A stretch of 64,000 bases of DNA from Micromonospora ferruginea (GTDB lineage: Bacteria > Actinomycetota > Actinomycetes > Mycobacteriales > Micromonosporaceae), in contig NZ_CP059322.2 in the NCBI RefSeq assembly GCF_013694245.2, positions 1,360,001 to 1,424,000 of the forward strand, in the 5' to 3' direction. The position numbers and the translations under genes are program-made. Of the stretch, positions 1-64,000 are shown piece by piece. Each line of letters opens with the position of its first letter. Within the stretch, counting starts at the first letter, position 1. Under the pieces are notes generated by a model, which saw only the letters and a program-made list of their open reading frames with translations, searched no databases and had not been told where the DNA came from.

Positions 1-1
1 C

Positions 2-3000
2 CGGGCGGCACTGCCCGCGCCCGAGTACGAGGCGGCACCGGCCGGGCGTCCGCCGGCCGACGCCCGGGAGGCCGCCGTGCGCACCGCCTTCGCCGACGTG
101 CTCAAGGTCCCCACCGTCGGCGCGGACGACGACTTCTTCGCCCTCGGCGGCCACTCGCTGCTCGCCACCCGGCTCGCGGCCCGGCTGCGCCCGGTGCTCG
201 GCCCCGGCCTCGGGCTGGCCGAGATCTTCGCCGCGCCGACCCCGGCCGGACTGGCCGCGCTGGTGCCCGCCGAGGCCGCGCCCCGACCGGCGCTGACCGG
301 GCGGCCCCGGCCCGGGCGGCTGCCCCTGTCCTTCGCCCAGCACCGGCTCTGGCTGGTCGACCGGCTCGAAGGCGCGAACGCCGGCTACAACCTCCCGGTG
401 GTGCTGCGGCTCGGCGGCGACCTGAACCGCGGCGCGCTGGCCACCGCGCTGCGCGACGTGATCGTGCGGCACGAGCCGTTGCGCACGCTGCTGGTGGACG
501 AGGACGGGCAGCCATACCAGCAGATCGTCGAACCCGACTCCCTCGACTGGAACCTCACCGTCGCCGACCTGCGCGGCGCCCCCGCCCCGCGGGTGGCGGA
601 GGCGATCGACCAGGCCGCCCGGCAGGTCTTCGACCTGGCCCGCGAGGTGCCGATCCGGGCCACGCTGCTGGACACCGGCACCTTCCCGGCCGACCTGGCG
701 GGCGAGGTCGTCGAGGCCGCCACGGGCGAGCTCGGCCTGACCGCCGGACCCGCCGCACCGCTCGCCACGACCGGCGACGACGCCGTGCTCGTGCTGGTGG
801 TGCACCACACCGCCGTGGACGGCTGGTCGATGGAACCGCTGGCCCGCGACCTGTCCCACGCCTACGCCGCCCGGGTCGCCGGGCACGCCCCGGACTGGCG
901 ACCCCTTCCCGCCCGGTACGCCGACTACGTCCTCTGGCAGCGCGAGCTGCTCGGTGCCGAGACCGATCCGGGTAGCGTGGTCTCCGGGCAGCTCGCCTAC
1001 TGGCGGGACGCGCTGGCCGGGGCGCCGGAGGAACTGGACCTGCCGTACGACCACCCGCGCCCCGCCGTGCCCAGCCACCGCGGCCACACCGTGCCGCTGG
1101 CCGTCCCCGCCGAGGTGCACCGTGCCCTCGCCGAGACGGCCCGCGCCGAGGGCACCACCCTCGCCATGGCCCTGCACGCCGCGCTCGCGGTCCTGCTGTC
1201 CCGGCTCGGCGCGGGCACCGACATCCCGATCGGCTCGGCCGTCGCCGGGCGCACCGAGGCCGGCCTGGAGGACCTGGTCGGTTGCTTCCTCAACAACCTC
1301 GTCATCCGCACCGACGTGAGCGGAGACCCCACCTTCCGGCACCTGCTGGCCCGGGTCCGCGACCGCGGCCTGAGCGCCCTCGCGCACCAGGACGTGCCGT
1401 TCGAGCGGCTGGTGGAGGAGCTGGCACCGGGCCGGGTCCTCGCCCGCCACCCGCTGTTCCAGGTCGGGCTCACCGTCCAGAACGTCGAGCGGGCGGCGCT
1501 GCACCTGACCGGGGTGACCGCGGGCGGCGCCGCCCGCGCCGGCGCGCTCGCCTTCGCCGCCCGCTTCGACCTCGACCTGTCCGTCGGCGAGACCTTCGAC
1601 GCGCAGGGTCGCCCCGCGGGCCTGCGCGGCGGGCTGACGGCCGCCGCCGACCTGTTCGAGCGGGCGACCGCCGAGCGGCTGGCGGAACGCTGGCAACTCC
1701 TGCTGGGCCACCTCGCCACGGACCCGGACTCGCCCCTGCACTCCGCCGACGTGCGCACCCCGGCCGAGCGGGAGCTGGTCGCCGGTTGGGAGCGGGCGCC
1801 GCAGATCGAGGTACGCCGCACCGGCCTCGAACTCTTCGAGGACTGGGCGGATCGCGCCCCGGACGCCCCGGCCGTGCTCGGCGACGACCTGACGGTGTCC
1901 TACGCGGATCTCGACGCGCGGGCCAACCGGCTGGCGCACGTCCTGACCGGTCGTGGGCTGGCCGCCGGCTCGACGGTCGCCGTCCTGCTCGGCCGCGGGC
2001 TGGACCTGGCCGTGTCGTGGCTGGCCGTGTGGAAGGCGGGCGGTGTCTTCCTGCCCGCCGACCCGCGCAACCCGCGCGACCGGATCGCGTACGTGGTGTC
2101 CGACAGCGGCGCCGACGCGGTGCTGACGACGACCGACCTCGCCCCGCTGCTGCCCGCCGAGGCGCCCGCGGTGGTGCTGGACGACCCCGCGGTCGTCGCC
2201 TCCCTGGCCACCGCCGGGACCGGGCGGATCCCGGTGCCGGCCGGCGCCCGGCTCCAGCGCGGCGCGTACATGACCTACACCTCCGGGTCGACCGGCCGGC
2301 CCAAGGGCGTCCTGCTGCACCACCGGGGTGCGGCACGCACGGCGGCGGCGCAGGTCGAGCTGTTCGGCGCCGGCCCGGGCTCACGGGTCCTGCAGTTCTC
2401 GTCGATCGGCTTCGACGCCGCCGTGTGGGAGCTGCTGATGGCGCTCTGCTCCGGCGGCGCCCTCGTGGTGGCACCGGCCGCGGAGCTGGTACCCGGCGCC
2501 GGGCTGACCGAGGTGGTGGCCCGGCACGGCGTCACGCACCTGACCGTGCCGCCGGCGGTGCTGTCCGCGCTGACCGGGCCGGAGCTGCCCACCGTCACGA
2601 ACCTGGTGTCGGCCGGCGAGGCGCTCGACGCCGAGTCGGTCGACCGCTGGGGCGCCGGGAGGGCGTTCTTCAACGGGTACGGTCCCACCGAGACCAGCGT
2701 GGCGGCCACCTTCTCCGCCGCCCTGCGCCCCGGCGACCGACCGCACATCGGGCGGCCGATCCGCAACACCCGGGTCCACGTCCTCGACGACGACCTGTGC
2801 CCGGTGCCGCCCGGCGTCCCCGGCGAGCTGTACGTCGCCGGGGACGGCGTGGCGCACGGTTATGCCGGCCGGCCGGGGTTGACCGCCGAGCGGTTCGTGG
2901 CCTCGCCGTGGGCGGCGGGGGAGCGGATGTACCGCACCGGCGACCGGGTCCGCTGGACCTCCGACGGTGACCTGGTGTTCCTGGGCCGCGCCGACGACCA

Positions 3001-6000
3001 GGTCAAGATCCGTGGCTTCCGGGTGGAGCCGGGCGAGGCGCAGGCGGCGGTTCTCACCCACCCCCGGGTCCGCCAGGCCGCGGTGGTGGTGCGCGAGGAC
3101 GTGCCCGGGGACAAGCGCCTGGTCGCCTACGTGGTGGCGACCGGCCCGGTGGACGACCTGCGCGACCATCTCGCCGACCGGCTGCCGCACTACCTGGTGC
3201 CCTCCGCCGTGGTGCGCCTCGACCGGCTGCCGCTGACCGTGAACGGCAAGCTGGACCGCCGGGCGCTGCCCGCCCCCGACCTCGCCCGCGCGACTCCGGG
3301 ACGGCCGCCGGCGAACGACCGGGAAGCCGCGGTGTGCGCCGCGTTCGCGTACGTGCTCGGCGTCGACCAGGTCGGCGCGGACGACAACTTCTTCGACCTC
3401 GGCGGCCACTCCCTGCTCGCCGTCCGGCTGGTCGAGCACCTCCGCGCCGGCGGGGTGGCGGCCTCGGCGTCGGCCCTGTTCGCCGCCCCGACACCGGCGG
3501 GGCTGGCCACGGCCGCGACGCCCGAGACGGTGCCGGTGCCGACCGGCCGGATCCCGGACGGGACGACGAGGATCACCCCGGAGATGGTGCCGCTGGCCGG
3601 GCTGTCGCCGACCGAGATCGACCGGGTGACCGCCACGGTGGACGGCGGCGCGGCCGGGGTGGCGGACATCTACCCGCTGGCGCCGCTGCAGGAGGGCATG
3701 TTCTTCCACCACCTGATGTCGGCCGGCGGCGACGACGCGTACGTGGCGGTCGTGGTCCTGGAATTCGACACCCGCGCCCGGCTCGACGCCTTCGCCGCGG
3801 CCCTGCAGCACGTGGTCCGCCGGCACGACGTCTACCGCACCGGCGTGGTGTGGGACGGCCTGCCGGAGCCGGTGCAGGTGGTGTGGCGCGACGTCGCCCT
3901 GCCGGTCGTCGACGTCGATCTCGACGGCGGAGCCGGCGACCCGGTCGCGGCGCTCGTGGCCTCCGTCGGGCTCGTCATGGACCTGACCCGCCCGCCGCTG
4001 ATCGACCTGCACGTGGCGACGCCCCCGGACGGCCGGGTGCTCGGCCTGCTGCGCATGCACCACCTGATGCAGGACCACACCGGCATGGAGGTGATGCTGC
4101 GCGAGGTCCGCGAGGTGCTGGCCGGCCGCGGCGACGACCTGCCCGAGCCGGTCCCGTTCCGCACGTTCGTCGCCCACGCCCGCCACCGGTCGGCCGACGA
4201 GCTGCACACCGGCTTCTTCACCGAGCTGCTGCACGGCGTCACCGAGCCCACCGCGCCCTACGGGCAGCTCGACGTGCACGGCGACGGCACCGACGTGGTC
4301 CGGGCGCAGGTGCACGTCGACGCGGCGGTCGCCGCGCGGCTGCGTACGGTCGCCCGCCGGCTCGGCGTCAGTGTCGCCACCGTGTGGCACGTCGCCTGGG
4401 GGCGGGCCCTGGCCGCGGTGTCCGGCCGCGACGACGTCGTGTTCGGCACGGTGCTGCTCGGCCGGATGAACGCGGGTGCCGGCGCGGGCCACGCCGTCGG
4501 CCTGTTCACCAACACGCTGCCCGCCCGGGTGACCGTCCGTGGGGTGTCCTCGCTCGACGCGGTGCACCGCATGCGCACCCAGTTGAGCGGCCTGTTGAAC
4601 CACGAGCACGCCCGGCTCGCCGTGGCTCAGCAGGCCGCCGACATGCCCGCCGACGTGCCGCTGTTCAGCTCGCTGTTCAACTACCGGTACGGCGGCGAGG
4701 GCCTGTGGGTCGACGACGTCAACAACGCGGCCGACGAAGGCCTGGAGGGCATCAGCACCGTCTTCGCCCAGGAGCGGCAGAACTACCCGGTGAGCGTCTC
4801 GGTCGACGACCTCGGCACCGAGACCGTCGTCAGCGTCGACGCGGTGCCCCCGATCGCGCCGGAGGCGCTCGCCCGGCACGTGGTCACCGCCGCGGCGAAC
4901 CTGACCTCCGCCCTGGAACAGGCCCTCTCCGGCGCCGGCGACCCGCCCCTGGCCACGGTCGACGTCCTGGGCCCGGCCGAGCGTGAGCAGGTCGTCGGCG
5001 ACTTCAACCAGGGGTCGCCGGGCGTGCCGCCGACCACGCTGACCAGCCTCTTCGAGGCGAGCTGCCGACGCGACGGACACGCGCCGGCGGTCGACGGGCT
5101 GACCTACCGCGAGCTGGACGAGTGGTCCAACCGGATCGCGCGGCTGCTGCTCGGGCACGGGGTGCGCCGGGGTGACGTGGTGGCCGTCCGGATGGACCGC
5201 GGCGCCGGCATCGTCGCGGCCCTGCTCGGGGTGGTCAAGGCGGGTGCCGCCTACCTGCCGGTGGACCCGCAGCAGCCCGCCGAGCGGGCGGCCTACATGG
5301 CTGCCGACTCGGGCGCGGTGTGCCTGCTCGGCTCCGGGCCCCTGGGCGACCTGCCGGTGCTCGACCCCGCCGACGCGGTCGGCGACGGCGACCCGATCGG
5401 CGACGCCGAGCGCGGCGGGCCGGTCCTGCCCGCCCAGCCCGCGTACGTGATCTACACCTCGGGGTCGACCGGCGCGCCGAAGGGCTGCGTGGTCACCCAC
5501 CGCAACGTGACCGACCTGCTGGCGGCCTGCGGCCAGTCGTTCACCTTCGACTCGGGGGACGTGTGGACCTGCTTCCACTCGTTCGCCTTCGACTTCTCGG
5601 TGTGGGAGATGTGGGGGGCGCTGCTCACCGGCGGCCGGCTCGTCGTGGTCCCGTTCGAGGTGTCCCGGTCACCAGCCGAGTTCCTCGCGCTGCTGGTCCG
5701 CGAGCGGGTGACCGTCCTGAGCCAGACGCCCTCGGCGTTCCACCAGGTGCAGGCGGTGCTGGACGACGCCACCCGGGCGGACCTTGCGCTGCGCTACGTC
5801 GTCTTCGGTGGCGAGGCGCTCGAACTGTCCCGGCTGCGGGCGTGGTACGACACGTTTCCGCACGGGCCGCAACTGGTGAACATGTACGGCATCACGGAGA
5901 CCACCGTGCACGTCACCCACGTGGCGCTCGACGCGGCGGTGGTGGCGACCGCGAGCGGCAGCCTCGTCGGGCGGGGACTGCCCGGCTGGCGCACGTACGT

Positions 6001-9000
6001 CCTCGATCCGATGCTGCGGCCGGTGCCCCCGGGCGTGCTCGGCGAGGTCTACGTGGCCGGCGCCGGTGTCTCGCTCGGCTACCTCGGCCGCCCGGGGCTC
6101 ACCGGGCAACGGTTCGTGGCCTCCTCGTACGACGCGGGGGAGCGGATGTACCGCACCGGCGACCTGGCCCGGTGGACCCCCGCCGGGGAGTTGGAGTTCG
6201 CCGGCCGCGCCGACGAACAGGTCAAGATCCGTGGTTTCCGCATCGAGCTGGGCGAGATCGCCGGACGGCTCGCCGCCCACCCGGCCGTCGGCACCGCCGG
6301 GGTCGTGCTGCGCGACGACCAGCCGGGCGGCCCCGCGCTGGTCGGCTACGTCACCCCGCACCCCGAGGCGGCCGCGCGGGTCACCCGACGGCTGCGGTTG
6401 CAGCGGTCCGGCGACCCGGGCGCGGAACTGCACGAGCTGCCCAACGGCATGAGCATGCTGGCCCACAACCGGGCCAACGTCGAGTTCCTCTACCGCGAGA
6501 TCTTCGAGCAGAACGAGTACCTGCGCTTCGGCGTCACCCTGCCGGACGGGGCCTGCGTCGTCGACGTCGGCGCGCACGTCGGGTTCTTCTCGATGTACGC
6601 CGGCGAGGTGTCCCCGGGCGCCCGGGTGTGGGCCTTCGAACCGATCCCGGAGCTGGCCGGCCTGCTGCGGGCCAACGCCGACCTCAACGAGGCCGACGTC
6701 ACCGTCACCAACTGCGGCGTCGGCGAGCACGACGAGACCACCACGTTCACCTACTACCCGCAGATGTCCATCCTGTCGGGTCGCTTCGCCGACGAGGCCG
6801 AGGAACGGGAGACACTGCGCCGCTACCTGCGCAACGAGCACGGCGCCGAGCTGGACGACGCCGGCGAGGCGTTGGTGGACGAGATGCTCACCGAGCGGCT
6901 GCGCGGGCATCGGGTCGGTGTGGCCATCCGCCGGCTGTCCGACCTGATCCGCGAGCACCGCATCCCGGTCGTCGACCTGCTCAAGGTGGACGCCGAGAAG
7001 AGCGAGCTGGAGGTGTTCCGGGGCATCGACGACGAGCACTGGCCGTTGATCAGGCAGATCGTCGCCGAGGTGCACGACGTGCACGGCCGGCTGGACGCGA
7101 TCGTCGACCTGCTCGGTGAGCGCGGCTTCACCGTGGTCCGCGACACCGCGGCGGACGTGGCGGGCACCGACCTGCACATGATCTACGCGGTACGGCCGGA
7201 GGCGCCGGTGACCGGGCGCACCGAGCCGCCGCCGGCCGCCGGTCGCTGGTACGGCCCGGCCCAGCTCACCCGCGACGTCCGCGCCGACCTGAAGAGGTGG
7301 CTGCCCGGCTACATGGTCCCGGCCGCGCTGGTGGTGCTGGAGGACCTGCCGCTCACCCCCAACGGCAAACTCGACCGCAAGGCGCTGCCCGCCCCCGACC
7401 AGGGCACTGCCCGGGGCGCCGGCCGGGCCCCGACCACCCCGGTCGAGGCGCGGCTCTGCGAGGCCTTCGCCCAGGTACTCGGGATCGCCACGGTCGGCGC
7501 CGACGACGACTTCTTCGCGCTCGGCGGGCACTCGCTGCTCGCCCTGCGGCTGATGTCGCGGATCCGGGCGCTGCTCGGCGCCGAGGTGGAGATCCGGGAG
7601 TTGTTCCGCACGCCCACCCCGGCCGGGCTGGCCGCCCACCTCGCCGCCAGGACCGCCGCGCCGAGCCGCCGCGCCCTCACCGCCGGCGCCCGCCCGGAGT
7701 GGGTACCGCTGTCGTTCGGCCAGCGCCGCCTGTGGTTCCTGGCCCAGCTCGACGGCGACACCGCCACCTACAACGCCCCCGCCGTCCTCCGGCTCACCGG
7801 CGACCTGGACACCGCGGCGCTCGACGCGGCGCTGCGTGACGTGCTGGCGCGGCACGAGGCCCTGCGGACGGTCTTCCCGGCCCGCGACGGTGAGCCCTAC
7901 CAACGGGTGCTGGCACCCGCGGAGCTGACCTGGACGCTGGAGCACGTCGACCTGACCGGCGCGCCCGGGGAGCGGGTGACCGCGGCGCTCACCGAGCGTG
8001 CCGCCCGGGCCTTCGACCTGAGCACCGAGATCCCGATCCGCGGCACTCTGCTGCGCAGCCGCGCGCACGAACATCTCCTGCTGCTCGTGACCCACCACAT
8101 CGTCAGCGACGGCTGGTCGCTCGGCCCGCTCGCGCGGGACCTCTCCCACGCGTACGCGGCCCGTTCCGACGGCCGCGCGCCGGACTGGGCGCCGCTGCCG
8201 GTGCAGTACGCCGACTTCGCCGTGTGGCAGCGCGACCTGCTCGGCGTCGAGGACGATCCGGACAGCCTGGTCAACCGGCAGCTCGCCCACTGGCGGGACG
8301 CTCTCGCCGCAGCGCCCGAGGAGTTGGCGCTGCCGTTCGACCGGCCGCGTCCGGCGACCGCCTCGCACCGGGGGCACACGGCCGCGTTCGCCGTGCCGGG
8401 CACGGTCCATGCCCGGCTGGCGGAGATCGCCCGCGCCGAGGGCGTGACGGTGTTCATGGTGTTGCAGGCGGCCCTGGCGGTGCTGCTGTCGCGGCTGGGC
8501 GCCGGCACCGACGTGCCGATCGGCTCGGCGGTGGCGGGCCGTCCCGACGAGGCGCTCGACGACTTGGTCGGGTGTTTCGTCAACACGCTTGTCGTCCGGA
8601 CCGACCTGTCCGGCGACCCGACGTTCCGCGACGTGCTCGCCCGGGTCCGCGAGCGTAGCCTCGCCGCGCTCGACCACCAGGACGTGCCGTTCGAACGGCT
8701 GGTCGAGGAGTTGGCGCCGGCGCGCTCCCTGGCCCGGCACCCGCTCTTCCAGGTCATCCTGACCATGCAGGACACGATCGACGCCGCCCTCGAGCTGCCC
8801 GGCATCGAGGCCACGCTGGTCCCGCTGCACCGCGACGCGGCCAAGTTCGACCTGGATGTGATGGTCGGCGAGCTGCGCGAGGCCGACGGGCGGCCGGCGG
8901 GCCTGCGGGGGACGGTGACGGCCGCCGCGGATCTCTTCGATCGGGGTACGGCGGAGGCGATCGGGCGGCGTTGGGTGCGGGTGTTGGAGCAGGTGGCGGG

Positions 9001-12000
9001 GGATCCGTCGGTGTTGGTGCGGTCGGTGGTGGTGGCCGGGGTGGAGGAGCGGGAGTTCCTGGCTCGCGTGGGTGTGGGTGGGGTTCTGTCGGGTGTGGAT
9101 GTGTCGGTGGTGTCGTTGTTCGAGCGGCGGGTGGCGGCGTGCCCTGATGCGCCGGCGGTCGTGGGTGGTGGTGTTTCGCTGACGTTTGCGCAGGTGGATG
9201 CGCGGGCGAATCGTTTGGCTCGGGTGTTGCGGGCCAACGGTGTGGACGTGGATTCGGTGGTGGGTCTGGCGCTACCCGACGGCGTGGACATGGTTGTGGG
9301 GATGGTGGCGGTGTGGAAGGCCGGCGGCGCCTACCTGCCGGTGGATGTGTCGCTGCCGACGGATCGGCTTGCGTTCATGTTCACCGATGCGCGGGTGTCG
9401 GTGTTGGTGGGTACGGATGAGGTGTTGGGTGATCTGCCGGCTGGTATGCGGACGGTGTCGTTGGATGATCCGTTGTTGGGTGTCATGCCGGACGAGGCGC
9501 CGGGTGTGGTCGTGCCGTTGGACGCCTTGGCGTATGTGATCTACACGTCGGGGTCGACGGGGCGTCCGAAGGGTGTGGGTGTCACGCAGCGGGGTGTGGC
9601 GAACTATGTGGCGGGGGTGCCTCGGCGTTTGGGGTGGGGTGCGCCTGGTGCTCGGTACGGTTTGTTGCAGGCGCAGGTGACGGATCTGGGTAACACGACG
9701 ATCTTCACGAGCCTGGCTACGGGCGGGTGTCTGCATGTGCTGGATGCGGACATGGTGGTGGATCCGGCGGCGGTGGCGGGGTATTGGCGTGAGCATGGGA
9801 TCGAGCATGTGAAGGCCGTCCCGTCGCACCTGGCCGCGTTGGCTGCCGGTGATGGTGGGGTGGGGGCGGTGGTGCCGTCGGGGTCGCTGGTTTTGGGTGG
9901 TGAGGCCGCGCCGCGTTCGTTGGTGGATGCGGTGGTGTCGGTGGGGCGGCCGGTGTTCAACCACTACGGGCCGACGGAGACCACGATCGGTGTGCTGACC
10001 GGCCCGATCGTCGGTTCGGCCGGGTCGGTTACTGCCAGGGCCAGGTTGGCTACTGCGGCGGCCGGGTCGGTCCCGGATTCGTCCGGAGCGATGGCGGGGT
10101 CGTCCGTGGCGATTGCGGGGTCGTCCGCGGCGATGGCGGGGTCGGCGGATCGGGCCGGTCAGGCGGGCGGTTCGGGTGGGGTGTTGGGGTTGCCGGTGCC
10201 GAACATGCGGGTGGCGGTGTGGGACGAGTGGTTGCAACCCGTCCCGGTGGGTGTGGTCGGCGAGTTGTATGTGAGTGGTCCGCAGGTCGCGCGGGGTTAT
10301 GCCGGGCGGCCGGGTTTGACTGCGGCGCGGTTTGTTGCCGGGTCGGGTGGGGTGCGGTGGTATCGGACCGGGGATCGGGTGCGGTGGACCGCTGACGGTG
10401 TGGTGGAGTTCGCCGGTCGCGCTGATGATCAGGTGAAGATTCGTGGTTATCGGGTCGAGCCGGGTGAGGTCCAGGCCGTCGTGGCGGCGTATCCGGTGGT
10501 TGAGCGGGCGGTGGTGGTCGCTCGTGAGGATCAGCCGGGGGATAAGCGTCTGGTGGCGTATGTGGTGGCGGACGGTCCGGTGGACGGGTTACGGGAGTTT
10601 GTGGCCGGGCGGCTGCCGGAGCACATGGTGCCGTCGGCGTTCGTGTCCCTGACCGAGCTGCCGTTGACGGGTAACGGCAAACTCGACCGGAAGGGGTTGC
10701 CGGCGCCGGAGTATGCGTCGGGTCCTCGTCGGGAGCCGGCCAACGCGCGCGAGGAGTTGTTGTGTCAGGCGTTCGCGCATGTGCTCGGTGTCGATTCGGT
10801 CGGGGTGGATGACGACTTCTTCGCTCTGGGTGGGCATTCGCTGCTGGCGGTGAGGTTGATCTCTCGGGTGCGGGTGGTCCTCGGCGCGGAGTTGGAGATC
10901 CGGACCCTGTTCGAGCAGCCCACCCCCGCCGGGATCGCCGCGCACCTCACCGACGCGACGGCACGACCGGCCCTGATCGCCGGCGAACGACCGGAGCGGG
11001 TTCCGCTGTCCTTCGGGCAGCGACGGTTGTGGTTCCTGGCCCAGTTGGAGGGGCTGAGCGCCACGTACAACGCCCCGAACGTGCTGCGACTGCGCGGTGA
11101 ACTCGACCCGAGTGTGCTCGAAGCCGCACTGCGGGACCTGCTCGACAGGCACGAGGCGTTGCGGACCGTGTTCCCCACGGCGGACGGGGAGCCGTACCAG
11201 AAGATTCTCGACAGCACCGCGCTGGACTGGCGCCTCGACGTCCTCCAGCCGCCCGCGCCGGCCGTGTCCGACGGTGAGCCGGTTGCCGACGCGGCCTTCG
11301 TGGGTGCGGCGGTCGAACGGGCCAGCCGGTACGCCTTCGACCTGACTGTCGAAGTGCCGTTCCGGGCGACGCTGCTGCGTACCGGGCCGGACGAGCATCT
11401 GCTCGTCCTCGTGCTGCACCACATCGCCAGTGACGGCTGGTCGATGGGTCCGCTGGCTCGGGATCTGGAGACCGCGTACGCCGCCCGCCGCACCGGAGAC
11501 GTGCCGCGGTGGACACCTCTTCCGGCCCAGTACGCCGACTTCGCCCTGTGGCAGCAGAATTTGCTCGGCGACCACGAGGACCCGGAGAGCATCAGCGCAC
11601 GGCAGCTCGCGTACTGGCGGGATGCGCTCGCCGGCATACCGGAGGAGTTGGCGCTGCCGTTCGACCGGCCGCGCCCGGCGACCGCCACGCACCAGGCGCA
11701 CAACACGCCGCTGGAGGTGCCGGCCGAGCTGCACCGGGCACTCGTGGAGTTGGCGCGCGTCGAGGGTGTGACGGTGTTCATGGTGTTGCAGGCGGCGTTG
11801 GCGGTGTTGCTGTCGCGGTTGGGTGCGGGCACTGATGTGCCGATCGGGTCGGCGGTGGCGGGGCGTACGGATGAGGCGCTCGATGATCTGGTCGGGTGTT
11901 TCGTCAACACGCTTGTCGTCCGGACCGACCTGTCCGGCGACCCGACGTTCCGCGAGGTGCTCGGCCGGGTTCGCGAGCAGGGTCTCAGCGCACTGGCCCA

Positions 12001-14185
12001 TCAGGATGTGCCGTTCGAGCGTCTGGTCGAGGAGTTGGCGCCGGCGCGGTCGCTGGCCCGCCACCCGCTGTTCCAGGTGGTCCTCACCACCCACGAGACG
12101 GACGAGGAACTGCCCGTGCTGCCCGGCCTCGACATCGAGTTCCTGCCGGTGGAGCGGCCGGCGGCGAAGTTCGACGTGGACGTGATGGTGGCGGAGACAT
12201 TCGACGGTGCGGGTGTCGCGGCGGGTTTGCGGGGGACGGTGACCGGGGCGGCGGATCTGTTCGACGCGGGTTCGGTGCGGCGGTTGTCGGCTGGGTGGGT
12301 GCGGGTGTTGGCGCAGGTGGCGGGGGATCCGTCGGTGTTGGTGCGGTCGGTTGCGGTGGCGGGTGAGGGGGAGCAGGCGCGGCTTGCGGTGGCCGGTGTG
12401 GGTGAGGTCCTGTCGGGTGTGGATGTGTCGGTGGTGTCGTTGTTCGAGCGACAGGTGGCGGCGTGTCCGGATGCGCCGGCGGTCGTGGGTGGCGGTGTGT
12501 CGCTGACGTTCGCGCAGGTCGATGCGCGGGCGAATCGTCTGGCTCGGGTGTTGCAGGCCAACGGTGTGGGTGTGGATTCGGTGGTGGGTCTGGCGCTGCC
12601 CGACGGTGTGGACATGGTTGTGGGGATGGTGGCGGTGTGGAAGGCCGGCGGCGCCTACCTGCCGGTGGATGTGTCGCTGCCGACGGATCGGCTTGCGTTC
12701 ATGTTCACCGATGCGCGGGTGTCGGTGTTGGTGGGTACGGATGAGGTGTTGGGTGATCTGCCGGCTGGGATGCGGACGGTGTCGGTGGACGATCCGCTGC
12801 TGGAGGTCATGCCGGACGAGGCGCCGGGTGTTCAGGTGCCCCTGGATGCTTTGGCGTATGTGATCTACACGTCGGGGTCGACGGGCCGTCCGAAGGGTGT
12901 GGGTGTCACCCAGCGGGGTGTGGCGAACTACGTGGCGGGGGTGCCGTCGCGGTTGGGGTGGGGTGCGCCTGGTGCTCGTTACGGCTTGTTGCAGGCGCAG
13001 GTCACCGACCTGGGTAACACGACGATCTTCACCAGCTTGGCCACGGGAGGCTGTCTGCACGTGCTCGACGCGGCGGCGGTGGTGGATCCGGTCGTGGTGG
13101 CGGGGTACTGGCGTGAGCACGAGATCGAGCATGTGAAGGCCGTCCCGTCGCACCTGGCCGCGTTGGCTGCCGGTGATGGTGGGGTGGGGGCGGTGCTGCC
13201 GTCGGGGTCACTGGTTCTGGGTGGTGAGGCGGCGCCGCCGCAGTTGGTGGATGCGGTGGTGTCGGTGGGTCGGCCGGTGTTCAACCACTACGGCCCGACG
13301 GAGACCACGATCGGCGTGCTGACCGGTCCGATGACCGGTTCGGGTGCGGTGTTGGGGTTGCCGGTGCCGAACATGCGGGTGGCGGTGTGGGACGAGTGGC
13401 TGCAACCCGTCCCGGTGGGTGTGGTCGGCGAGTTGTATGTGAGTGGCCCGCAGGTCGCGCGGGGCTACGCCGGTCGGCCGGGTTTGACCGCGCAGCGGTT
13501 CGTCGCCGGCGCGGGTGGGATGCGGTGGTATCGGACCGGGGATCGGGTGCGGTGGACCGCCGACGGGGTGGTGGAGTTCGCCGGCCGCGCTGATGACCAG
13601 GTGAAGATTCGTGGCTATCGGGTCGAGCCGGGCGAGGTCCAAGCCGTCGTCGGGGCGTATCCGGTGGTTGAGCAGGCTGTGGTGGTCGCCCGTGAGGATC
13701 AGCCGGGGGACAGGCGTCTGGTGGCGTATGTGGTGGCGGACGGTCCGGTGGACGGGCTACGCGAGTTCGTGGCCGGGCGGCTGCCGGAGCACATGGTGCC
13801 CTCGGCGTTCGTGTCCCTGACCGAGCTGCCGCTGACCGGTAACGGCAAACTCGACCGGAGGGCGTTGCCGGCGCCGGAGTATGCCGGTGGGTCGAGCCGG
13901 GAGCCGGCCAACGAGCGGGAGCAGGCGCTGTGTGACGCGTTCGCGCACGTGCTCGGTGTCGACACGGTCGGGGTGGATGACGACTTCTTCGCCCTGGGTG
14001 GGCACTCCCTGCTGGCGGTGAGGTTGATCTCTCGGGTGCGGGTGGTCCTCGGCGCCGAGTTGGAGATCCGGACCCTGTTCGAGCAGCCCACCCCCGCCGG
14101 GATCGCCGATCGTCTCGAGGCGTTGCCCGCTGCGGTTTCCACCCGGCCGGCGTTGCGTCGTATGCGTGCGGAGGAAACCTCCTGA
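2..14185 (+). CDS. Non-ribosomal peptide synthetase, 3' part, T-CAT-CA(MT)T-CAT-CAT
   Basis: Builds a peptide on carrier thiols. The frame is open from base 2, and its first residues (RALPAPEYE) are the end of an adenylation domain, so the gene starts outside the window. Domain order: T ([10 protein letters not shown], 131-160); C1 (HHTAVDG, 803-823); A1 (about 1820-3270; [11 protein letters not shown] near 2275); T; C2 (HHLMQDH, 4058-4078); A2 (about 5035-7390) split by an FkbM-like methyltransferase (about 6430-7190) between motifs A8 and A9; T; C3 (HHIVSDG, 8093-8113); A3; T; C4 (HHIASDG, 11417-11437); A4; T (near 13985). My hand-read specificity codes are DAWTVAGVAK (A1, unassigned, aromatic-like), DFWSVGMVHK (A2, threonine-like) and DLTKVGHIGK (A3 and A4, the aspartate code). 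There is no epimerase or thioesterase domain, and the protein stops 170 bases past the last carrier serine. Family certain; substrates inferred. Confidence 0.97.
9091..10941. repeat. Duplicated NRPS A-T segment, copy 1
   Basis: This segment of the NRPS gene is near-identical to 12415-14109. Positions up to about 10000 align at a constant offset of 3324 bases. After 10181 the offset is 3168, so this copy carries 156 extra bases (52 codons). Base use differs from the flanking C domains: many codons end in T or G (GTG, GGT, TTG, GAT) instead of C. This suggests an acquired or gene-converted adenylation cassette. Confidence 0.85.
10082..10144 (+). repeat. Three tandem 21-base units inside A3
   Basis: Three imperfect 21-base units, each close to tccgNNgcgatggcggggtcg, encode [14 protein letters not shown] and SAAMAGS. 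They sit in the 52-codon Ala/Ser/Gly-rich insertion directly after the A5 region of the third adenylation domain. The duplicate domain A4 lacks it. The insertion keeps the reading frame and probably forms a flexible surface loop. Confidence 0.85.
12415..14109. repeat. Duplicated NRPS A-T segment, copy 2
   Basis: Second copy of the segment at 9091-10941, without the 156-base insertion. Both copies share the aspartate-type code, the A domain, the carrier domain and the TPAGIA linker, then diverge where copy 1 enters C4 and copy 2 runs to the stop codon. Confidence 0.85.
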
Positions 14186-14200
14186 CGCATCTCCGGGAGT

Positions 14201-14234
14201 GGCCGGCGGTGGCACTTTCGCGCCGCTGCCGGCC
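14201..14234. terminator. Stem-loop between NRPS and GrpB-like genes
   Basis: The arms GGCCGGC (14201-14207) and GCCGGCC (14228-14234) pair perfectly, with further partial pairing towards the loop. The element lies 15 bases after the NRPS stop codon and between two converging genes. No T-run follows, as is common in actinobacteria, so its role as a terminator is inferred from position and shape. Confidence 0.5.
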
Positions 14235-14273
14235 GCTGTCGTCAGTGACATCCAGCCCAGCGGGTGGCCGAAC

Positions 14274-14801
14274 TCAACGCGCCCACAGCCGAGCCTGGGC
14301 CAGCACGTGAAGCATGGCCGCTTCCTTGGCCTCGCCGTATCTGGCTCGGCTGTCGGGATGCAGATCGGCTGCTCGTCGTTTGGCCGATTCGTATCGTCGT
14401 GCCGCATCCGGGTGGGCCGCGAGGTAGTCGCGGAAGATCCGATTCTGCCGTGGAAGCGGCGACATCACGCTGAAGAGGTGCAAGTGGTGGGTGCGCCTCC
14501 CCGCGGTGTCCTTGGGGAAGAACAGGTGCTGCTCATCGTCGGCGAACACCCCCGGTCGAAAGACGTACCCGAGTCGCCCCAGTGCCTCCAGGTCCACGGC
14601 GTTCTCCTGGAAATCGGGCAGCACCGCCGAGATGTCGATGATCGGTTTGGCCGCCAACCCCGGGACGCTGGTCGACCCGATGTGCTCGATGCTCAGCGAT
14701 GTCGGCAACACCTCGGCCAGGAGCCGTCGTTCACGCTCGAACTGATCCGGCCACCTCGGGTCGTGGACCACCACCTCGACGACACGTCCGGGACTGCTCA
14801 C
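14274..14801 (-). CDS. GrpB-like (UPF0157) family protein
   Basis: A 175-residue cytoplasmic protein of the GrpB/UPF0157 family, which has a nucleotidyltransferase-like fold and in some members helps make CoA-like dephospho-compounds; the role here is unknown. Diagnostic blocks are visible: DPRWPDQFERE near the start, then IEHIGSTSVPGLAAKPIIDI around residues 38-57, a histidine-rich stretch (THHLHLF) and a C-terminal helical region ending in LAQARLW. The length matches the family. It converges on the NRPS gene with 88 bases between the stops and looks like a single-gene unit unrelated to peptide assembly. The family call is firm; no substrate can be read from the sequence. Confidence 0.85.
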   Translation of the reverse strand: MSSPGRVVEVVVHDPRWPDQFERERRLLAEVLPTSLSIEHIGSTSVPGLAAKPIIDISAVLPDFQENAVDLEALGRLGYVFRPGVFADDEQHLFFPKDTAGRRTHHLHLFSVMSPLPRQNRIFRDYLAAHPDAARRYESAKRRAADLHPDSRARYGEAKEAAMLHVLAQARLWAR

Positions 14802-15003
14802 AGCCGATCACTGTACGGAGTCCGATCCGCGGTCGGCCGAGAGCGACCGCCCCGCAGAAGAGCCTGACTCGCTGAGGATGTCCAACCGCGCAGCGGAGCC
14901 GGTCGGACAGCGCCAGGCGCAGGGGCGTGGCCGCATGCCGCGAGGGCCGCCGTTCGGTAGCGAGCCGCGGGCGCCCACGCCGCGCCGGTTGCGGGGTCGG
15001 CGG

Positions 15004-15264
15004 TCAGGTCGGGGGCAGCAGCGGGCCCCGACCGGCGCGCAGCACGAGCAGCGCGAGGTCGTTGCCGTCGGGGCCGATGCCCTCGCGGAACCGCCGCATG
15101 ACTTCGAGCTCCCGCGACAGCGCCAGCCGGGTGCCGCCGGAGGTGAGGCGCAGCGCGCCGATCTGCCGGGAAATGCCCGCCCGTTCCTGCCACATGGCGA
15201 TGAGGGTGGCGTCGATCTCGTCGATCCGGTCACGCAAGGAGGTGATGGAATGATCATCCGGCAT
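15004..15264 (-). CDS. Chorismate mutase, AroQ class, stand-alone
   Basis: An 86-residue protein with the single-domain AroQ pattern: SLRDRIDEIDATLIAMWQER at residues 8-27 (helix 1 with the conserved R-I-D-x-I-D), a second helix with ISRQIGALR, and LSRELEVMRRF where the family has its catalytic Arg/Glu positions. It would convert chorismate to prephenate, the branch point to phenylalanine and tyrosine. Short monofunctional chorismate mutases often sit in actinobacterial peptide clusters that need aromatic precursors such as hydroxyphenylglycine, so a link to the nearby NRPS is possible but unproven, since the genes are 800 bases apart and separated by a GrpB-like gene. The start is the ATG at 15264; there is no strong ribosome binding site. 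It diverges from the PAP2 gene across about 105 bases. Confidence 0.85.
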   Translation of the reverse strand: MPDDHSITSLRDRIDEIDATLIAMWQERAGISRQIGALRLTSGGTRLALSRELEVMRRFREGIGPDGNDLALLVLRAGRGPLLPPT

Positions 15265-15369
15265 GGTGGCATCCCCTTGGCCCAGAGAGCGGTAATGCGT
15301 CGCAAAGATAACAACGCCGACCGCTGTCCAACCTCCCCGGACGTGCCCGTCGGGATGCGCGGAGAAACG

Positions 15370-16452
15370 GTGGAAGAGTGCGGCAGCCCGACGTCACCGA
15401 TCGATATCGAACGGCTATTCTCGGACGACATGACGGTTCCGCAGGAAAGCCCAGAGGAATCCGGTACGCCGGCCGGAGGAAAGCGTCGTCGGGTCGTCGC
15501 GATGCTCCTGTGGCTCGCGCTGTTCGCGGTGGGCACCGCGTTCATCGGCCTGCCGACCAGTGACCCCTTCATCGCCTTCGGCTGGCTGTGGCTGGCCACC
15601 ATCGCCTGGCACAGCGACCAGCCGTGGCGGCGGCATCTGAGGTTCCTGCGGGACTGGCTGCCCATCTGCTCGCTGCTCGTCGTCTACAACATCTCCCGGG
15701 GCTACGCGGACAATCTCTTCGCCCCGCACGTGACCGAGCTGATCGCGGCGGACCGGTGGATGTTCGGTGGCGTCACGGGCGGCGACGTGCCCACCGCGTG
15801 GCTACAGCGGCACCTGTACGAGCCGGGCGCGGTGCAGTGGTGGGAGGTCGCCGTCTCCGTCGTGTACTTCTCGCACTTCTTGGCCGTACCGACGGTCGCC
15901 GTGGTGCTGTGGATGCGGTCGCGCCCGCAGTGGGGCCGGTTCATGCGCCGCTGGTTCACCCTGTGCGTCGCCGGGCTGGTCACGTACTTCGTCTACCCGG
16001 CGGCGCCGCCGTGGTGGGCCGCGGAGCCGCAGCACGGCGCGCTCGTCGACGTGCAGCGCATCTCCACCAACGGCTGGGAGGCGATCGGCCTGCACGGCGC
16101 CGGCAACGCGCTCAACGCGCTGCAGGTCGAGGCGTCGAACCCGGTCGCCGCCATGCCGTCGCTGCACACCGCGTTCGCGTTACTGGCGGTGGTGTTCTTC
16201 CTGCCGTCGCTGCGCCGTCGCTGGTGGCCGCTCCTGCTGTGCTATCCGCTCGCCATGACGTTCACGCTCGTCTACTCGGGCGAGCACTGGGTCATCGACG
16301 TCCTGGTCGGATGGCTCTACGTCGGTGTCGTCTTCGTCGTGATGGGCGCTGCCGAGCGCTGGTGGAGCCGGCGCAGGACCCGGGAGGACGACGTCACCCG
16401 GCCGGGTCCGCCGGATCGGGAGCGGGTCCCGGACGCCCCGGCGCGGTTCTGA
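15370..16452 (+). CDS. PAP2 superfamily membrane phosphatase
   Basis: An integral membrane protein of about 360 residues with five to six predicted helices (for example VVAMLLWLALFAVGTAFIG and WLWLATIAW). Two PAP2/acid-phosphatase motifs are present: MPSLHTAF (motif 2, with its catalytic-type histidine) and YSGEHWVIDVLVGW (motif 3, His and Asp). The canonical KxxxxxxRP first motif is not obvious, which fits the inositol-phosphorylceramide-synthase-like PAP2 branch common in actinobacteria. Likely substrates are lipid phosphates at the membrane; the exact one is unknown. I chose the GTG at 15370 because a GGAG lies five bases upstream. ATG codons at 15355 and 15430 are alternatives, and 15430 would remove a charged N-terminal tail. 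The C-terminal tail is charged and proline-rich. Confidence 0.8.
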   Translation: MEECGSPTSPIDIERLFSDDMTVPQESPEESGTPAGGKRRRVVAMLLWLALFAVGTAFIGLPTSDPFIAFGWLWLATIAWHSDQPWRRHLRFLRDWLPICSLLVVYNISRGYADNLFAPHVTELIAADRWMFGGVTGGDVPTAWLQRHLYEPGAVQWWEVAVSVVYFSHFLAVPTVAVVLWMRSRPQWGRFMRRWFTLCVAGLVTYFVYPAAPPWWAAEPQHGALVDVQRISTNGWEAIGLHGAGNALNALQVEASNPVAAMPSLHTAFALLAVVFFLPSLRRRWWPLLLCYPLAMTFTLVYSGEHWVIDVLVGWLYVGVVFVVMGAAERWWSRRRTREDDVTRPGPPDRERVPDAPARF

Positions 16453-16616
16453 GCGCGCGTAGGTGCGGGGTGCGTCGCCAGCGTCGAGGGTGAGCCGGAC
16501 CGTCGAGATCACCGCCGGGTCGGCCACCGTCAGCACGGCCGCGGCGAGGGCCAGCCACGCCAGGGGTCGGGGTGGGCCGCGCGGGAGGCGGGTGCCGGTT
16601 GGCGGCGGAGGGGCGG

Positions 16617-17225
16617 TCACCCGGCCCGGTCCGAGCGGCGGGCCAGCCGCCGACCGACGTAGGCGAGCACGAGGACGACAACGGCGCCGACCACGTACCA
16701 CTCGAAGTGGTGCAGGTCCACCAGGAGCGCGCGCAGGTGGTCGCCGGCCAGGTACCCGCCGGCGGTCCACAGCCCGACCCAGGCGGCGGCGCCGAGGGCG
16801 TTGTAGGTCACGAAGCGCCGCCACGGCATGCCGGTGGTGCCGGCGACGACGCCGTTGAACTGCCGGAGGCCGTCGACGAACCGTGCGGCGGCGACCAGCT
16901 TCGGACCCTGCCGGCTCATCACCGCCTCCAGGCGGGCGAAGCGGTCCGGGCCGAGACCCAGGCGGCGGCCGTGGCGCAGGACGAGCCGACGGCCCCCGTA
17001 GCGGCCGATCAGGTAGCCGATGCTGTCGCCGATCACGGCGGCCAGGAACGCGGTGGCCGCCACGCCGACGACGCTCAGCTTGCCGTGGGCGGCGTAGCCG
17101 GCGGCGAGGACGATCGCGGTCTGCCCGGGGGCGGGCACGCCGAAGCCCTCCACGCCGACGAGCAGGGCGACGCCCGGATAGCCGTATGTGCCCACCAGAT
17201 CGGTGAGGACGCGGAACGGGCTCAC
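16617..17225 (-). CDS. DedA family membrane protein
   Basis: A 202-residue polytopic membrane protein of the DedA/SNARE-associated (VTT) family, several of which are lipid scramblases or undecaprenyl-phosphate flippases in bacteria. Visible hallmarks are a G-F-G-V-P-x-P-G-Q block (FGVPAPGQT) in the first re-entrant region, IGDSIGYLIGRYGG in the middle, the arginine-containing ARFVDGLRQFNGVVAG segment with the family's conserved R-F and G residues, and a C-terminal hydrophobic helix. The frame extends 40 codons further upstream, but that part is Arg/Gly-rich and non-conserved. The GTG at 17225 gives a family-like N terminus (SPFRVLTDLVGTYG). It converges on the PAP2 gene, leaving 164 bases between the stops. 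Confidence 0.85.
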   Translation of the reverse strand: MSPFRVLTDLVGTYGYPGVALLVGVEGFGVPAPGQTAIVLAAGYAAHGKLSVVGVAATAFLAAVIGDSIGYLIGRYGGRRLVLRHGRRLGLGPDRFARLEAVMSRQGPKLVAAARFVDGLRQFNGVVAGTTGMPWRRFVTYNALGAAAWVGLWTAGGYLAGDHLRALLVDLHHFEWYVVGAVVVLVLAYVGRRLARRSDRAG

Positions 17226-17410
17226 CGGTCCGCCACGGCTGTCTCGGTGGTCGCCGCCCGGTCGGCGTGGGGGCGAGGCGCGTGCACCGGCGACACGATG
17301 AGATGGTTTCCCGCCACGGCGATCAGCATGCCCGGTGCCGGCCACGAAGCGGCCGGTGCCCCCGAGCCGGGGCGGCGGGCGGGCGGATTGCCGAGACGGG
17401 AGGGAATGCG

Positions 17411-18139
17411 GTGACGGGCGTGGTCGAGACCCTCGCGGTGGCGTCGGTGGCGGCGTTCGCGACGGCGTGGCTGTCCGCGGTGGCCGGCTTCGGTGGGGGC
17501 GTGCTGTTGCTGCCGGTGTTCACCGCGTTGTTCGGACTGCGCACGGCCGTACCGGTGCTGACCCTGGCCCAGGTGTGGAGCAACGGCTCACGTGTGTGGC
17601 TCAACCGGCGGGAGGTGAATTGGCCGTTGGTGCGCTGGTTCGCGCTGGGTGCGCTGCCCACCGCCGTTCTGGGTGGGCTGGCGCTGGCGCACGCCCCGGC
17701 CGGGCCGCTCAAGCGGCTGCTGGGCGTGCTGCTGATCGCGGTGGTCGTCCGGCGGCGACACCGCCCGCGGCCGCGGCGGCCGACCGAACGGGCGTTCGGC
17801 GTGGTGGGCGCGGCCTCCGGTCTCGGCTCGGCGTTGCTCGGGTCGGTGGGCCCGCTGACCGCGCCGTTCTTCCTGGCCTACGGGTTGGCGCACGCCGCCT
17901 ACGTCGGCACCGAGGCGGCGAGCGCGCTGGCGATGCACGGCGCGAAGATCGCCGCGTACGGCGCCGGCGCGTTGCTCGACCGCCGCGTGCTGCTGTTCGG
18001 GCTGGCGTTGACACCCGCGACGCTGCTGGGCGCGTGGGCCGGCCGCCGGACGGTGGGGCGGATCAGCGACCGGGTGTTCGTCGCGCTCGTGGAGGGCGGC
18101 CTGGTCGTCGCCGGGCTGCTGTTCCTGATCGGGTTCTGA
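17411..18139 (+). CDS. TauE/SafE family sulfite/organosulfonate exporter-like permease
   Basis: A 242-residue membrane protein of the TauE/SafE/DUF81 family, whose members export sulfite, sulfonates or small acids; the substrate here is unknown. It shows the two-fold repeat of the family: an N-terminal half with VAGFGGGVLLLPVFTALFG, and a second half with GLGSALLGSVGPLTAPFFLAYG, where the small G-x-G and P residues are conserved. About eight hydrophobic segments are present, with an arginine-rich cytoplasmic loop (VVRRRHRPRPRR) between the halves. The GTG at 17411 is chosen because GGAGGG lies seven bases upstream and it gives a direct membrane entry; upstream codons in the frame look non-coding. 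It diverges from dedA. Confidence 0.85.
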   Translation: MTGVVETLAVASVAAFATAWLSAVAGFGGGVLLLPVFTALFGLRTAVPVLTLAQVWSNGSRVWLNRREVNWPLVRWFALGALPTAVLGGLALAHAPAGPLKRLLGVLLIAVVVRRRHRPRPRRPTERAFGVVGAASGLGSALLGSVGPLTAPFFLAYGLAHAAYVGTEAASALAMHGAKIAAYGAGALLDRRVLLFGLALTPATLLGAWAGRRTVGRISDRVFVALVEGGLVVAGLLFLIGF

Positions 18140-18162
18140 GCCTCGGCCCGTGTCGCCCGGCC

Positions 18163-18477
18163 TCAGGCGCAGCCCCGGTACTGCAGCGCGGCGTCCTTCA
18201 TGTACGCCCACAGCGGGAGCCCGTTCCAGTAGTCGTAGGTGAGCGTCCAGCCGTTGGCGGTGTTGCCGGTGGGACCGGTGACCACCTGCCCGTAGCGGCG
18301 GGTGCCGTACAGCGTCGACTCGTTGGGGGCGGTGTACATGCCCGCGTAGTCCCAGACGACGGTGAAGCTGCTCGTGGTGCAGGCCGCCTGCGCCGTCGCG
18401 GCCGGCGCGAGGGCGGTCAGGGCCGTGGCCGCGAGGCACGCCGCCGTCGTGTGCGCCAGAAGTCGTCGAGCGGTCAT
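18163..18477 (-). CDS. Small secreted protein of unknown function
   Basis: A 104-residue protein with a Sec signal peptide (MTARRLLAHTTAACLAATAL and an AxA site near ATAQA). The mature part is about 75 residues with two cysteines, one just after the cleavage site and one at the last-but-one residue, probably joined by a disulfide. The mature part is rich in Tyr, Trp, Thr and Gly and contains repeated G-x-x-x-N-x-W-x-x-x-Y-D-Y-W patterns, compatible with a small beta-barrel such as a bacterial SH3-like fold, but I cannot assign a family. The ATG at 18477 follows GGAGG at a six-base distance; an upstream ATG at 18501 is less well placed. Confidence 0.65.
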   Translation of the reverse strand: MTARRLLAHTTAACLAATALTALAPAATAQAACTTSSFTVVWDYAGMYTAPNESTLYGTRRYGQVVTGPTGNTANGWTLTYDYWNGLPLWAYMKDAALQYRGCA

Positions 18478-18820
18478 CCGCACCCTCCATTCGATTGCCA
18501 CGGATCAATTTACTACCACAGTCCTCCGTGCGGCCGCGCGCCTCGTGCGCGACGGGCCGGTCCGAGCATCGAGGAGAACGCGCCGGGCGAACGGGGGTCG
18601 ACCCGCCGGTCCCGGTCCGGATGTCGGAACCGGCGGACGGCCGACCACCCGGGTATGCAATGATGAACGTCAATGTAATGAGACGGATGCGGTCATGTCG
18701 GGACGGCTCGGATCACCGCGCGGGGACGACCGCGCGGGCGCGAACGGGCGGTGCGGCAGGCCGGAGAGTTCCCCGCCGGCCCGCCCCGAGTGGTGGGACC
18801 GGCCGTCGTGGAGGACGACC
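18478..18820. other. Intergenic region between divergent secreted-protein genes
   Basis: 343 bases without a gene I can support. It must contain the promoters of the two divergent secreted-protein genes. Two patches are less GC-rich than the surroundings: about 18505-18520 (around atttacta) and 18655-18690. I could not define paired -35/-10 boxes with confidence. Confidence 0.4.
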
Positions 18821-19594
18821 ATGCGTACTTTCCTCGCGGTGTTCACCGCCACCCTGGTCCTCGGCGCCGCGACCGGCAGCGCCCCGGCCGCCGCGTCCGG
18901 CGTACCACCACGCTCGTGCCCACGCGGCCTGTTGTTCTGCGAGGACTTCGACCGCCTGCCGGCCGGTGGGCCGAGCACGCTGAACTGGGGTGTCGACACC
19001 CGCCACGGCACACTCACCGTCGAACGGGCGCGCCACGGCAACCAGGTGCTGCACGTCCACACCGTCGACAACGGACGCGCCTTCCTGCGGGTCGACGACC
19101 TCGCCGCGCCCGGCAACCGCTTCTACGGCCGGATGCGGCTCCGCGTGGACGCCTTTCCCACCGCCCCGGACTGGGCGCACTTCACGCTGGTGGAGGCGAC
19201 CGGCGCCGGCAGCGCGGAGGTCGTGCGTCCGGTCGGCGGCCAGTACGCCCCCACCGTCCCCGGCACCTTCTGGGGCATCGGCGCCGACGGCGGCCCCACC
19301 GGCGACTGGACCAACTGGCGGGAGTCCGTCCCGGTCACCGAGGACACCTGGCAGTGCGTCGAGTGGACGCTCGACGCGCGGGACAATCGCGTCGCGGTGT
19401 GGATCGACGGCGTGGCCAACCCGGAGCTGACCGCCTCCACCACCGACCACGGCGGCAACGACGTTCCCTTCGTGCTGCCGACGGTCGACACGGTGAAGAT
19501 CGGCTGGCAGCTCTACCAGGGCGGCACGACGCCGGGCGAGTTCGACCTCTGGATCGACGACATCGCCCTGTTCACCCGGCGGCTCGGCTGCTGA
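18821..19594 (+). CDS. Secreted concanavalin-A-like fold protein (possible polysaccharide binder or lyase)
   Basis: A 257-residue exported protein. The signal peptide is MRTFLAVFTATLVLGAATG with cleavage near AAASG. The mature part begins with a Cys pair (SCPRGLLFCEDFD) and ends in GC. The CEDFD...W opening, FYGRMRLRVDAFP, the W-H/W-T-L strands and the closing DLWIDDIALF are typical of bacterial jelly-roll/concanavalin-A-like extracellular proteins, such as family 7-type lyase folds and Cip1-like proteins found near cellulases in actinobacteria. The likely job is binding or cleaving a plant or microbial polysaccharide outside the cell; no catalytic set can be assigned. The ATG at 18821 has GGAG seven bases upstream. 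Confidence 0.6.
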   Translation: MRTFLAVFTATLVLGAATGSAPAAASGVPPRSCPRGLLFCEDFDRLPAGGPSTLNWGVDTRHGTLTVERARHGNQVLHVHTVDNGRAFLRVDDLAAPGNRFYGRMRLRVDAFPTAPDWAHFTLVEATGAGSAEVVRPVGGQYAPTVPGTFWGIGADGGPTGDWTNWRESVPVTEDTWQCVEWTLDARDNRVAVWIDGVANPELTASTTDHGGNDVPFVLPTVDTVKIGWQLYQGGTTPGEFDLWIDDIALFTRRLGC

Positions 19595-19616
19595 CCTTGA
19601 GCGTCGACGTGCCGCC

Positions 19617-20369
19617 TCAGGGCTGCGCGCGCAGCACGGCCACCTCGGGGAAGTCGTCCGGCGAGCCGTAGCCGTGTTCGGCCAGCCAGCGCACGTTGGT
19701 CAGGCACCGCAGCGACCACCAGGCGCGTACCAGGTCGCGGTCGACGTCGGCGCCGTAGCCGGCGATGACGTCGCCGAGGTGCTCCGGGTGCCCCAGCGTG
19801 AGGGTGGCGAGGTCGAAGTGCGCGTCACCGCGGGACGCCTCGGACCAGTCGAGGATGCCGGTGACCTGATCGTCGGCGACGAAGACGTGGTCGACCTGGA
19901 GGTCGCCGTGGATGAACACCGGCGTCCACGGCCGCAGCGCCGTCTCGGCGAGCCGGCGGTTACGGGTGACCACGTCGGCGGGCAGGACGTCGTGGGCGAG
20001 CAGCCACTCGCACTCCTCGGCCAGGCCCGACGCCAGCTCGTCGCGACTGCGTCCGGGCCAGGGCGGCAGCGGCGCGTCGTGCAGTGTGCGGACGGCGGCG
20101 CCCGCCGCCGCCCACGCGGCCGGCGAGGCGGTGGACGGCTCGCCGAGGCGACCGAGCGCGACCCCCGGGAGCGCGGCGAGCGCCAGCGCGGGCGGCTCGT
20201 GCCATCGGACCTGCGGGGTGGGGACCGGCGCGGCGGCCATCGCCTGCACCTCGACGTCCAGGCGGGCCTGGTCCGCGTCGACCTTCACGAACACGTCGCC
20301 GACGCGTAGGGTCGCGCGCTCGCTGTGGGCGATCACGACCTCGACCCCGTTCCCGTCCATGCCGGTCAT
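19617..20369 (-). CDS. Aminoglycoside phosphotransferase-family kinase
   Basis: A 250-residue protein-kinase-like small-molecule phosphotransferase (APH family). Landmarks are VGDVFVKVDAD (the ATP-lysine strand), VFIHGDLQVDHVFV (the H-G-D-x-x catalytic loop with the catalytic Asp; the usual Asn position is occupied by His here) and TGILDWSEASRGDAHFDLA (the I-D-W metal-binding Asp). Family members phosphorylate aminoglycosides, macrolides or metabolites; the substrate is unknown. The frame continues far upstream without conserved sequence, so the start is placed at one of the clustered ATGs (20372, 20369, 20360). It sits 50 bases downstream of the epimerase gene on the same strand and may share its transcript. 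Confidence 0.75.
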   Translation of the reverse strand: MTGMDGNGVEVVIAHSERATLRVGDVFVKVDADQARLDVEVQAMAAAPVPTPQVRWHEPPALALAALPGVALGRLGEPSTASPAAWAAAGAAVRTLHDAPLPPWPGRSRDELASGLAEECEWLLAHDVLPADVVTRNRRLAETALRPWTPVFIHGDLQVDHVFVADDQVTGILDWSEASRGDAHFDLATLTLGHPEHLGDVIAGYGADVDRDLVRAWWSLRCLTNVRWLAEHGYGSPDDFPEVAVLRAQP

Positions 20370-20419
20370 CATCGCGGAACAGGCCGCCGCCGTCGCCGCA
20401 ATTTCGCGGACCCGCCCGG

Positions 20420-21361
20420 CTAGGCCCGGCGACGCCGTGCCGTCAGGTCCACGGCCGCGGCCTGCCACCGTGGATGGTGGAAGGTGAATCCGGCGTCGGT
20501 GAGCCGCCCGGGGGTGACGCGCCGGCTCTTCAGCAGCAGTTCGGTGTCGGAGCGCATCGCGAACGCCCCGACCTCCGCCATCCAGCGGGTGGCCGGCAGG
20601 CCGACCGGCATCCGCCACGCCGACCGTAGCTCCCGCATGAACTCGCGGTGCGGCAGCGGTTCCGGCGCCGCCAGGTTCACCGCGCCGGCGAGGTCGTCGC
20701 GGTCGATCAGGAACCGGACGGCGCGGACGAAGTCGTGCTCGTGGATCCACGAGACGTACTGCCGGCCGCCCGCGACCGGCCCGCCGAGCCCGAGTCGCGC
20801 GAGCCGGCTCAGCACGTCGAACACGCCCCCGCGGTCGGGGCTCATCACCATCGCCGACCGCAGCGCGAGCTTGCGGGTGCGCGGCGTCGCCGCCTGCTCC
20901 TGCGCGGCCTCCCAGGTGCGGGCGATCTCGATGCTGTAGGCCCAGTATCCGGGTACGCCACGCTCGTCGCCGCCGATCAGGCCGTCGTGCTCGTCGTTGG
21001 CCGCGTCGAAGCGGTGCGCGTAGATCGTCGCGGTGCTCATCTGCAACCACACCGCGGGCGGTCGGGTGGCCCGGGCGATGGCCTCGCCGACCACCCGCGT
21101 GGAGTCCACCCGTGAGCGCATCATGGCCTCGAGGTTCGGCGGGGTGTAGCGGCAGCTCACGCTGCGCCCGGCCAGGTTGACGACCACGTCGCTGCCGTCG
21201 ATCCGCTCGGCCCAGTCGCCCAGCGTGCGGCCGTCCCAGTGGACCTGGCGCCCGCCCCTCGGCGAGCGGGTCAGCAGCACCACGTCGTGGCCCTCGGCGG
21301 TCAACGCCCGGTCCAGGATCGTGCCGACCTGCCCGGTGCCTCCGGGAATGACGATCTTCAT
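20420..21361 (-). CDS. NAD(P)-dependent epimerase, TIGR01777/YfcH family
   Basis: A 313-residue short-chain-dehydrogenase-like protein. It begins at a Rossmann fold (MKIVIPGGTGQVGT, a G-x-T-G-x-x-G variant), has VVNLAGRSVSCRY in the family-specific position, and ends with the C-terminal DUF1731-type block (GRLTDAGFTFHHP). Members are widespread and lack a settled substrate; some affect cell-division or redox phenotypes. The start is the ATG at 21361, with GGAGG just upstream at a short three-base spacing. A promoter and an operator-like palindrome are readable directly upstream (21376-21430), so this gene is probably under dedicated transcriptional control. Confidence 0.85.
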   Translation of the reverse strand: MKIVIPGGTGQVGTILDRALTAEGHDVVLLTRSPRGGRQVHWDGRTLGDWAERIDGSDVVVNLAGRSVSCRYTPPNLEAMMRSRVDSTRVVGEAIARATRPPAVWLQMSTATIYAHRFDAANDEHDGLIGGDERGVPGYWAYSIEIARTWEAAQEQAATPRTRKLALRSAMVMSPDRGGVFDVLSRLARLGLGGPVAGGRQYVSWIHEHDFVRAVRFLIDRDDLAGAVNLAAPEPLPHREFMRELRSAWRMPVGLPATRWMAEVGAFAMRSDTELLLKSRRVTPGRLTDAGFTFHHPRWQAAAVDLTARRRRA

Positions 21362-21375
21362 GATCCTCCGCACCG

Positions 21376-21430
21376 CACCATATTTGAACACGTTCAACTT
21401 CACCGTATGGTGTGGCGCGTGCACGGTCAA
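21376..21430 (-). promoter_or_regulatory. Promoter with nested palindromic operator for the epimerase gene
   Basis: On the minus strand, TTGACC (21425-21430) and TACGGT (21402-21407) are separated by 17 bases, a good -35/-10 pair. The perfect palindrome TTGAAC-N2-GTTCAA (21384-21397) falls around the expected transcription start. An outer inverted repeat, CACCATA/TATGGTG (21376-21382 and 21406-21412), encloses it. The arrangement is typical of repression by a TetR-like dimer, but no obvious cognate regulator gene is adjacent. Confidence 0.6.
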
Positions 21431-21441
21431 GCGAGGGTGAC

Positions 21442-22362
21442 TCAGTCGCCGACCTGCAGCACCGCGTCGGCGAACTGCCGAGGCGCCTCCTGCGGCAGGT
21501 TGTGCCCGACGCCGCCGCCGACCGTCCGGTGCTCGTAACGGCCGGTGAACCGCGTCGCGTACGCCGAGGGGTCCAGGTGCGGCGCGCCGTTCGCGTCGCC
21601 CTCCAACGTGATGGCGGGCACGCCGATGCCCGGACTGCCGGCCAGCCTCGCCTCCCACTCGTCGTAGCGCGGCTCGCCCGGCGCGAGGCCGAGGCGCCAC
21701 CGGTAGTTGTGGATCACCACGTCCACGTGGTCGGGGTTGTCCAGGGCGGCGGCGCTGCGCGCGAACGTCGCCTCGTCGAACGCCCACCGCGGCGACGCGG
21801 TACGCCAGATCAGCCGGGCGAAGTCGCGGCGGTGCCGCGCGTACCCGTCGCGACCCCGGTCGGTGGCGAAGTAGAACTGGTACCACCAGGACAACTCCGC
21901 CGCCGGGGCCAGCGGCGCGCGGCCGGACGCCTGGCTCGCGATCAGGTAGCCGCTGACCGACACCAGCCCCGCGCAGCGCTCGGGCAGCAGGGCGGCGACG
22001 ACGTCGGCCGTGCGGGCGCCCCAGTCGAAACCGGCGAGCGTCGCCGCGTCCACGCCGAGGGCGTCCAGGAACGCCACCGTGTCGTGGGCCAGCGCCGCGG
22101 GTTGGCCGTTGCGGACGGTGTCGGCGGAGCGGAACCGGGTCGCGCCGTGACCGCGCAGAAACGGCACGAGCACCCGCCGGCCGGCCGCCGTCAGGAGCGG
22201 CACGACCTCGGCGAAGCTGTGGATGTCGTACGGCCAGCCGTGCAGCAGGACCACCACCGGGCCGCGCGGCGGACCGGCGTCGACGTACCCGATGTCGAGC
22301 GCCCCCGCGTCGACCCGGCGCAGACCGGCGGCGAAGGTCGCCGGGTCGGTGGCCTGGTTCAT
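21442..22362 (-). CDS. Alpha/beta-hydrolase, epoxide hydrolase/haloalkane dehalogenase type
   Basis: A 306-residue alpha/beta-hydrolase. LLHGWPYDIHSF near residue 40 is the oxyanion-hole HGxP motif. GFDWGA near residue 113 is the nucleophile elbow with Asp instead of Ser, as in epoxide hydrolases and dehalogenases. GGVGHNLPQEAP near the C terminus supplies the catalytic histidine. The cap region (about residues 140-230) contains aromatic residues expected to shape the substrate pocket. It would hydrolyse an epoxide or halide through an ester intermediate. It precedes the epimerase gene on the same strand, with a separate promoter in between, so co-transcription is possible but not required. 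Confidence 0.85.
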   Translation of the reverse strand: MNQATDPATFAAGLRRVDAGALDIGYVDAGPPRGPVVVLLHGWPYDIHSFAEVVPLLTAAGRRVLVPFLRGHGATRFRSADTVRNGQPAALAHDTVAFLDALGVDAATLAGFDWGARTADVVAALLPERCAGLVSVSGYLIASQASGRAPLAPAAELSWWYQFYFATDRGRDGYARHRRDFARLIWRTASPRWAFDEATFARSAAALDNPDHVDVVIHNYRWRLGLAPGEPRYDEWEARLAGSPGIGVPAITLEGDANGAPHLDPSAYATRFTGRYEHRTVGGGVGHNLPQEAPRQFADAVLQVGD

Positions 22363-22706
22363 CCCCGCTGCTCCTCGTGCTCGTCCCGCGCTGCCTGCAC
22401 GCTAGGGCGGCACGCGGAGCCGCGTCGGCGGTTCGGTCGAGGTGCCGCTCCGGCCGGGCGCGGCGGCTAGGATGCCGAGCCCGGACCGGCCCGCCGAAGG
22501 GCCGGGCGCGCGGGGGAGAGGACCGTCGCCGTCAGTCGGCGGTGGATGCCGGCCGTCGACGGCGGCGTGACGCTCCGGACGGGCTCTCGATGCCGAGCCT
22601 GCGCTCGGTGATCCGGCGGCGGATCGTTCCACCTCGTCGGCCGGCAGGCCGTACCGGAAACGGCGGTACCGCGTCGATGCCAGGCGACCGGTCCAACCGG
22701 TGTCGG
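22363..22706. other. Intergenic region, no gene recognised
   Basis: 344 bases between the start of the hydrolase gene and the stop of the DUF1206 gene. Reading frames here are Arg/Pro/Gly-rich shadows without motifs. I see small inverted repeats but no clear RNA, promoter pair or repeat family. Confidence 0.4.
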
Positions 22707-23510
22707 TCAGACCTTGCGGTAGCGCGCCTCGGTCACCGCGAACAGCCCGTACGCCGCGAAACCGACCGCCACCACGAGCAGCAGCGCGGTGCCGTAGGTC
22801 TCGCCCGCCAGCGTCCGCAGCGCCGCGTCGAGCCCGCGCGCCTTGTCCGGGTCGAAGCGCCACGCCGCCACCACGAACAGCACGCCGGCGATGCCGTACG
22901 CCAGGCCCTTGGCCACGAAGCCCGCCACGCCGAGCCGGCGCACGAGCCGCCGGGTGGCCGCCGCCATCTCGCCGACCCGCAGGTGCTTCTCGAAGCGCCC
23001 GGTGAAACCGACGAACGCCAGCCATCCGCCGAGGCCGGCCAGGACCAGCCCGACCACCATGACGGCGGCCCGGCCCCCGCTCGACGCGAGCAGGCCCTCC
23101 GCGGTGTCCTGCTGGGTGTCGGCGCTGGACGACTTCTTGCCGCGCAGCACCTTGACGCCGCTGAACGCGAGGTAGAGGTAGAACGCGGCCCGGCCGGCCG
23201 ACGCCAGCCGCTCGCCGGCCCGGCGGTCCCGGAGCAGCTCCAGCACCTGCCAGAGCGCCATGGCCACCAGCCCGACGACGATGGCCGCGATGAGCACCAG
23301 ACCGAACGGCTCGTCGGCGATCTCCTGCATGGCGCCCGACTGGTCGCCGTCGGCGGTCGGCCCGCCCGAGGCGACCCGGACCACCACCCAGGCGAAGAGC
23401 AGGTGCAGGATCCCGTAGCCGACGAAGCCGGCCCGGGTGAGACGCTCCAGGGCCGGGTTGTCGGCGGCGCGGGAGACGGCGCCGCGGGCCCGTTCGGACA
23501 GCGATGACAT
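22707..23510 (-). CDS. DUF1206 family membrane protein
   Basis: A 267-residue protein with six hydrophobic helices arranged as three similar two-helix units. Each opens with a family-type aromatic/Gly helix (LTRAGFVGYGILHLLFAWVV, ASAGRAAFYLYLAFSGVKVL, LGVAGFVAKGLAYGIAGVLF). This is the DUF1206 triplet found mainly in actinobacteria; its function is unknown. The start at 23510 follows the usual charged N-terminal amphipathic segment (SSLSERARGAVSRAADNPAL). It lies 83 bases downstream of the cellulase gene on the same strand, probably as its own unit. Confidence 0.8.
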   Translation of the reverse strand: MSSLSERARGAVSRAADNPALERLTRAGFVGYGILHLLFAWVVVRVASGGPTADGDQSGAMQEIADEPFGLVLIAAIVVGLVAMALWQVLELLRDRRAGERLASAGRAAFYLYLAFSGVKVLRGKKSSSADTQQDTAEGLLASSGGRAAVMVVGLVLAGLGGWLAFVGFTGRFEKHLRVGEMAAATRRLVRRLGVAGFVAKGLAYGIAGVLFVVAAWRFDPDKARGLDAALRTLAGETYGTALLLVVAVGFAAYGLFAVTEARYRKV

Positions 23511-23593
23511 GCGCCGACATTGACCCGCGGCGGCACCGGCCAAACCTGCCGTCCGAGTTGCCGCGGCGGCCTGACGCCGCGGCACCTCGGGGG

Positions 23594-25711
23594 TCAGGCG
23601 ACGCTGCCGGTGACCGAGGTGCCGGCCTTGGTGATCCGGTACGTGATCTTCGTGCCGCTCCAGAAGTGGAAGGTGAGGGTGACCGTGCCGTCGTTCACCT
23701 CGGCGAAGAACTCCGGTTTCAGGATGATCGTGCCGGCGGTGTAGTCGGGCTGGAAGTGTCCCCAGAACTCCTTGTACGGCGTCCAGTTGGCCGGGCCGGC
23801 GGGGCTGCCGTCGGGGTAGGTGGCTTCCATGGTGGCGAGCTGGTCGCCGTGGAACTGGGTGGGGACGGCGAAGCTGCTGGTCGTGCCGGTGGCGGCCGAC
23901 TGGGTGGGCGGGTCGGAGCTGATGACGTCGATCCGCCAGGGCACGCCCTGGGAGAAGCGGGCCTCGACGGTGGAGTTGACGCCGTACGCCCGGTTGCCCG
24001 CCAGCCGGCTCACCGCCGCTGCGGTGAGCGTGAGGGTGGTGCCGGAGACCGTGTAGTCGGTGCCGCTGGTCAGCGGCGTGCCGCCCTGCCAGAGACCGCG
24101 GAACGTCAGCCCGTTGAGGTTGAGCGTGAGGGCCTTCGCGGTGATCGTGCCGGTGCGCGGCACGTACACCTGGTCGGTGGAGGCGGTGCCGGAGCGGGTG
24201 GTCCAGCTCGCCTTGAGCATGTCGTACACGCCCTGGTCGCGCCAGCGCAGCTCGGTGCGGTTCAGGAACTGCCCGGCGTCCCAGAGCATGGTGGTGAGGT
24301 TGCGGGTGCGGGCGTGGTAGCCGACCGCCTCGAGGTATTTCAGGAACTCGCCGCGTTCGATGATGCCCGGCCGGGTGTGGTCCCAGGAGAGCAGCGCCCA
24401 CTCGCCGATGACGACCGGGATGCCGCGGGCGAGGAACGTGTCGTGGACCCGGTCGAACGTGTCCACCAGGTCCTTCTCCACGTTGGCGTCGTAGCGGGTG
24501 CCGCCGGCGATGTTCACGCTGAACGGCCACCACCCGTAGAAGTGCACGGTGGCGGCGAGGTTGGGGTCGCGCAGCGCGTCGATGCCGGCGGCCAGCGCGT
24601 CCAGCCGGGCCTGCTCGCCGCTGGTGTGGAGAGTGGGCAGGACCAGCAGCCGGGTGGCGTTGTTGCCGCCGGTGGCGCGCACGATGCGGACGAACTCGGC
24701 GTTGAGTTCCCGCGTCGCGGTGTCACCCTGCGCGTCGGTGGTGTCGGCGAACTGCGGCTCGTTGATGCTCTCAAAGACCAGCTTCGGCGAGTGGCCGCGG
24801 AACGTGGTGGCGATCTGGGTCCACAGCGCCCGGTACCGGTTCGTCACCGTGGCCCGGTCGGCGGGGTAGGTGTTGAGCCACTGCCAGGAGTCGTGGTGGA
24901 GGTTGATCATCACGTAGAGGTCCTCGGCGAGCGCCCAGTCGACGATCTGCCGTACCCGGTTCAGCCACGCCGCGTCGATGGTGTGGTCGGGCGCTGGGCC
25001 GTGGTGGTTGCTCCACGTGATCGGGAGCCGGATGCTGCGGTAGCCCTGCGACCGGACGTGGCGCAGCAGGGCCTGGGTGGTGAGCGGGTTGCCCCAGGCG
25101 GTCTCGTCCGGGATGGCGTCGAGCGTGTTGCCGAGGTTCCAGCCGGGTTGCATCGCGGCCACCGTGGCCGTCGGGTTGCCGGCCGGCGGTGGCGTGGTCG
25201 GTGGCGTCGACGGCGACGTCGTGGGTGTCGCGGTGGGCGAGGGGGTCGACGACGGGCTCGTGGTCGGCGACGGTGTGCCGCCGGGGCTGCCGGTGCAGGC
25301 CACGCCGTTGAGGGTGAAGTCGGCCGGCGCGCTGTTGGCGCCCGACCACGATCCGTTGAACCCGAACGACACGGTGGCGTCGGTGCCGACGGCGGCGTTC
25401 CAGGCGGCGTTCGTCGCGGTGACCTGGCTGCCCGCCGAGGTGACCGTGGCGTTCCACGCCTGGGTCACCCGCTGGCCGGACGGGAACGTCCACGCCAGTC
25501 GCCAGCCGTCGACCGGGCTGCCGAGGTTGGTCACCTCCACCGACGCGGTGAACCCGCCCGGCCACTGTGACGGCACCGTGTACGCCACGCGGCAGCCAGC
25601 GGCGGCCTGGGCACCCACGGCCACCGTCATCGACGCCACCAGCAGCGCCGCCACGCTCCCGGCGAGCAGGCCGATGCGGAGGCGTGCTCTTCGTATGCTC
25701 TGCGGACTCAT
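23594..25711 (-). CDS. Secreted endoglucanase, CBM2-GH5-X2
   Basis: A 705-residue exported cellulase. Layout: Sec signal peptide with twin Arg (residues 1-38); family 2 carbohydrate-binding module (39-140; Trp50 in SQWPGGF, Trp70 and Trp122, Cys40-Cys139 pair); Pro/Thr/Ser linker (143-178); GH5 catalytic domain (about 182-500) with GWNLGNTLDAIP at its start, acid/base Glu318 in SINEPQF and nucleophile Glu437 in VIGEWALLSW; X2-like immunoglobulin module (about 507-605); and a C-terminal beta-rich part. It would cut beta-1,4-glucans in crystalline plant material outside the cell. The ATG at 25711 has AGGAG nine bases upstream. Promoter and operator are described at 25978-26042; the divergent LacI gene is the obvious candidate regulator. 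Confidence 0.93.
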   Translation of the reverse strand: MSPQSIRRARLRIGLLAGSVAALLVASMTVAVGAQAAAGCRVAYTVPSQWPGGFTASVEVTNLGSPVDGWRLAWTFPSGQRVTQAWNATVTSAGSQVTATNAAWNAAVGTDATVSFGFNGSWSGANSAPADFTLNGVACTGSPGGTPSPTTSPSSTPSPTATPTTSPSTPPTTPPPAGNPTATVAAMQPGWNLGNTLDAIPDETAWGNPLTTQALLRHVRSQGYRSIRLPITWSNHHGPAPDHTIDAAWLNRVRQIVDWALAEDLYVMINLHHDSWQWLNTYPADRATVTNRYRALWTQIATTFRGHSPKLVFESINEPQFADTTDAQGDTATRELNAEFVRIVRATGGNNATRLLVLPTLHTSGEQARLDALAAGIDALRDPNLAATVHFYGWWPFSVNIAGGTRYDANVEKDLVDTFDRVHDTFLARGIPVVIGEWALLSWDHTRPGIIERGEFLKYLEAVGYHARTRNLTTMLWDAGQFLNRTELRWRDQGVYDMLKASWTTRSGTASTDQVYVPRTGTITAKALTLNLNGLTFRGLWQGGTPLTSGTDYTVSGTTLTLTAAAVSRLAGNRAYGVNSTVEARFSQGVPWRIDVISSDPPTQSAATGTTSSFAVPTQFHGDQLATMEATYPDGSPAGPANWTPYKEFWGHFQPDYTAGTIILKPEFFAEVNDGTVTLTFHFWSGTKITYRITKAGTSVTGSVA

Positions 25712-25977
25712 CGCACTTTCTCTCCTGCCGTTGCGGATCGATCCGTGGATGGCGGCCGGCACCCGCCAGCCGGCGCCCGCCGGGGCGGTCGTGCCCCGGC
25801 GGGCGCGGCTCGACGTCGGCCGATGAGCCGATCGGGTCGAGATCCGGTGCCGCCGCCTTCGGGCGCGCGAAGGCGGGCCGGACGCCCGGACGGGCGCTCC
25901 GGTGCTCGCGCGCGGAGTGGTCTCTCGCGGACGCTGCCCTCGGCGTCCGCCCGTGCCGCACGGCTCCCGCAGCCGTA

Positions 25978-26042
25978 GAAACTTTCGACGTACGGTGGAA
26001 AGTTTCGAGCCGGACGCTACTCGTCCTGTTGATGAGCGTCAA
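25978..26042 (-). promoter_or_regulatory. Cellulase promoter with two GAAA(C/G)TTTC operators
   Basis: On the minus strand, TTGACG (26037-26042) and TAGCGT (26014-26019) are exactly 17 bases apart. Two 11-base sites follow, GAAACTTTCGA (25978-25988) and GAAAGTTTCGA (25998-26008), read on the plus strand; each core is palindromic (GAAA-N-TTTC), and their starts are 20 bases apart. They overlap or follow the predicted transcription start near 26007, a repressor position. CGAAAnTTTCG boxes are known upstream of xylanase and other glycosidase genes of streptomycetes. The leader to the start codon would be nearly 300 bases and holds no gene I can support. Confidence 0.65.
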
Positions 26043-26108
26043 TGCGATGGAGGTGTCGCCACGGCCTTCACCGGTCACTGTCGCCCCGCCGGGCGGTCGG
26101 TCGCGGGC

Positions 26109-26120
26109 GGAAAGATTTCC
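26109..26120. promoter_or_regulatory. Palindrome upstream of the lacI-family gene
   Basis: GGAAA-GA-TTTCC is a perfect 12-base inverted repeat, 77 bases before the TTG start of the LacI-family gene. Its half site resembles the cellulase operators, so it may be an autoregulatory site. The inference rests on similarity and position only. Confidence 0.4.
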
Positions 26121-26196
26121 GCGCGGAAGCGACGACGGACGTCGATGCGGATATCCTTGCCGCGCAGACACTCGGACCGGCGTGGGAGGAGCCAGG

Positions 26197-27252
26197 TTGT
26201 CGCACGCCGAGCCGGACGAGGCGGTCGCCGAGCGGGACGACGCGCCCGGTGGTCCGGGCCGGCCGGTGACGATCTCCTACATCGCCCGGACCGCCGGTGT
26301 GTCGATCCCGACCGTCTCGAAGGTCATCAACGGCCGCTCCGGCGTGGCGTCGGAGACGCGGGCCCGTGTCGAGGCGCTGATCAGCCGGCTCGGCTACCGC
26401 AGGCCGGCGCCGTCCACCCGCAGCAACCTCGTGGAACTCGTCTTCGGGCAGTTGGAGCACATGTGGGGGATCGAGGTCATCCGCGGCGTGGAGCAGGTCG
26501 CCCGTGCGCATCGGGTGGGCGTCGTGCTGACCGAGTTCGGTCCGGAACGCGGCGGGGTCCGCTACTGGATCGACGACACGCTCGCCCGCCGCCCGGACTG
26601 CGTGATCTCGGTGGCGCAGTTGTCGAGTGCGGAACGGGACCAGCTACGTGCCCGGGGCATTCCGTTCGTGGTCTTCGATCCCAGCGTCGAACTGCCCGAC
26701 GGCGTGCCCTTCGTCGGGGCGACGAACTGGGCGGGCGGGCGGTCCGCCACCCGGCACCTCATCGAGTTGGGGCACCACCGGATCGCGGCGATCGTCGGCC
26801 GGGACCGGATCCTGTGCTGTCGTGCGCGGCTCGACGGCTACCGCTCCGCGATGGAGGCCGCCGACCTGCCGGTCGGCGGTGACCTGGTGGAGCGGGCCGA
26901 CCTGACGGTCGAGGGCGGGCGGTCCGCCGCCCGACGCCTGCTCGGCGGCGCCGACCGCCCGACCGCCATCTTCGCCACCAACGACCTGCAGGCGATCGGG
27001 GTCTACCGGGCCGCGCGGGAACTCGGGCTGCGCATCCCGGCCGAGCTGAGCGTGGTGGGCTTCGACGACCTGCCCGTCGCCGCCCTGGTCGAACCGCCAC
27101 TGACCACCGTCCACCAGCCGCTGGCCCAGATGGCGGTGGCCGCGACCGAACTGGCACTCGCTCTGGGGCGAGGCGACCGGACGCCGAGCACCGGTGTGGA
27201 GTTGGCGACCACGCTCGCGCTGCGGGCCAGCACCGCCGCGCCGCCACGCTGA
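26197..27252 (+). CDS. LacI-family transcriptional regulator
   Basis: A 351-residue repressor-type protein. An N-terminal charged tail of about 24 residues precedes the LacI helix-turn-helix: VTISYIARTAGVSIPTVSKV at residues 25-44, followed by NGRSGVASETRARVEALI. The periplasmic-binding-like ligand domain runs from about residue 80, with VELVFGQLEHMWGIEVIRGVE, a central RLDGYRSAMEAA block, and AIFATNDLQAIGV and VVGFDDLPVAALVEPPLTTV near the end. A sugar-type effector is expected. I chose the TTG at 26197 because GGAGGA lies six bases upstream; upstream codons are non-conserved. It diverges from the cellulase gene, whose control region holds LacI-like operators, so it probably regulates it; similar boxes at 41883-41918 could be further targets. 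Confidence 0.9.
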   Translation: MSHAEPDEAVAERDDAPGGPGRPVTISYIARTAGVSIPTVSKVINGRSGVASETRARVEALISRLGYRRPAPSTRSNLVELVFGQLEHMWGIEVIRGVEQVARAHRVGVVLTEFGPERGGVRYWIDDTLARRPDCVISVAQLSSAERDQLRARGIPFVVFDPSVELPDGVPFVGATNWAGGRSATRHLIELGHHRIAAIVGRDRILCCRARLDGYRSAMEAADLPVGGDLVERADLTVEGGRSAARRLLGGADRPTAIFATNDLQAIGVYRAARELGLRIPAELSVVGFDDLPVAALVEPPLTTVHQPLAQMAVAATELALALGRGDRTPSTGVELATTLALRASTAAPPR

Positions 27253-27292
27253 GCAGGGTTCCGGCCGCCGGCGCTCGGCCGTGCCCCGCGGG

Positions 27293-27961
27293 TCAGCCCG
27301 GCGGGCCGGGATCGTTGTACTCGTCGGCGACCTCCTGACCGGACAGCTTCTGGATGGCGGTCATGATCTCGTCGGTGACCGCCCGCCGGGCCTGCCCGGC
27401 GCTGCCGGTGGTCTGCCGGGCGAAGTGCAGCGGTGTGCCGAAGCGCACGGTGACCCGCCCGGGCCGGGGCAGCCGGGCGCCGACGGGTTGGATCCGGTCG
27501 GTGCCGAGCACGGCGACCGGGACCACCGGGGCTCCGGAGGCCAGCGCGAGCCAGGCGACGCCGGTGCGGCCGCGGTAGAGCCGACCGTCGCGCGAGCGGC
27601 TGCCCTCCGGGTGGATGCCGAACGCGCGGCCGGCGGCCAGAACGTCCAGCGCGACCTGAAGCGACGCCTGGGCCGACCGGTGCCCACCTCGACGCACCGG
27701 AACGGCGTCGATCCCGGTGAGGCAGGTGCGGGTGAGCCAGCCCTTGACGCCCGGCTGCCGGAAGTAGTCGTCCTTGGCCAGGAAGGCGACCGGGCGGGGC
27801 GCCAGCAGCGGGATCACCACGCTGTCGAGGAAGGAGATGTGGTTGGCGGCGAGGATCACCGGACCGCGCCGGGGGACGTTGTCCCGCCCGTCGACCACCG
27901 GCCGGAAGGCGAGCCGGCCCAGCGGCGCCAGCACCAGTCGGGTGGTGGTCTGCAACAGCAC
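27293..27961 (-). CDS. 1-acyl-glycerol-3-phosphate acyltransferase-like (PlsC) protein
   Basis: A 222-residue membrane-associated acyltransferase. NHISFLD near residue 40 is the H-x4-D catalytic motif, and IHPEGSRSRDG near residue 115 is the phosphate-binding F-P-E-G-T-R equivalent. A downstream P-V-V-P-V-A block completes the family pattern. It probably transfers an acyl chain to a lysophospholipid or related acceptor. The GTG at 27961 has GGAGG five bases upstream. It follows the TetR gene by 15 bases on the same strand, so the two are likely co-transcribed. This would place a lipid-modifying enzyme under the same repressor as the divergent drug exporter. Confidence 0.87.
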   Translation of the reverse strand: MLLQTTTRLVLAPLGRLAFRPVVDGRDNVPRRGPVILAANHISFLDSVVIPLLAPRPVAFLAKDDYFRQPGVKGWLTRTCLTGIDAVPVRRGGHRSAQASLQVALDVLAAGRAFGIHPEGSRSRDGRLYRGRTGVAWLALASGAPVVPVAVLGTDRIQPVGARLPRPGRVTVRFGTPLHFARQTTGSAGQARRAVTDEIMTAIQKLSGQEVADEYNDPGPPG

Positions 27962-27976
27962 GGGATCCTCCGGAGG

Positions 27977-28579
27977 TCAGCGGGTGGCGGGTGCCGTGGT
28001 GCGCCCGAGATGGGCGTCCAGCGCGGCGTGCAGCAACGGTTCGACGTCGTCGTCGCGCACCATGAGTTGGAGGCTGCCCCACCGCCAGAGCGCGGCGATG
28101 CCGTGCAGGTTGGCCCAGAGCGCGCCGGCGACGACCGGTGGCGCGGGCGTGCCGGCCAGGTCGGGTCGGGCCCGCGCGACCAGGTCGACCAGGACGCCGA
28201 AGAGCTGGTCGCTGGCGTCCCGCAGCCCGACGCCGTTGCCGCGCAGCAGGTCGTGCCGGAACATCAGCTCGAACATGCCGTGGTGGGTGCGCGCGAAGCG
28301 CAGGTAGAGCCGGCCCAGGGCGAGCAGTTGGTGGTGCGCGTCCGCCTCGGCGTCGTCGATCGTCTCGGCGACCTCCCGGCCGAGCTGTTGGTAGCCCTCA
28401 CGCGCGATGGCCGCCAGCAGGGCGAGGTGGGTCGGGAAGTGCCGGCGCGGCGCGCCGTGGGAGACGCCGGCCCGGCGGGCGATCTCCCGCAGCGTCAGCG
28501 CCCCGACGCCCTCGCGTTCCAGCAGGTCGACGCCGGCGCGCACGAGTCGGGCACGGAGGGTGCTGTCCGGCTGCGGCAT
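27977..28579 (-). CDS. TetR-family transcriptional regulator
   Basis: A 200-residue regulator with the TetR N-terminal DNA-binding domain: LVRAGVDLLEREGVGALTLREIARRAGVSHGAPRRHF, spanning helices 1-3, where G-V-S-H-G-A-P-R-R-H-F is the recognition helix pattern. The C-terminal ligand domain contains the W-H-G-like ALWANLHGIAALW segment seen in TetR_C_33-type members. The start codon (28577-28579) abuts the first of two strong palindromes, so the protein most likely represses its own operon and the divergent MFS exporter gene. The inducer is unknown and probably an exported toxic compound. Confidence 0.9.
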   Translation of the reverse strand: MPQPDSTLRARLVRAGVDLLEREGVGALTLREIARRAGVSHGAPRRHFPTHLALLAAIAREGYQQLGREVAETIDDAEADAHHQLLALGRLYLRFARTHHGMFELMFRHDLLRGNGVGLRDASDQLFGVLVDLVARARPDLAGTPAPPVVAGALWANLHGIAALWRWGSLQLMVRDDDVEPLLHAALDAHLGRTTAPATR

Positions 28580-28614
28580 AGACAGTGTCTACCAGCCTCG
28601 GTAGACACTGTCTA
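28579..28614. promoter_or_regulatory. Twin TetR-type operators between tetR and MFS genes
   Basis: Two 13-base palindromes, TAGACAGTGTCTA (28579-28591) and TAGACACTGTCTA (28602-28614), are identical apart from the strand of the central base. Their centres are 23 bases apart, about two DNA turns, on the same helix face. They occupy most of the gap between the divergent TetR and MFS genes, and the first touches the tetR start codon. Strong binding by the adjacent TetR protein is expected. Confidence 0.8.
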
Positions 28615-28681
28615 CCGGTGAGCCGGGTCACCTCTCGCCAGGACGGGAATCAGGCCGGCGGAGGCTGGCCTGAACCAAGGT

Positions 28682-29947
28682 GTGACTGTCACGCTGAAAT
28701 CCACCTCGACGCCGGGTGAGCTGATGAGCCGCGGGCAGCGGCTGCGCCTCGTCCTGGTCCTCGGTTCGCTGATCGCGGTGGGCCCCCTGACCATCGACAT
28801 GTACCTGCCCGCGCTGCCCGCGATCGTCGCGGACTTCGCGACCACCTCGGCGGCGGTCCAGCTCACCCTCACCGGCACGCTCGCCGGGCTCGCCCTCGGC
28901 CAACTGCTGATCGGGCCGCTGTCGGACGCCGTCGGGCGGCGCCGCCCGCTGATCGCCGGGCTCGTGTTGCACGTCGTGGCGTCGTCGCTGTGCGTCGTCG
29001 CGCCGAACGTCGCCGTGCTCGGGGCGCTGCGGGTGGTGCAGGGCCTCGGGGTCGCCGCCACCGCGGTGGTCGCGATGGCCGTGGTCCGCGACCTGTTCAG
29101 CGGAGCGGCGTTCGCCACCCTGCTCTCCCGGCTGCTGCTGGTGATGGGCGCGGCGCCGATCCTCGCCCCGACCCTGGGCGGCGGGGTGCTGCGCTGGACG
29201 GACTGGCGCGGCGTGTTCGTCGCCCTCGCCGCCATCGGCGCGCTGCTCGTCGTGATCGCCTCGATCGGGCTGCCGGAGACCCTCGCGCCGGAGCGCCGTC
29301 GGCGCGGCGGCGTCGTCGCGACGATCGCGCTCTACGGGTCGCTGCTGCGCGACCGCGTGTTCGTGGGGCTGGTCCTGGTCGCCGGCCTGGCGATGGCGGC
29401 GTTGTTCGCCTACGTGGCCGGCTCGTCGTTCGTCCTGCAGCAGAGCTACGGGCTCGACGAGCAGCAGTTCGCGCTGGCCTTCGGGGCCGGTGCGGTGGGC
29501 CTGATCGGAGCCACGCAGTACAACGTGCGGCTGCTGCGCCGCCACCCGCCGCAGCGCATCCTGGTCGTCTCGCTGGGCGTGGGCACGCTGGCCGGGCTGG
29601 CCCTGGTGGGGTTCGCCGCGACGAACGTCGGCGGCCTGCCGGCCCTGCTGGTGTCGCTGTGGGTGGTGCTGGCGGCGGCGGGCCTGGCGATGCCGAACGC
29701 CCCGGCGCTGGCGCTGTCCCGGCACGGCGAGGCCGCGGGCACCGCCTCGGCCCTGCTCGGTGCCGTGCAGTTCGGCGTGGGCGCGGTGGCCGCGCCGCTG
29801 GTCGGCGTGCTGGGCACCGGGGCGGTGGCGATGGCCCTGGTGGTCGCCGGTGGCCTGGTGGCGGCGCTGGCCGTGCTGCTGGTCGTGGTGCGGCCGGCCC
29901 GGCTCGCCGACCTGGAACCGGTGCCGGCGGTCGTGGCCGTGCACTGA
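28682..29947 (+). CDS. Bcr/CflA-type MFS drug exporter
   Basis: A 421-residue major-facilitator transporter with twelve predicted helices. The DHA1/Bcr-CflA features are visible: LTIDMYLPALPAIVADF in helix 1 and the following loop, GQLLIGPLSDAVGRRRP (motif A between helices 2 and 3), and LRVVQGLGVAATAVVAMAVV (helix 4 with the motif B arginine). It would export a small toxic compound by proton antiport. It is divergent from tetR across the twin operators, so drug-inducible expression is the simplest reading. The GTG start at 28682 gives a short cytoplasmic N terminus; an internal ATG at 28724 (MSRGQRLR) is an alternative. A perfect hairpin follows the stop codon. Confidence 0.9.
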   Translation: MTVTLKSTSTPGELMSRGQRLRLVLVLGSLIAVGPLTIDMYLPALPAIVADFATTSAAVQLTLTGTLAGLALGQLLIGPLSDAVGRRRPLIAGLVLHVVASSLCVVAPNVAVLGALRVVQGLGVAATAVVAMAVVRDLFSGAAFATLLSRLLLVMGAAPILAPTLGGGVLRWTDWRGVFVALAAIGALLVVIASIGLPETLAPERRRRGGVVATIALYGSLLRDRVFVGLVLVAGLAMAALFAYVAGSSFVLQQSYGLDEQQFALAFGAGAVGLIGATQYNVRLLRRHPPQRILVVSLGVGTLAGLALVGFAATNVGGLPALLVSLWVVLAAAGLAMPNAPALALSRHGEAAGTASALLGAVQFGVGAVAAPLVGVLGTGAVAMALVVAGGLVAALAVLLVVVRPARLADLEPVPAVVAVH

Positions 29948-29957
29948 CGCGGAAGGC

Positions 29958-29980
29958 GGGCCCGGCCGACGGCCGGGCCC
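29958..29980. terminator. Hairpin between MFS and debranching-enzyme genes
   Basis: GGGCCCGGCC and GGCCGGGCCC form a perfect ten-base stem around the three-base loop GAC. It lies 10 bases after the MFS stop and 26 bases before the converging gene's stop, so it can serve both directions. There is no T-tract. Confidence 0.75.
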
Positions 29981-30006
29981 CGTCGCGTGACCGGACACGA
30001 TGCTTG

Positions 30007-32073
30007 TCAGTACGTGGTGGCCGGCGGGTTGTCCGGCCGGTGCCGGGCGAACGCGTCCAGGCGACCCCAGCGCCCGGGCACGTCCAACAGGGCGATGCGG
30101 TCGAACGCCGCCGGCAGGGCCGGGATCGCGGCGAGATGGTCCTCGTGCGGATCGAGGCCGAGCAGGGTACGCAGGAACAGCAGCGGTGCCCCGCTGGACC
30201 AGGCCTGCGGGCTGCCGGCGGTCGGGTAGCGCACCGGGTAGCGGGTGGTCCGGCGGTCGAAGCCACCGAACGCCTCGGGCAGGCGTCCCTCGAAGTAGGC
30301 GGCGGCGGAGATGATGCCCTCGGCGATCCGGCCGGCCTCGTCGGTCATGCCGTAGCGCCGCAGCCCCCAGGCGATGAACGAGTTGTCGAACGGCCACACG
30401 GTCCCGGTGTGGTAGCCCAGCGGGTTGTACCGGCTCTGTCCCTCGGCCATCGTGCGGACGCCCCAGCCGGAGAACAGCGCCGGGCTCATCAGGTGCTCGG
30501 CCACCCGCGCGGCCCGGTCCGGCGGCACGACCCCGCTCCACAACAGGTGCCCGATGTTCGAGGTGAGGCTGTCCACCGGGGTGCCGTCCGCGTCGAGCGC
30601 CACCGCGTACCAGCCGCGGTCCGCCAGCCAGAAGTCGCGGTTGAAGCGCTCGAACAGCTCCGCCGCCTCCCGTTCGAGCCGCTCGGCGAAGGGCACGTCG
30701 TGCCAGACCGTGCGCGCCAGCCGGGCCGCGCGGATCTTGGCGTCGTACGCGTACCCCTGGGTCTCGCAGGTCGAGCGGGGAAAGCCCGGCAACCGGCCGT
30801 CGGCGTAGGAGATGCTGTCCCAGGAGTCCTTCCAGCACTGGTTGTCCAGGCCGGTGTCGAGGTTGCGCCGCCGGTAGGACACGTAGCCGGCGCCGGTCAG
30901 GTCGGCGTGCCGGTCCATCCAGCCCAGCGCCGCGCGGGCCTCCTGCTCGAGTTCCCGCACCAGCGCGGTGTCCCCGCTCCAGCGTTCGTACTCGTCGAGC
31001 AGCACCACGAACAGCGGGGTGGCGTCGACCGTGCCGTAGTAGGGCGAGTGGGGTTGTTCCTCGAACGCCGCGGACTCGCCGTAGCGCAGCTCGTGCAGGA
31101 TGCGCCCGGGGTCCTCCTCCAGCACGTCGTCGGTCCGCGCGCCCTGCAACGAGGCGAGGATGCGCAGGGTCGGCGGGGTCAGCGACGGCGTGAACGGGAG
31201 GGTCTGCAGGCAGGTGAGCAGGCTGTCGCGGCCGAACAGCGTCATGAACCAGGGCAGGCCGGCCGCGGGCACGGTGGCGCCGCCGAGCGAGAGCGGCGCG
31301 AAGCGCAGCGCCGCGAGGTCGACCAGGCTGCGCTGGTACACCTGCCGCAGGGTGGCGCTGTCGGTGTCCAGGGTCGGCGCCGCGGCCACCCAGGCCCGCA
31401 CGCCGTCGGGCAGGACGGACGGGTCCGCGCGCAGGGCGCGGGGCCCGGCCCGCAGGTCGACGCCGTCGGGCCGCCACGCGCGCATCTCCGCGCGCAGCTC
31501 GACCGACCAGTCGGCCCCGGGCGCCAGCCGGACCGAGAACCGGATGTCCTCGGGGGTGAAGGTCGCCGGCCGGTCCGCGCTCAGGGCGACCTCGCGGTGG
31601 AAGGTGCCGCGCCGGTAGCCCAGCCGCAGGCCGTCCGGCGCGACCTCGGTGTACGTCTCACCGGCCTTCGTGCCGACGTTGAACTTGATCTCGAAGATGT
31701 CGGCGAAGTCGGCCGCCACCTCCAGCCGGACCGCCACCTCGCGCGGCTGGTCGCCGTAGTTGAAGACGGTGATCCACTCGGTCAGGTCGGCGTCGATGCG
31801 CCGTCGCCGGATGGCCGACACGTCGGCCTGCACGTAGTCCATCTGACCGCCGGGGACCAGGAAGAACGCGGCCTCGAAGTAGTGGCTGTCGTCCACCGAC
31901 AGGGCGGTCATCCGCTCGCCGTCGACGGTGAGCACCCACCGCGACAGGTATCGGCTGTCGGCGGCGAACAGGCCGACCGGGGCGGCCGGCGAGGACTCGA
32001 TGTCGCCGCAGCTGTCCGACACGACGAACGTGCTGCCGTCGATGCAGGAGACCGTGCCCGGCACGTCCTTCAT
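30007..32073 (-). CDS. Glycogen-debranching-type amylo-alpha-1,6-glucosidase
   Basis: A 688-residue protein with two parts. The first is an N-terminal beta-rich domain (about residues 1-220) of the bacterial glycogen-debranching N-terminal type (SCIDGSTFVVSDSCGDI, FAADSRYLSRWVLTVDG). The second is an (alpha/alpha)6-barrel of the GH63/GDE type (about 260-670) containing GLPWFMTLFGRDSLLTCLQ, YYGTVDATPLFVVLLDEYERWSGD, NQCWKDSWDSI and YHTGTVWPFDNSFIAWGL. It is usually annotated as amylo-alpha-1,6-glucosidase; proteins of this subgroup act on alpha-glucosides such as trehalose, sucrose or glycogen, and the true substrate is open. No signal peptide is seen. The start overlaps the SCP2 gene's stop by four bases (ATGA), so the two are translationally coupled. 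Confidence 0.85.
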   Translation of the reverse strand: MKDVPGTVSCIDGSTFVVSDSCGDIESSPAAPVGLFAADSRYLSRWVLTVDGERMTALSVDDSHYFEAAFFLVPGGQMDYVQADVSAIRRRRIDADLTEWITVFNYGDQPREVAVRLEVAADFADIFEIKFNVGTKAGETYTEVAPDGLRLGYRRGTFHREVALSADRPATFTPEDIRFSVRLAPGADWSVELRAEMRAWRPDGVDLRAGPRALRADPSVLPDGVRAWVAAAPTLDTDSATLRQVYQRSLVDLAALRFAPLSLGGATVPAAGLPWFMTLFGRDSLLTCLQTLPFTPSLTPPTLRILASLQGARTDDVLEEDPGRILHELRYGESAAFEEQPHSPYYGTVDATPLFVVLLDEYERWSGDTALVRELEQEARAALGWMDRHADLTGAGYVSYRRRNLDTGLDNQCWKDSWDSISYADGRLPGFPRSTCETQGYAYDAKIRAARLARTVWHDVPFAERLEREAAELFERFNRDFWLADRGWYAVALDADGTPVDSLTSNIGHLLWSGVVPPDRAARVAEHLMSPALFSGWGVRTMAEGQSRYNPLGYHTGTVWPFDNSFIAWGLRRYGMTDEAGRIAEGIISAAAYFEGRLPEAFGGFDRRTTRYPVRYPTAGSPQAWSSGAPLLFLRTLLGLDPHEDHLAAIPALPAAFDRIALLDVPGRWGRLDAFARHRPDNPPATTY

Positions 32074-32438
32074 CCGGCGCCGCCGTCGGGCCCGCCCGTC
32101 CGGGTGGCCGCCTCCGCCCGGGTCGGGAACAGCCGCCCGATCCGCAGCGCCAGGCCGAGATCCCCGTCGACCATGATCTCGCCCCGGGTGATCGCGGCCA
32201 ACCCGTTCATCCCGCCCGTCGCCATCGCCTCGGCGGTCCGCTCGGACGTGGTGATGACCGCGGAGGCGGGGCCGCCGTCGCGGGTGACGCGCAGGTGCCC
32301 CCGGTCGATGTCGAGTCGCCACTGCCGCAGGCCGCCGTCGGCGCGGATGTCGATCCGGACACTGCCGCTGACCGTGCCGAGCCGAGGGTCGTACCCCATT
32401 GCCGACAACCGGTCGAAGAAGGCGTCGGTGAACGTCAT
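32070..32438 (-). CDS. SCP2 sterol-binding-domain-like small protein
   Basis: A 122-residue cytoplasmic protein resembling the SCP2/sterol-transfer fold: TVSGSVRIDIRADGGLRQW, then a strand with HLRVTRDGGPASAVITTSE, then the family-like turn MNGLAAITRGEIMVDGDLGLALRIGRLFP, where G-E-x-x-V-x-G-D is typical. SCP2 modules carry a hydrophobic ligand; the ligand here is unknown. The start at 32438 has GAGGAGG upstream. Its stop codon overlaps the start of the debranching-enzyme gene, an unexpected pairing of a lipid-type fold with a glucosidase. Confidence 0.7.
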   Translation of the reverse strand: MTFTDAFFDRLSAMGYDPRLGTVSGSVRIDIRADGGLRQWRLDIDRGHLRVTRDGGPASAVITTSERTAEAMATGGMNGLAAITRGEIMVDGDLGLALRIGRLFPTRAEAATRTGGPDGGAG

Positions 32439-32545
32439 CTGGCCTCCTCGCAAGCCGCCGGCGGAGCGCTCGGCGCGTACCCCCTGCGCCGGCCGGCTAA
32501 CCTGCTCGACGCGCGACACCGGCGCTCTCGGCGGATAATGACTCG

Positions 32546-32716
32546 ATGACGAACCCCGATCTCGACCCCGAGGTGTACCCGCCGCTCGACCCGCGTGAGG
32601 ACGTGCCGGACGACCCCGGCGAACTCCTCCCGGACACCCCGGACGAGCTGCCGGAGGCGCCGGTCGAGCCGATGCCCGACGACGGGGACCCGGGCGGCGT
32701 GCCTGAGCCGGCCTGA
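32546..32716 (+). CDS. Small acidic Pro/Asp-rich protein, unknown function
   Basis: A 56-residue frame beginning [19 protein letters not shown] and ending GGVPEPA. About one third of the residues are Asp or Glu, with many prolines, few hydrophobic residues and no basic residue besides one Arg, so it is probably disordered. Codon use is strongly GC at third positions across the whole frame, which supports coding. It is divergent from the SCP2 gene. Function cannot be assigned; similar tiny acidic proteins occur in actinobacteria. Confidence 0.55.
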
Positions 32717-32808
32717 TCCGCCGCTCAGCGGCCTGCGGCGCCAAGGCATCGGCAAAGGCCGATGAATCTGCTGTAATGGACCCCGTGCCGAGCGGCAGGG
32801 GAGGCCGG

Positions 32809-34017
32809 ATGCGCATCGTCGACGCCCGGGTGATCGTGACCTGTCCCGGCCGCAACTTCGTCACCCTCAAGGTCGTCACCGACGAGGGGGTCACCGGCGT
32901 CGGCGACGCCACCCTCAACGGCCGGGAACTGGCCGTCGCGTCCTATCTGCGCGACCACGTCGTGCCGCTGCTGATCGGGCGCGACCCGGCCCGGATCGAG
33001 GACACCTGGCAATACCTCTACCAGGGCTCCTACTGGCGGCGCGGGCCGGTCACGATGAGCGCGATCGCCGCCGTCGACACCGCGCTGTGGGACATCAAGG
33101 GCAAGGTCGCCGGGCTGCCGGTCTACCAGCTTCTCGGCGGCCGGTCCCGCGAGGGCGTGACCGTCTACGGCCACGCCAACGGCGAGACCGTCGATGAGGT
33201 GCTGACCGAGGTCGCCCGCTTCGTCGACCTCGGCTACCGCGCGGTGCGCGTGCAGTGCGGCGTTCCCGGCCTGCCCCGCACCTACGGCGTCAGCACCGAC
33301 AAGATGTTCTACGAGCCCGCCGACGCCGCGCTGCCCACCGAGACGACCTGGTCGACCGAGGCCTACCTGGCCCACGTGCCGACCGTGTTCGCCCGGGTCC
33401 GCGACGAGTTCGGCCCCACCCTGCGGCTGCTGCACGACGTGCACCACCGGCTCACCCCGATCGAGGCGGCCCGCCTCGGCAAGAGCCTGGAGCCGTACGC
33501 GTTGACCTGGATGGAGGATCCTGTCCCGGCGGACCTGCCGGAGGGCTTCCGGCTCATCCGCCGACACACCACCACCCCGATCGCCGTCGGTGAGGTCTTC
33601 ACCAGCATCTTCGACGCCGCGCAGCTCATCCGGGAACAGCTCATCGACTACGTCCGGGCCACCGTGGTGCACGCCGGCGGGCTCACCCACCTGCGCCGCA
33701 TCTTCGACCTCGCCGCGCTGCACCACGTCCGTAGCGGCTCGCACGGCGCCACCGACCTGTCCCCGGTCTGCATGGCCGCCGCCCTCCAGCTCGACCTCGC
33801 GATCCCCAACTTCGGCCTGCAGGAGTACATGCGGCACACCGCGCCGACCGACGAGGTCTTCCCGCACGGCTACCACTTCGACGGCGGCTACCTGCACCCC
33901 GCCGAGACACCCGGGCTCGGCGTCGACATCGACGAGGAGGCCGCGGCCCGCCACCCGTACGCGCCGGCGTACCTGCCGGTGAACCGGCTGACCGACGGCA
34001 CCGTGCACCCCTGGTGA
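32809..34017 (+). CDS. manD: D-mannonate dehydratase, ManD type (enolase superfamily)
   Basis: A 402-residue enolase-superfamily dehydratase that converts D-mannonate to 2-keto-3-deoxygluconate in glucuronate breakdown. Residue numbers match the characterised Novosphingobium ManD exactly: metal ligands Asp210 (LHDVHHR), Glu236 (MEDPVP) and Glu262 (AVGEVF), and catalytic-site Arg147, Tyr159 and His212. The protein length is also the same. The ATG at 32809 follows AGGGGAGG; a GTG further upstream in frame lacks support. The neighbouring GH67 alpha-glucuronidase supplies glucuronate, so the pathway link is strong. It converges on the alpha-glucuronidase operon with 13 bases between the stops. 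Low-efficiency or gluconate-specific members of this subgroup exist, so the exact substrate is likely but not certain. Confidence 0.9.
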
Positions 34018-34030
34018 GCGCGCCCGCAGG

Positions 34031-36124
34031 TCAGTGGATGCGACGGCCGTGCGCGTCCGGCACCCCGGACTTGCGGAAGAAGTAGGTGTTGACCTGGTCC
34101 CGCCACTCTACGGCGCACCGGAACTGCTCGTCGAGGCGCTCGGCCACCCGGTCGTGCACCGCCGGGTCGAGCGCCCCGGCCAGCGACCGCCAGCGCTCCC
34201 GCATCGCCGCCACCTCCGCCACGCCGGCGAAGTGCGTGTCGTAGATGTGCTGGATCACCGTGCGCCCGCTGTGCAGCACGTGACCGTACGGCACGTGGTG
34301 GAAGAAGAGCAGCAGCTCGTCCGGGCACCGCCGGCGCGACTCGTACACCTCCGACCACGGCGACGGGTACTGGCCGGTGAAGCCGGTGCCGGTCGCCCGG
34401 GTGCGGTCCACCCCGACACCGTCGCGGTCGGCGAAGTGGTAGGTGCCCCACGGGGTGTACTCGTACCCGTCCACGTCCGGCCCGTAGTGGTGGCCCGGCC
34501 GGACCATGAAGCCGACGCCCAGCGGCGCGGTGTAGCGCTCGTAGGTGCGCCAGGAATCGTCCATGATCGCGTGCAGCGTCCGCCGCACCAGCTCCGGATC
34601 GCCGGTGGTCACCGGCAGCCAGGTCAGCTCGATCCACTCGTCGAGGATCGCGCCCGGGTCCAGCCGCGGATCCCAGGCGAGGCGGCCGGCGGCGTACAGG
34701 TTCGCCTGGGCCAGCGGATGCCCGGTCCAGAACGGGTCGTCGCCCACGTTGGCCACCGCCACCAGGCCGCCGGCGGCGACCACGTCGGCGACCGTGTCGC
34801 CGGCCGGACCCCACGGCGCGAACCGCAGCACCTCGCTCCACCACGGGCCGAGATGGCAGACGTGCCGCTGCTGGCCGGTGTACTCCTGCGTCGCCTGCAC
34901 CTCCAGCGCCAGCCGGGTGGCCGGCATCGCGGCGAGCACCGGAGACACCGGCTCGCGCGTCTGGAAGTCCAGCGGCCCGAACTTCACCTGGAGGACGACG
35001 TCGTCCCGGAACCGCCCGTCCAGCGGCGCGAAGTGGTCGTGCGCGGCCCGGGCCCGATCGGTGGACCGGTCCCGCCAGTCCTGCCGGTGGTCGTAGACGA
35101 ATGCCCGCCAGCGCACCACGCCGCCGTGCGGGGCGAGCGCCCCGGCGAGCAGGTTCGCCCCGTCGGCGTGGTCGCGCCCGTAGGCGAACGGGCCGGGCCG
35201 GCCCTCCGAGTCGGCCTTCACCAGGTAGCCGCCGAAGTCCGGGATCCGCCGGTAGACCCGCCCGGTGGCCTCCGCCCACCAGGCCCGCACCCGGCCGTCC
35301 AGCGGGTCCGCGGTGGGCAGGCCGCCGAGCACCATCGGGGCGGCGAAGGTCACCGACAGATGGACCCGGATGCCGTACGGGCGCAGCGCGTCGGCGATCT
35401 CGGCCACGTCGCCGAGCCGGTCGGTCAGCAGCCGCGCCTCGGTGTCGTGCACGTTGACGTTGTTCACCGTCACCGCGTTGACGCCGCACGCGGCGAGCAG
35501 ACGCCCGTAGTCCCGTAGCCGCTCCGGCTCCCGCCGGGCGGCGCCGTCGCGCCAGAAGACGGAGCCGCCGGCGTAGCCGCGTTCGACCTGCCCCGACACC
35601 GGGTGCACGGCCACGTTGTCCCAGTGGTCGAGTATCCGCCGGGCCAGCGCTGGCTGGTGCCGCCGGGGCGGCCGGTCGTCGTCGAAGGCCGCCGCGCCGA
35701 GCCGGACCACGTGGAACAGCCCGTACAGCAGGCCGGCCGGCGCGTCGGCCAGCACCACCGTCACGCCGTCCACCCGGGCCAGCAGGAACCCCTCCTCGCC
35801 CAGGGACCCGTCGCCCGTGCCGTCCACCGCCGGCGTCGCGCCCAGGCGGGCCGCCTCGGCCGCCGCGTTCGCGACCGGACCGGCGGTACGCGACGCGAGC
35901 ACCAGGTCGGCGTCGACGTCCCAGGGCGGGGAGTGCCAGACCCGCCCGCCGTGGCGGGCGCAGGCCCGGGTCACCTCGTCCAGCACGGTGTCGACGAGCG
36001 TGCCGTCGCCGTGCACCAGCACGTCCCGGGCGCCGAGGGCCCGGAACGCCGCCGACGGCAGCCAGGCCGCGTGCCAGGTCGACTTCTCGGCGGCCGAGGC
36101 CCGGCCGGTGACCGGAACGCTCAT
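34031..36124 (-). CDS. Alpha-glucuronidase, GH67
   Basis: A 697-residue intracellular enzyme that removes glucuronic or 4-O-methylglucuronic acid from the non-reducing end of imported xylo-oligomers. Family 67 blocks are readable in order: an N-terminal hexosaminidase-like beta/alpha domain, RRILDHWDNVAVHPVSGQVERGYAG, NVNVHD, the barrel strand DFGGYLVKADSEGRPGPFAYGRDHADGANLL (with the KADSEGxPGP signature), VVLQVKFGPLDFQTREPVSP, and the C-terminal all-helical region starting near WTGHPLAQANLYAAGRLAWDP. Length fits the family. No signal peptide is present. The start overlaps the DUF624 gene's stop (ATGA), so it is the last gene of the ABC-transporter operon. Confidence 0.93.
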   Translation of the reverse strand: MSVPVTGRASAAEKSTWHAAWLPSAAFRALGARDVLVHGDGTLVDTVLDEVTRACARHGGRVWHSPPWDVDADLVLASRTAGPVANAAAEAARLGATPAVDGTGDGSLGEEGFLLARVDGVTVVLADAPAGLLYGLFHVVRLGAAAFDDDRPPRRHQPALARRILDHWDNVAVHPVSGQVERGYAGGSVFWRDGAARREPERLRDYGRLLAACGVNAVTVNNVNVHDTEARLLTDRLGDVAEIADALRPYGIRVHLSVTFAAPMVLGGLPTADPLDGRVRAWWAEATGRVYRRIPDFGGYLVKADSEGRPGPFAYGRDHADGANLLAGALAPHGGVVRWRAFVYDHRQDWRDRSTDRARAAHDHFAPLDGRFRDDVVLQVKFGPLDFQTREPVSPVLAAMPATRLALEVQATQEYTGQQRHVCHLGPWWSEVLRFAPWGPAGDTVADVVAAGGLVAVANVGDDPFWTGHPLAQANLYAAGRLAWDPRLDPGAILDEWIELTWLPVTTGDPELVRRTLHAIMDDSWRTYERYTAPLGVGFMVRPGHHYGPDVDGYEYTPWGTYHFADRDGVGVDRTRATGTGFTGQYPSPWSEVYESRRRCPDELLLFFHHVPYGHVLHSGRTVIQHIYDTHFAGVAEVAAMRERWRSLAGALDPAVHDRVAERLDEQFRCAVEWRDQVNTYFFRKSGVPDAHGRRIH

Positions 36125-36810
36125 GGGGTGAACTCCGTCCGGATGGTGTCGATCATCGGGTCGGCGATCCGCAGCAGCGCCAGCACCAGTGGCGCGGCCA
36201 GCAGGGCGAGCACCGCCTCGGAGAAGGCCGCGGTGACCCCGGCGGCGGCGGCCAGCAGCACGGTGTTGCCGAGCGTGACGCCGGGCCGGCGCACCAGGAA
36301 GTACACGGCCAGCCGGATCGCGTCGCGGGTGCGGAAGGTGAACAGCGAGACGATCACCAGGGCGTTGACGCCGACCAGCAGCACCCCGGCGCCGACCAGC
36401 ACCAGCGGCGCCGCCCACCAGCCGGGGACACCCGCGGCGTCCAGGTGGGCCAGGTTCACCGCGATGACGGTCAGCCACGCCAGCGTCGGCGCCCAGACGC
36501 GCAGCACGCCCGTCAGGTTGGCCCGGTAGGCCCGGCGGAAGGTGGCGGCGGGCCGCAGGTCGGTCAGGTCCGGGCGCTGGTGGCGCAGGGTGTGCAGCGC
36601 GGCCGAGACGGCCGGGCCGACCGGCAGCAGCGCGACCGCGACCAGCGGCAGGTTGCTGGCGTCGCGGTCGAGCAGCACCAGCGCGACCAGGCCGGGCAGC
36701 ACGCCGAGCAGCAGCCACAGCTCCACGGTCAGCAGCGTGTGGACGGTGGCGGCGGCCCGCGACAACGGCCCGTCGCCGAACTCCGGTCGCCGGCCCGCCG
36801 CGTCGGTCAC
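36121..36810 (-). CDS. DUF624 (YesL-like) membrane protein
   Basis: A 229-residue protein with five to six predicted helices, assigned to DUF624 from FGDGPLSRAAATVHTLLTVELWLLLGVLPG at the N terminus and a central RRAYRANLTGVLRVWAPTL segment. DUF624 proteins accompany oligosaccharide ABC transporters of the LplABC/YtcQ type, as in this operon; their function is unknown, perhaps transport assistance. The GTG start at 36810 overlaps the stop of the upstream xylosidase gene (GTGA), and its stop overlaps the alpha-glucuronidase start, so all three are coupled. Confidence 0.8.
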   Translation of the reverse strand: MTDAAGRRPEFGDGPLSRAAATVHTLLTVELWLLLGVLPGLVALVLLDRDASNLPLVAVALLPVGPAVSAALHTLRHQRPDLTDLRPAATFRRAYRANLTGVLRVWAPTLAWLTVIAVNLAHLDAAGVPGWWAAPLVLVGAGVLLVGVNALVIVSLFTFRTRDAIRLAVYFLVRRPGVTLGNTVLLAAAAGVTAAFSEAVLALLAAPLVLALLRIADPMIDTIRTEFTP

Positions 36811-38333
36811 GGCCGTGCCTCGGGCGGGTCGAGCAGGCGGTCGTCCCACCACGGTGGAGTCTCGTCCACCACCGGGGTCAGCTCGGCGAGGGTCACCTCG
36901 TGCCGGGCGAGTGTCAGGTCCACGTCGGCCCGCCCGCCGGTGACCGGCAGCGCCCGGTGGGTACGGGCCGGTTCGGCCGCCTCCCGCAACGCGTCGAGCT
37001 GCCGTGGCCGGGGCGACTGCGGGCTGCCCATCTCCCGCCAGGCCGCCCAGACGTTGCCGGCGTCCTCGCTCACCGACCGGCGCAGCAGGAACGCCGACAC
37101 GGTGCCCGGCCGGCCGATCGGGACGGACAGCGCCACGGTGTGCCGCTCGGGCGTCGGCTCCCGGCCGGTGACGTCCACCGGCGCCCAGGCCAGCACCGCG
37201 ATCCGGCCGTCGGGGTGGCGGGTGACGAGATGGTCCGCCCCGCGGGCGAGCACCTCGTCGCCGAGCCGGGCCATGAACGCGTACAGGTGGTAGGTGGGCT
37301 TCCTGACCTGCCGGTGGGTGAGCAGGCCGAAGCCGCCGTGCAGCAGGGCGGTGGGCACCCCCTGCTCCTCGAACACGTCGCAGAAGGTCCAGTACGAGAA
37401 CGAGTCGACCAGCTCCCCGCCACCGGCCAGCACGGGCGCCAGGTAGGCGGCGTGGAAGGCGGTGTCGTGGATCGGGTTGTCCGGCCGGTACGAGGAGTTG
37501 AACTCGGTGATGTGCACCGGCCGGTCGGCCAGCGCGGTGCCGGCCAGGCGGCGGCGGGGCGCGGCGAACTGGGCCAGCAGCTCCGCCGCCGGGGCGAGGG
37601 CCTGCCGGGTGCCGAACGGCACATGCCGCGCCGGGCCGGAGGTGTAGGCGTGCCGGCTGACGAAGTCGACGGGCACGTCGCGCGCGGTGACGAACTCGGC
37701 GAACGGCGCCAGCCACCCGTCGGCGCCGGGGGAGAGGGCCGGCCCGCCGACCTGCAACGCGGCGTCGACGTCCTTGACCGCGTGCGCCGACACCTCGTAG
37801 AGGCGGTGGTAGGCGGCCTGGTCGGCGCCCGCCCAGAACTCGGTCAGGTTGGGCTCGTTCCACACCTCGATCGGCCAGCCGCGCACCTCGTCGAGGCCGT
37901 ACCGGTCGACCAGGTGGGCCACCGTGGCCCGGACCAGGTCGCCCCACTCGCGCAGCGAGCGCGGCGGCGTCACGTTGCCCCGCCACCAGAACACCGTCTG
38001 CTCGCCGGAGGCGAGCGTCGAGGGCATGAAGCCCAGCTCCACGAACGGCCGGACCCCGAGGTCGAGGTAGGCGTCGACGACCTGGTCGACGTACGTGAAG
38101 GCGTGCCGCACCCGATGCTCGCCCCGCCACTCGTAGGGCCGGTGCACGCCGACGCCGTCGCTGAGCAGCCCGTGCCCGCGGATGTGCCGGAAGCCGATCT
38201 CCCGCTGCACCAGCGCCAGCGATTCCTGGTGGTCGCGTCGCAGCGCCAGGTCGAACCGGCCGGTGCCCACGCAGGTACGCCAGGCGTCGGTCAGCCGGCC
38301 GACGGGCCGGTCGGGAACGATGAGCCGCATCAT
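36807..38333 (-). CDS. Beta-xylosidase, GH39
   Basis: A 508-residue cytoplasmic glycosidase. The acid/base Glu160 (EVWNEPN) and nucleophile Glu277 (ITEFNSS) occupy the same residue numbers as in the characterised Thermoanaerobacterium XynB. The barrel runs to about residue 345, and a C-terminal beta-sandwich follows (VLAWAPVD, then the LTLARHEVTLAEL strand). It would release xylose from short xylo-oligomers brought in by the adjacent ABC transporter. The ATG at 38333 overlaps the stop of the binding-protein gene (ATGA); a second ATG follows at once. No signal peptide is present. Alpha-L-iduronidase is the other GH39 activity, but the context favours xylosidase. Confidence 0.92.
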   Translation of the reverse strand: MMRLIVPDRPVGRLTDAWRTCVGTGRFDLALRRDHQESLALVQREIGFRHIRGHGLLSDGVGVHRPYEWRGEHRVRHAFTYVDQVVDAYLDLGVRPFVELGFMPSTLASGEQTVFWWRGNVTPPRSLREWGDLVRATVAHLVDRYGLDEVRGWPIEVWNEPNLTEFWAGADQAAYHRLYEVSAHAVKDVDAALQVGGPALSPGADGWLAPFAEFVTARDVPVDFVSRHAYTSGPARHVPFGTRQALAPAAELLAQFAAPRRRLAGTALADRPVHITEFNSSYRPDNPIHDTAFHAAYLAPVLAGGGELVDSFSYWTFCDVFEEQGVPTALLHGGFGLLTHRQVRKPTYHLYAFMARLGDEVLARGADHLVTRHPDGRIAVLAWAPVDVTGREPTPERHTVALSVPIGRPGTVSAFLLRRSVSEDAGNVWAAWREMGSPQSPRPRQLDALREAAEPARTHRALPVTGGRADVDLTLARHEVTLAELTPVVDETPPWWDDRLLDPPEARP

Positions 38334-39973
38334 CCGTGGTTCTTGCGGTACCGCTCGTACGCCTTGTTGACCAGCTCGGTGTACGCCTCGGCGTTCTTGG
38401 CCTTCAGCTCCGCGACGTAGGCGTTCCACTCGCCGAGCGGGCGCTGGCCGAGGGCGAACTTCAGCGTGTTCTGCGTGACGTGGTCCTTCAGCGCGGTCGC
38501 CCACAGCGTGGTCTGCTCCTGCTCGGAGTCGCTGAGCGGCGCCGGCGGCGGGGTCACCCAGGGCGCGGGCTTGCGCGCGTTCATCTCCTTCTGGAACTCC
38601 AGTTCCTCCGGGGAGAAGAACGACTGCACCAGGTCGAGCTTGCCGCCGTAGGCGAAGACGCCGTTGGCGAAGCCGAAGTCCTTCTGCAGGTGCTTGGTGC
38701 CCTTGGGGTTGAGTCCGACGATGTCGACGTCGGGGGTGGGAACGCGCCGGCCGGCGGCGTCCCGGGTGAAGGTGGTGCCCTCGACGCCCCACTTGGCGAA
38801 CTCCTGGCCGGTGTCGGAGTACCAGAGCCAGTCGATGAACTGCATCATGGCCACGAAGTGCTTGCCGTCGCGGGCCTTGCTGGAGATCATCACACCGTTC
38901 TCCAGCCGGCTCGCCGGGTTGACCGGGCCGGCCGGGCCGATCGGGAACAGGATCTTCTTCAGCCGGGCGTCGGGGTTGATCTTGGCGATGTCCGGGCGGT
39001 AGTCGTTGACCAGGGTCTGCGCGTTCGTGCTGATCACGAACGACCGGCCGTTGGCGAGCTTCTGGCGGGCCTGGTCGTCGGTCTGGGTGAACGTCTCCGG
39101 GTCCAGCAGCCCTTCGGCGACGAGCTTGTGCAGGAACTCGACCACCTGCCGGTACTTCTCCGACGCCCCGGTGAAGACGTACCTCCCGGCGTCGGCGTCC
39201 CAGCTCGTGGCGTGGTAGTTCCAGCCGGCGCCCGGCAGGCCGTACGACTGGGCGAGCATGTTCAGCAGGTTTCCGGCCGGGTTGGGCTTGCCGAACCGGT
39301 CGGAGAACGGATGGACGTCCGGGTGGGCCGCCCGCATCGCCTTGAGCATGGCGTACACCTCGTCCCAGGTGGTCGGGGCCGGGATCCGCAACTCCTCCAG
39401 CACGTCGGTGCGAACCGCGAGCGTGTACTCCTGCCACGGCTTCTCGTGCAGGCCGGGCAGCAGGTAGAACTTGCCGTCCTGCTGCCGCAGCGTGTCCGTC
39501 TCCGGCCGGAGGTTCCAGCGCTCCAACTTCTCCTTGAGGTGCGGCATCAGGTCCAGGTAGTCGCTGACCGGCAGGATGGCGCCGGAGGAGACGTAGGCGT
39601 TCTCCTGCGGGTGGTAGGTCTTCGGGATGATCAGCGGGGCGTCGCCGGAGCCGACCAGCACGCTGCGCTTCTGCTCGTAGTCGCTGAGCGGCACCGCCAC
39701 CGGGTCCAGCTTGACGTTGGTCCGCCGGGCCAGCTCGCTCCAGAACAGCCACTCCGGCTTGAGCGGATAGTTCGGGTGGTTGTTGTAGAGGATCGAGAAG
39801 GTGACCGGTTCGGTGGCCGTGAACTGGTCCCCGACGCCGTACTTCTCCATCGCGCCCGCGCGGTTGCGGTCGAGATCCTTCTTGTCGGGGGTGTCGTCGC
39901 CGCAGCCGGCCAGGGAGGCGACGGCGGCCGCGCCGGTGGCGAACAGCACCTGGCGCCGGGACAGCTGGACCAT
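38330..39973 (-). CDS. ABC transporter sugar-binding lipoprotein, LplA-like
   Basis: A 547-residue extracellular solute-binding protein. The N terminus has a twin-arginine-like start (LSRRQVLFATG) and a lipobox VASLAGC with the lipid-carrying Cys at residue 24, so it is a lipoprotein, perhaps Tat-exported. The rest resembles large family 1 binding proteins for oligosaccharides: an early FSILYNNHPNYPLKPEWLFW, a central LPGLHEKPWQEYTLAVRTD and aromatic-rich clefts. The ligand is probably (methylglucurono)xylo-oligomers, judged by the coupled glycosidases. The two permease genes lie just upstream in the operon. No ATPase gene is in the locus, so a shared MsiK-type ATPase elsewhere is likely. Confidence 0.9.
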   Translation of the reverse strand: MVQLSRRQVLFATGAAAVASLAGCGDDTPDKKDLDRNRAGAMEKYGVGDQFTATEPVTFSILYNNHPNYPLKPEWLFWSELARRTNVKLDPVAVPLSDYEQKRSVLVGSGDAPLIIPKTYHPQENAYVSSGAILPVSDYLDLMPHLKEKLERWNLRPETDTLRQQDGKFYLLPGLHEKPWQEYTLAVRTDVLEELRIPAPTTWDEVYAMLKAMRAAHPDVHPFSDRFGKPNPAGNLLNMLAQSYGLPGAGWNYHATSWDADAGRYVFTGASEKYRQVVEFLHKLVAEGLLDPETFTQTDDQARQKLANGRSFVISTNAQTLVNDYRPDIAKINPDARLKKILFPIGPAGPVNPASRLENGVMISSKARDGKHFVAMMQFIDWLWYSDTGQEFAKWGVEGTTFTRDAAGRRVPTPDVDIVGLNPKGTKHLQKDFGFANGVFAYGGKLDLVQSFFSPEELEFQKEMNARKPAPWVTPPPAPLSDSEQEQTTLWATALKDHVTQNTLKFALGQRPLGEWNAYVAELKAKNAEAYTELVNKAYERYRKNHG

Positions 39974-40011
39974 GGTGTTCCCTTCGGTGGTGGGTGGGGT
40001 CGCGGGCGCGG

Positions 40012-40938
40012 CTATCCCTTCACGGCGCCGAGCATGATTCCGGAGACGAAGTAGCGCTGGATGAAGGGATAGACCGCGAGGATCGGCAGGACGGTCAGCA
40101 CGATGGTCACGGACTGGATGGTGGCGGCGGACTGCACGACGTCGTTCGCGCTGCCGAGCCCACCGCCGGTCTGCGTGGCGTCGGTCGCGCCGGCGAGCAG
40201 GTTGCGCAGGTAGACGGTCACCGGGAGCAGGTCCTGGCGGTCCATGTAGAGGAACGCGGCGAACCAGGAGTTCCAGAACGAGACGGCGTAGAAGAGCACC
40301 ATCGTGGCCACCATCGCCTTGGACAGCGGCAGCACGATCCGCAGCAGCGTGCCGTACGTGTCCAGGCCGTCGACCGCGGCGGCCTCCTCCAGCTCGACCG
40401 GCAGGCTCTCGAAGAACGCCTTCATGACCAGCAGGTTGAACACGTTGATCGCGTTGGGCAGCGCGATCGCCCACACCGTGTTCTTCAGCCCCAGGCTGGT
40501 GACCAGCACGTAGTTGGGGATCAGGCCGCCGGTGAAGAACATGGTGAGCACGGCGACGCCGACCAGCGCGGTCCGGCCCCGCAGGTGCCGCTTCGACAGC
40601 ACGTACGCGTAGCAGGTGGTCAGCACGACGGAGACGAGCGTGGCGACCACCGTGTAGACGACGGTGTTGCGGTAGCTGACCCAGAACGCCGGATCCGAGG
40701 TCACCACCCGGTAGGCGGTCAGGTTGAACCCGCGCGGGACGAGGTTGACCCGGCCCGCGACGATGGCCGCGTTGTCGCTGAGCGACCGCGCGACGATGGT
40801 GAGGAACGGGTACACCGTCACCACCACGACGCCGGTCAGGACGACGGCGTTGACCGCCTGGAAGATCCGGTAGCCCCGGGTGGGTCGGGGGCCACGCGGC
40901 CGGGACGCCCGCCCCCGTGCGCGGGCGTCCACGCTCAC
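40012..40938 (-). CDS. ABC sugar permease, LplC/CarB-like
   Basis: A 308-residue inner-membrane permease with six predicted helices. The cytoplasmic EAA loop reads ELEEAAAVDGLDTYGTLLRIVLPLSK (E-A-A-x-x-D-G...P) at about residues 200-225, the contact site for the ATPase. A 20-residue Arg-rich N-terminal tail precedes helix 1. It pairs with the second permease to form the channel for oligosaccharides captured by the downstream-encoded lipoprotein. The GTG at 40938 overlaps the preceding permease gene's stop (GTGA). Confidence 0.9.
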   Translation of the reverse strand: MSVDARARGRASRPRGPRPTRGYRIFQAVNAVVLTGVVVVTVYPFLTIVARSLSDNAAIVAGRVNLVPRGFNLTAYRVVTSDPAFWVSYRNTVVYTVVATLVSVVLTTCYAYVLSKRHLRGRTALVGVAVLTMFFTGGLIPNYVLVTSLGLKNTVWAIALPNAINVFNLLVMKAFFESLPVELEEAAAVDGLDTYGTLLRIVLPLSKAMVATMVLFYAVSFWNSWFAAFLYMDRQDLLPVTVYLRNLLAGATDATQTGGGLGSANDVVQSAATIQSVTIVLTVLPILAVYPFIQRYFVSGIMLGAVKG

Positions 40939-41855
40939 CACAGGCTCGTCCCCACCGCGCGTCGGGAGATCGCGTTCGCCGACAGCACCAGCGTCAGCCC
41001 GATCACGGCCTCGAACAGGCCGATCGCGGCGGCGTAGCTGAGGTTCCCGGAGACGATGCCCACCCGGAAGAGATAGGTCGAGATCACGTCCGCGGTGGGA
41101 TAGGTCAGTGGGTTGTACAGCAGCAGGATCTTCTCGAAGCCGACCGCCATGAACGTGCCGATGTTGAGGATCAGCAGCGTCATCATGGTCGGCCGGATCC
41201 CGGGCAGCGTCACGTGCCAGGTCTGCCGCCACCGGCTCGCGCCGTCGATGCGGGCCGCCTCGTAGAGGTCGCCGTCGACGGTGGTGAGCGCGGCCAGGTA
41301 GAGGATCGTGCCCCAGCCGACGGTCTGCCAGACCTCGGAGGAGACGTAGATGGTCCGGAACCAGCCGGCCTGCTGCAGGAACGCGACCGGCTCGGCGCCG
41401 ACGGCGCGCAGGAACTGGTTGACCGTGCCGTCCACGGACAGCAACTGCATCACCATGGCGGCCACGATCACGATGGACAGGAAGTGCGGCAGGTAGGACA
41501 CCGACTGCACGAACCGCTTGAGGGCGCGGCTGCGCACCTCGTTGAGCAGCAGGGCGAGCACGATCGGCAGCGGGAAGCAGAACAGCAGCGTGAGCGCGCC
41601 CAGCACGAGCGTGTTGGTGAACACGCTCCAGAACGTGGGGTCGGTGAGGAACAGCCGGAAGTATCGGAGCCCGGTCCAGTACTCGCCGAAGAGGCTGCCG
41701 CCCGGCTGGAAGCGCCGGAACGCGATCACGTTGCCGAGCATCGGCAGGTAGCGGAACGTCAGGAAGAACAGCAGCGGCAGCACGGCCAGCGAGTAGAGCT
41801 GCCAGTCCCGGCGCAGGGCACGCCGCCAGGTCGACCGACCGGTCTCGGACAACAC
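40935..41855 (-). CDS. ABC sugar permease, LplB-like
   Basis: A permease of about 306 residues with six helices and the EAA loop DLYEAARIDGASRWRQTWHVTLPGI. It is the first gene of the xylo-oligomer operon. Two GTG codons compete as start: 41861 touches the AGGAGG sequence directly, whereas 41855 has a six-base spacing, so I chose 41855 (next residues LSETGRSTW). The 80-base gap to the divergent esterase gene carries two LacI-like operators. Confidence 0.9.
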   Translation of the reverse strand: MLSETGRSTWRRALRRDWQLYSLAVLPLLFFLTFRYLPMLGNVIAFRRFQPGGSLFGEYWTGLRYFRLFLTDPTFWSVFTNTLVLGALTLLFCFPLPIVLALLLNEVRSRALKRFVQSVSYLPHFLSIVIVAAMVMQLLSVDGTVNQFLRAVGAEPVAFLQQAGWFRTIYVSSEVWQTVGWGTILYLAALTTVDGDLYEAARIDGASRWRQTWHVTLPGIRPTMMTLLILNIGTFMAVGFEKILLLYNPLTYPTADVISTYLFRVGIVSGNLSYAAAIGLFEAVIGLTLVLSANAISRRAVGTSLW

Positions 41856-41882
41856 CCGCACCCTCCTGTCCGGAGCGCGCGA

Positions 41883-41918
41883 CCGAAAACTTCCGGTAAT
41901 GCCCCGTAAGCTTTTCGG
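41883..41918. promoter_or_regulatory. Two LacI-like operators between the xylan operon and the esterase gene
   Basis: CCGAAAACTTCCGG (41883-41896) and CCGTAAGCTTTTCGG (41904-41918) are imperfect palindromes with matching CCG/CGG ends. Together they form a larger inverted arrangement, CCGAAAACTT against AAGCTTTTCGG. They fill the divergent control region. The cores resemble the GAAANTTTC boxes before the cellulase gene, so a shared LacI-type regulator is plausible. Definite -35/-10 boxes could not be set. Confidence 0.5.
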
Positions 41919-41923
41919 AATTT

Positions 41924-42958
41924 ATGGGTATCGTTCTCTCTGTGTCAAGGGCATCGATAGACCTCGCTGTCGAACGGCTCCGCCGGTACACCCCGACCGT
42001 CGCCGAACCCGCCGACTTCGACCGGTTCTGGCGCGCCACCCTCGCCGCCGCCTCCCGGGCCCCGGCCCTGCTCGACATCCGTCCGGAGCCCACCGACCTC
42101 CGGCTGGTCGACGTGTGGGACGTGACGGTCGCCGGCTTCGACGGCGAGCCGGTCCGAGCCTGGTACACCCGCCCCGCGGGCGTGTCCACGCCGCTGCCGG
42201 CGGTGGTGGAGTATCCCGGCTACGGCCGCGGCCGGGGCCTGCCGGGCGAGCGCCTGACCTGGCCGGTGGCCGGCTACGCCCACCTGCTGGTGGACAACCG
42301 GGGCCAGGGCGGGCTGCACGGTCGCGGCGACACCCCCGACCCGCACGACGCGCCCGGCGGTCCCGACCCCGCCACCCGCGGCATCCTGGCCCCGGACACC
42401 TACCACTACCGCCGCCTGATCACCGACGCCGCCCGCGCGGTCGACGCCGCCCGCGCGCTGCCCGGCGTCGACCCCGACCGCGTCGCCGCGGTGGGCAACA
42501 GCCAGGGCGGCGGGCTCGCGCTCGCGGTGGCCGGCCTCCTCGACGACCTCGCCGCGCTGCTGGTCACCGCCCCGTTCCTGTGCGACGTGCAGCGCGGCAT
42601 CGAACTCACCGAGACGTCCCCGTACGGCGAGATCGCCCGCTACCTGGCGGTGCACCGCGAGGCCGAGGAGGCGGTCCGGCACACCCTGTCCTACGTCGAC
42701 GGGGTCACCTTCGCCCGCCGGGCCACCGCGCCGGCGCACTTCGGGATCGGCCTGCGCGACGACGTCTGCCCGCCGAGCACCGGCTTCGCCGCGTACAACC
42801 AGTACGGCGCCGCCGTCGGCGACCGGGTGACCGCGCCTGCCCGGGAGATCCACACCTACCCGTTCAACGGCCACGAGGGCGGCGAGGCCGTGCACGTACG
42901 GCGACAACTGCGCTGGCTCGACGCGGTGCTCCGGCCCACCGAACCGACGGCCCGCTGA
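41924..42958 (+). CDS. Acetyl xylan esterase/cephalosporin C deacetylase family (CE7)
   Basis: A 344-residue cytoplasmic alpha/beta-hydrolase. The CE7 signature motifs are present in order: RGQGG (position about 127), GNSQGGG with the nucleophile Ser (about 190), and NGHEGG with the catalytic His near the end; the Asp is expected in IGLRDDVCPP. It deacetylates imported acetylated xylo-oligomers, freeing them for GH39 and GH67 enzymes. The ATG at 41924 lies right after the operators and lacks a ribosome binding site; the GTG at 41942 (SRASIDLAVERL) is an alternative closer to the family N terminus. It diverges from the ABC operon, and co-regulation is likely. Confidence 0.88.
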   Translation: MGIVLSVSRASIDLAVERLRRYTPTVAEPADFDRFWRATLAAASRAPALLDIRPEPTDLRLVDVWDVTVAGFDGEPVRAWYTRPAGVSTPLPAVVEYPGYGRGRGLPGERLTWPVAGYAHLLVDNRGQGGLHGRGDTPDPHDAPGGPDPATRGILAPDTYHYRRLITDAARAVDAARALPGVDPDRVAAVGNSQGGGLALAVAGLLDDLAALLVTAPFLCDVQRGIELTETSPYGEIARYLAVHREAEEAVRHTLSYVDGVTFARRATAPAHFGIGLRDDVCPPSTGFAAYNQYGAAVGDRVTAPAREIHTYPFNGHEGGEAVHVRRQLRWLDAVLRPTEPTAR

Positions 42959-43011
42959 CGCCGCGACCGGTGGCCTGTCGGGACCGCCGCCCCGCCGGTA
43001 GGGTCGTGCGC

Positions 43012-43953
43012 GTGGACCCGGCCGAGACCGCCGCCCGCCTCGGCGTGCCCGTCGAGGAGGTCGACCGCGTGCACCGGCTCGCCGGCGACCTGCCGTCCGC
43101 GCCGCTGCCCGACCGCGCCGCCGCGCCCGCGATCCTCGACCGGCTCGCGGTCGCCCCGGACGACGCCGCCGAGATCCTGGCCGGCTGGCCCGTGCCCGAC
43201 TCACCGATGTGGACCCCGGAACTGCGGTGGCTGCTGGACCGCTCGACCGCGCTGGTCCGCGCCGACCTCGGCGGACACGACTGGCTGCCGCCCGGGCCGG
43301 CGTTACCGCGCGAGCGCGGCCCCGCCTGGCGGCACCTCTACGTCTACGCGTACCTCGCCCTGGTCGACGTGGTGCGGGACTACCACCGCGACCACGGCAT
43401 CGGCGACGACGTGTCCTGGACGACGCTCGCCGACCTGGGCCGCAACCTCGCGGTCGACCGGCGGATGCGCGGCGAGGGCTGGCCGGTGATGCAGAGCTGG
43501 TTGACGCTGCACGCGCGCGGCGGTGTCTACGAGATGGGCCGGTTGCAGCACCAGCGCGGCGAGACGATCGGCCTGCACATCCCCGAGTCCGGGCCGCTGA
43601 CCCCGGAGGCGGTCGACGCCTCGCTCGACGCGGCCCGGGCGTTCTTCCCGCGCCACTTCCCCGACGAGCCCCACACGGAGTTCTCCTGCGGCTCCTGGCT
43701 GCTGGATCCGCAACTGCGGGAACACCTGCCCGAGGACGCCAACATCGTCCAGTTCCAGCGCCGGTTCGCGCTGGAGCCCTACCAGGAGCCGGAGGGGATC
43801 GACGCCGACGTCGAGGTGCGCCGGTTCGTGTTCCGCGACCTGAGCACCCCGCTGGAGCGGCTGCCCCGGCGCACCGCGCTCCAGCGTGCCGTCGTCGACC
43901 ACCTCGCGGCCGGCCGTCACTGGCGCTGGCGCGTCGGCCGCTTCCCGATCTAG
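43012..43953 (+). CDS. GNAT-like acyltransferase-domain protein (NAT_N/GNAT_C type)
   Basis: A 313-residue soluble protein. It looks like the two-part bacterial acyltransferase-domain family: an N-terminal helical region (AETAARLGVPVEEVDRVHRL) and a GNAT-like C-terminal domain with ARGGVYEMGRLQHQRGETIGLHIPESGPL and a C-terminal block around FSCGSWLLDPQLREHLPEDANIVQFQRRF. These proteins are common in actinobacteria and lack a known substrate. The start is one of two GTG codons (43006, 43012). It stands 53 bases after the esterase gene on the same strand, but its own content does not suggest a role in xylan use. Confidence 0.6.
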   Translation: MDPAETAARLGVPVEEVDRVHRLAGDLPSAPLPDRAAAPAILDRLAVAPDDAAEILAGWPVPDSPMWTPELRWLLDRSTALVRADLGGHDWLPPGPALPRERGPAWRHLYVYAYLALVDVVRDYHRDHGIGDDVSWTTLADLGRNLAVDRRMRGEGWPVMQSWLTLHARGGVYEMGRLQHQRGETIGLHIPESGPLTPEAVDASLDAARAFFPRHFPDEPHTEFSCGSWLLDPQLREHLPEDANIVQFQRRFALEPYQEPEGIDADVEVRRFVFRDLSTPLERLPRRTALQRAVVDHLAAGRHWRWRVGRFPI

Positions 43954-44018
43954 ACAGGCGCGGATCCACGGGAGGACGGTGTCATGGGGGACACGTCGCC
44001 GCTGCTGCCCGATCGCGG

Positions 44019-44585
44019 CTACCGGCCGCGGTGAGGGACCTGGCCCGACCGGGGCAGCGACGCCGGCAGGTCGGCCACCCAGCGGTCCAGGTCCGCCGGA
44101 GTGCCGAACAGCAGCACCGGCGGCCCGCTCGGGTCGGCCCGCCAGGCGCGCATCCGCCGCCGGGCCCGGCCGAACGCGCCGACGTGCCACACCAGGACCG
44201 AGTCGCGGGAGAACACGCTGCGCAACGACTCCCGGTTGCCGTTGCAGATCACCTCGCGGCTGACCAGCCGCCCGACCGTGCGGCGCAGCAGCCGCCCGAA
44301 GGAGAGCCCGCGCGGATAGTCCAGGCCGACGACCAGGTCGGCGCGGGCCAGCACGACGTCCCGCCAGCCGTGGTAGGCCCCGTCCAGGATCCACCGGTCC
44401 CGCCGGCAGACCGCCTCGATGCGGCTGCGCTGCTCGGCCACCGGCACCTCCACCCAGCCGGGCTGCCACAGCAGGTCGTCGACCGGGACCCACGGCAGCC
44501 CGAGCCGGTCGGCCAGCTTCGCCGCCAGCGTCGACTTGCCGGCGCCGTACACCCCGTAGACGAGGATGCGCGCCGGTGCGGTCAT
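44019..44585 (-). CDS. P-loop kinase-like protein (adenylate-kinase/topology-modulation type)
   Basis: A 188-residue nucleotide-binding protein. VYGVYGAGKSTLAAKLA at residues 9-25 is a Walker A motif; LPWVPVDDLLWQPGW and WILDGAYHGW follow, as in the small FlaR/AAA_17 kinases annotated as topology modulation proteins. The lid-like Arg-rich region (RLLRRTVGRLVSRE) and the DSVLVWHV segment complete the fold. The phosphate acceptor is unknown. Its start overlaps the stop of the upstream GlsB-like gene by one base, so the two are co-transcribed. Confidence 0.75.
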   Translation of the reverse strand: MTAPARILVYGVYGAGKSTLAAKLADRLGLPWVPVDDLLWQPGWVEVPVAEQRSRIEAVCRRDRWILDGAYHGWRDVVLARADLVVGLDYPRGLSFGRLLRRTVGRLVSREVICNGNRESLRSVFSRDSVLVWHVGAFGRARRRMRAWRADPSGPPVLLFGTPADLDRWVADLPASLPRSGQVPHRGR

Positions 44586-44926
44586 CAGCTCCGGGCCTTG
44601 CCGCGGGCGGTCCGCCGGCGGGCCTCGTCGTCACCGCCGGCCAGCCGGGTGAAGGTGAGCATGTTCGCCAGCGCGACGCCGACGACCGCGAAGCCGACCT
44701 GGAGCGCCAGCACGATCCAGTCCCACCGCAGCACCCACAGCCGCACCGGCGCGTCGTCGTCGATGCCGACCCAGCGGGCGACCACGGTGCCGAGCACCGC
44801 CGCGCCGACGCCGATGAGGAACGTCGCGAAGACGCCGATCCGCTGCCGGCCGGGCAGCACCAGCCGGCCGAGCAGACCGATGAGGGCGCCGATGAGCACC
44901 GCGCCCAGATAACCACTCACGATCAT
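44585..44926 (-). CDS. GlsB/YeaQ/YmgE-type small membrane protein
   Basis: A 113-residue membrane protein whose first half matches the transglycosylase-associated (GlsB/YeaQ/YmgE) family: YLGAVLIGALIGLLGRLVLPGRQRIGVFATFLIGVGAAVLG, with two glycine-rich helices. A third helix near residue 75 and a charged C-terminal tail extend beyond the common 85-residue size. Family members are linked to stress, but the molecular role is unclear. GAGGAG lies eight bases before the ATG at 44926. Confidence 0.8.
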   Translation of the reverse strand: MIVSGYLGAVLIGALIGLLGRLVLPGRQRIGVFATFLIGVGAAVLGTVVARWVGIDDDAPVRLWVLRWDWIVLALQVGFAVVGVALANMLTFTRLAGGDDEARRRTARGKARS

Positions 44927-45095
44927 TGCCGTCACTCCTCCCGGGTGCCGGCAATCATGCCCACCGCGCGCACCATCGGAAACACCGACGGCCGGAGCGT
45001 TCCGGCCGTCGGGCGCGAGCGGGTTCGCCCCGCCGGGGTCGGCCGGCGCTAGGATCACGGCCACCCGCCGACGACCCCACCCCGCCGGAGCCCCG

Positions 45096-46067
45096 CTGTC
45101 CGCGCAGTCGACCACCCGTCCCGCCCGGCGCGCCCGCCGGGCGCTCGCCGTCGTGCTCCTGCTGGTCGTGGCCGGTATGCCGGCCGGATCGTCACCGGCC
45201 GGCGGCACCGGCTCGGGGGTGCTGCGGGTGCTCCAGATGAACCTCTGCAACAGCGGGCGGGCCGGCTGCTGGACCGGCCGCGCCGTGCCGCAGGCCGCCG
45301 AGGTGATCGCCGCCGAGCTGCCCGACGTGGTCACCCTCAACGAGATCTGCCGCGACGACGTGGACACCCTGGAAGGTGCCCTCACCGCCGTCCATCCGGG
45401 CAGCCGGATCGCCACCGCCTTCCAGGCCGCCGGCGACCGCCCCAGCGGCGCCCCGACCCGCTGCAACAACGGCCAGCCGTACGGGATCGGGCTGCTGGCC
45501 CGTCTCGACGCCCGCGACGACCGGCCCGCGGTGCACCGCGGCACCTATCCGGCGCAGGACCTCGCCGACCCCGAGGAGCGGGTCTGGCTCTGTCTGCACG
45601 CCGCCGCCGTGCTGCACGCCTGCACCACCCACCTGGCGAACACCGACGGCGCCGTCGCGCTCGCCCAGTGCGGGCAGTTGGTCGGCGCGGTGGTGCCGGC
45701 CGTCCGACGCGCCGCCGGATACGCGCCGACCGTGCTCGGCGGCGACCTCAACCTGCGGGCCGGCGGCGCGCCGGACGTACGCTCGTGCGTGCCGCCGGAC
45801 TACCGGCGGGTCGACGACGGCGCGCGGCAGCAGATCATCGCGACGAGCGACATCGCGATCTGCTGCCGGCGGGCGCTGGACATGCGCGGCTCCACCGACC
45901 ATCCCGCGCTGCTGGCCACGCTGACCGTCGACCGCCGCCGTACTGACGGAAAGCCGGCAGCCCCGCTGCCCGCCGGCCTCCGTGCGGGCACCATGGCGAC
46001 ATGGGTCATCCGCCCGGCACGCCGCCCTACGCGTCGCTGGCCGACGGCGCGCCGCTGGAATGCGTGA
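45096..46067 (+). CDS. Secreted endonuclease/exonuclease/phosphatase-fold protein
   Basis: A secreted protein of about 323 residues with a metal-dependent EEP fold. Expected motifs are VLQMNLCN (first strand Asn), DVVTLNEICRDD (metal Glu), LGGDLNLR (D-x-N) and the late STDHPALLATL (Asp-His pair). Five or more cysteines suggest disulfides. It may cut nucleic acids or phosphodiesters outside the cell. The start is uncertain: an Arg-rich then hydrophobic signal peptide (RPARRARRALAVVLLLVVAG) is in frame only if translation begins upstream of the GTG at 45153. A CTG at 45096 has GGAG five bases upstream, so I used it; ATG is absent there. The frame's 3' end overlaps the next gene by 67 bases. Confidence 0.65.
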   Translation: MSAQSTTRPARRARRALAVVLLLVVAGMPAGSSPAGGTGSGVLRVLQMNLCNSGRAGCWTGRAVPQAAEVIAAELPDVVTLNEICRDDVDTLEGALTAVHPGSRIATAFQAAGDRPSGAPTRCNNGQPYGIGLLARLDARDDRPAVHRGTYPAQDLADPEERVWLCLHAAAVLHACTTHLANTDGAVALAQCGQLVGAVVPAVRRAAGYAPTVLGGDLNLRAGGAPDVRSCVPPDYRRVDDGARQQIIATSDIAICCRRALDMRGSTDHPALLATLTVDRRRTDGKPAAPLPAGLRAGTMATWVIRPARRPTRRWPTARRWNA

Positions 46068-47068
46068 TCGCCCTCGGGCACGACGACGAGGGCGACCGGC
46101 ACCCGGTCGCGGCCGCCGCGGGCCGGACCCCCGGCACCGTCGCGCGGCACCGCTCCCTGGTCGCCGCGTTGACCGCCCGCGGGTACGCCGTCGGACCGGT
46201 CGCGGCGGCCCCGGTGCTGGCCGCGACCGGCCGTGAGCCGGTGCCGGACGGGTGCACCACGTTCCTCACCCACCCGGACGCGTTCCGGCCGTCGCCGTCG
46301 GCGCCCGGGCGGCCCGTGGTGGTGCGGATCGTCGCGAACACCGACGGGCGACAGGGGGCCTGCGCCGCCGCGGCGCTGTCGGACGGGCTGCGCTCGGCCA
46401 CGGTGTGCATGTACGTCGGGCACCTGCGCTTCGGCCTCGGTCCCGACTTCGACCCCGCCCTGCCGATCACCGTGACGCCGGGCAGCGGCCTGCCGGCCGA
46501 CCCGGACCGCCTGGCGCGGCACGCGGCGCGGACCGCCCGTCGGAGTGGCCGTCGGCTGGAGGAGACGCTCGACTCGTGGCTGAGCGACGGCCTGCTCCGG
46601 ATCGACCGCACCGGCGCGGGCCGGGTGGTCCTCGCACACCGCAACCTCGTCCCGGGCAGCGCCGTCGCCCGGCTCACCCACTGGCTGGCCCGCAACGCCC
46701 CCGGTGGGCTGGCCGAGCCGGCCTTCCCGGCCCGTTCGGGGTCCGGTCCGGTGGTGGTGTCGGCCGACCGCCCGGACGCGTCCGGCGCTCGGCCGCCCCG
46801 GCTCTGGGTGCTGATGACGTGCCGGGCGAGCGCGCTGTTCCCCGCGCTGCGGCGCGGCCTCGCACCGGATCCGGTGTGGCTGGTCGGGCCGCCGGGGATG
46901 GTGTCGTTGGAGGAGTGGCGCACGCTGCCGTGGATCCTGGACGCCCTGGCCGCGGGCGGGCCGTGGGCGGAGATACTCGGCGTGCTCGACGCGCCGGCCT
47001 ACGGGGGACGTCTCGTCCTGGACGCGCCGGCGGGCCACGAGGATCGCCGGGGGAGGGGCGATGGGTGA
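46001..47068 (+). CDS. Hypothetical protein, 355 residues
   Basis: A soluble, unrecognised protein. It opens with MGHPPGTPPYASLADGAP and has repeated small blocks (RHRSLVAALTARGYAVGPVA, RIVANTDGRQGACAAAALSDGLR, CMYVGHLRFGLGPDFDP). It contains few cysteines and no membrane segment, signal peptide or Walker motif. Codon third positions are GC-biased along the whole frame, which supports coding. The first 67 bases lie inside the preceding nuclease frame, and the last eight overlap the DTW gene, so it is probably co-transcribed with both. I cannot assign a function. Confidence 0.55.
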   Translation: MGHPPGTPPYASLADGAPLECVIALGHDDEGDRHPVAAAAGRTPGTVARHRSLVAALTARGYAVGPVAAAPVLAATGREPVPDGCTTFLTHPDAFRPSPSAPGRPVVVRIVANTDGRQGACAAAALSDGLRSATVCMYVGHLRFGLGPDFDPALPITVTPGSGLPADPDRLARHAARTARRSGRRLEETLDSWLSDGLLRIDRTGAGRVVLAHRNLVPGSAVARLTHWLARNAPGGLAEPAFPARSGSGPVVVSADRPDASGARPPRLWVLMTCRASALFPALRRGLAPDPVWLVGPPGMVSLEEWRTLPWILDALAAGGPWAEILGVLDAPAYGGRLVLDAPAGHEDRRGRGDG

Positions 47069-47774
47069 TCCTCGACCGGACGGTGAGGGCCGCCGGCGCC
47101 GGTGCGCCGGCTGTGGACGACCGCCCGCCGCCTGCTGGTGCCGCTTCGTCACCCCGGTTCACACGCCGCACCGGCTCGTGGTGCTGCGCCATCCGCGGGA
47201 GGCACGGCATGCGCTCGGCACGGTGCGGGTGCTGGCGCGGGTGATCCCGGAGACCGAGGTGTTCGACGGTGTCCGCAGGTCTCCGGCCGCGGATCACGCG
47301 GTCCGGGGTGACGCCGCCCGCCCGCCGCTGCTGCTCTACCCCGTCTCCGCGACGACGGCCGCGCCCGCGATCACCGGGGTGCCCGGTGGTGGGCCGTACA
47401 CGATCGTCGTGCTCGACGGCACCTGGCGGCAGGCCAGGAGCATGCTGAAAGCCGATGACCACCTCGGGACGATGCCGCGGATGTCGATCTCACCGACCAC
47501 TCCGAGCAGGTACGCGGTGCGCGCACAGCCCTTCCCGCACGGCCTGTCCACCCTGGAGGCCGTCGCCGAGGCGCTCGTCGTCCTGGGCGCGGAACCGGCC
47601 GTCCGCGAGGCGCTGCTGCGCCCGTTCCGGGCGCTCGTGGGGATGCACCTGGCCTGCGGGGACGCGGGTGGGGCCGACGTGCTGGACGACCCGGCCGCGT
47701 TGCTGCGGGCGGGCTACCTGCCGCCCCCACCACCGCGACAGGGGCCCGGTCAGTCGCCGCACACCGGGTTGTAG
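47061..47774 (+). CDS. DTW-domain protein (TapT/YfiP-like tRNA aminocarboxypropyltransferase family)
   Basis: A 237-residue protein. A Cys-rich N terminus, CAGCGRPPAACWC, matches the C-x-x-C-x-R-x4-C-x-C zinc-knuckle pattern of DTW proteins. The namesake motif occurs as VVLDGTWRQARSM (here D-G-T-W) at about residue 118. Characterised bacterial members (TapT) add an aminocarboxypropyl group to uridine 47 of tRNA using S-adenosylmethionine, so a tRNA-modifying role is likely. The last 25 bases overlap the 3' end of the converging lanthipeptide precursor gene. It is notable that a tRNA-modification gene and tRNA-like sequences flank the lanthipeptide operon, but I see no proof of a link. Confidence 0.82.
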   Translation: MGDPRPDGEGRRRRCAGCGRPPAACWCRFVTPVHTPHRLVVLRHPREARHALGTVRVLARVIPETEVFDGVRRSPAADHAVRGDAARPPLLLYPVSATTAAPAITGVPGGGPYTIVVLDGTWRQARSMLKADDHLGTMPRMSISPTTPSRYAVRAQPFPHGLSTLEAVAEALVVLGAEPAVREALLRPFRALVGMHLACGDAGGADVLDDPAALLRAGYLPPPPPRQGPGQSPHTGL

Positions 47775-47980
47775 CTGCACCCGCCCCCGCACGAGTCCTG
47801 GCAGCTGAACTGGCAGGTGCTGCCCTCCTCGCTCCACTCCGGGCAGCCGCCGCAGGTGCCGCTGGCCCCGATCTCGGCCGGCACCGAGAACCAGCCCGGT
47901 GCGATCCGCAGGTCCAGGTCGAATTCGTCGTCCTCGTCGACGAGCACGGCGCTCGCCCGGTCGGTGTCGGAGCTACCCAT
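47750..47980 (-). CDS. Class I lanthipeptide precursor, FxLD type
   Basis: A 76-residue precursor. The acidic leader ends in DEFDLDLRI, and F-D-L-D (residues 20-23) is the F-x-L-D recognition box used by LanB enzymes. The Cys-rich C-terminal part, about residues 27-76, has seven Cys (43, 46, 56, 60, 64, 68, 74) and nine Ser/Thr as possible dehydration sites, including TC, STC, SC and CS neighbours. It contains GG spacers and ends NPVCGD. The cleavage site is unclear. The ATG at 47980 follows GAGAGGG. It is the last gene of the lan operon, 19 bases after the unknown gene, and its 3' end overlaps the converging DTW gene. Confidence 0.85.
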   Translation of the reverse strand: MGSSDTDRASAVLVDEDDEFDLDLRIAPGWFSVPAEIGASGTCGGCPEWSEEGSTCQFSCQDSCGGGCSYNPVCGD

Positions 47981-47999
47981 CCCGGTCACCCTCTCAGTG

Positions 48000-49088
48000 C
48001 TACTGCGGTGTCTGGTCGCCGCGCAGCGGCCAGACGTTGATGGCGTAGGCGACCAGCGCCGGCAGGAACCACCACTCGTCCCGGTGCTCCGGGCCGAGCA
48101 GTTCCAGCCGCCGCGACGGAGCGGCGAGCCGCGACCGCCGAGCACCGCGGTCCGGGTCGAACGAGGCGAACTGGTCCTCCGCCTCGACCAGCCGACGGTC
48201 GAGCCGACCGTCGTCCCGGCGGCGCATGGTCGCCTCGACCGTCGCGTGGACGAAGAAGTCCGGATCCTGGGCACGGGCGGCCTCGGTCAGCACGCGCAGC
48301 GCCGGCGCGGGGTCGTCGAGGATGCGGGCCACCTCCTCGACCTGCTGGTCGCGCTGGAAGCCGCTGGTGGCGAGCACCCGCACCGCCTTGGCGTACAGCA
48401 GCCCGGTGAACGCCTGCGGGAACGTGGCGTCAGGTGCCCGGTAGGCGCGGTAGACGCTGGAGTAGCCGGGGTTGAACTGCCGCTGCAACGCGGCCGACAA
48501 CTCCGTCACCACCGGCTCGTACGCCGGGTTCGTCGGCAGCACCTGCCGGACGGCGTCGACGAGCGTGGCGAGCACCCGGTGGGCCTCCGCGTTCGACTTC
48601 GTCACCGGCGCGTCGACGGTGAGCGGCGCGAGCCAGGTGTGCACGTCGGTGTGGATCGGCGCGGCAGTCATCGACCGCCGGATCGCGTCCACCCGGCCAC
48701 GCACCCGATCCGTGACGTGGCCGGTCGGGCGCTCCTCCTCCGTCGGGTCGTGCAGCAGCGGCCGGTCCGGCACCCGCCGGGCGGCCTTGCCGCCGTAGAG
48801 CATGACCCGGTAGAAACGCTGCCCGTCCCCGTCGCCCCGGGCGTAGACGACGACGTCGTCGGAGTCGCCGAGGCCGTCGCTGTGCCCGGTCAGCCAGTCG
48901 TGGTTGCGCAACACCGTCTCGACGGCGCACTCCGCCGGGAGCCGGACGCCGATGGTGCGCAGCACGGACCGGGGACGACGGAGGTAGGCCAGGGCCTCCG
49001 GCGGGGTCATCACCCAGGCGTGACTCAGGAGGGGCTGCTCCCGCAGGACCCGGGACCTGGCGGAGACGTCGACGATGTGACTGGGCAT
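48000..49088 (-). CDS. Unrecognised protein of the lanthipeptide operon
   Basis: A 362-residue soluble protein between lanB and the precursor gene, all on one strand and 19-41 bases apart, so it is very probably part of the pathway. I recognise no motif of methyltransferases, proteases, LanD decarboxylases, P450s or transporters: no G-x-G SAM loop, no HExxH and no membrane helix. Its sequence shows an N-terminal VSARSRVLREQPLLSHAWVM, a DDVVVYARGDGDGQRFYRVMLYGG strand-rich block, and a long helical, Arg/Glu-rich C-terminal half ending LPALVAYAINVWPLRG. The ATG at 49088 has GGGAG five bases upstream. It could be a partner, scaffold or novel tailoring enzyme; its function is unknown. Confidence 0.7.
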   Translation of the reverse strand: MPSHIVDVSARSRVLREQPLLSHAWVMTPPEALAYLRRPRSVLRTIGVRLPAECAVETVLRNHDWLTGHSDGLGDSDDVVVYARGDGDGQRFYRVMLYGGKAARRVPDRPLLHDPTEEERPTGHVTDRVRGRVDAIRRSMTAAPIHTDVHTWLAPLTVDAPVTKSNAEAHRVLATLVDAVRQVLPTNPAYEPVVTELSAALQRQFNPGYSSVYRAYRAPDATFPQAFTGLLYAKAVRVLATSGFQRDQQVEEVARILDDPAPALRVLTEAARAQDPDFFVHATVEATMRRRDDGRLDRRLVEAEDQFASFDPDRGARRSRLAAPSRRLELLGPEHRDEWWFLPALVAYAINVWPLRGDQTPQ

Positions 49089-49129
49089 GGCAACTCCCGA
49101 AGGTCGCGCAGCGTCCTGCGTCGATGACT

Positions 49130-52100
49130 CTACGCGCGGTCGATGATCGAATCACCGTCGCCGATCGGATACTGTCGGCCACCGGACATCGGCCATGCCA
49201 GCACGCTGCCCAGGGCCAGGCCGGCCAGGGCGAAGACGCGCCGTTCCAGCTCCGGGGCGCCGCCGAGGAGCCGGTTCAGGTGCATGTGCACGAGGCTGCG
49301 CACCACCTGCGGGCGGGGCGTCTCCAGTCGACCGGCCGCCGCCAGGGCGTCCAGGCCGGCCGCGACCCGCGCCACGGTGGGCCGCCGCGCGTCCAGGGCC
49401 ACCGTCACCGGGTCGCGGGCCTCCGCCGGGGCGACGGAGGCCCGCAACCGTTGCTTGTCCGCCCGGAACTCGGCGGACTCGACCGGGTGGCGTGCGCCGC
49501 GGTGGGCGCGGTACCACCGGAGCCGGTGCGACGGCGGGTGTCCGAGTGCCGCCAACAGGTCGTCCACGGTCCGCACGGCGAGGTGCCGGCGGTCCGGCGC
49601 GGCGCGTACGGCCGGGTCGGCGAGCAGGCGGCACACCGCCGCGCTGTCCGCCGCGAACAACTGCTCCGCCAGGTCCAGGCCGGCGGGCCCGCCGTAGCGT
49701 TCGACCTCACGCTCGTACGTGTCGAGCGCGAACCGGTCCAGCACGCCGTCGTCGGTCAGCGTCGCCGCCCAGTCGCACAGCGCGGGCAGGGTCTCCGTAC
49801 GCAACCGTCGCGGGTCGCCGGTGAACCGCAGCCGGACGTGGAACCGGGGATCGGCGTACCGGAGGAAGAACCACGACCGGACCGCGCCGTCCCGGCACAG
49901 CCGCCCGGCCAACTCCGGCACCGGTCCGCCGAGCAGGTCGTCGACCGCGTCCACCGGCAGGTACAGCTTGGCGTACAGCCAGTCCGAGCCCGGCGGACGC
50001 ATCCGCGCCGGACGAGGAACCAGCCGCCGCGGCGCGGCGCCGCCCTCGGGATCCGGGCCGCCGCCCGCGTGGCCGGCGGCGACGTGCGGTGCGGCCCCGC
50101 CCGCCGTCGGGCCGGTGCCGGTGCGGACCACCGGCACGACCAGCTCGACGAGGCGCCGGCCGTCCGGCGACCACGCGACGGCGTCGCCCGGCTCGGGCAG
50201 CGCCTCGTGCACGTCCAGGCGCGCGCCGGCCGGCAGGTGACGCCCGGCGGCGAGCAGCAGCGTGGCGCCGACCTCGCTGTCCAGGTCGATCAGGAGCTGC
50301 TCGTCGCGCGGGCCCAGCAGGACGTACCGGGGCAGACCCGCGGCCCGCCGCGCCCCGGCGCGGTCCCGCGGGTAGGCGTCGAGGAACGCGCGGTCCAGGC
50401 TCCAGCCGGCGGGCCGCAGCACCACCCGTCCGGCCTGAACCCGGGGCCGGTACGGCAGGTGCTCGGCCGGCCCCCAGCCGAACCGGTCGAGAAGACCCGA
50501 CTCGTGGTCGACGCTCACCGCGTGCAGGAACTGCGCGAGCGGGGGCGCCATCGCCGGGGTGAGCAGGTGCAGACCGCAGGCCAGCACGTCGGAGCCGGAC
50601 CGGGTCCACACCAGCGCCAGCCGCTCCCCGCGCAGGACCACCGCCAGCTCGGACAGCGGGATGATCCGTCGTCCCGCCGGCGGCGGACCGCCGTTCACGG
50701 CGATGACGTGCTCCGGCACGACCGGCCGGACCATCACGTTCGCCGGTCGCGCCCGCACCGGCTCGAAGAGCAACTCGGCGGCGATCCTCGGCCCGTCCGC
50801 ACGGCCGACCGGGAGGTCGCCGAGAAACGCCGGCGCGCCGCCGTCGAAGAGATGACCGAACCGGCCGAACGCGCGCCCGGCCGGTGCGGTCGCACCCACC
50901 CCGGCCACCACGAGCAGGAAGTCGCCCCGGTCGACGGCCCGGTCGTCCCGGGCCGCCAGCGCGCAGAACAGGTCGACGGAACCCGGTGGATCGCCGTCGC
51001 GTCCCGCCGCCTCCTCCAGCTCCGCCACCCGGCCCTCGTCCAGCCGCACCACCCGCTCACCGGCGCGCACCGCCTCGCCGGCGAGCCGCACCAGCAGCCG
51101 TTCGTAGCGGGGGCGGGGCGGCGGCACGGCGTACACCTCGGGCAGGCCGGCGGCGACCAGGTCGAGCACCGGCACCCACCGGTCCTGGCCGTACGCCTCG
51201 GCGAACATCGGTCGCCACGCCGCCAACCCGGGGAACCGGGTGGACCACGGCGACAGCCGCGACAGCAGCTCGACCGCGCGGCACGCCTCCCGGGCCACCG
51301 CGGCGGGCAGCCGCACGGCCGGGCCGGTGAACGTGGCGTCGACCGCGAACGTGGCCGTCGGGGTCGCCGGCGCGTCGGGGCGCGAGGTGACCCGGCGGTC
51401 GACCGGGTCCGGCCGGTGGATCGCCTCCGCGCGGGCGAGCAGCCGCGGCCATTGCCGCAGCGCCGTGCCCGCGGGCAGGAGGTCCCAGCCCGCGAGGTCG
51501 TCGAGCAGGCCGCGCAGCCCGGCCGCGGCCGACGCGCCGGCCGCATCGAGCACCCGTGCCACCTCCCGTGCGGGCTCCGCCGTCAGCGCGGGGCGCAGGT
51601 CGGTGACCAGGAAGCCCCGCTCGACGAGCGTGTCCACCACGGCGCGGGTGCGGTCGGGGTCGCGGCCGGTGGCGGTCAGGCGGTGGATCAGCGCGGCGTG
51701 GCCGACACCCGACCGGCAGGCCGCCAGCGCCTCCCGCACCACGGCGGTGGCCCGCACGGAGGACGCCGTCGCGCCCGCCGCGTCGGGCAGCACCGCCCGG
51801 CCCCCGCGCAGGTGCGCGGCGGGATGGGTGGTGAGGCGCAGGTGCCGCCGGACTCCCGGCTCACGCTCGTACCGTTCCACCAGGCCGAGCAGCCACGCCA
51901 TGTCGGGCCGGCTCCGGCGCGCCGGCGGACCCAGGGTGACCCGGGCGCGGTCCCCCCAACTGCCCGACGCGATGCCGGCGAACAGGCCGAACGGGGTCGG
52001 TCGGGTGGACATCCGCACCAGGTAGGAGGCCAGGGCCGTCCGGACCGGGGCCAGGTCGCCATCCTCGGCGGCGTGTGCCGCGACCGCCCGCGCCATCGAC

Positions 52101-52264
52101 GGCGAGGCGACGGCCAGCGCCAGCGCCACCTCCGGGTCACGGCTCAACGTCACGAGCCGGCGGTCGGGGTCGGGCTGCGACAGCTCGACGAACCGGTCCA
52201 CCGGCAGCGCGGGCGCCCGCACCATGAACGTGGGAGCCGCCCGCCACCGCCGTTCGCCGGTCAC
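49130..52264 (-). CDS. Lanthipeptide dehydratase LanB, full length
   Basis: A 1044-residue class I dehydratase. It activates Ser/Thr side chains of the precursor by glutamylation from glutamyl-tRNA(Glu), then eliminates glutamate to give dehydroalanine/dehydrobutyrine. The N-terminal glutamylation domain (about 1-700) shows RAPALPVDRFVEL, LASYLVRMSTRPTPFGLFAG (the TPFG motif) and RDRAGARRAAGLPRYVLLGPRDEQLLIDL. The C-terminal elimination domain (about 770-1044, SpaB_C/thiopeptide-dehydration type) begins SDWLYAKLYLP and contains SWFFLRYADPRFHVRLRF with its conserved R-Y-x-D-P-x-x-H-x-R. Both halves are in one chain. The GTG at 52264 lies one base after the LanC stop codon, so translation is coupled. 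Confidence 0.95.
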   Translation of the reverse strand: MTGERRWRAAPTFMVRAPALPVDRFVELSQPDPDRRLVTLSRDPEVALALAVASPSMARAVAAHAAEDGDLAPVRTALASYLVRMSTRPTPFGLFAGIASGSWGDRARVTLGPPARRSRPDMAWLLGLVERYEREPGVRRHLRLTTHPAAHLRGGRAVLPDAAGATASSVRATAVVREALAACRSGVGHAALIHRLTATGRDPDRTRAVVDTLVERGFLVTDLRPALTAEPAREVARVLDAAGASAAAGLRGLLDDLAGWDLLPAGTALRQWPRLLARAEAIHRPDPVDRRVTSRPDAPATPTATFAVDATFTGPAVRLPAAVAREACRAVELLSRLSPWSTRFPGLAAWRPMFAEAYGQDRWVPVLDLVAAGLPEVYAVPPPRPRYERLLVRLAGEAVRAGERVVRLDEGRVAELEEAAGRDGDPPGSVDLFCALAARDDRAVDRGDFLLVVAGVGATAPAGRAFGRFGHLFDGGAPAFLGDLPVGRADGPRIAAELLFEPVRARPANVMVRPVVPEHVIAVNGGPPPAGRRIIPLSELAVVLRGERLALVWTRSGSDVLACGLHLLTPAMAPPLAQFLHAVSVDHESGLLDRFGWGPAEHLPYRPRVQAGRVVLRPAGWSLDRAFLDAYPRDRAGARRAAGLPRYVLLGPRDEQLLIDLDSEVGATLLLAAGRHLPAGARLDVHEALPEPGDAVAWSPDGRRLVELVVPVVRTGTGPTAGGAAPHVAAGHAGGGPDPEGGAAPRRLVPRPARMRPPGSDWLYAKLYLPVDAVDDLLGGPVPELAGRLCRDGAVRSWFFLRYADPRFHVRLRFTGDPRRLRTETLPALCDWAATLTDDGVLDRFALDTYEREVERYGGPAGLDLAEQLFAADSAAVCRLLADPAVRAAPDRRHLAVRTVDDLLAALGHPPSHRLRWYRAHRGARHPVESAEFRADKQRLRASVAPAEARDPVTVALDARRPTVARVAAGLDALAAAGRLETPRPQVVRSLVHMHLNRLLGGAPELERRVFALAGLALGSVLAWPMSGGRQYPIGDGDSIIDRA

Positions 52265-52265
52265 C

Positions 52266-53585
52266 TCAGGCCACCGCGAAGATGCGGTCCCAGCCCGCCG
52301 GCCCGTCACCCGAGGCGGCCAGCAGCACCAGGACCACCCCGGCGGCGCCGTCGAGCACCCCGGCCGAGTCCACCGGCGGCTCGTCGCGTTCCCGTCGGCG
52401 GAAACCGAACACACTGTCCGGCTCGTACACCTCGATCAGGCGGATCACCTCGTCCTCCGCGGCTGTGGCGAGGTCGCCGTCACCGGTGTCGGCAGCGAAG
52501 CGCAGCGCGATGTGGGCCAGGCCGGCCTGGCCGTGGCAGAACGTGGGGGAGGTGATGCCGCGTTCGGACGGTGGCCGGCGCAGCGTCCCCCGGACGGCGT
52601 CCACCGCCTCGGCGCGCCACGTCGCCCGGTCCAGCGCGCAGCCGGCGAGCCAGAGCGCCCGCGCACAGCCCGCGGTCCCGTAGCACCACGCGGACCGCCC
52701 CGGCGGCGGCACCGGGACGGTGGGGTCGACGGACACGCCGTTGGGCCAGGCCGGCCCCCATCGGTCGGCGCGCCGGTAACGCCGCAACCAGTCCGTCAGG
52801 CCGGCCACCGCCGCCGTCGTGGCATCACCGCCGACACCCTCGATCGACGCCAGCGCGAGTGCGGACAGGACGCCCGGCAGCCCGTGCGCCACGCCGAGGT
52901 TGAGCAACGGCCGCCGGCCGTCGAGGCGCATCGCCCCCCACTGCGGCGGCGCGACGAGACGCGGATGCCCGTCGCTGCCGTCGTCGGGCCGGGCGAGCGT
53001 GACCAGCGCCGCCAGCGCTTCGCGCAGGGCCGCGTCGATCTCGGACCGGCCACGCCGGATCAGGAGCGCCACGGTGACTCCGGCGAGCCCGGTGACGAGA
53101 TCGACCAGGGGCGGCCGTAGCGGCGCGACACCCTGCCGGACCTGGCGCGCCAGCAGCGTGGCGCCGTGGGCCAGCGCGGTGTCGCACTGCGCCAGAAACG
53201 CGCGGTAGCGGGGCCGGCCGGCGGCCAGCGCGGTCGCGGCGACCGCCAGCCCACCCCATCCGGTGTGCAGCGAGGGACCGAGCCGGCTCAGCGTCGCCTC
53301 GTCGCCGAGGCTCGCGGCCAGGTGCAGGTGCCCGAAACGATCCCAACCCGCGCCCGGCCGGCTCTCGTCCAGCGCGGCGGCCATCAGGGCGAGCCCGGCG
53401 TGCCCGGAGGCCAGCCCGGGGGACCGCCCGCCGTCCCCGTCGTCGGCCCGGTCCAGCCTGCCGCCGGGGGCGGTGCGGGTGCGGATCGCCTCGGCCGCGG
53501 CCGACGCGACCTCCCGGGCACGACACCGGGTCGTGCTCGTCACCGGCGGCACCCAGGCCGCGACACCGGGAGGAAGTGTCGTCAT
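52266..53585 (-). CDS. Lanthionine cyclase LanC
   Basis: A 439-residue cyclase that adds cysteine thiols to dehydrated residues to close the thioether rings. The three zinc ligands appear in the expected order: Cys of AWCYGTAG, then Cys and His of TFCHGQAG. The alpha-toroid repeats G-H-A-G-L-A, G-W-G-G, G-L-A-G and H-G-L-P-G are spaced along the chain. The ATG at 53585 is chosen because upstream residues are Arg/Pro-rich and not conserved. It is the first gene of the operon (lanC-lanB-unknown-lanA). Its upstream region holds an inverted repeat and two plus-strand tRNA-like sequences. No dedicated transporter, leader protease or immunity gene is seen nearby. Confidence 0.94.
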   Translation of the reverse strand: MTTLPPGVAAWVPPVTSTTRCRAREVASAAAEAIRTRTAPGGRLDRADDGDGGRSPGLASGHAGLALMAAALDESRPGAGWDRFGHLHLAASLGDEATLSRLGPSLHTGWGGLAVAATALAAGRPRYRAFLAQCDTALAHGATLLARQVRQGVAPLRPPLVDLVTGLAGVTVALLIRRGRSEIDAALREALAALVTLARPDDGSDGHPRLVAPPQWGAMRLDGRRPLLNLGVAHGLPGVLSALALASIEGVGGDATTAAVAGLTDWLRRYRRADRWGPAWPNGVSVDPTVPVPPPGRSAWCYGTAGCARALWLAGCALDRATWRAEAVDAVRGTLRRPPSERGITSPTFCHGQAGLAHIALRFAADTGDGDLATAAEDEVIRLIEVYEPDSVFGFRRRERDEPPVDSAGVLDGAAGVVLVLLAASGDGPAGWDRIFAVA

Positions 53586-53598
53586 CGGAACGGATGGT

Positions 53599-53634
53599 CG
53601 CACGGAGCGAGGTGGTCGTGCTACCGTCCGTGCG
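53599..53634. promoter_or_regulatory. Inverted repeat upstream of lanC
   Basis: CGCACGGA (53599-53606) and TCCGTGCG (53627-53634) are perfect complements separated by 20 bases, 14-49 bases before the lanC start codon. This could be an operator or an RNA hairpin in the lan leader. No -10/-35 pair was defined with confidence. Confidence 0.4.
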
Positions 53635-53638
53635 GGGC

Positions 53639-53711
53639 GTGCCCGTAGTTCAGTTGGGTAGAACACCGGCGGACGCAGCCGGAGGTCAGGGGTTGGATTC
53701 CCCTCGGTACC
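53639..53711 (+). tRNA. tRNA-like element 1 (degenerate acceptor stem)
   Basis: A cloverleaf can be drawn: TA at positions 8-9; D stem GTTC/GAAC around AGTTGGGTA; perfect anticodon stem CCGGC/GCCGG around the loop GGACGCA; variable region AGGTC; T stem AGGGG/CCCCT around TTGGATT. The acceptor stem is poor (GTGCCCG against CGGTACC). The invariant T33 is G and C56 is G, so ordinary decoding is unlikely. It is oriented opposite to lanC and followed after 10 bases by a second copy. Confidence 0.55.
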
Positions 53712-53721
53712 GTCCCGTCGC

Positions 53722-53796
53722 ACCTTCGTAGTTCAGTTGGGGTAGAACACCGGCGAACGCAGCCGGAGGTCGGGAGTTGGACTCTCCCCGAAGGTG
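53722..53796 (+). tRNA. tRNA-like element 2 (complete cloverleaf, atypical loops)
   Basis: All four stems pair perfectly: acceptor ACCTTCG/CGAAGGT (nine pairs if extended outward), D stem GTTC/GAAC around AGTTGGGGTA, anticodon stem CCGGC/GCCGG around GAACGCA, and T stem GGGAG/CTCCC around TTGGACT. The T stem differs from copy 1 by paired changes at two positions, which argues for selection on structure. As in copy 1, T33 is missing (A instead) and C56 is G. No encoded CCA end is present. A literal reading of the anticodon would be ACG, but with the abnormal loop I do not assign an amino acid. Confidence 0.6.
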
Positions 53797-53849
53797 CCCC
53801 TCCTCCGTCGACCGCCCGCGCAGGGCGGACCGGCGCCGCGGGCCGACCG

Positions 53850-54215
53850 TCAGCGGCCGTCGAGCCGAGCGACGAGCGTCGCCGACGCCACCGACCGGTA
53901 CGCGTCCTGGAGCACCTCGGCCAGCTCGGCCTCGTCGATGCCGCTGTCGAGGCGGACACCGACCCAGCCGCGACCCCCGACGTAGGGCGGGCGGAAGTAG
54001 GTGCGCGGGTCCGCCGCGACCAGCTCGCCGGCCGCACCGGTCGGCGCCGCGCACCACAGGTGCGGGAACTCGTCCTGGTGGTGGCCGTCGGGCCAGACGG
54101 TGGCGAACGACTTCTTCCCCCGCACGAACCAGGTCGGGGTGCCGTGGCTGAGTCGCTCGCTGACCTCGGGCAGCGCCAGGCAGGCCCGCCGAATGCTCTC
54201 CACCATGTCGGACAT
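53850..54215 (-). CDS. MmcQ/YjbR family DNA-binding-like protein
   Basis: A 121-residue protein with the CyaY-like MmcQ/YjbR fold: RRACLALPEVSERLSHGTPTWFVRGKKSFATVWPDGHH at the N terminus, then FRPPYVGGRGWVGVRLDSGIDEAELAEVLQDAYRSVA. These small proteins are common in actinobacteria, and their function is undefined despite the usual label. The start at 54215 is an ATG followed by a second in-frame Met (SDMVES). It lies on the same strand as the lan operon but upstream of it, separated by the tRNA-like elements. Confidence 0.85.
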   Translation of the reverse strand: MSDMVESIRRACLALPEVSERLSHGTPTWFVRGKKSFATVWPDGHHQDEFPHLWCAAPTGAAGELVAADPRTYFRPPYVGGRGWVGVRLDSGIDEAELAEVLQDAYRSVASATLVARLDGR

Positions 54216-54294
54216 CGATCCACCGTACGGCACGGGGAGGTCGGCCGATGGCACGCGCGTCCTACCCTGCGGTCGGAATGTCTGGAGGTGCGTT

Positions 54295-54867
54295 ATGCCG
54301 CGACCGACGCGGGCCGGACGGCTGCTGACCCTGGCGGCGGTCCTGGCCGTCGTCCGCACCCTGCTGACCGAGGAGAGCCGACCCGATCCGCGCGCGTTCC
54401 GGCGCTACGAGCCGCCGGGGGAGCTGAGCCGCGCCGAACGCGACTACCTGGACTGGGCGCAGGGCCACATCGCGTGGGTGGTGCGCACGGCACGGGTCCG
54501 GGCGATCCGGCACCGGTGCCTGGCGTTCACCTCCGGGCTGTCGGCGCTGGCGGTGCCGCTTGCGCTCGCGGTCGCGGCACCGGCCTGGGTGCCGGCGGTG
54601 CTCGGCTTCGTGGCCGCCGCCGGGCAGCTCGGACAGCAGCTTCTGCGGGACTGGGAACAGTCGCTGCTCGGGCACCAGGAGGCGGTCCGGCTGCAGAAGA
54701 CGCTGCGCGTGTTCCACAGCGAGTCGGACGGGCCGCTTCCCGCCGCCGAGCTGACGCGCCGGTTCCGTGCCTTCCGCGACGCGTTCGAGGCGACCAAGGA
54801 GGAGTACGGCGGTCAGATCCTCACCGTCCGCGGCCAGGAGCCGCCGCCGGTGACCGCCACGCCGTGA
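54295..54867 (+). CDS. Small membrane protein, DUF4231-like
   Basis: A 190-residue protein with a short N-terminal hydrophobic stretch (LLTLAAVLAVVRTLL), a charged region, then a two-helix hairpin (FTSGLSALAVPLALAVAAPAWVPAVLGFVAAAG), followed by a charged helical tail (DWEQSLLGHQEAVRLQKTLRVFHSE). The arrangement is that of DUF4231/SLATT-like membrane proteins, some of which are linked to conflict systems; similarity is by layout only. The ATG at 54295 has GGAGG seven bases upstream. Confidence 0.6.
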   Translation: MPRPTRAGRLLTLAAVLAVVRTLLTEESRPDPRAFRRYEPPGELSRAERDYLDWAQGHIAWVVRTARVRAIRHRCLAFTSGLSALAVPLALAVAAPAWVPAVLGFVAAAGQLGQQLLRDWEQSLLGHQEAVRLQKTLRVFHSESDGPLPAAELTRRFRAFRDAFEATKEEYGGQILTVRGQEPPPVTATP

Positions 54868-54935
54868 CGCCGTGGACACATCGGTCGCGGTGAGTCTATG
54901 GTCGCCGCACGTCGATGCCCCACGAGGAGCGGCCC

Positions 54936-56204
54936 ATGGGTGACTCGATCTCCCTCGACGACCTGCTCGGCGCGCGGGTGCGGCGCGACCCGTACCCGTT
55001 CTACGCCCGGCTGCACGCCATGGGGGAGGCGGTCGCGCTGCGGCCGGCCGAGCCGCACGTCCTGGTCGTGCACGGCTGGGCGGCGGTCAACCGGGTGCTG
55101 CGCGACCCGGTCTTCCGGGTGCTCGGCGCCGAGTTCCTGGACCGGGCCGGGGTCCGCTGGCGCGCGCACCCGGCGATCCGGATCCTCCAGACGTCCATGC
55201 TCAACGCCGCGCCCGGTGACCACCTGCGGATCCGGCAACTGTTCAGCCAGGCGTTGACCCCGCGCCGGGTCACCGCGCTGGAGCCGGCGATCGTGCGGAT
55301 CGCCGACGGCCTGCTGGACCGGCTCGCCGCGGCGGGCGCGGGCGGCCGTCCGGTCGACTTCATGGAGGCGTTCGCGCTCACCCTGCCCAGCGACGTCGTC
55401 GGCGAGCTGCTGGGCGTGCCGGAGCGGGACCGGCAGTGGTTCCCGGCCCGGGTCCGCACGTTCGACGCGGTGCTCGAGATCGGCCGCCGCTCGATGCGGG
55501 AGGTGCGCGCCGCGAACGTGGCGGCGACGGAGCTGACCGCGTACTTCACCGGGTTGCTGGCCGAGCGCCGGGCGCGCCCGCGCGAGGACCTGGTGTCGGC
55601 GCTGGCGCGGATCCGGGACCGCGACCCCGACCAGCTCTCCGCCGACGAGCTGCTGGCCAACCTGATCATCATGTACAACGCCGGGTTCCGGACCACCGCG
55701 AACCTGCTCGGCAACGGCCTGGTCCTGCTCCTGGCCCGGCCCGGCGCGCTGGCCGCGTTGCGCGCCGACGCCTCGCTCGCCGCCGCCTACGTCGAGGAGA
55801 TCCTCCGGTACGAGCCGCCGGTGCACTTCGCGGTCCGCTACGCCGCCGAGGACACCGAGGTCGCCGGCCTGCCGGTGCCGGCAGGCCGGTCGGTGGTGGT
55901 GCTGACCGGCGCCGCCAACCGGGATCCGCGCCGCTTTGCCGACCCGGACTCGTTCGACCCGTTCCGGGTGGACAACCGGCACCTGGCGTTCAGCGCCGGG
56001 CCGCACCACTGCTTCGGCGCGGCGCTGGCCCGGGCGGAGGGGCGGCTGGTCCTGCCCCGCGTGCTGGAACGCTTCCCGGCGCTGGCGCTCGCCGCCGAGC
56101 CCGGCGAGCGGCGCGCGCTCATGCTGCGCGGCTACGACCACCTTCCGCTCCGACTGACCGCGTCGCACCGGCCGATCGGCGCCTTGCCAAACCATGCCGA
56201 TTGA
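54936..56204 (+). CDS. Cytochrome P450 1 of the biosynthetic cluster
   Basis: A 422-residue soluble bacterial P450. The haem ligand is Cys359 in FSAGPHHCFG; the K-helix E-x-x-R occurs as EEILRYEPPV. The I-helix motif reads AGFRTT (Ala249-Thr254), where the acid before the threonine in the usual A-G-x-(E/D)-T is replaced by Arg, which may change oxygen activation or mark an unusual reaction. It is the first gene of a set with ACP and ketosynthase; carrier-bound substrates are possible. The ATG at 54936 follows GAGGAG at a six-base distance; an earlier ATG at 54915 has no ribosome binding site. Confidence 0.93.
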   Translation: MGDSISLDDLLGARVRRDPYPFYARLHAMGEAVALRPAEPHVLVVHGWAAVNRVLRDPVFRVLGAEFLDRAGVRWRAHPAIRILQTSMLNAAPGDHLRIRQLFSQALTPRRVTALEPAIVRIADGLLDRLAAAGAGGRPVDFMEAFALTLPSDVVGELLGVPERDRQWFPARVRTFDAVLEIGRRSMREVRAANVAATELTAYFTGLLAERRARPREDLVSALARIRDRDPDQLSADELLANLIIMYNAGFRTTANLLGNGLVLLLARPGALAALRADASLAAAYVEEILRYEPPVHFAVRYAAEDTEVAGLPVPAGRSVVVLTGAANRDPRRFADPDSFDPFRVDNRHLAFSAGPHHCFGAALARAEGRLVLPRVLERFPALALAAEPGERRALMLRGYDHLPLRLTASHRPIGALPNHAD

Positions 56205-56243
56205 GTAAGGTCGATGTCACGCTGGGGAAAGGACACACCGGCC

Positions 56244-56504
56244 ATGACCGATGAGATCCGCGCGTTCCTTCTCGACGCCCTGACCGAGATGAAGTACGAC
56301 GTCGAGGACGTCGACGACGACACCGTCTTCGGCCCGGCCGGACTCGACGTGGACTCCCTCGGCCTGGCCGAGCTGGCGGTCCGGGTGGAGGACCGGTTCG
56401 GGGTGGCGTTCGACGACGACGAGGCGGAGATGCTCGCCATGATGACCCTCGGCGAGTTCTCCCGCACGGTGGCCCAGCGCATCCAACCGGCGTCGGCGCT
56501 CTGA
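56244..56504 (+). CDS. Acyl carrier protein 1
   Basis: An 86-residue acidic carrier protein with the phosphopantetheine attachment site at Ser38 (GLDVDSLGLAEL). It has a typical four-helix layout, with an Asp-rich third-helix region (FDDDEAEMLAMM). It is followed after 14 bases by the ketosynthase gene, so the pair probably elongates or holds an acyl chain. The ATG at 56244 is used; the ribosome binding site is weak. The converting enzyme could be the phosphopantetheinyl transferase encoded at 59097-60053. Confidence 0.9.
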   Translation: MTDEIRAFLLDALTEMKYDVEDVDDDTVFGPAGLDVDSLGLAELAVRVEDRFGVAFDDDEAEMLAMMTLGEFSRTVAQRIQPASAL

Positions 56505-56518
56505 CCGGCGCGCCGACC

Positions 56519-57760
56519 GTGCGCGAGAGCGTGACGGTCACCGGCATCGGGCTGGTCAGCCCGGTCGGCGCGACCGCCGCCGAGGTGTTCGACGCGGTGT
56601 GCGACGGCCGCTCCGGGCTCTCCCGGCCCCCGGCCGGGCACCCGGTCGACGGCGTGGTCGACGTCGCGGCGTTCGCCCCGGCGATCGACCCGGCCACCGT
56701 GCTGCCCGGCCCGGAGTCACGCGTGGTGGACCGCTCGATCGTGATGGCGCTGCGCGCCGCCGCGGACGCGCTGGCCGACGCCGGCCTGCGGATCGGGCAC
56801 GACGTCGACCCCTACCGGGTGGCCGTCGTCGTCTCCGGCGTCGGCGGACTGTCCACCCTGGCCGACCAGGTCCTGCAACGCGCGCAGCGGGGCCGCTTCG
56901 GGGTCAGCCCGTACATGCTGCCCGGCACGCTGCCGAACATGGGCGCCGCGCGCATCGCCATCACCCACGGCATCCGCGGCTACACCTCGTCGATCGGCAC
57001 GGCGTGCGCGGCCGGCGCCCAGTCGGTCGGCGAAGGACTGCGCATCCTGCGCGCCGGCGACGCGGACGTCGTCGTCGCCGGATGCGCCGAGGCGCCGCTG
57101 TTCCCGGCGTTCGCCGACGCGTTCGGCAACGCCCGCGCGCTGGCCCGCAACTGGGCCGACCCGACCGCCGCGAGCCGCCCGTTCGACCGCCGCCGCAACG
57201 GACTCGTCCTCGGCGAGGGCGCCGGCGTCCTGGTGCTGGAACGCGCCGCGCACGCCGCCGCGCGCGGCGCCCGCCGCCACGCCGACGTGCTCGGCTGGGG
57301 CGCGACCAACGACGCGTACCATCCGACCACCCCGCGCCCGGACGGCGCCGGCGCGGCCCACTGCATGCGGATGGCGGTCCGCGACGCCGGCCTGGGGCTC
57401 GACGACGTCGGCTACGTCAACGCGCACGGCACCAGCACCCGGGCCGGTGACGCGGCCGAGCTGGCCGCGCTGCGCGACGTCTTCGGCGCGCACCCGCCGC
57501 CGCTCAGCTCGACCAAGGGCGTCACCGGGCACATGCTCGGCGTCTCCGGCGTCATCGAGGCGGCCATCGGCGTCGAGGCGCTGCGGCGCGGCCTGCTGCC
57601 GCCGACGCACAACCTCGACGACCCGGACCCGGGCGGCGACGTCGACCACGTCCGCAAGCAGGCGCGCGCGGTGGCGGTGGACGTGGTGCTGTCCAACTCG
57701 TTCGGCTTCGGCGGCCACAACGTGAGCCTCGTGCTGGGGCACGCCGCGTCGGCCGGCTGA
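56519..57760 (+). CDS. Beta-ketoacyl-ACP synthase, FabF-like
   Basis: A 413-residue ketosynthase. The active-site Cys163 sits in GTACAAGAQS. The two catalytic histidines occur in NAHGTSTRAGD and in STKGVTGHMLGVSG, which also supplies the conserved lysine. The end NSFGFGGHNVSLVL is typical of KASII. All catalytic residues are present, so it should be active, not a chain-length factor. No partner CLF, malonyl transferase, ketoreductase or dehydratase is in the window, so only one condensation or help from fatty-acid enzymes is likely. The GTG at 56519 follows the ACP stop by 14 bases. Confidence 0.93.
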   Translation: MRESVTVTGIGLVSPVGATAAEVFDAVCDGRSGLSRPPAGHPVDGVVDVAAFAPAIDPATVLPGPESRVVDRSIVMALRAAADALADAGLRIGHDVDPYRVAVVVSGVGGLSTLADQVLQRAQRGRFGVSPYMLPGTLPNMGAARIAITHGIRGYTSSIGTACAAGAQSVGEGLRILRAGDADVVVAGCAEAPLFPAFADAFGNARALARNWADPTAASRPFDRRRNGLVLGEGAGVLVLERAAHAAARGARRHADVLGWGATNDAYHPTTPRPDGAGAAHCMRMAVRDAGLGLDDVGYVNAHGTSTRAGDAAELAALRDVFGAHPPPLSSTKGVTGHMLGVSGVIEAAIGVEALRRGLLPPTHNLDDPDPGGDVDHVRKQARAVAVDVVLSNSFGFGGHNVSLVLGHAASAG

Positions 57761-57771
57761 CCCCGCCCGGC

Positions 57772-59094
57772 TCAGCGCACCGTGACGACGGTCGCGGCGT
57801 CGTGCGCCGCGACCGCGACGGCGAAGTGCGTGCCCAGCATGTCGACCAGGTAGTCCAGGTCCGCGACGAGCGGCACCGGCAGCAGCGTCCGCTGGTCGAG
57901 GTCGGTGCGGCTGGCGACCAGCTCGATCCGGTCGGCCTTCAGCAGCCCCCGGGTCAGGAACGCCGGCAGGTCGTCGGGGAGCAGGCACCGCCACAGGTCG
58001 ACGTTGACGATCAGGTCCAGCGCGCCGGTGCGGAACTGCTGCAGCACGGTGCCGAGCAGGTGCGAGTTCGTCTCGCCCGGCGGCGCCGCGTGGTCGAAGG
58101 TGTGCGAGCCGGCGCCCAGCTCCAGCGTGGACACCCCGTTGCCGACCACCAGGGCCCGGCTGGTGGCCAGCTCGGCGCGCAGCGCGGCGGGCAGCGCGGC
58201 CGGTTGCCCCAGCCCACCCCGCCGGTACGCGTCGATCGCGTCGCCGTAGAGCCGGATGCGGCCCAGGTGCCGGCCGAACGTGTTGATCGCGTACAGCACC
58301 TCGACGTCGTAGCGCAGGTGTTTGCGCAGCAGGTACTTCATGTTGTCCATGGACGCCAGGCCGTTGGTGGTCCGGCGGAAGTGCGGCAGGTGGTAGGAGA
58401 ACGCGTCCACGTCCAGCCGGAACAGCTCGGCCGGCGCGCCGTGCAGGTGGAAGACCCGGTAGAAGAAGTCGAGGTCCTCGAACCCCCACTTGACCATGGC
58501 CTCGTCGAAGCCGCCGACCCGCCGGAACGACTCGTGGTCGACCGAGGCGTTGTGCGTCAGCCCGAGCACCCAGGGCGCGCGGGGGAAGTCCCGCATCCGC
58601 TGCGGGTGGGCGGTGTCCTCCAGGCGCGGGTCGCCGCGCTCGGCGTCGAGCATCTCCGGACCGACCGGCTCGCCGCGACGCAGCGCGTCCGCGCCGGCCC
58701 AGTCCAGGTCGTAGCGCTGCCCGAGCAGCACCCCGGGCCGCCCGGCGCGTCCGGCGTGGAAGTCGCGGTGCCGCTCCAGCAGCCGGGGATGCGCCACCGT
58801 GTCGGCGTCCAGGAACATCAGCGTGTCGGCGCGGGCGCGGGCCGCCGCCGCGTTGCGGTTGGCGCTGCGCCCGCGGTTGCGCTCGCTGCGGACACAGGTG
58901 ACGGCCAGCCGGTCGGCGTACTTCTCCGCGACCGGGGCCAGCGGGACGGCCGAGCCGTCGTCGCCGACGATCACCTCGAAGTCGTCGCGCGGCAGGCTCT
59001 GCCGGGTGAGCGAGTGCAACGTCGCGTCGAGCGCGGCGCCGTTCTCGTGCGCCGGCACCACCACGCTCAGGCTCGGTCGGCCCTGAGTCGGCAT
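57772..59094 (-). CDS. Glycosyltransferase family 2 with extra C-terminal domain
   Basis: A 440-residue enzyme. The GT-A fold spans about residues 1-260: LSVVVPAHENGAALDATLHSL, EVIVGDDGS, FLDADT (the D-x-D metal site at about residue 96) and KWGFEDLDFFYRV (the E-D catalytic region), as in chondroitin-synthase-like and galactosyltransferase-type GT2 enzymes. The last about 130 residues (from RALVVGNGVSTLEL) do not match a domain I know. The sugar donor and acceptor are unknown. The stop lies 11 bases from the converging ketosynthase stop. Its start follows the carrier-protein stop by two bases, so it is translated together with the upstream PPTase-ACP gene. Confidence 0.85.
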   Translation of the reverse strand: MPTQGRPSLSVVVPAHENGAALDATLHSLTRQSLPRDDFEVIVGDDGSAVPLAPVAEKYADRLAVTCVRSERNRGRSANRNAAAARARADTLMFLDADTVAHPRLLERHRDFHAGRAGRPGVLLGQRYDLDWAGADALRRGEPVGPEMLDAERGDPRLEDTAHPQRMRDFPRAPWVLGLTHNASVDHESFRRVGGFDEAMVKWGFEDLDFFYRVFHLHGAPAELFRLDVDAFSYHLPHFRRTTNGLASMDNMKYLLRKHLRYDVEVLYAINTFGRHLGRIRLYGDAIDAYRRGGLGQPAALPAALRAELATSRALVVGNGVSTLELGAGSHTFDHAAPPGETNSHLLGTVLQQFRTGALDLIVNVDLWRCLLPDDLPAFLTRGLLKADRIELVASRTDLDQRTLLPVPLVADLDYLVDMLGTHFAVAVAAHDAATVVTVR

Positions 59095-59096
59095 GG

Positions 59097-60053
59097 TCAG
59101 CGGGGGGTGGAGTTGGCGACGATGTGGTCCGCCAGGTCGCCGAGGGTGGTCATCCGGTCCTCGTCCAGATCCTCCACGTCGATCTGGATCTCCAGCTCGT
59201 CCTCCAGCTCCAGCAGCAGCTCCAGCGCGAGCGAGGAGCTGAGCCCCAGCTCGTCCATCAACTGGGTGCCCTCGCCGATCGGAGCGTCCGGCCGGAGCAT
59301 CCGCTCCAGCAACGCCGTCAGGCTCTTGACGACCTCGTCGCGCCCAGGCTCCACCATGGACTCATCAGAGCAAAGGACATCGGCGAGTGTCAACGGGTAG
59401 AACTCGACCGCGTACGGGGCGTCACCGCCGAGGGCCACCGCCAGCCGGTAACCGGCGGGCGTCGGCACGTCGACGAGGCGGATCCTGCCGGGCGGCTCGA
59501 CGCACTCCACGACGTCGCCCGCGTGCACCGGCACGGCCAGGTTGGGCCAGAGCCGACCGCCGGCGCACTTGACCGCCGCCTCCTTGCGGACCCACAGCCG
59601 GGTGCACCGCGCCGCCCGCTGCGCGGCGTCGACGCCGCCGGCGACGTGCCGCGCCTCCTCGGGGTGGAAGAAGCGCTCGGCCAGGGACACCGGGTCCCGG
59701 CCCGGCGGGAGGTGCTGAACGTCCACCCCGACCGGGCGGCCCGCGCCGAGCGCCACCGCGACCAGGTCACCCGAGTAGGACAGGCTCGTGTGCAGCCCGG
59801 CGTGCGCTCCGGTCAGCGCCGGGCGGCCGTAGCGGCCCGGGCGCCAGACGAGGGCCCGCGGCGGCACGCCCGCCGCCCGGCCGGCGAGGACCCGCAGCGC
59901 GCCGTGCGCGACCGTGAACCGGTCCCGCAGCGCGGCGCCGCGGAGCGCCTCGGCGCGGGCGCGTTCGGTCGCGTCGAGCACCGCGCGGCAGCGGGCCAGC
60001 TCCGCCGGGGACACCCCGGCCGACACCACCCAGACCCGCACGGTGTCCCGCAT
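59097..60053 (-). CDS. 4'-phosphopantetheinyl transferase fused in frame to an acyl carrier protein
   Basis: One open frame of 318 residues. Residues 1 to about 222 are a Sfp/AcpT-type transferase: GVDVQ (Asp111, with Gln113 where Glu is usual), RFFHPEE, and WVRKEAAVK (Lys157, Glu158, Lys162). Residues about 233-318 are a carrier protein with ELGLSSSLALELL, where Ser274 is the likely pantetheine site and the usual preceding Asp is Ser. There is no stop codon between them. An internal ATG at 59357 could start a separate ACP but lacks a clear ribosome binding site. The enzyme could modify its own carrier domain, the ACP at 56244 and NRPS carriers. Fusion versus internal start cannot be settled by sequence. 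Confidence 0.85.
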   Translation of the reverse strand: MRDTVRVWVVSAGVSPAELARCRAVLDATERARAEALRGAALRDRFTVAHGALRVLAGRAAGVPPRALVWRPGRYGRPALTGAHAGLHTSLSYSGDLVAVALGAGRPVGVDVQHLPPGRDPVSLAERFFHPEEARHVAGGVDAAQRAARCTRLWVRKEAAVKCAGGRLWPNLAVPVHAGDVVECVEPPGRIRLVDVPTPAGYRLAVALGGDAPYAVEFYPLTLADVLCSDESMVEPGRDEVVKSLTALLERMLRPDAPIGEGTQLMDELGLSSSLALELLLELEDELEIQIDVEDLDEDRMTTLGDLADHIVANSTPR

Positions 60054-60119
60054 GCCCGGCAGCCTAACGGCCCCGGGAGGACGTTGACACGCGCCGATGC
60101 GCATTGCTCTGATAGGCCG

Positions 60120-61526
60120 GTGTTGGCGCAGACGGCCCAGGCGCAGGTCCCCGTTCCGTTCGCCGGGCCGGGTGCCGGCACCGCGCCCCTGACCTGGGGG
60201 CAGAAGGCGATCCTGCGGGACATGCGGGAGACCGGCTGGACGCACAACGTCAGCGGCGCGCACCCGATGCCGGCCGGCGTCACCGTCGAGCAGGTGGCCG
60301 CCGAGCTGGCCGACCTGATGAGCCGGCACCCGGCCCTGCGGATGCGCCTGGGGCGCGACGAGCGGGGCGAGCCGTGCCAGGTCGTCGCGGCCACCGGCGA
60401 GACGGCCCTGGACGTGGTGGACGTCCCCGACGACGCCGACCCGGCCGACGTGGCGGCGTTCGCCTACCAGCTCGGCCACACCCGCCTGCTGACCCCCTAC
60501 GACCTCTACCGGGACTGGTCGGTGCGGATGGCGGTGGTCCGGCACCGGGGCGCGCTGGTGCACCGGGTGCTGACCCTCGACCACCTCGTGGTGGACGGCA
60601 CCGCCACGTCGCTGATCCTGGCCGACCTCGGGTTGGCCGCGCCGGCGGTCCGCCGGACCCGGGACCCGCGCACCGTGCAACTCCTCGACCTCGGGCGGCG
60701 GGAGGCGACGCCGCCGCTGCGCGCGGTCAGCGACCGGGCCGTACGCCACTGGGCGTCGCACCTGCGGGCCATCCCGCCGCTGACGTTCGGCGAACCCACC
60801 CCCGGCGGCGGCCGGCAGGGCCACCGGTACTGGCACGGCCGATTCGGCTCGCCCGCGGCGTACCTGGCGGTGCGGGCCATCGCCCGGCGGACCCGCACCG
60901 ACACCTCGCGCGTGCTGCTCGCGGTCATCGCGGTCGCGATCGGCCGGGCCACCGGCGTCACCCCGCTCACCGCGAAACTCATCGTGGGCAACCGGTTCCG
61001 GCCCGGCTTCGCCGAGGCCATCGCCCCGCTCAGCCAGAACGGCGTGCTGACCGTCGACACCGCCGACACGACCGTGGACGAGGTGGTCTCGCGCGCCCGC
61101 CGGGCCTCGATGACGGCCGGCATGTACGCCTACTACGACCCGGCGCGGCTGGCGGAGCGCGAGGCGGCCCTGGACGCCGAACGCGGGTACCCGGCCCGGA
61201 TCACCTGCCGGATCAACGACCGCCGGGTGACCACCCGGACGGCGGCGGCGGACGGTGTCCGTGACGAGGAGGTGACCCCGGCGGCGGTCCGGCGGCGCGC
61301 GGCCGAGACGTTCCTGACCTGGGACGGCCCCCTGGACCACCTGCACGAGCAGGCGTTCATCACCGTCGAGGACCATCCGGACACGGTGCTGCTGCAGGTC
61401 ATCTTCGACTTCGCGAGCTTCACCGAGGCGCAGGCCGAGGGCGTGCTGCGCGGCGTCGAGGAGGTGGCCGTGGAGGCGGCCTTCGACGCCGCCGCGCCGA
61501 CCCGGGTCGGGTCCTGCGGCGGCTGA
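60120..61526 (+). CDS. Free-standing condensation-domain protein
   Basis: A 468-residue protein of the NRPS condensation superfamily. LTWGQKAILRDMRETGW is the C1 motif; the catalytic motif is DHLVVDG with His155, so the first His of HHxxxDG is Asp but the second, catalytic His is kept; LIVGNRFRPGF and LSQNGVL are the C4/C5-type positions. It would form an amide or ester between an acyl-carrier-bound group and an amine or alcohol, possibly the acyl group made by the ketosynthase/ACP pair. The GTG at 60120 is 66 bases from the divergent PPTase gene, so they share a promoter region. There is no adenylation domain nearby. Confidence 0.85.
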   Translation: MLAQTAQAQVPVPFAGPGAGTAPLTWGQKAILRDMRETGWTHNVSGAHPMPAGVTVEQVAAELADLMSRHPALRMRLGRDERGEPCQVVAATGETALDVVDVPDDADPADVAAFAYQLGHTRLLTPYDLYRDWSVRMAVVRHRGALVHRVLTLDHLVVDGTATSLILADLGLAAPAVRRTRDPRTVQLLDLGRREATPPLRAVSDRAVRHWASHLRAIPPLTFGEPTPGGGRQGHRYWHGRFGSPAAYLAVRAIARRTRTDTSRVLLAVIAVAIGRATGVTPLTAKLIVGNRFRPGFAEAIAPLSQNGVLTVDTADTTVDEVVSRARRASMTAGMYAYYDPARLAEREAALDAERGYPARITCRINDRRVTTRTAAADGVRDEEVTPAAVRRRAAETFLTWDGPLDHLHEQAFITVEDHPDTVLLQVIFDFASFTEAQAEGVLRGVEEVAVEAAFDAAAPTRVGSCGG

Positions 61527-61541
61527 CCGGCCCCGGGCCGC

Positions 61542-62750
61542 TCACCTGTCGTCCGGACCCCAGGTCACCGGCAGCGACTCCAGGCTGCGAACCACCAGGC
61601 CCGGGCGGAACCGCAGCTCCGACTCGTCGACCGCGAGCCGCAGGCCGGGCAGCCGGCGCAGCAGGGCGCCCAGCGCCTCCTGCAACTCCATCCGGGCCAG
61701 CGCCGCGCCGAGGCAGTGGTGCGGGCCCGCGCCGAACGCCAGGTGCGGATTGTGCGTCCGGTCCAGGTCGAGCGAGTCCGCGTCGGGGAACACCGTCGCG
61801 TCCCGGTTGGCCGAGGCGATCGCCGGCATCACCGCCGAACCGGCCGGCAGGCGTACGCCGCCCAGCTCCACCTCCTCGGTGGTGACCCGGGGCAGCAGCA
61901 CCCCGTTGTCGCCGAGCTGGATGAACCGGGACAGCTCCTCGACCGCCCGGGCGACCGCGACCGGGTCGTCGCCGCGCAGCCCGGCCAGTTGCTCCGGGTG
62001 CCGGGCCAGCACGAGCAGGAACAGGTTGAGCTGGTTGGTGGTGGTCTCGTGCCCGCCCACGAAGATGCCGGCGGTGACCGAGACCAGCTCCCGCTCGGTG
62101 AGGTCGTCGTGCTCGTCCCAGGCGGCGATGAGCGCGCTCATCAGGTCGTCACCGGGTCGCCGGCGGCGCTCGTCGATCATCTCGTGGAACGCGTCCAGCG
62201 CGGCCAGCGGGGCCGCCGGGTCGGCGTCCCAGTCGCCGACCAGCGCGTCGGACCACTGCCGGACCCGCTCCCGGTCCTGCTCGGGGATGCCGAACAGCTT
62301 GCTGATCACGACCAGCGGCAGCGGCGCGGAGAGATGGGTGATCAGGTCGGCCGGGCGGCCGGCCGCCTCCATCCGGTCGATCATCCCGGCCACCAGCGCC
62401 GCCACCGTGGGCCGCAGCTCCTCCACCCGCCGCACGGTGAACGCGTGCGACACCGCGCGGCGCATCAGTGTGTGCCGGGGCGGGTCCATGCCGATCAGGG
62501 AGTCCTCGGCGAGCGAGCCGAGTTCGCGGGTCGGCCGGTCGGGGCCGGCCGCCGCCGCCCGGCTGAACCGGTGGTCGGTGAAGACCCGGCGGACGTCGGC
62601 GTGCCGGGTGGCGAGGTAGGCCGACGCCCCGTCGGGCAGCTCGACCCGGGCCACCGGGCAGGTCTCGCGCAGCCGGGTGTAGTCCGGCGACGGGTGGTAG
62701 ATCGTGGGAGCCGGCGCGAGCGGGTACCGGACGGGTGGCGGCTGCGTCAT
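61542..62750 (-). CDS. Cytochrome P450 2 of the biosynthetic cluster (CYP105-like)
   Basis: A 402-residue P450 with standard motifs: I-helix VGGHETT (acid and threonine present), K-helix EELSRF, and haem region FGAGPHHCLG. The N terminus (MTQPPPVRYPLAPAPTIYHPSPDYTRLR) and HTLMRRAVSHAFTVRRVEELRP are typical of actinobacterial tailoring P450s. It would hydroxylate or epoxidise an intermediate using ferredoxin; no ferredoxin gene is adjacent. It follows the family 1 glycosyltransferase gene by 21 bases on the same strand, so oxidation and glycosylation are likely co-expressed. It converges on the condensation-domain gene with 15 bases between the stops. Confidence 0.94.
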   Translation of the reverse strand: MTQPPPVRYPLAPAPTIYHPSPDYTRLRETCPVARVELPDGASAYLATRHADVRRVFTDHRFSRAAAAGPDRPTRELGSLAEDSLIGMDPPRHTLMRRAVSHAFTVRRVEELRPTVAALVAGMIDRMEAAGRPADLITHLSAPLPLVVISKLFGIPEQDRERVRQWSDALVGDWDADPAAPLAALDAFHEMIDERRRRPGDDLMSALIAAWDEHDDLTERELVSVTAGIFVGGHETTTNQLNLFLLVLARHPEQLAGLRGDDPVAVARAVEELSRFIQLGDNGVLLPRVTTEEVELGGVRLPAGSAVMPAIASANRDATVFPDADSLDLDRTHNPHLAFGAGPHHCLGAALARMELQEALGALLRRLPGLRLAVDESELRFRPGLVVRSLESLPVTWGPDDR

Positions 62751-62771
62751 CTGCGACTCCTCTGCGGACGG

Positions 62772-63965
62772 TCAGGTCGGGATGCGGGCGGCGAGCGCGG
62801 CCAGCGCCGGCACCACCTCGGCGGGGCTGGGCAGCGCATGGATCCGGTCGCGCATCACCGCCGCGGCGGCCCGCGCCGGGCCGTCGCCGACCAGTTCGGC
62901 GACCGCGTCGCGCAACGCGGGCCCATTGGCCCGCTCCGGCGCCAGCCAGGTGCCGGCGCCGGTGGCCGCCAGCCGTTCGGCGTTGAAGTGCTGGTCGCTC
63001 ACCTGCGGCAGGACCAGTTGCGGCACGCCGTGGGCGAGCGCGGTCATGGTGGTGCCGGCGCCGCCCTGCTGCACGATCGCCGCGCACGTCGGCAGCACCA
63101 GCCGCAGCGCCAGCGGCGCGTCGGCCAGCCGGACGTTCGCCGGCAACGCGTCCAGCCCGCGCCGCTGGCGCGGCTCGACCACCACGACGACCTCCACGTC
63201 CAGCTCGGCGACCGACCGGACGACCCGGGACAGGTCGAGGCGGTCGTGCAGCCCGACGCCGGCCATCATGGTGCCGGCCGTGACGCAGACCCGGGGCCGC
63301 GCCGCCGGGCCGTGCAGCCAGGGCGGCAGTACGGCCGCACCGTTGTACGGGACGAAGCGCACCGGCCGGGCGGGACCGGCCAGCGGCACCTGCATCGGTG
63401 GCGGCGCCGGGTCGAGCGTCAGGTCGCCGTGCAGCGCCACGTCGGTGGCGGCGAGCCCGAAGCGGGCGGCGAGCGGCCCGAGCACCGACTCCGGGTCCAG
63501 GCGCAGCGTCACCGAGGAGTCCGGCCCCCACAGGTGCAGCACCCCGGGCACACCCAGCGCGGCGGCGGCCACCGGCGCGGCCAGGTTGAACGGTTCCCAG
63601 ACCAGCAGGTCCGGTCGCCACCGGCGGCCGTACGCGACCAGCTCGTCGAGCAGGGCGTCGGCGAACCGGACCACTCCGCCGTCGGCGGTGATCGCCGGTT
63701 CGAGGGCGCCCGCCGGTGGGGCGCCCGGCCGGTCCAGGTCGCCCACCGCGCCGATCCGGCCGGCGAACGCCTCTGCGAAGTCGACGTCCGCGCCCAGCGG
63801 CACGGCGGCGAGCCCGGCGGTGCTGATCGGCGTGACCATCGACGGGTGGCTGGCCACCCGCACCTCGTGCCCGGCCGCCTGCAACGCCCAGCCCAACGGA
63901 ACCAGGCCGTAGAAATGCGAACGCCAACCCCACGTGGACATCAGAATGCGCAAGGCCGCCGTCAA
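62772..63965 (-). CDS. Family 1 (GT-B) natural-product glycosyltransferase
   Basis: A 397-residue glycosyltransferase of the macrolide/aromatic type. The N-terminal acceptor domain starts LRILMSTWGWRSHFYGLVPL; the C-terminal donor domain contains PRVCVTAGTMMAG, the nucleotide-sugar loop QQGGAGTTMTALAHGVPQLVLPQVSDQ (H-H-G-G-A-G-T in most relatives; both His are Gln here) and FNAERLAATGAG. It would add a deoxysugar to the cluster's product. The start is uncertain: TTG at 63965, TTG at 63953 (next residues RILMSTWG) or ATG at 63941. The last 35 bases of the window contain no further gene. Confidence 0.92.
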   Translation of the reverse strand: MTAALRILMSTWGWRSHFYGLVPLGWALQAAGHEVRVASHPSMVTPISTAGLAAVPLGADVDFAEAFAGRIGAVGDLDRPGAPPAGALEPAITADGGVVRFADALLDELVAYGRRWRPDLLVWEPFNLAAPVAAAALGVPGVLHLWGPDSSVTLRLDPESVLGPLAARFGLAATDVALHGDLTLDPAPPPMQVPLAGPARPVRFVPYNGAAVLPPWLHGPAARPRVCVTAGTMMAGVGLHDRLDLSRVVRSVAELDVEVVVVVEPRQRRGLDALPANVRLADAPLALRLVLPTCAAIVQQGGAGTTMTALAHGVPQLVLPQVSDQHFNAERLAATGAGTWLAPERANGPALRDAVAELVGDGPARAAAAVMRDRIHALPSPAEVVPALAALAARIPT

Positions 63966-64000
63966 ATCCCACCAATCCGCGCGCGAAAGGGCAGTCCCGG

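Follow-up and report, generated by a model that had tools for sequence, protein, structure and literature searches.

What are two adjacent tRNA-shaped sequences doing beside a lanthipeptide operon of Micromonospora ferruginea? The window (the whole stretch of 64,000 nucleotides analysed here) carries them close to lanC. An initial annotation described them as cloverleafs that should not decode normally and suggested, as a bold idea, that they serve or regulate peptide modification. The observation itself is confirmed, and it is stronger in its context than that annotation knew. Our preferred reading of the sequence, to which we would give a probability of roughly 0.4, is that the pair are genes for folded, non-decoding tRNA-like RNAs that are kept for their fold at the edge of a lanthipeptide block.

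Two tRNA folds with altered loops

The elements concerned and the hairpins on either side of them are as follows.

53590..53631, plus strand: hairpin between the LanC start and copy 1 (centroid structure with 14 pairs in two helices; z -3.39)
53639..53711, plus strand: tRNA-like copy 1 (ARAGORN, RF00005)
53721..53796, plus strand: tRNA-like copy 2 (ARAGORN, RF00005)
53806..53835, plus strand: G+C-rich hairpin, 9 nt after copy 2 (z 0.17, no better than shuffles)

Both folds announced on the plus strand are recovered. ARAGORN calls tRNA-Arg(acg) at 53638-53712 and at 53721-53799 (+), and the canonical tRNA model RF00005, with a curated cut-off of 29 bits, gives 37.3 bits to copy 1 (53639-53711) and 48.6 bits to copy 2 (53722-53796). 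A fast Rfam scan of the whole window reported neither copy. Among own-genome tRNA matches above the cut-off copy 1 is the weakest, and copy 2 is not among the matches listed.

The acceptor of copy 1 begins with GTGCCCG and is damaged in its 3' half (4 of 7 pairs when read ungapped, or 6 with one base left unpaired). Its D stem is GTTC/GAAC, its anticodon loop GGACGCA, its variable loop AGGTC and its T loop TTGGATT. The acceptor of copy 2, an 8-bp helix CACCTTCG/CGAAGGTG, is as perfect as first stated, with 7/7 pairs plus C(-1):G73; the anticodon, variable and T loops read GAACGCA, AGGTC and TTGGACT. CCA is encoded in neither copy, and copy 2 has CCC directly on its 3' side. The two copies have identical D and anticodon stems, and T-stem pairs 49:65 and 52:62 are changed on both sides, again as first reported; the four T-stem changes leave 5/5 pairs intact (random P 0.017). 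Free energy is uninformative: measured against shuffled sequences on the plus strand, copy 1 has a z of 0.07 and copy 2 one of -1.62, and the value for the complement of copy 2 (z -2.92) is better than that of copy 2 itself. The support for the fold thus comes from covariation and model score, not from stability.

Two other identities were tried for the pair and rejected. A YrlA or Y RNA-like element (RF02553), spanning both copies, scores 27.7 bits against a cut-off of 69. Nor is the pair a tRNA array, since arrays contain many densely packed genes of mixed isotypes and here there are just two genes of one isotype.

The loops depart from those of decoding tRNAs at three positions. Position 33 is G in copy 1 and A in copy 2, U33 being absent from both; position 56 is G in both, with loss of C56, the partner of G19. 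These two changes had been recorded in the initial annotation. The third had escaped it: position 37 is C in both copies, in place of a purine. The G19:C56 pair belongs to the established structure of tRNA. The anticodon ACG and G18G19 are retained in both copies.

For comparison, 286 distinct tRNAs were assembled from the own genome and the same genus, the pair included (array loci supplied 239, other loci 47; loci L001-L103, ARAGORN calls with parsable loops, identical sequences counted once). Purine 33, C37 and G56 in combination occur in the two copies only, and so do C37 by itself and G56 by itself; C56 is present in 237/239 array tRNAs. U33 is missing from 33 of the 239 array tRNAs, with C33 in 30 and a purine in 3, one of the latter being a tRNA-Arg(ACG) with A33 (L053). 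These counts indicate that loss of U33 alone is not rare in the genus, whereas the combination of G56 and C37 is rare.

It might be argued that the copies are unusual tRNA-Arg(ACG) genes with a continuing role in reading CGN codons. They keep the ACG anticodon and the stems, and U33, which 33 of the 239 array tRNAs lack, is not strict here. We consider this improbable, as purine 33, C37 and G56 are combined in no other compared tRNA, the G19:C56 pair is lost, and position 20 (in the numbering used here) is G where the host tRNA-Arg(ACG) has A. Judged by the losses at 33, 37 and 56, both copies are unlikely to decode, in agreement with the initial view. They resemble in this respect a pseudo-tRNA of the tRNA-Other type (see below), that is, a tRNA fold without translational hallmarks, located in or beside an acquired block.

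Probable descent from tRNA-Arg(ACG) and proposed retention of the fold

The copies descend most plausibly from tRNA-Arg(ACG), to judge from their sequence. A covariance model built from the pair (R1) scores the two copies at 106.5 and 98.5 bits, and the next best among the matches listed reach 66.8 bits in 160 same-genus genomes and 72.5 bits in 354 family genomes. The best family matches read by ARAGORN are eight tRNA-Arg genes (seven ACG, one CCG), and in the genus all 14 loci looked at, out of 29, are tRNA-Arg genes as well, a preference for Arg(ACG) that is built in because R1 itself contains ACG. R1 also matches ordinary tRNAs, with hits in 160/160 genus genomes; under strict filters, each genus genome contributed up to 30 scored candidates and each family genome up to 13. 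Within the own genome, the next R1 match listed after the pair is the chromosomal tRNA-Arg(ACG), at 61.6 bits. Copy 1 shares with this host tRNA six of the seven 5' acceptor letters and the T-stem strand AGGGG.

Set against the same host gene, copy 2 has a different letter at 21 of its 42 stem positions, and none of its 21 pairs is broken. Ten pairs are changed on both sides and one on one side only; random placement breaks 11.7 pairs on average, in a test that treats all stem changes as one neutral lineage and is blind to their timing. Copy 1 shows 13 stem differences and three broken pairs, all of them in the acceptor; its D, anticodon and T stems together carry nine changes with no pair broken. 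When array tRNAs are taken as start points, there are again 0 broken pairs in copy 2 and 3 in copy 1. Many of the stem changes could date from functional tRNA ancestors, before the loss of decoding, and the matching stems could come partly from recombination between tRNAs. C56G aside, each copy has a T arm that matches that of an array tRNA, the array tRNA not being the same for the two.

More telling than the host comparison is the comparison of the copies with each other: the loop losses are common to both, yet paired T-stem positions differ. We infer from this that the shared loop changes came first and that the stems of the two copies parted afterwards, which suggests that the fold, at least that of copy 2, would still have been under selection once decoding had been lost. 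Relatives of the pair were looked for and not found, so that the argument for selection draws on the two copies of a single genome.

An alternative, also held tentatively and with a real chance of being right, is that the copies are inert relics, two tRNA-Arg-derived pseudogenes left at the block edge either in a donor or at insertion. The acceptor of copy 1 is damaged, CCA is lacking from both, and the pair is found in one genome. Islands often border tRNA genes or fragments (PMC9897764, PMC3399842). Arrays are common in the genus, where some tRNAs lack U33 and one array tRNA-Arg(ACG) has A33, and the host has an array at a distance of 137 kb. What speaks against relics is that copy 2, unlike the host tRNA-Arg(ACG) at 21 stem positions, has no broken pair, and that simple decay after duplication does not yield shared loop losses together with differing paired stems. 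A retained, non-decoding role is for these reasons ranked slightly above inert relics.

Searches for further copies bear on both readings. BLAST found no second copy of the pair in the own genome (the runner-up, at E 0.013, lies in a tRNA-Ala gene). Degenerate copies scattered at unrelated loci, which the initial annotation had named as a refuting sign, were not found among the candidates scored in 160 genus and 354 family genomes. Short partial matches of at most 62 bases occur in 25 of 159 other genus genomes, the best in ordinary tRNA genes and others in loci without a tRNA. The pair has no match in plasmids or phages. A strict loop pattern has no match in genome contigs, and a looser pattern has none in viral contigs.

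The looser pattern has nine matches in genome contigs. These were rejected: ARAGORN finds a tRNA at 0/9 matched sites, and the R1 scores there are weak (23.3 bits at L108, 12.2 bits at L112). Both of these sites lie within open frames, of 492 aa at L108 and shorter at L112, and the weak scores are to be expected since the loop pattern was cut from the R1 model. Two contigs with looser-pattern matches hold ordinary tRNAs elsewhere. Four 16-base BLAST matches fall at query positions 91-106; the two inside the window were dismissed, as they lie in two near-identical stretches that by eye resemble NRPS coding sequence.

As for ordinary arrays, the own genome carries one of 12 tRNA genes 137 kb upstream (L069:7177-8525), and loci in related genomes contain up to 25 tRNA genes per 3 kb.

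The inserted block and its genes

The pair belongs to an inserted block, the components of which are listed below.

45925..45936, plus strand: 12-bp direct repeat CCGTCGACCGCC, left edge (repeat search)
45929..53853, no strand: inserted block of about 7.9 kb (homology breaks against G132 and G047)
46001..47068, plus strand: 355-aa protein, predicted clan-CD (separase/CHAT-like) fold
47061..47774, plus strand: DTW-domain protein (Pfam PF03942; DGTW motif and Cys4 intact)
47750..47980, minus strand: likely lanthipeptide precursor of 76 aa with a Cys-rich C-terminus (from translation only)
48000..49088, minus strand: 362-aa protein, encoded between LanB and the precursor, that matches nothing in Pfam or NCBIfam
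49130..52414, minus strand: LanB dehydratase (Pfam PF04738 and PF14028)
52266..53585, minus strand: LanC (Pfam PF05147)
53805..53816, plus strand: 12-bp direct repeat CCGTCGACCGCC at the right edge, a little beyond copy 2 (repeat search)

Homology to two syntenic genomes of the same genus (G132 and G047; 88-94%) ends at window position 45928 and resumes at 53854. In both, the genes that flank the block adjoin each other, and the left gene of G132 ends 12 bases, by eye, from the YjbR stop. The exact right edge lies somewhere between 53800 and 53854. The tRNA-like pair, just inside this edge, thus shares one acquired block with the LanC-LanB operon and the DTW gene, as well as with the 355-aa protein, the likely precursor and the 362-aa protein; the initial annotation had noticed the neighbourhood of the first three. 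There is no tRNA at the empty site of G132 and G047, nor at the YjbR loci of 29 other same-genus genomes, for which same-site status is shown in G132 and G047 only (YjbR matched in 38 genomes, of which the own locus and 29 others were analysed). G144 shares YjbR and not its surroundings, and is therefore uninformative on the insertion site.

Gain at this site is a simpler account than losses elsewhere, since strong LanC and DTW matches are absent from the other genus genomes. At E 1e-40, LanC is found in no other of 160 genus genomes, and a weaker relative appears at 1e-25 in 12. The DTW protein of the block gives the only PF03942 match among 354 family genomes, with none in the other genus genomes (160 searched). 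Elsewhere, too, LanC, the 355-aa protein and DTW appear to occur as a set, since relatives of all three are listed on contigs of matching lengths, 528,045 and 177,546 bases; the LanC and 355-aa searches report results among the candidates scored. LanB has no match in plasmids.

The gene to the left of the block (45153-46067) is cut at the junction, with loss of its original C-terminus. Its frame continues for about 45 codons within the insert, where it overlaps the 355-aa gene.

That the pair might form part of the attachment site of an integrating element is brought to mind by its edge position next to a 12-bp direct repeat. We regard this as very doubtful. G132 and G047 carry no tRNA at the empty site, and integrase matches were found in 0/6 block proteins scanned, three of which matched nothing. 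The repeat itself is suggestive only, because a shared run of at least 12 bp turns up in 40 of 2968 pairs of stretches drawn at random from the window.

The block has the composition of a class I lanthipeptide cluster, with PF04738, PF14028 and PF05147 together with a likely precursor read from translation alone. This 76-aa peptide contains FDLDL, which we take to be a leader-like motif; a longer open reading frame over it has no family match. The DTW protein matches PDB 9kyt, a tRNA-uridine aminocarboxypropyltransferase, and its gene overlaps the 355-aa gene by 8 bases. The 355-aa protein has at least six family members, with invariant His141 and Cys274. It is possibly a leader peptidase; Foldseek gave no significant match for it.

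The placement of the pair directly upstream of lanC and opposite to it needed a correction in detail. LanC, on the minus strand, starts at 53585 according to homologues P0003 and P0005, or 14 codons further in, at 53543, in its own database entry (P0001) and in P0002, and YjbR stops at 53850. With either start the pair lies between YjbR and LanC and diverges from LanC. It would be transcribed from the gap of about 50 bp next to lanC. TACCGT at 53622-53627, within the 53590-53631 hairpin, is plausibly placed for copy 1 and is presumably a TANNNT-like -10 element; a scan for promoters and terminators found neither. The hairpin at 53806..53835 is a possible transcript end. The lanC promoter must overlap the 53590-53631 hairpin or the antisense strand of the tRNA-like copies, unless its transcription begins upstream of YjbR.

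Possible partners and related systems

If the pair is kept for its fold, it is predicted to be the RNA partner of a block enzyme that reads tRNA-shaped RNA. One candidate considered is LanB. Lantibiotic dehydratases use Glu-tRNA, and its acceptor stem is a major recognition element for them (PMC9993889); the pair adjoins the LanB operon and might act as a substitute or decoy for glutamyl-tRNA. This is the least probable of the readings considered here. The acceptors of the pair, GTGCCCG and ACCTTCG, are unlike GCCCTCA of tRNA-Glu(ttc) and GGGCCGT of array tRNA-Glu(ctc), the two Glu genes among 30 of 62 own tRNA matches, which makes LanB a poor partner. The anticodon is ACG, and a tRNA lies within 1.5 kb of LanC at none of the 29 other family loci tested, whose LanC proteins are all distant, with 31-42% identity (36 matches in 32 genomes were surveyed). 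The role in peptide modification originally proposed is thus not borne out.

The DTW aminocarboxypropyl transferase would be the most plausible partner, albeit a speculative one. Enzymes of the TapT/DTW type place acp on U47 or on D-loop uridines (PMC6895100), and DTW is favoured here because both copies keep U47, the site modified by bacterial family members. Among 206 tRNAs whose variable loop has five bases (compared loci except L104-L112), 119 have the G46-U47 that both copies keep, so that U47 is weak evidence and a lead only. A block-borne RNA-protein pair, in which DTW would modify, or scaffold on, two dedicated, non-decoding tRNA-Arg-derived RNAs in a manner coupled to lanthipeptide maturation or control, is put forward here as an unlikely reading. 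Ordinary tRNAs or the peptide are other substrates that the DTW of the block may have; modification of the peptide would amount to a new RiPP step.

The nearest functional parallel is tRNA-Other of Bacillus cereus (PMC3399842), a tRNA-shaped and non-translational element by a genomic island, suggested there to be a tRNA-like element in a larger regulatory RNA. tRNA-Other is a single copy with a Trp anticodon, for which transcripts and deletion effects are shown; the present pair, known from sequence, is a tandem of Arg(ACG) type that lies within a lanthipeptide block. In principle, the nearest parallel is the non-proteinogenic tRNA-Gly of Staphylococcus aureus, the D and T arms of which depart from the norm. 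It is thought to escape EF-Tu and to supply aminoacyl-tRNA-dependent transferases off the ribosome (PMC4052509). It keeps its glycine role and has lost G18G19, whereas the pair keeps G18G19 and has lost C56, U33 and purine 37. Tandem tRNA genes also occur in the tRNA arrays of Actinobacteria (PMC5966550); unlike these, the pair comprises two genes of the same isoacceptor, and array tRNAs keep C56 in all but two cases. The DTW protein of the block resembles TapT/DTW transferases (PMC6895100) in its DGTW motif, Cys4 and PDB 9kyt match, and differs from them in that its gene accompanies a lanthipeptide operon and the gene of a predicted CHAT-like protein.

The phrases 'tRNA gene' and 'dedicated tRNA' are absent from the accessible text of a review of aminoacyl-tRNA-dependent natural-product enzymes (PMC12945691). 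Among the literature matches listed, titles and abstract openings contain no case of tRNA genes in lanthipeptide clusters or of DTW with RiPPs, and no paper was found in the library searched that combines 'lanthipeptide' with 'tRNA-uridine aminocarboxypropyltransferase'. We know of no earlier biosynthetic cluster with dedicated tRNA mimics; the block would be the first, if the proposal is true. Should the pair be expressed, it would mean that tRNA genes have been re-used beyond decoding and moved within a natural-product gene block. The block is of note in itself, as it brings together an aminocarboxypropyltransferase-type protein, a lanthipeptide operon and a predicted CHAT-like protein, apparently in other genomes too.
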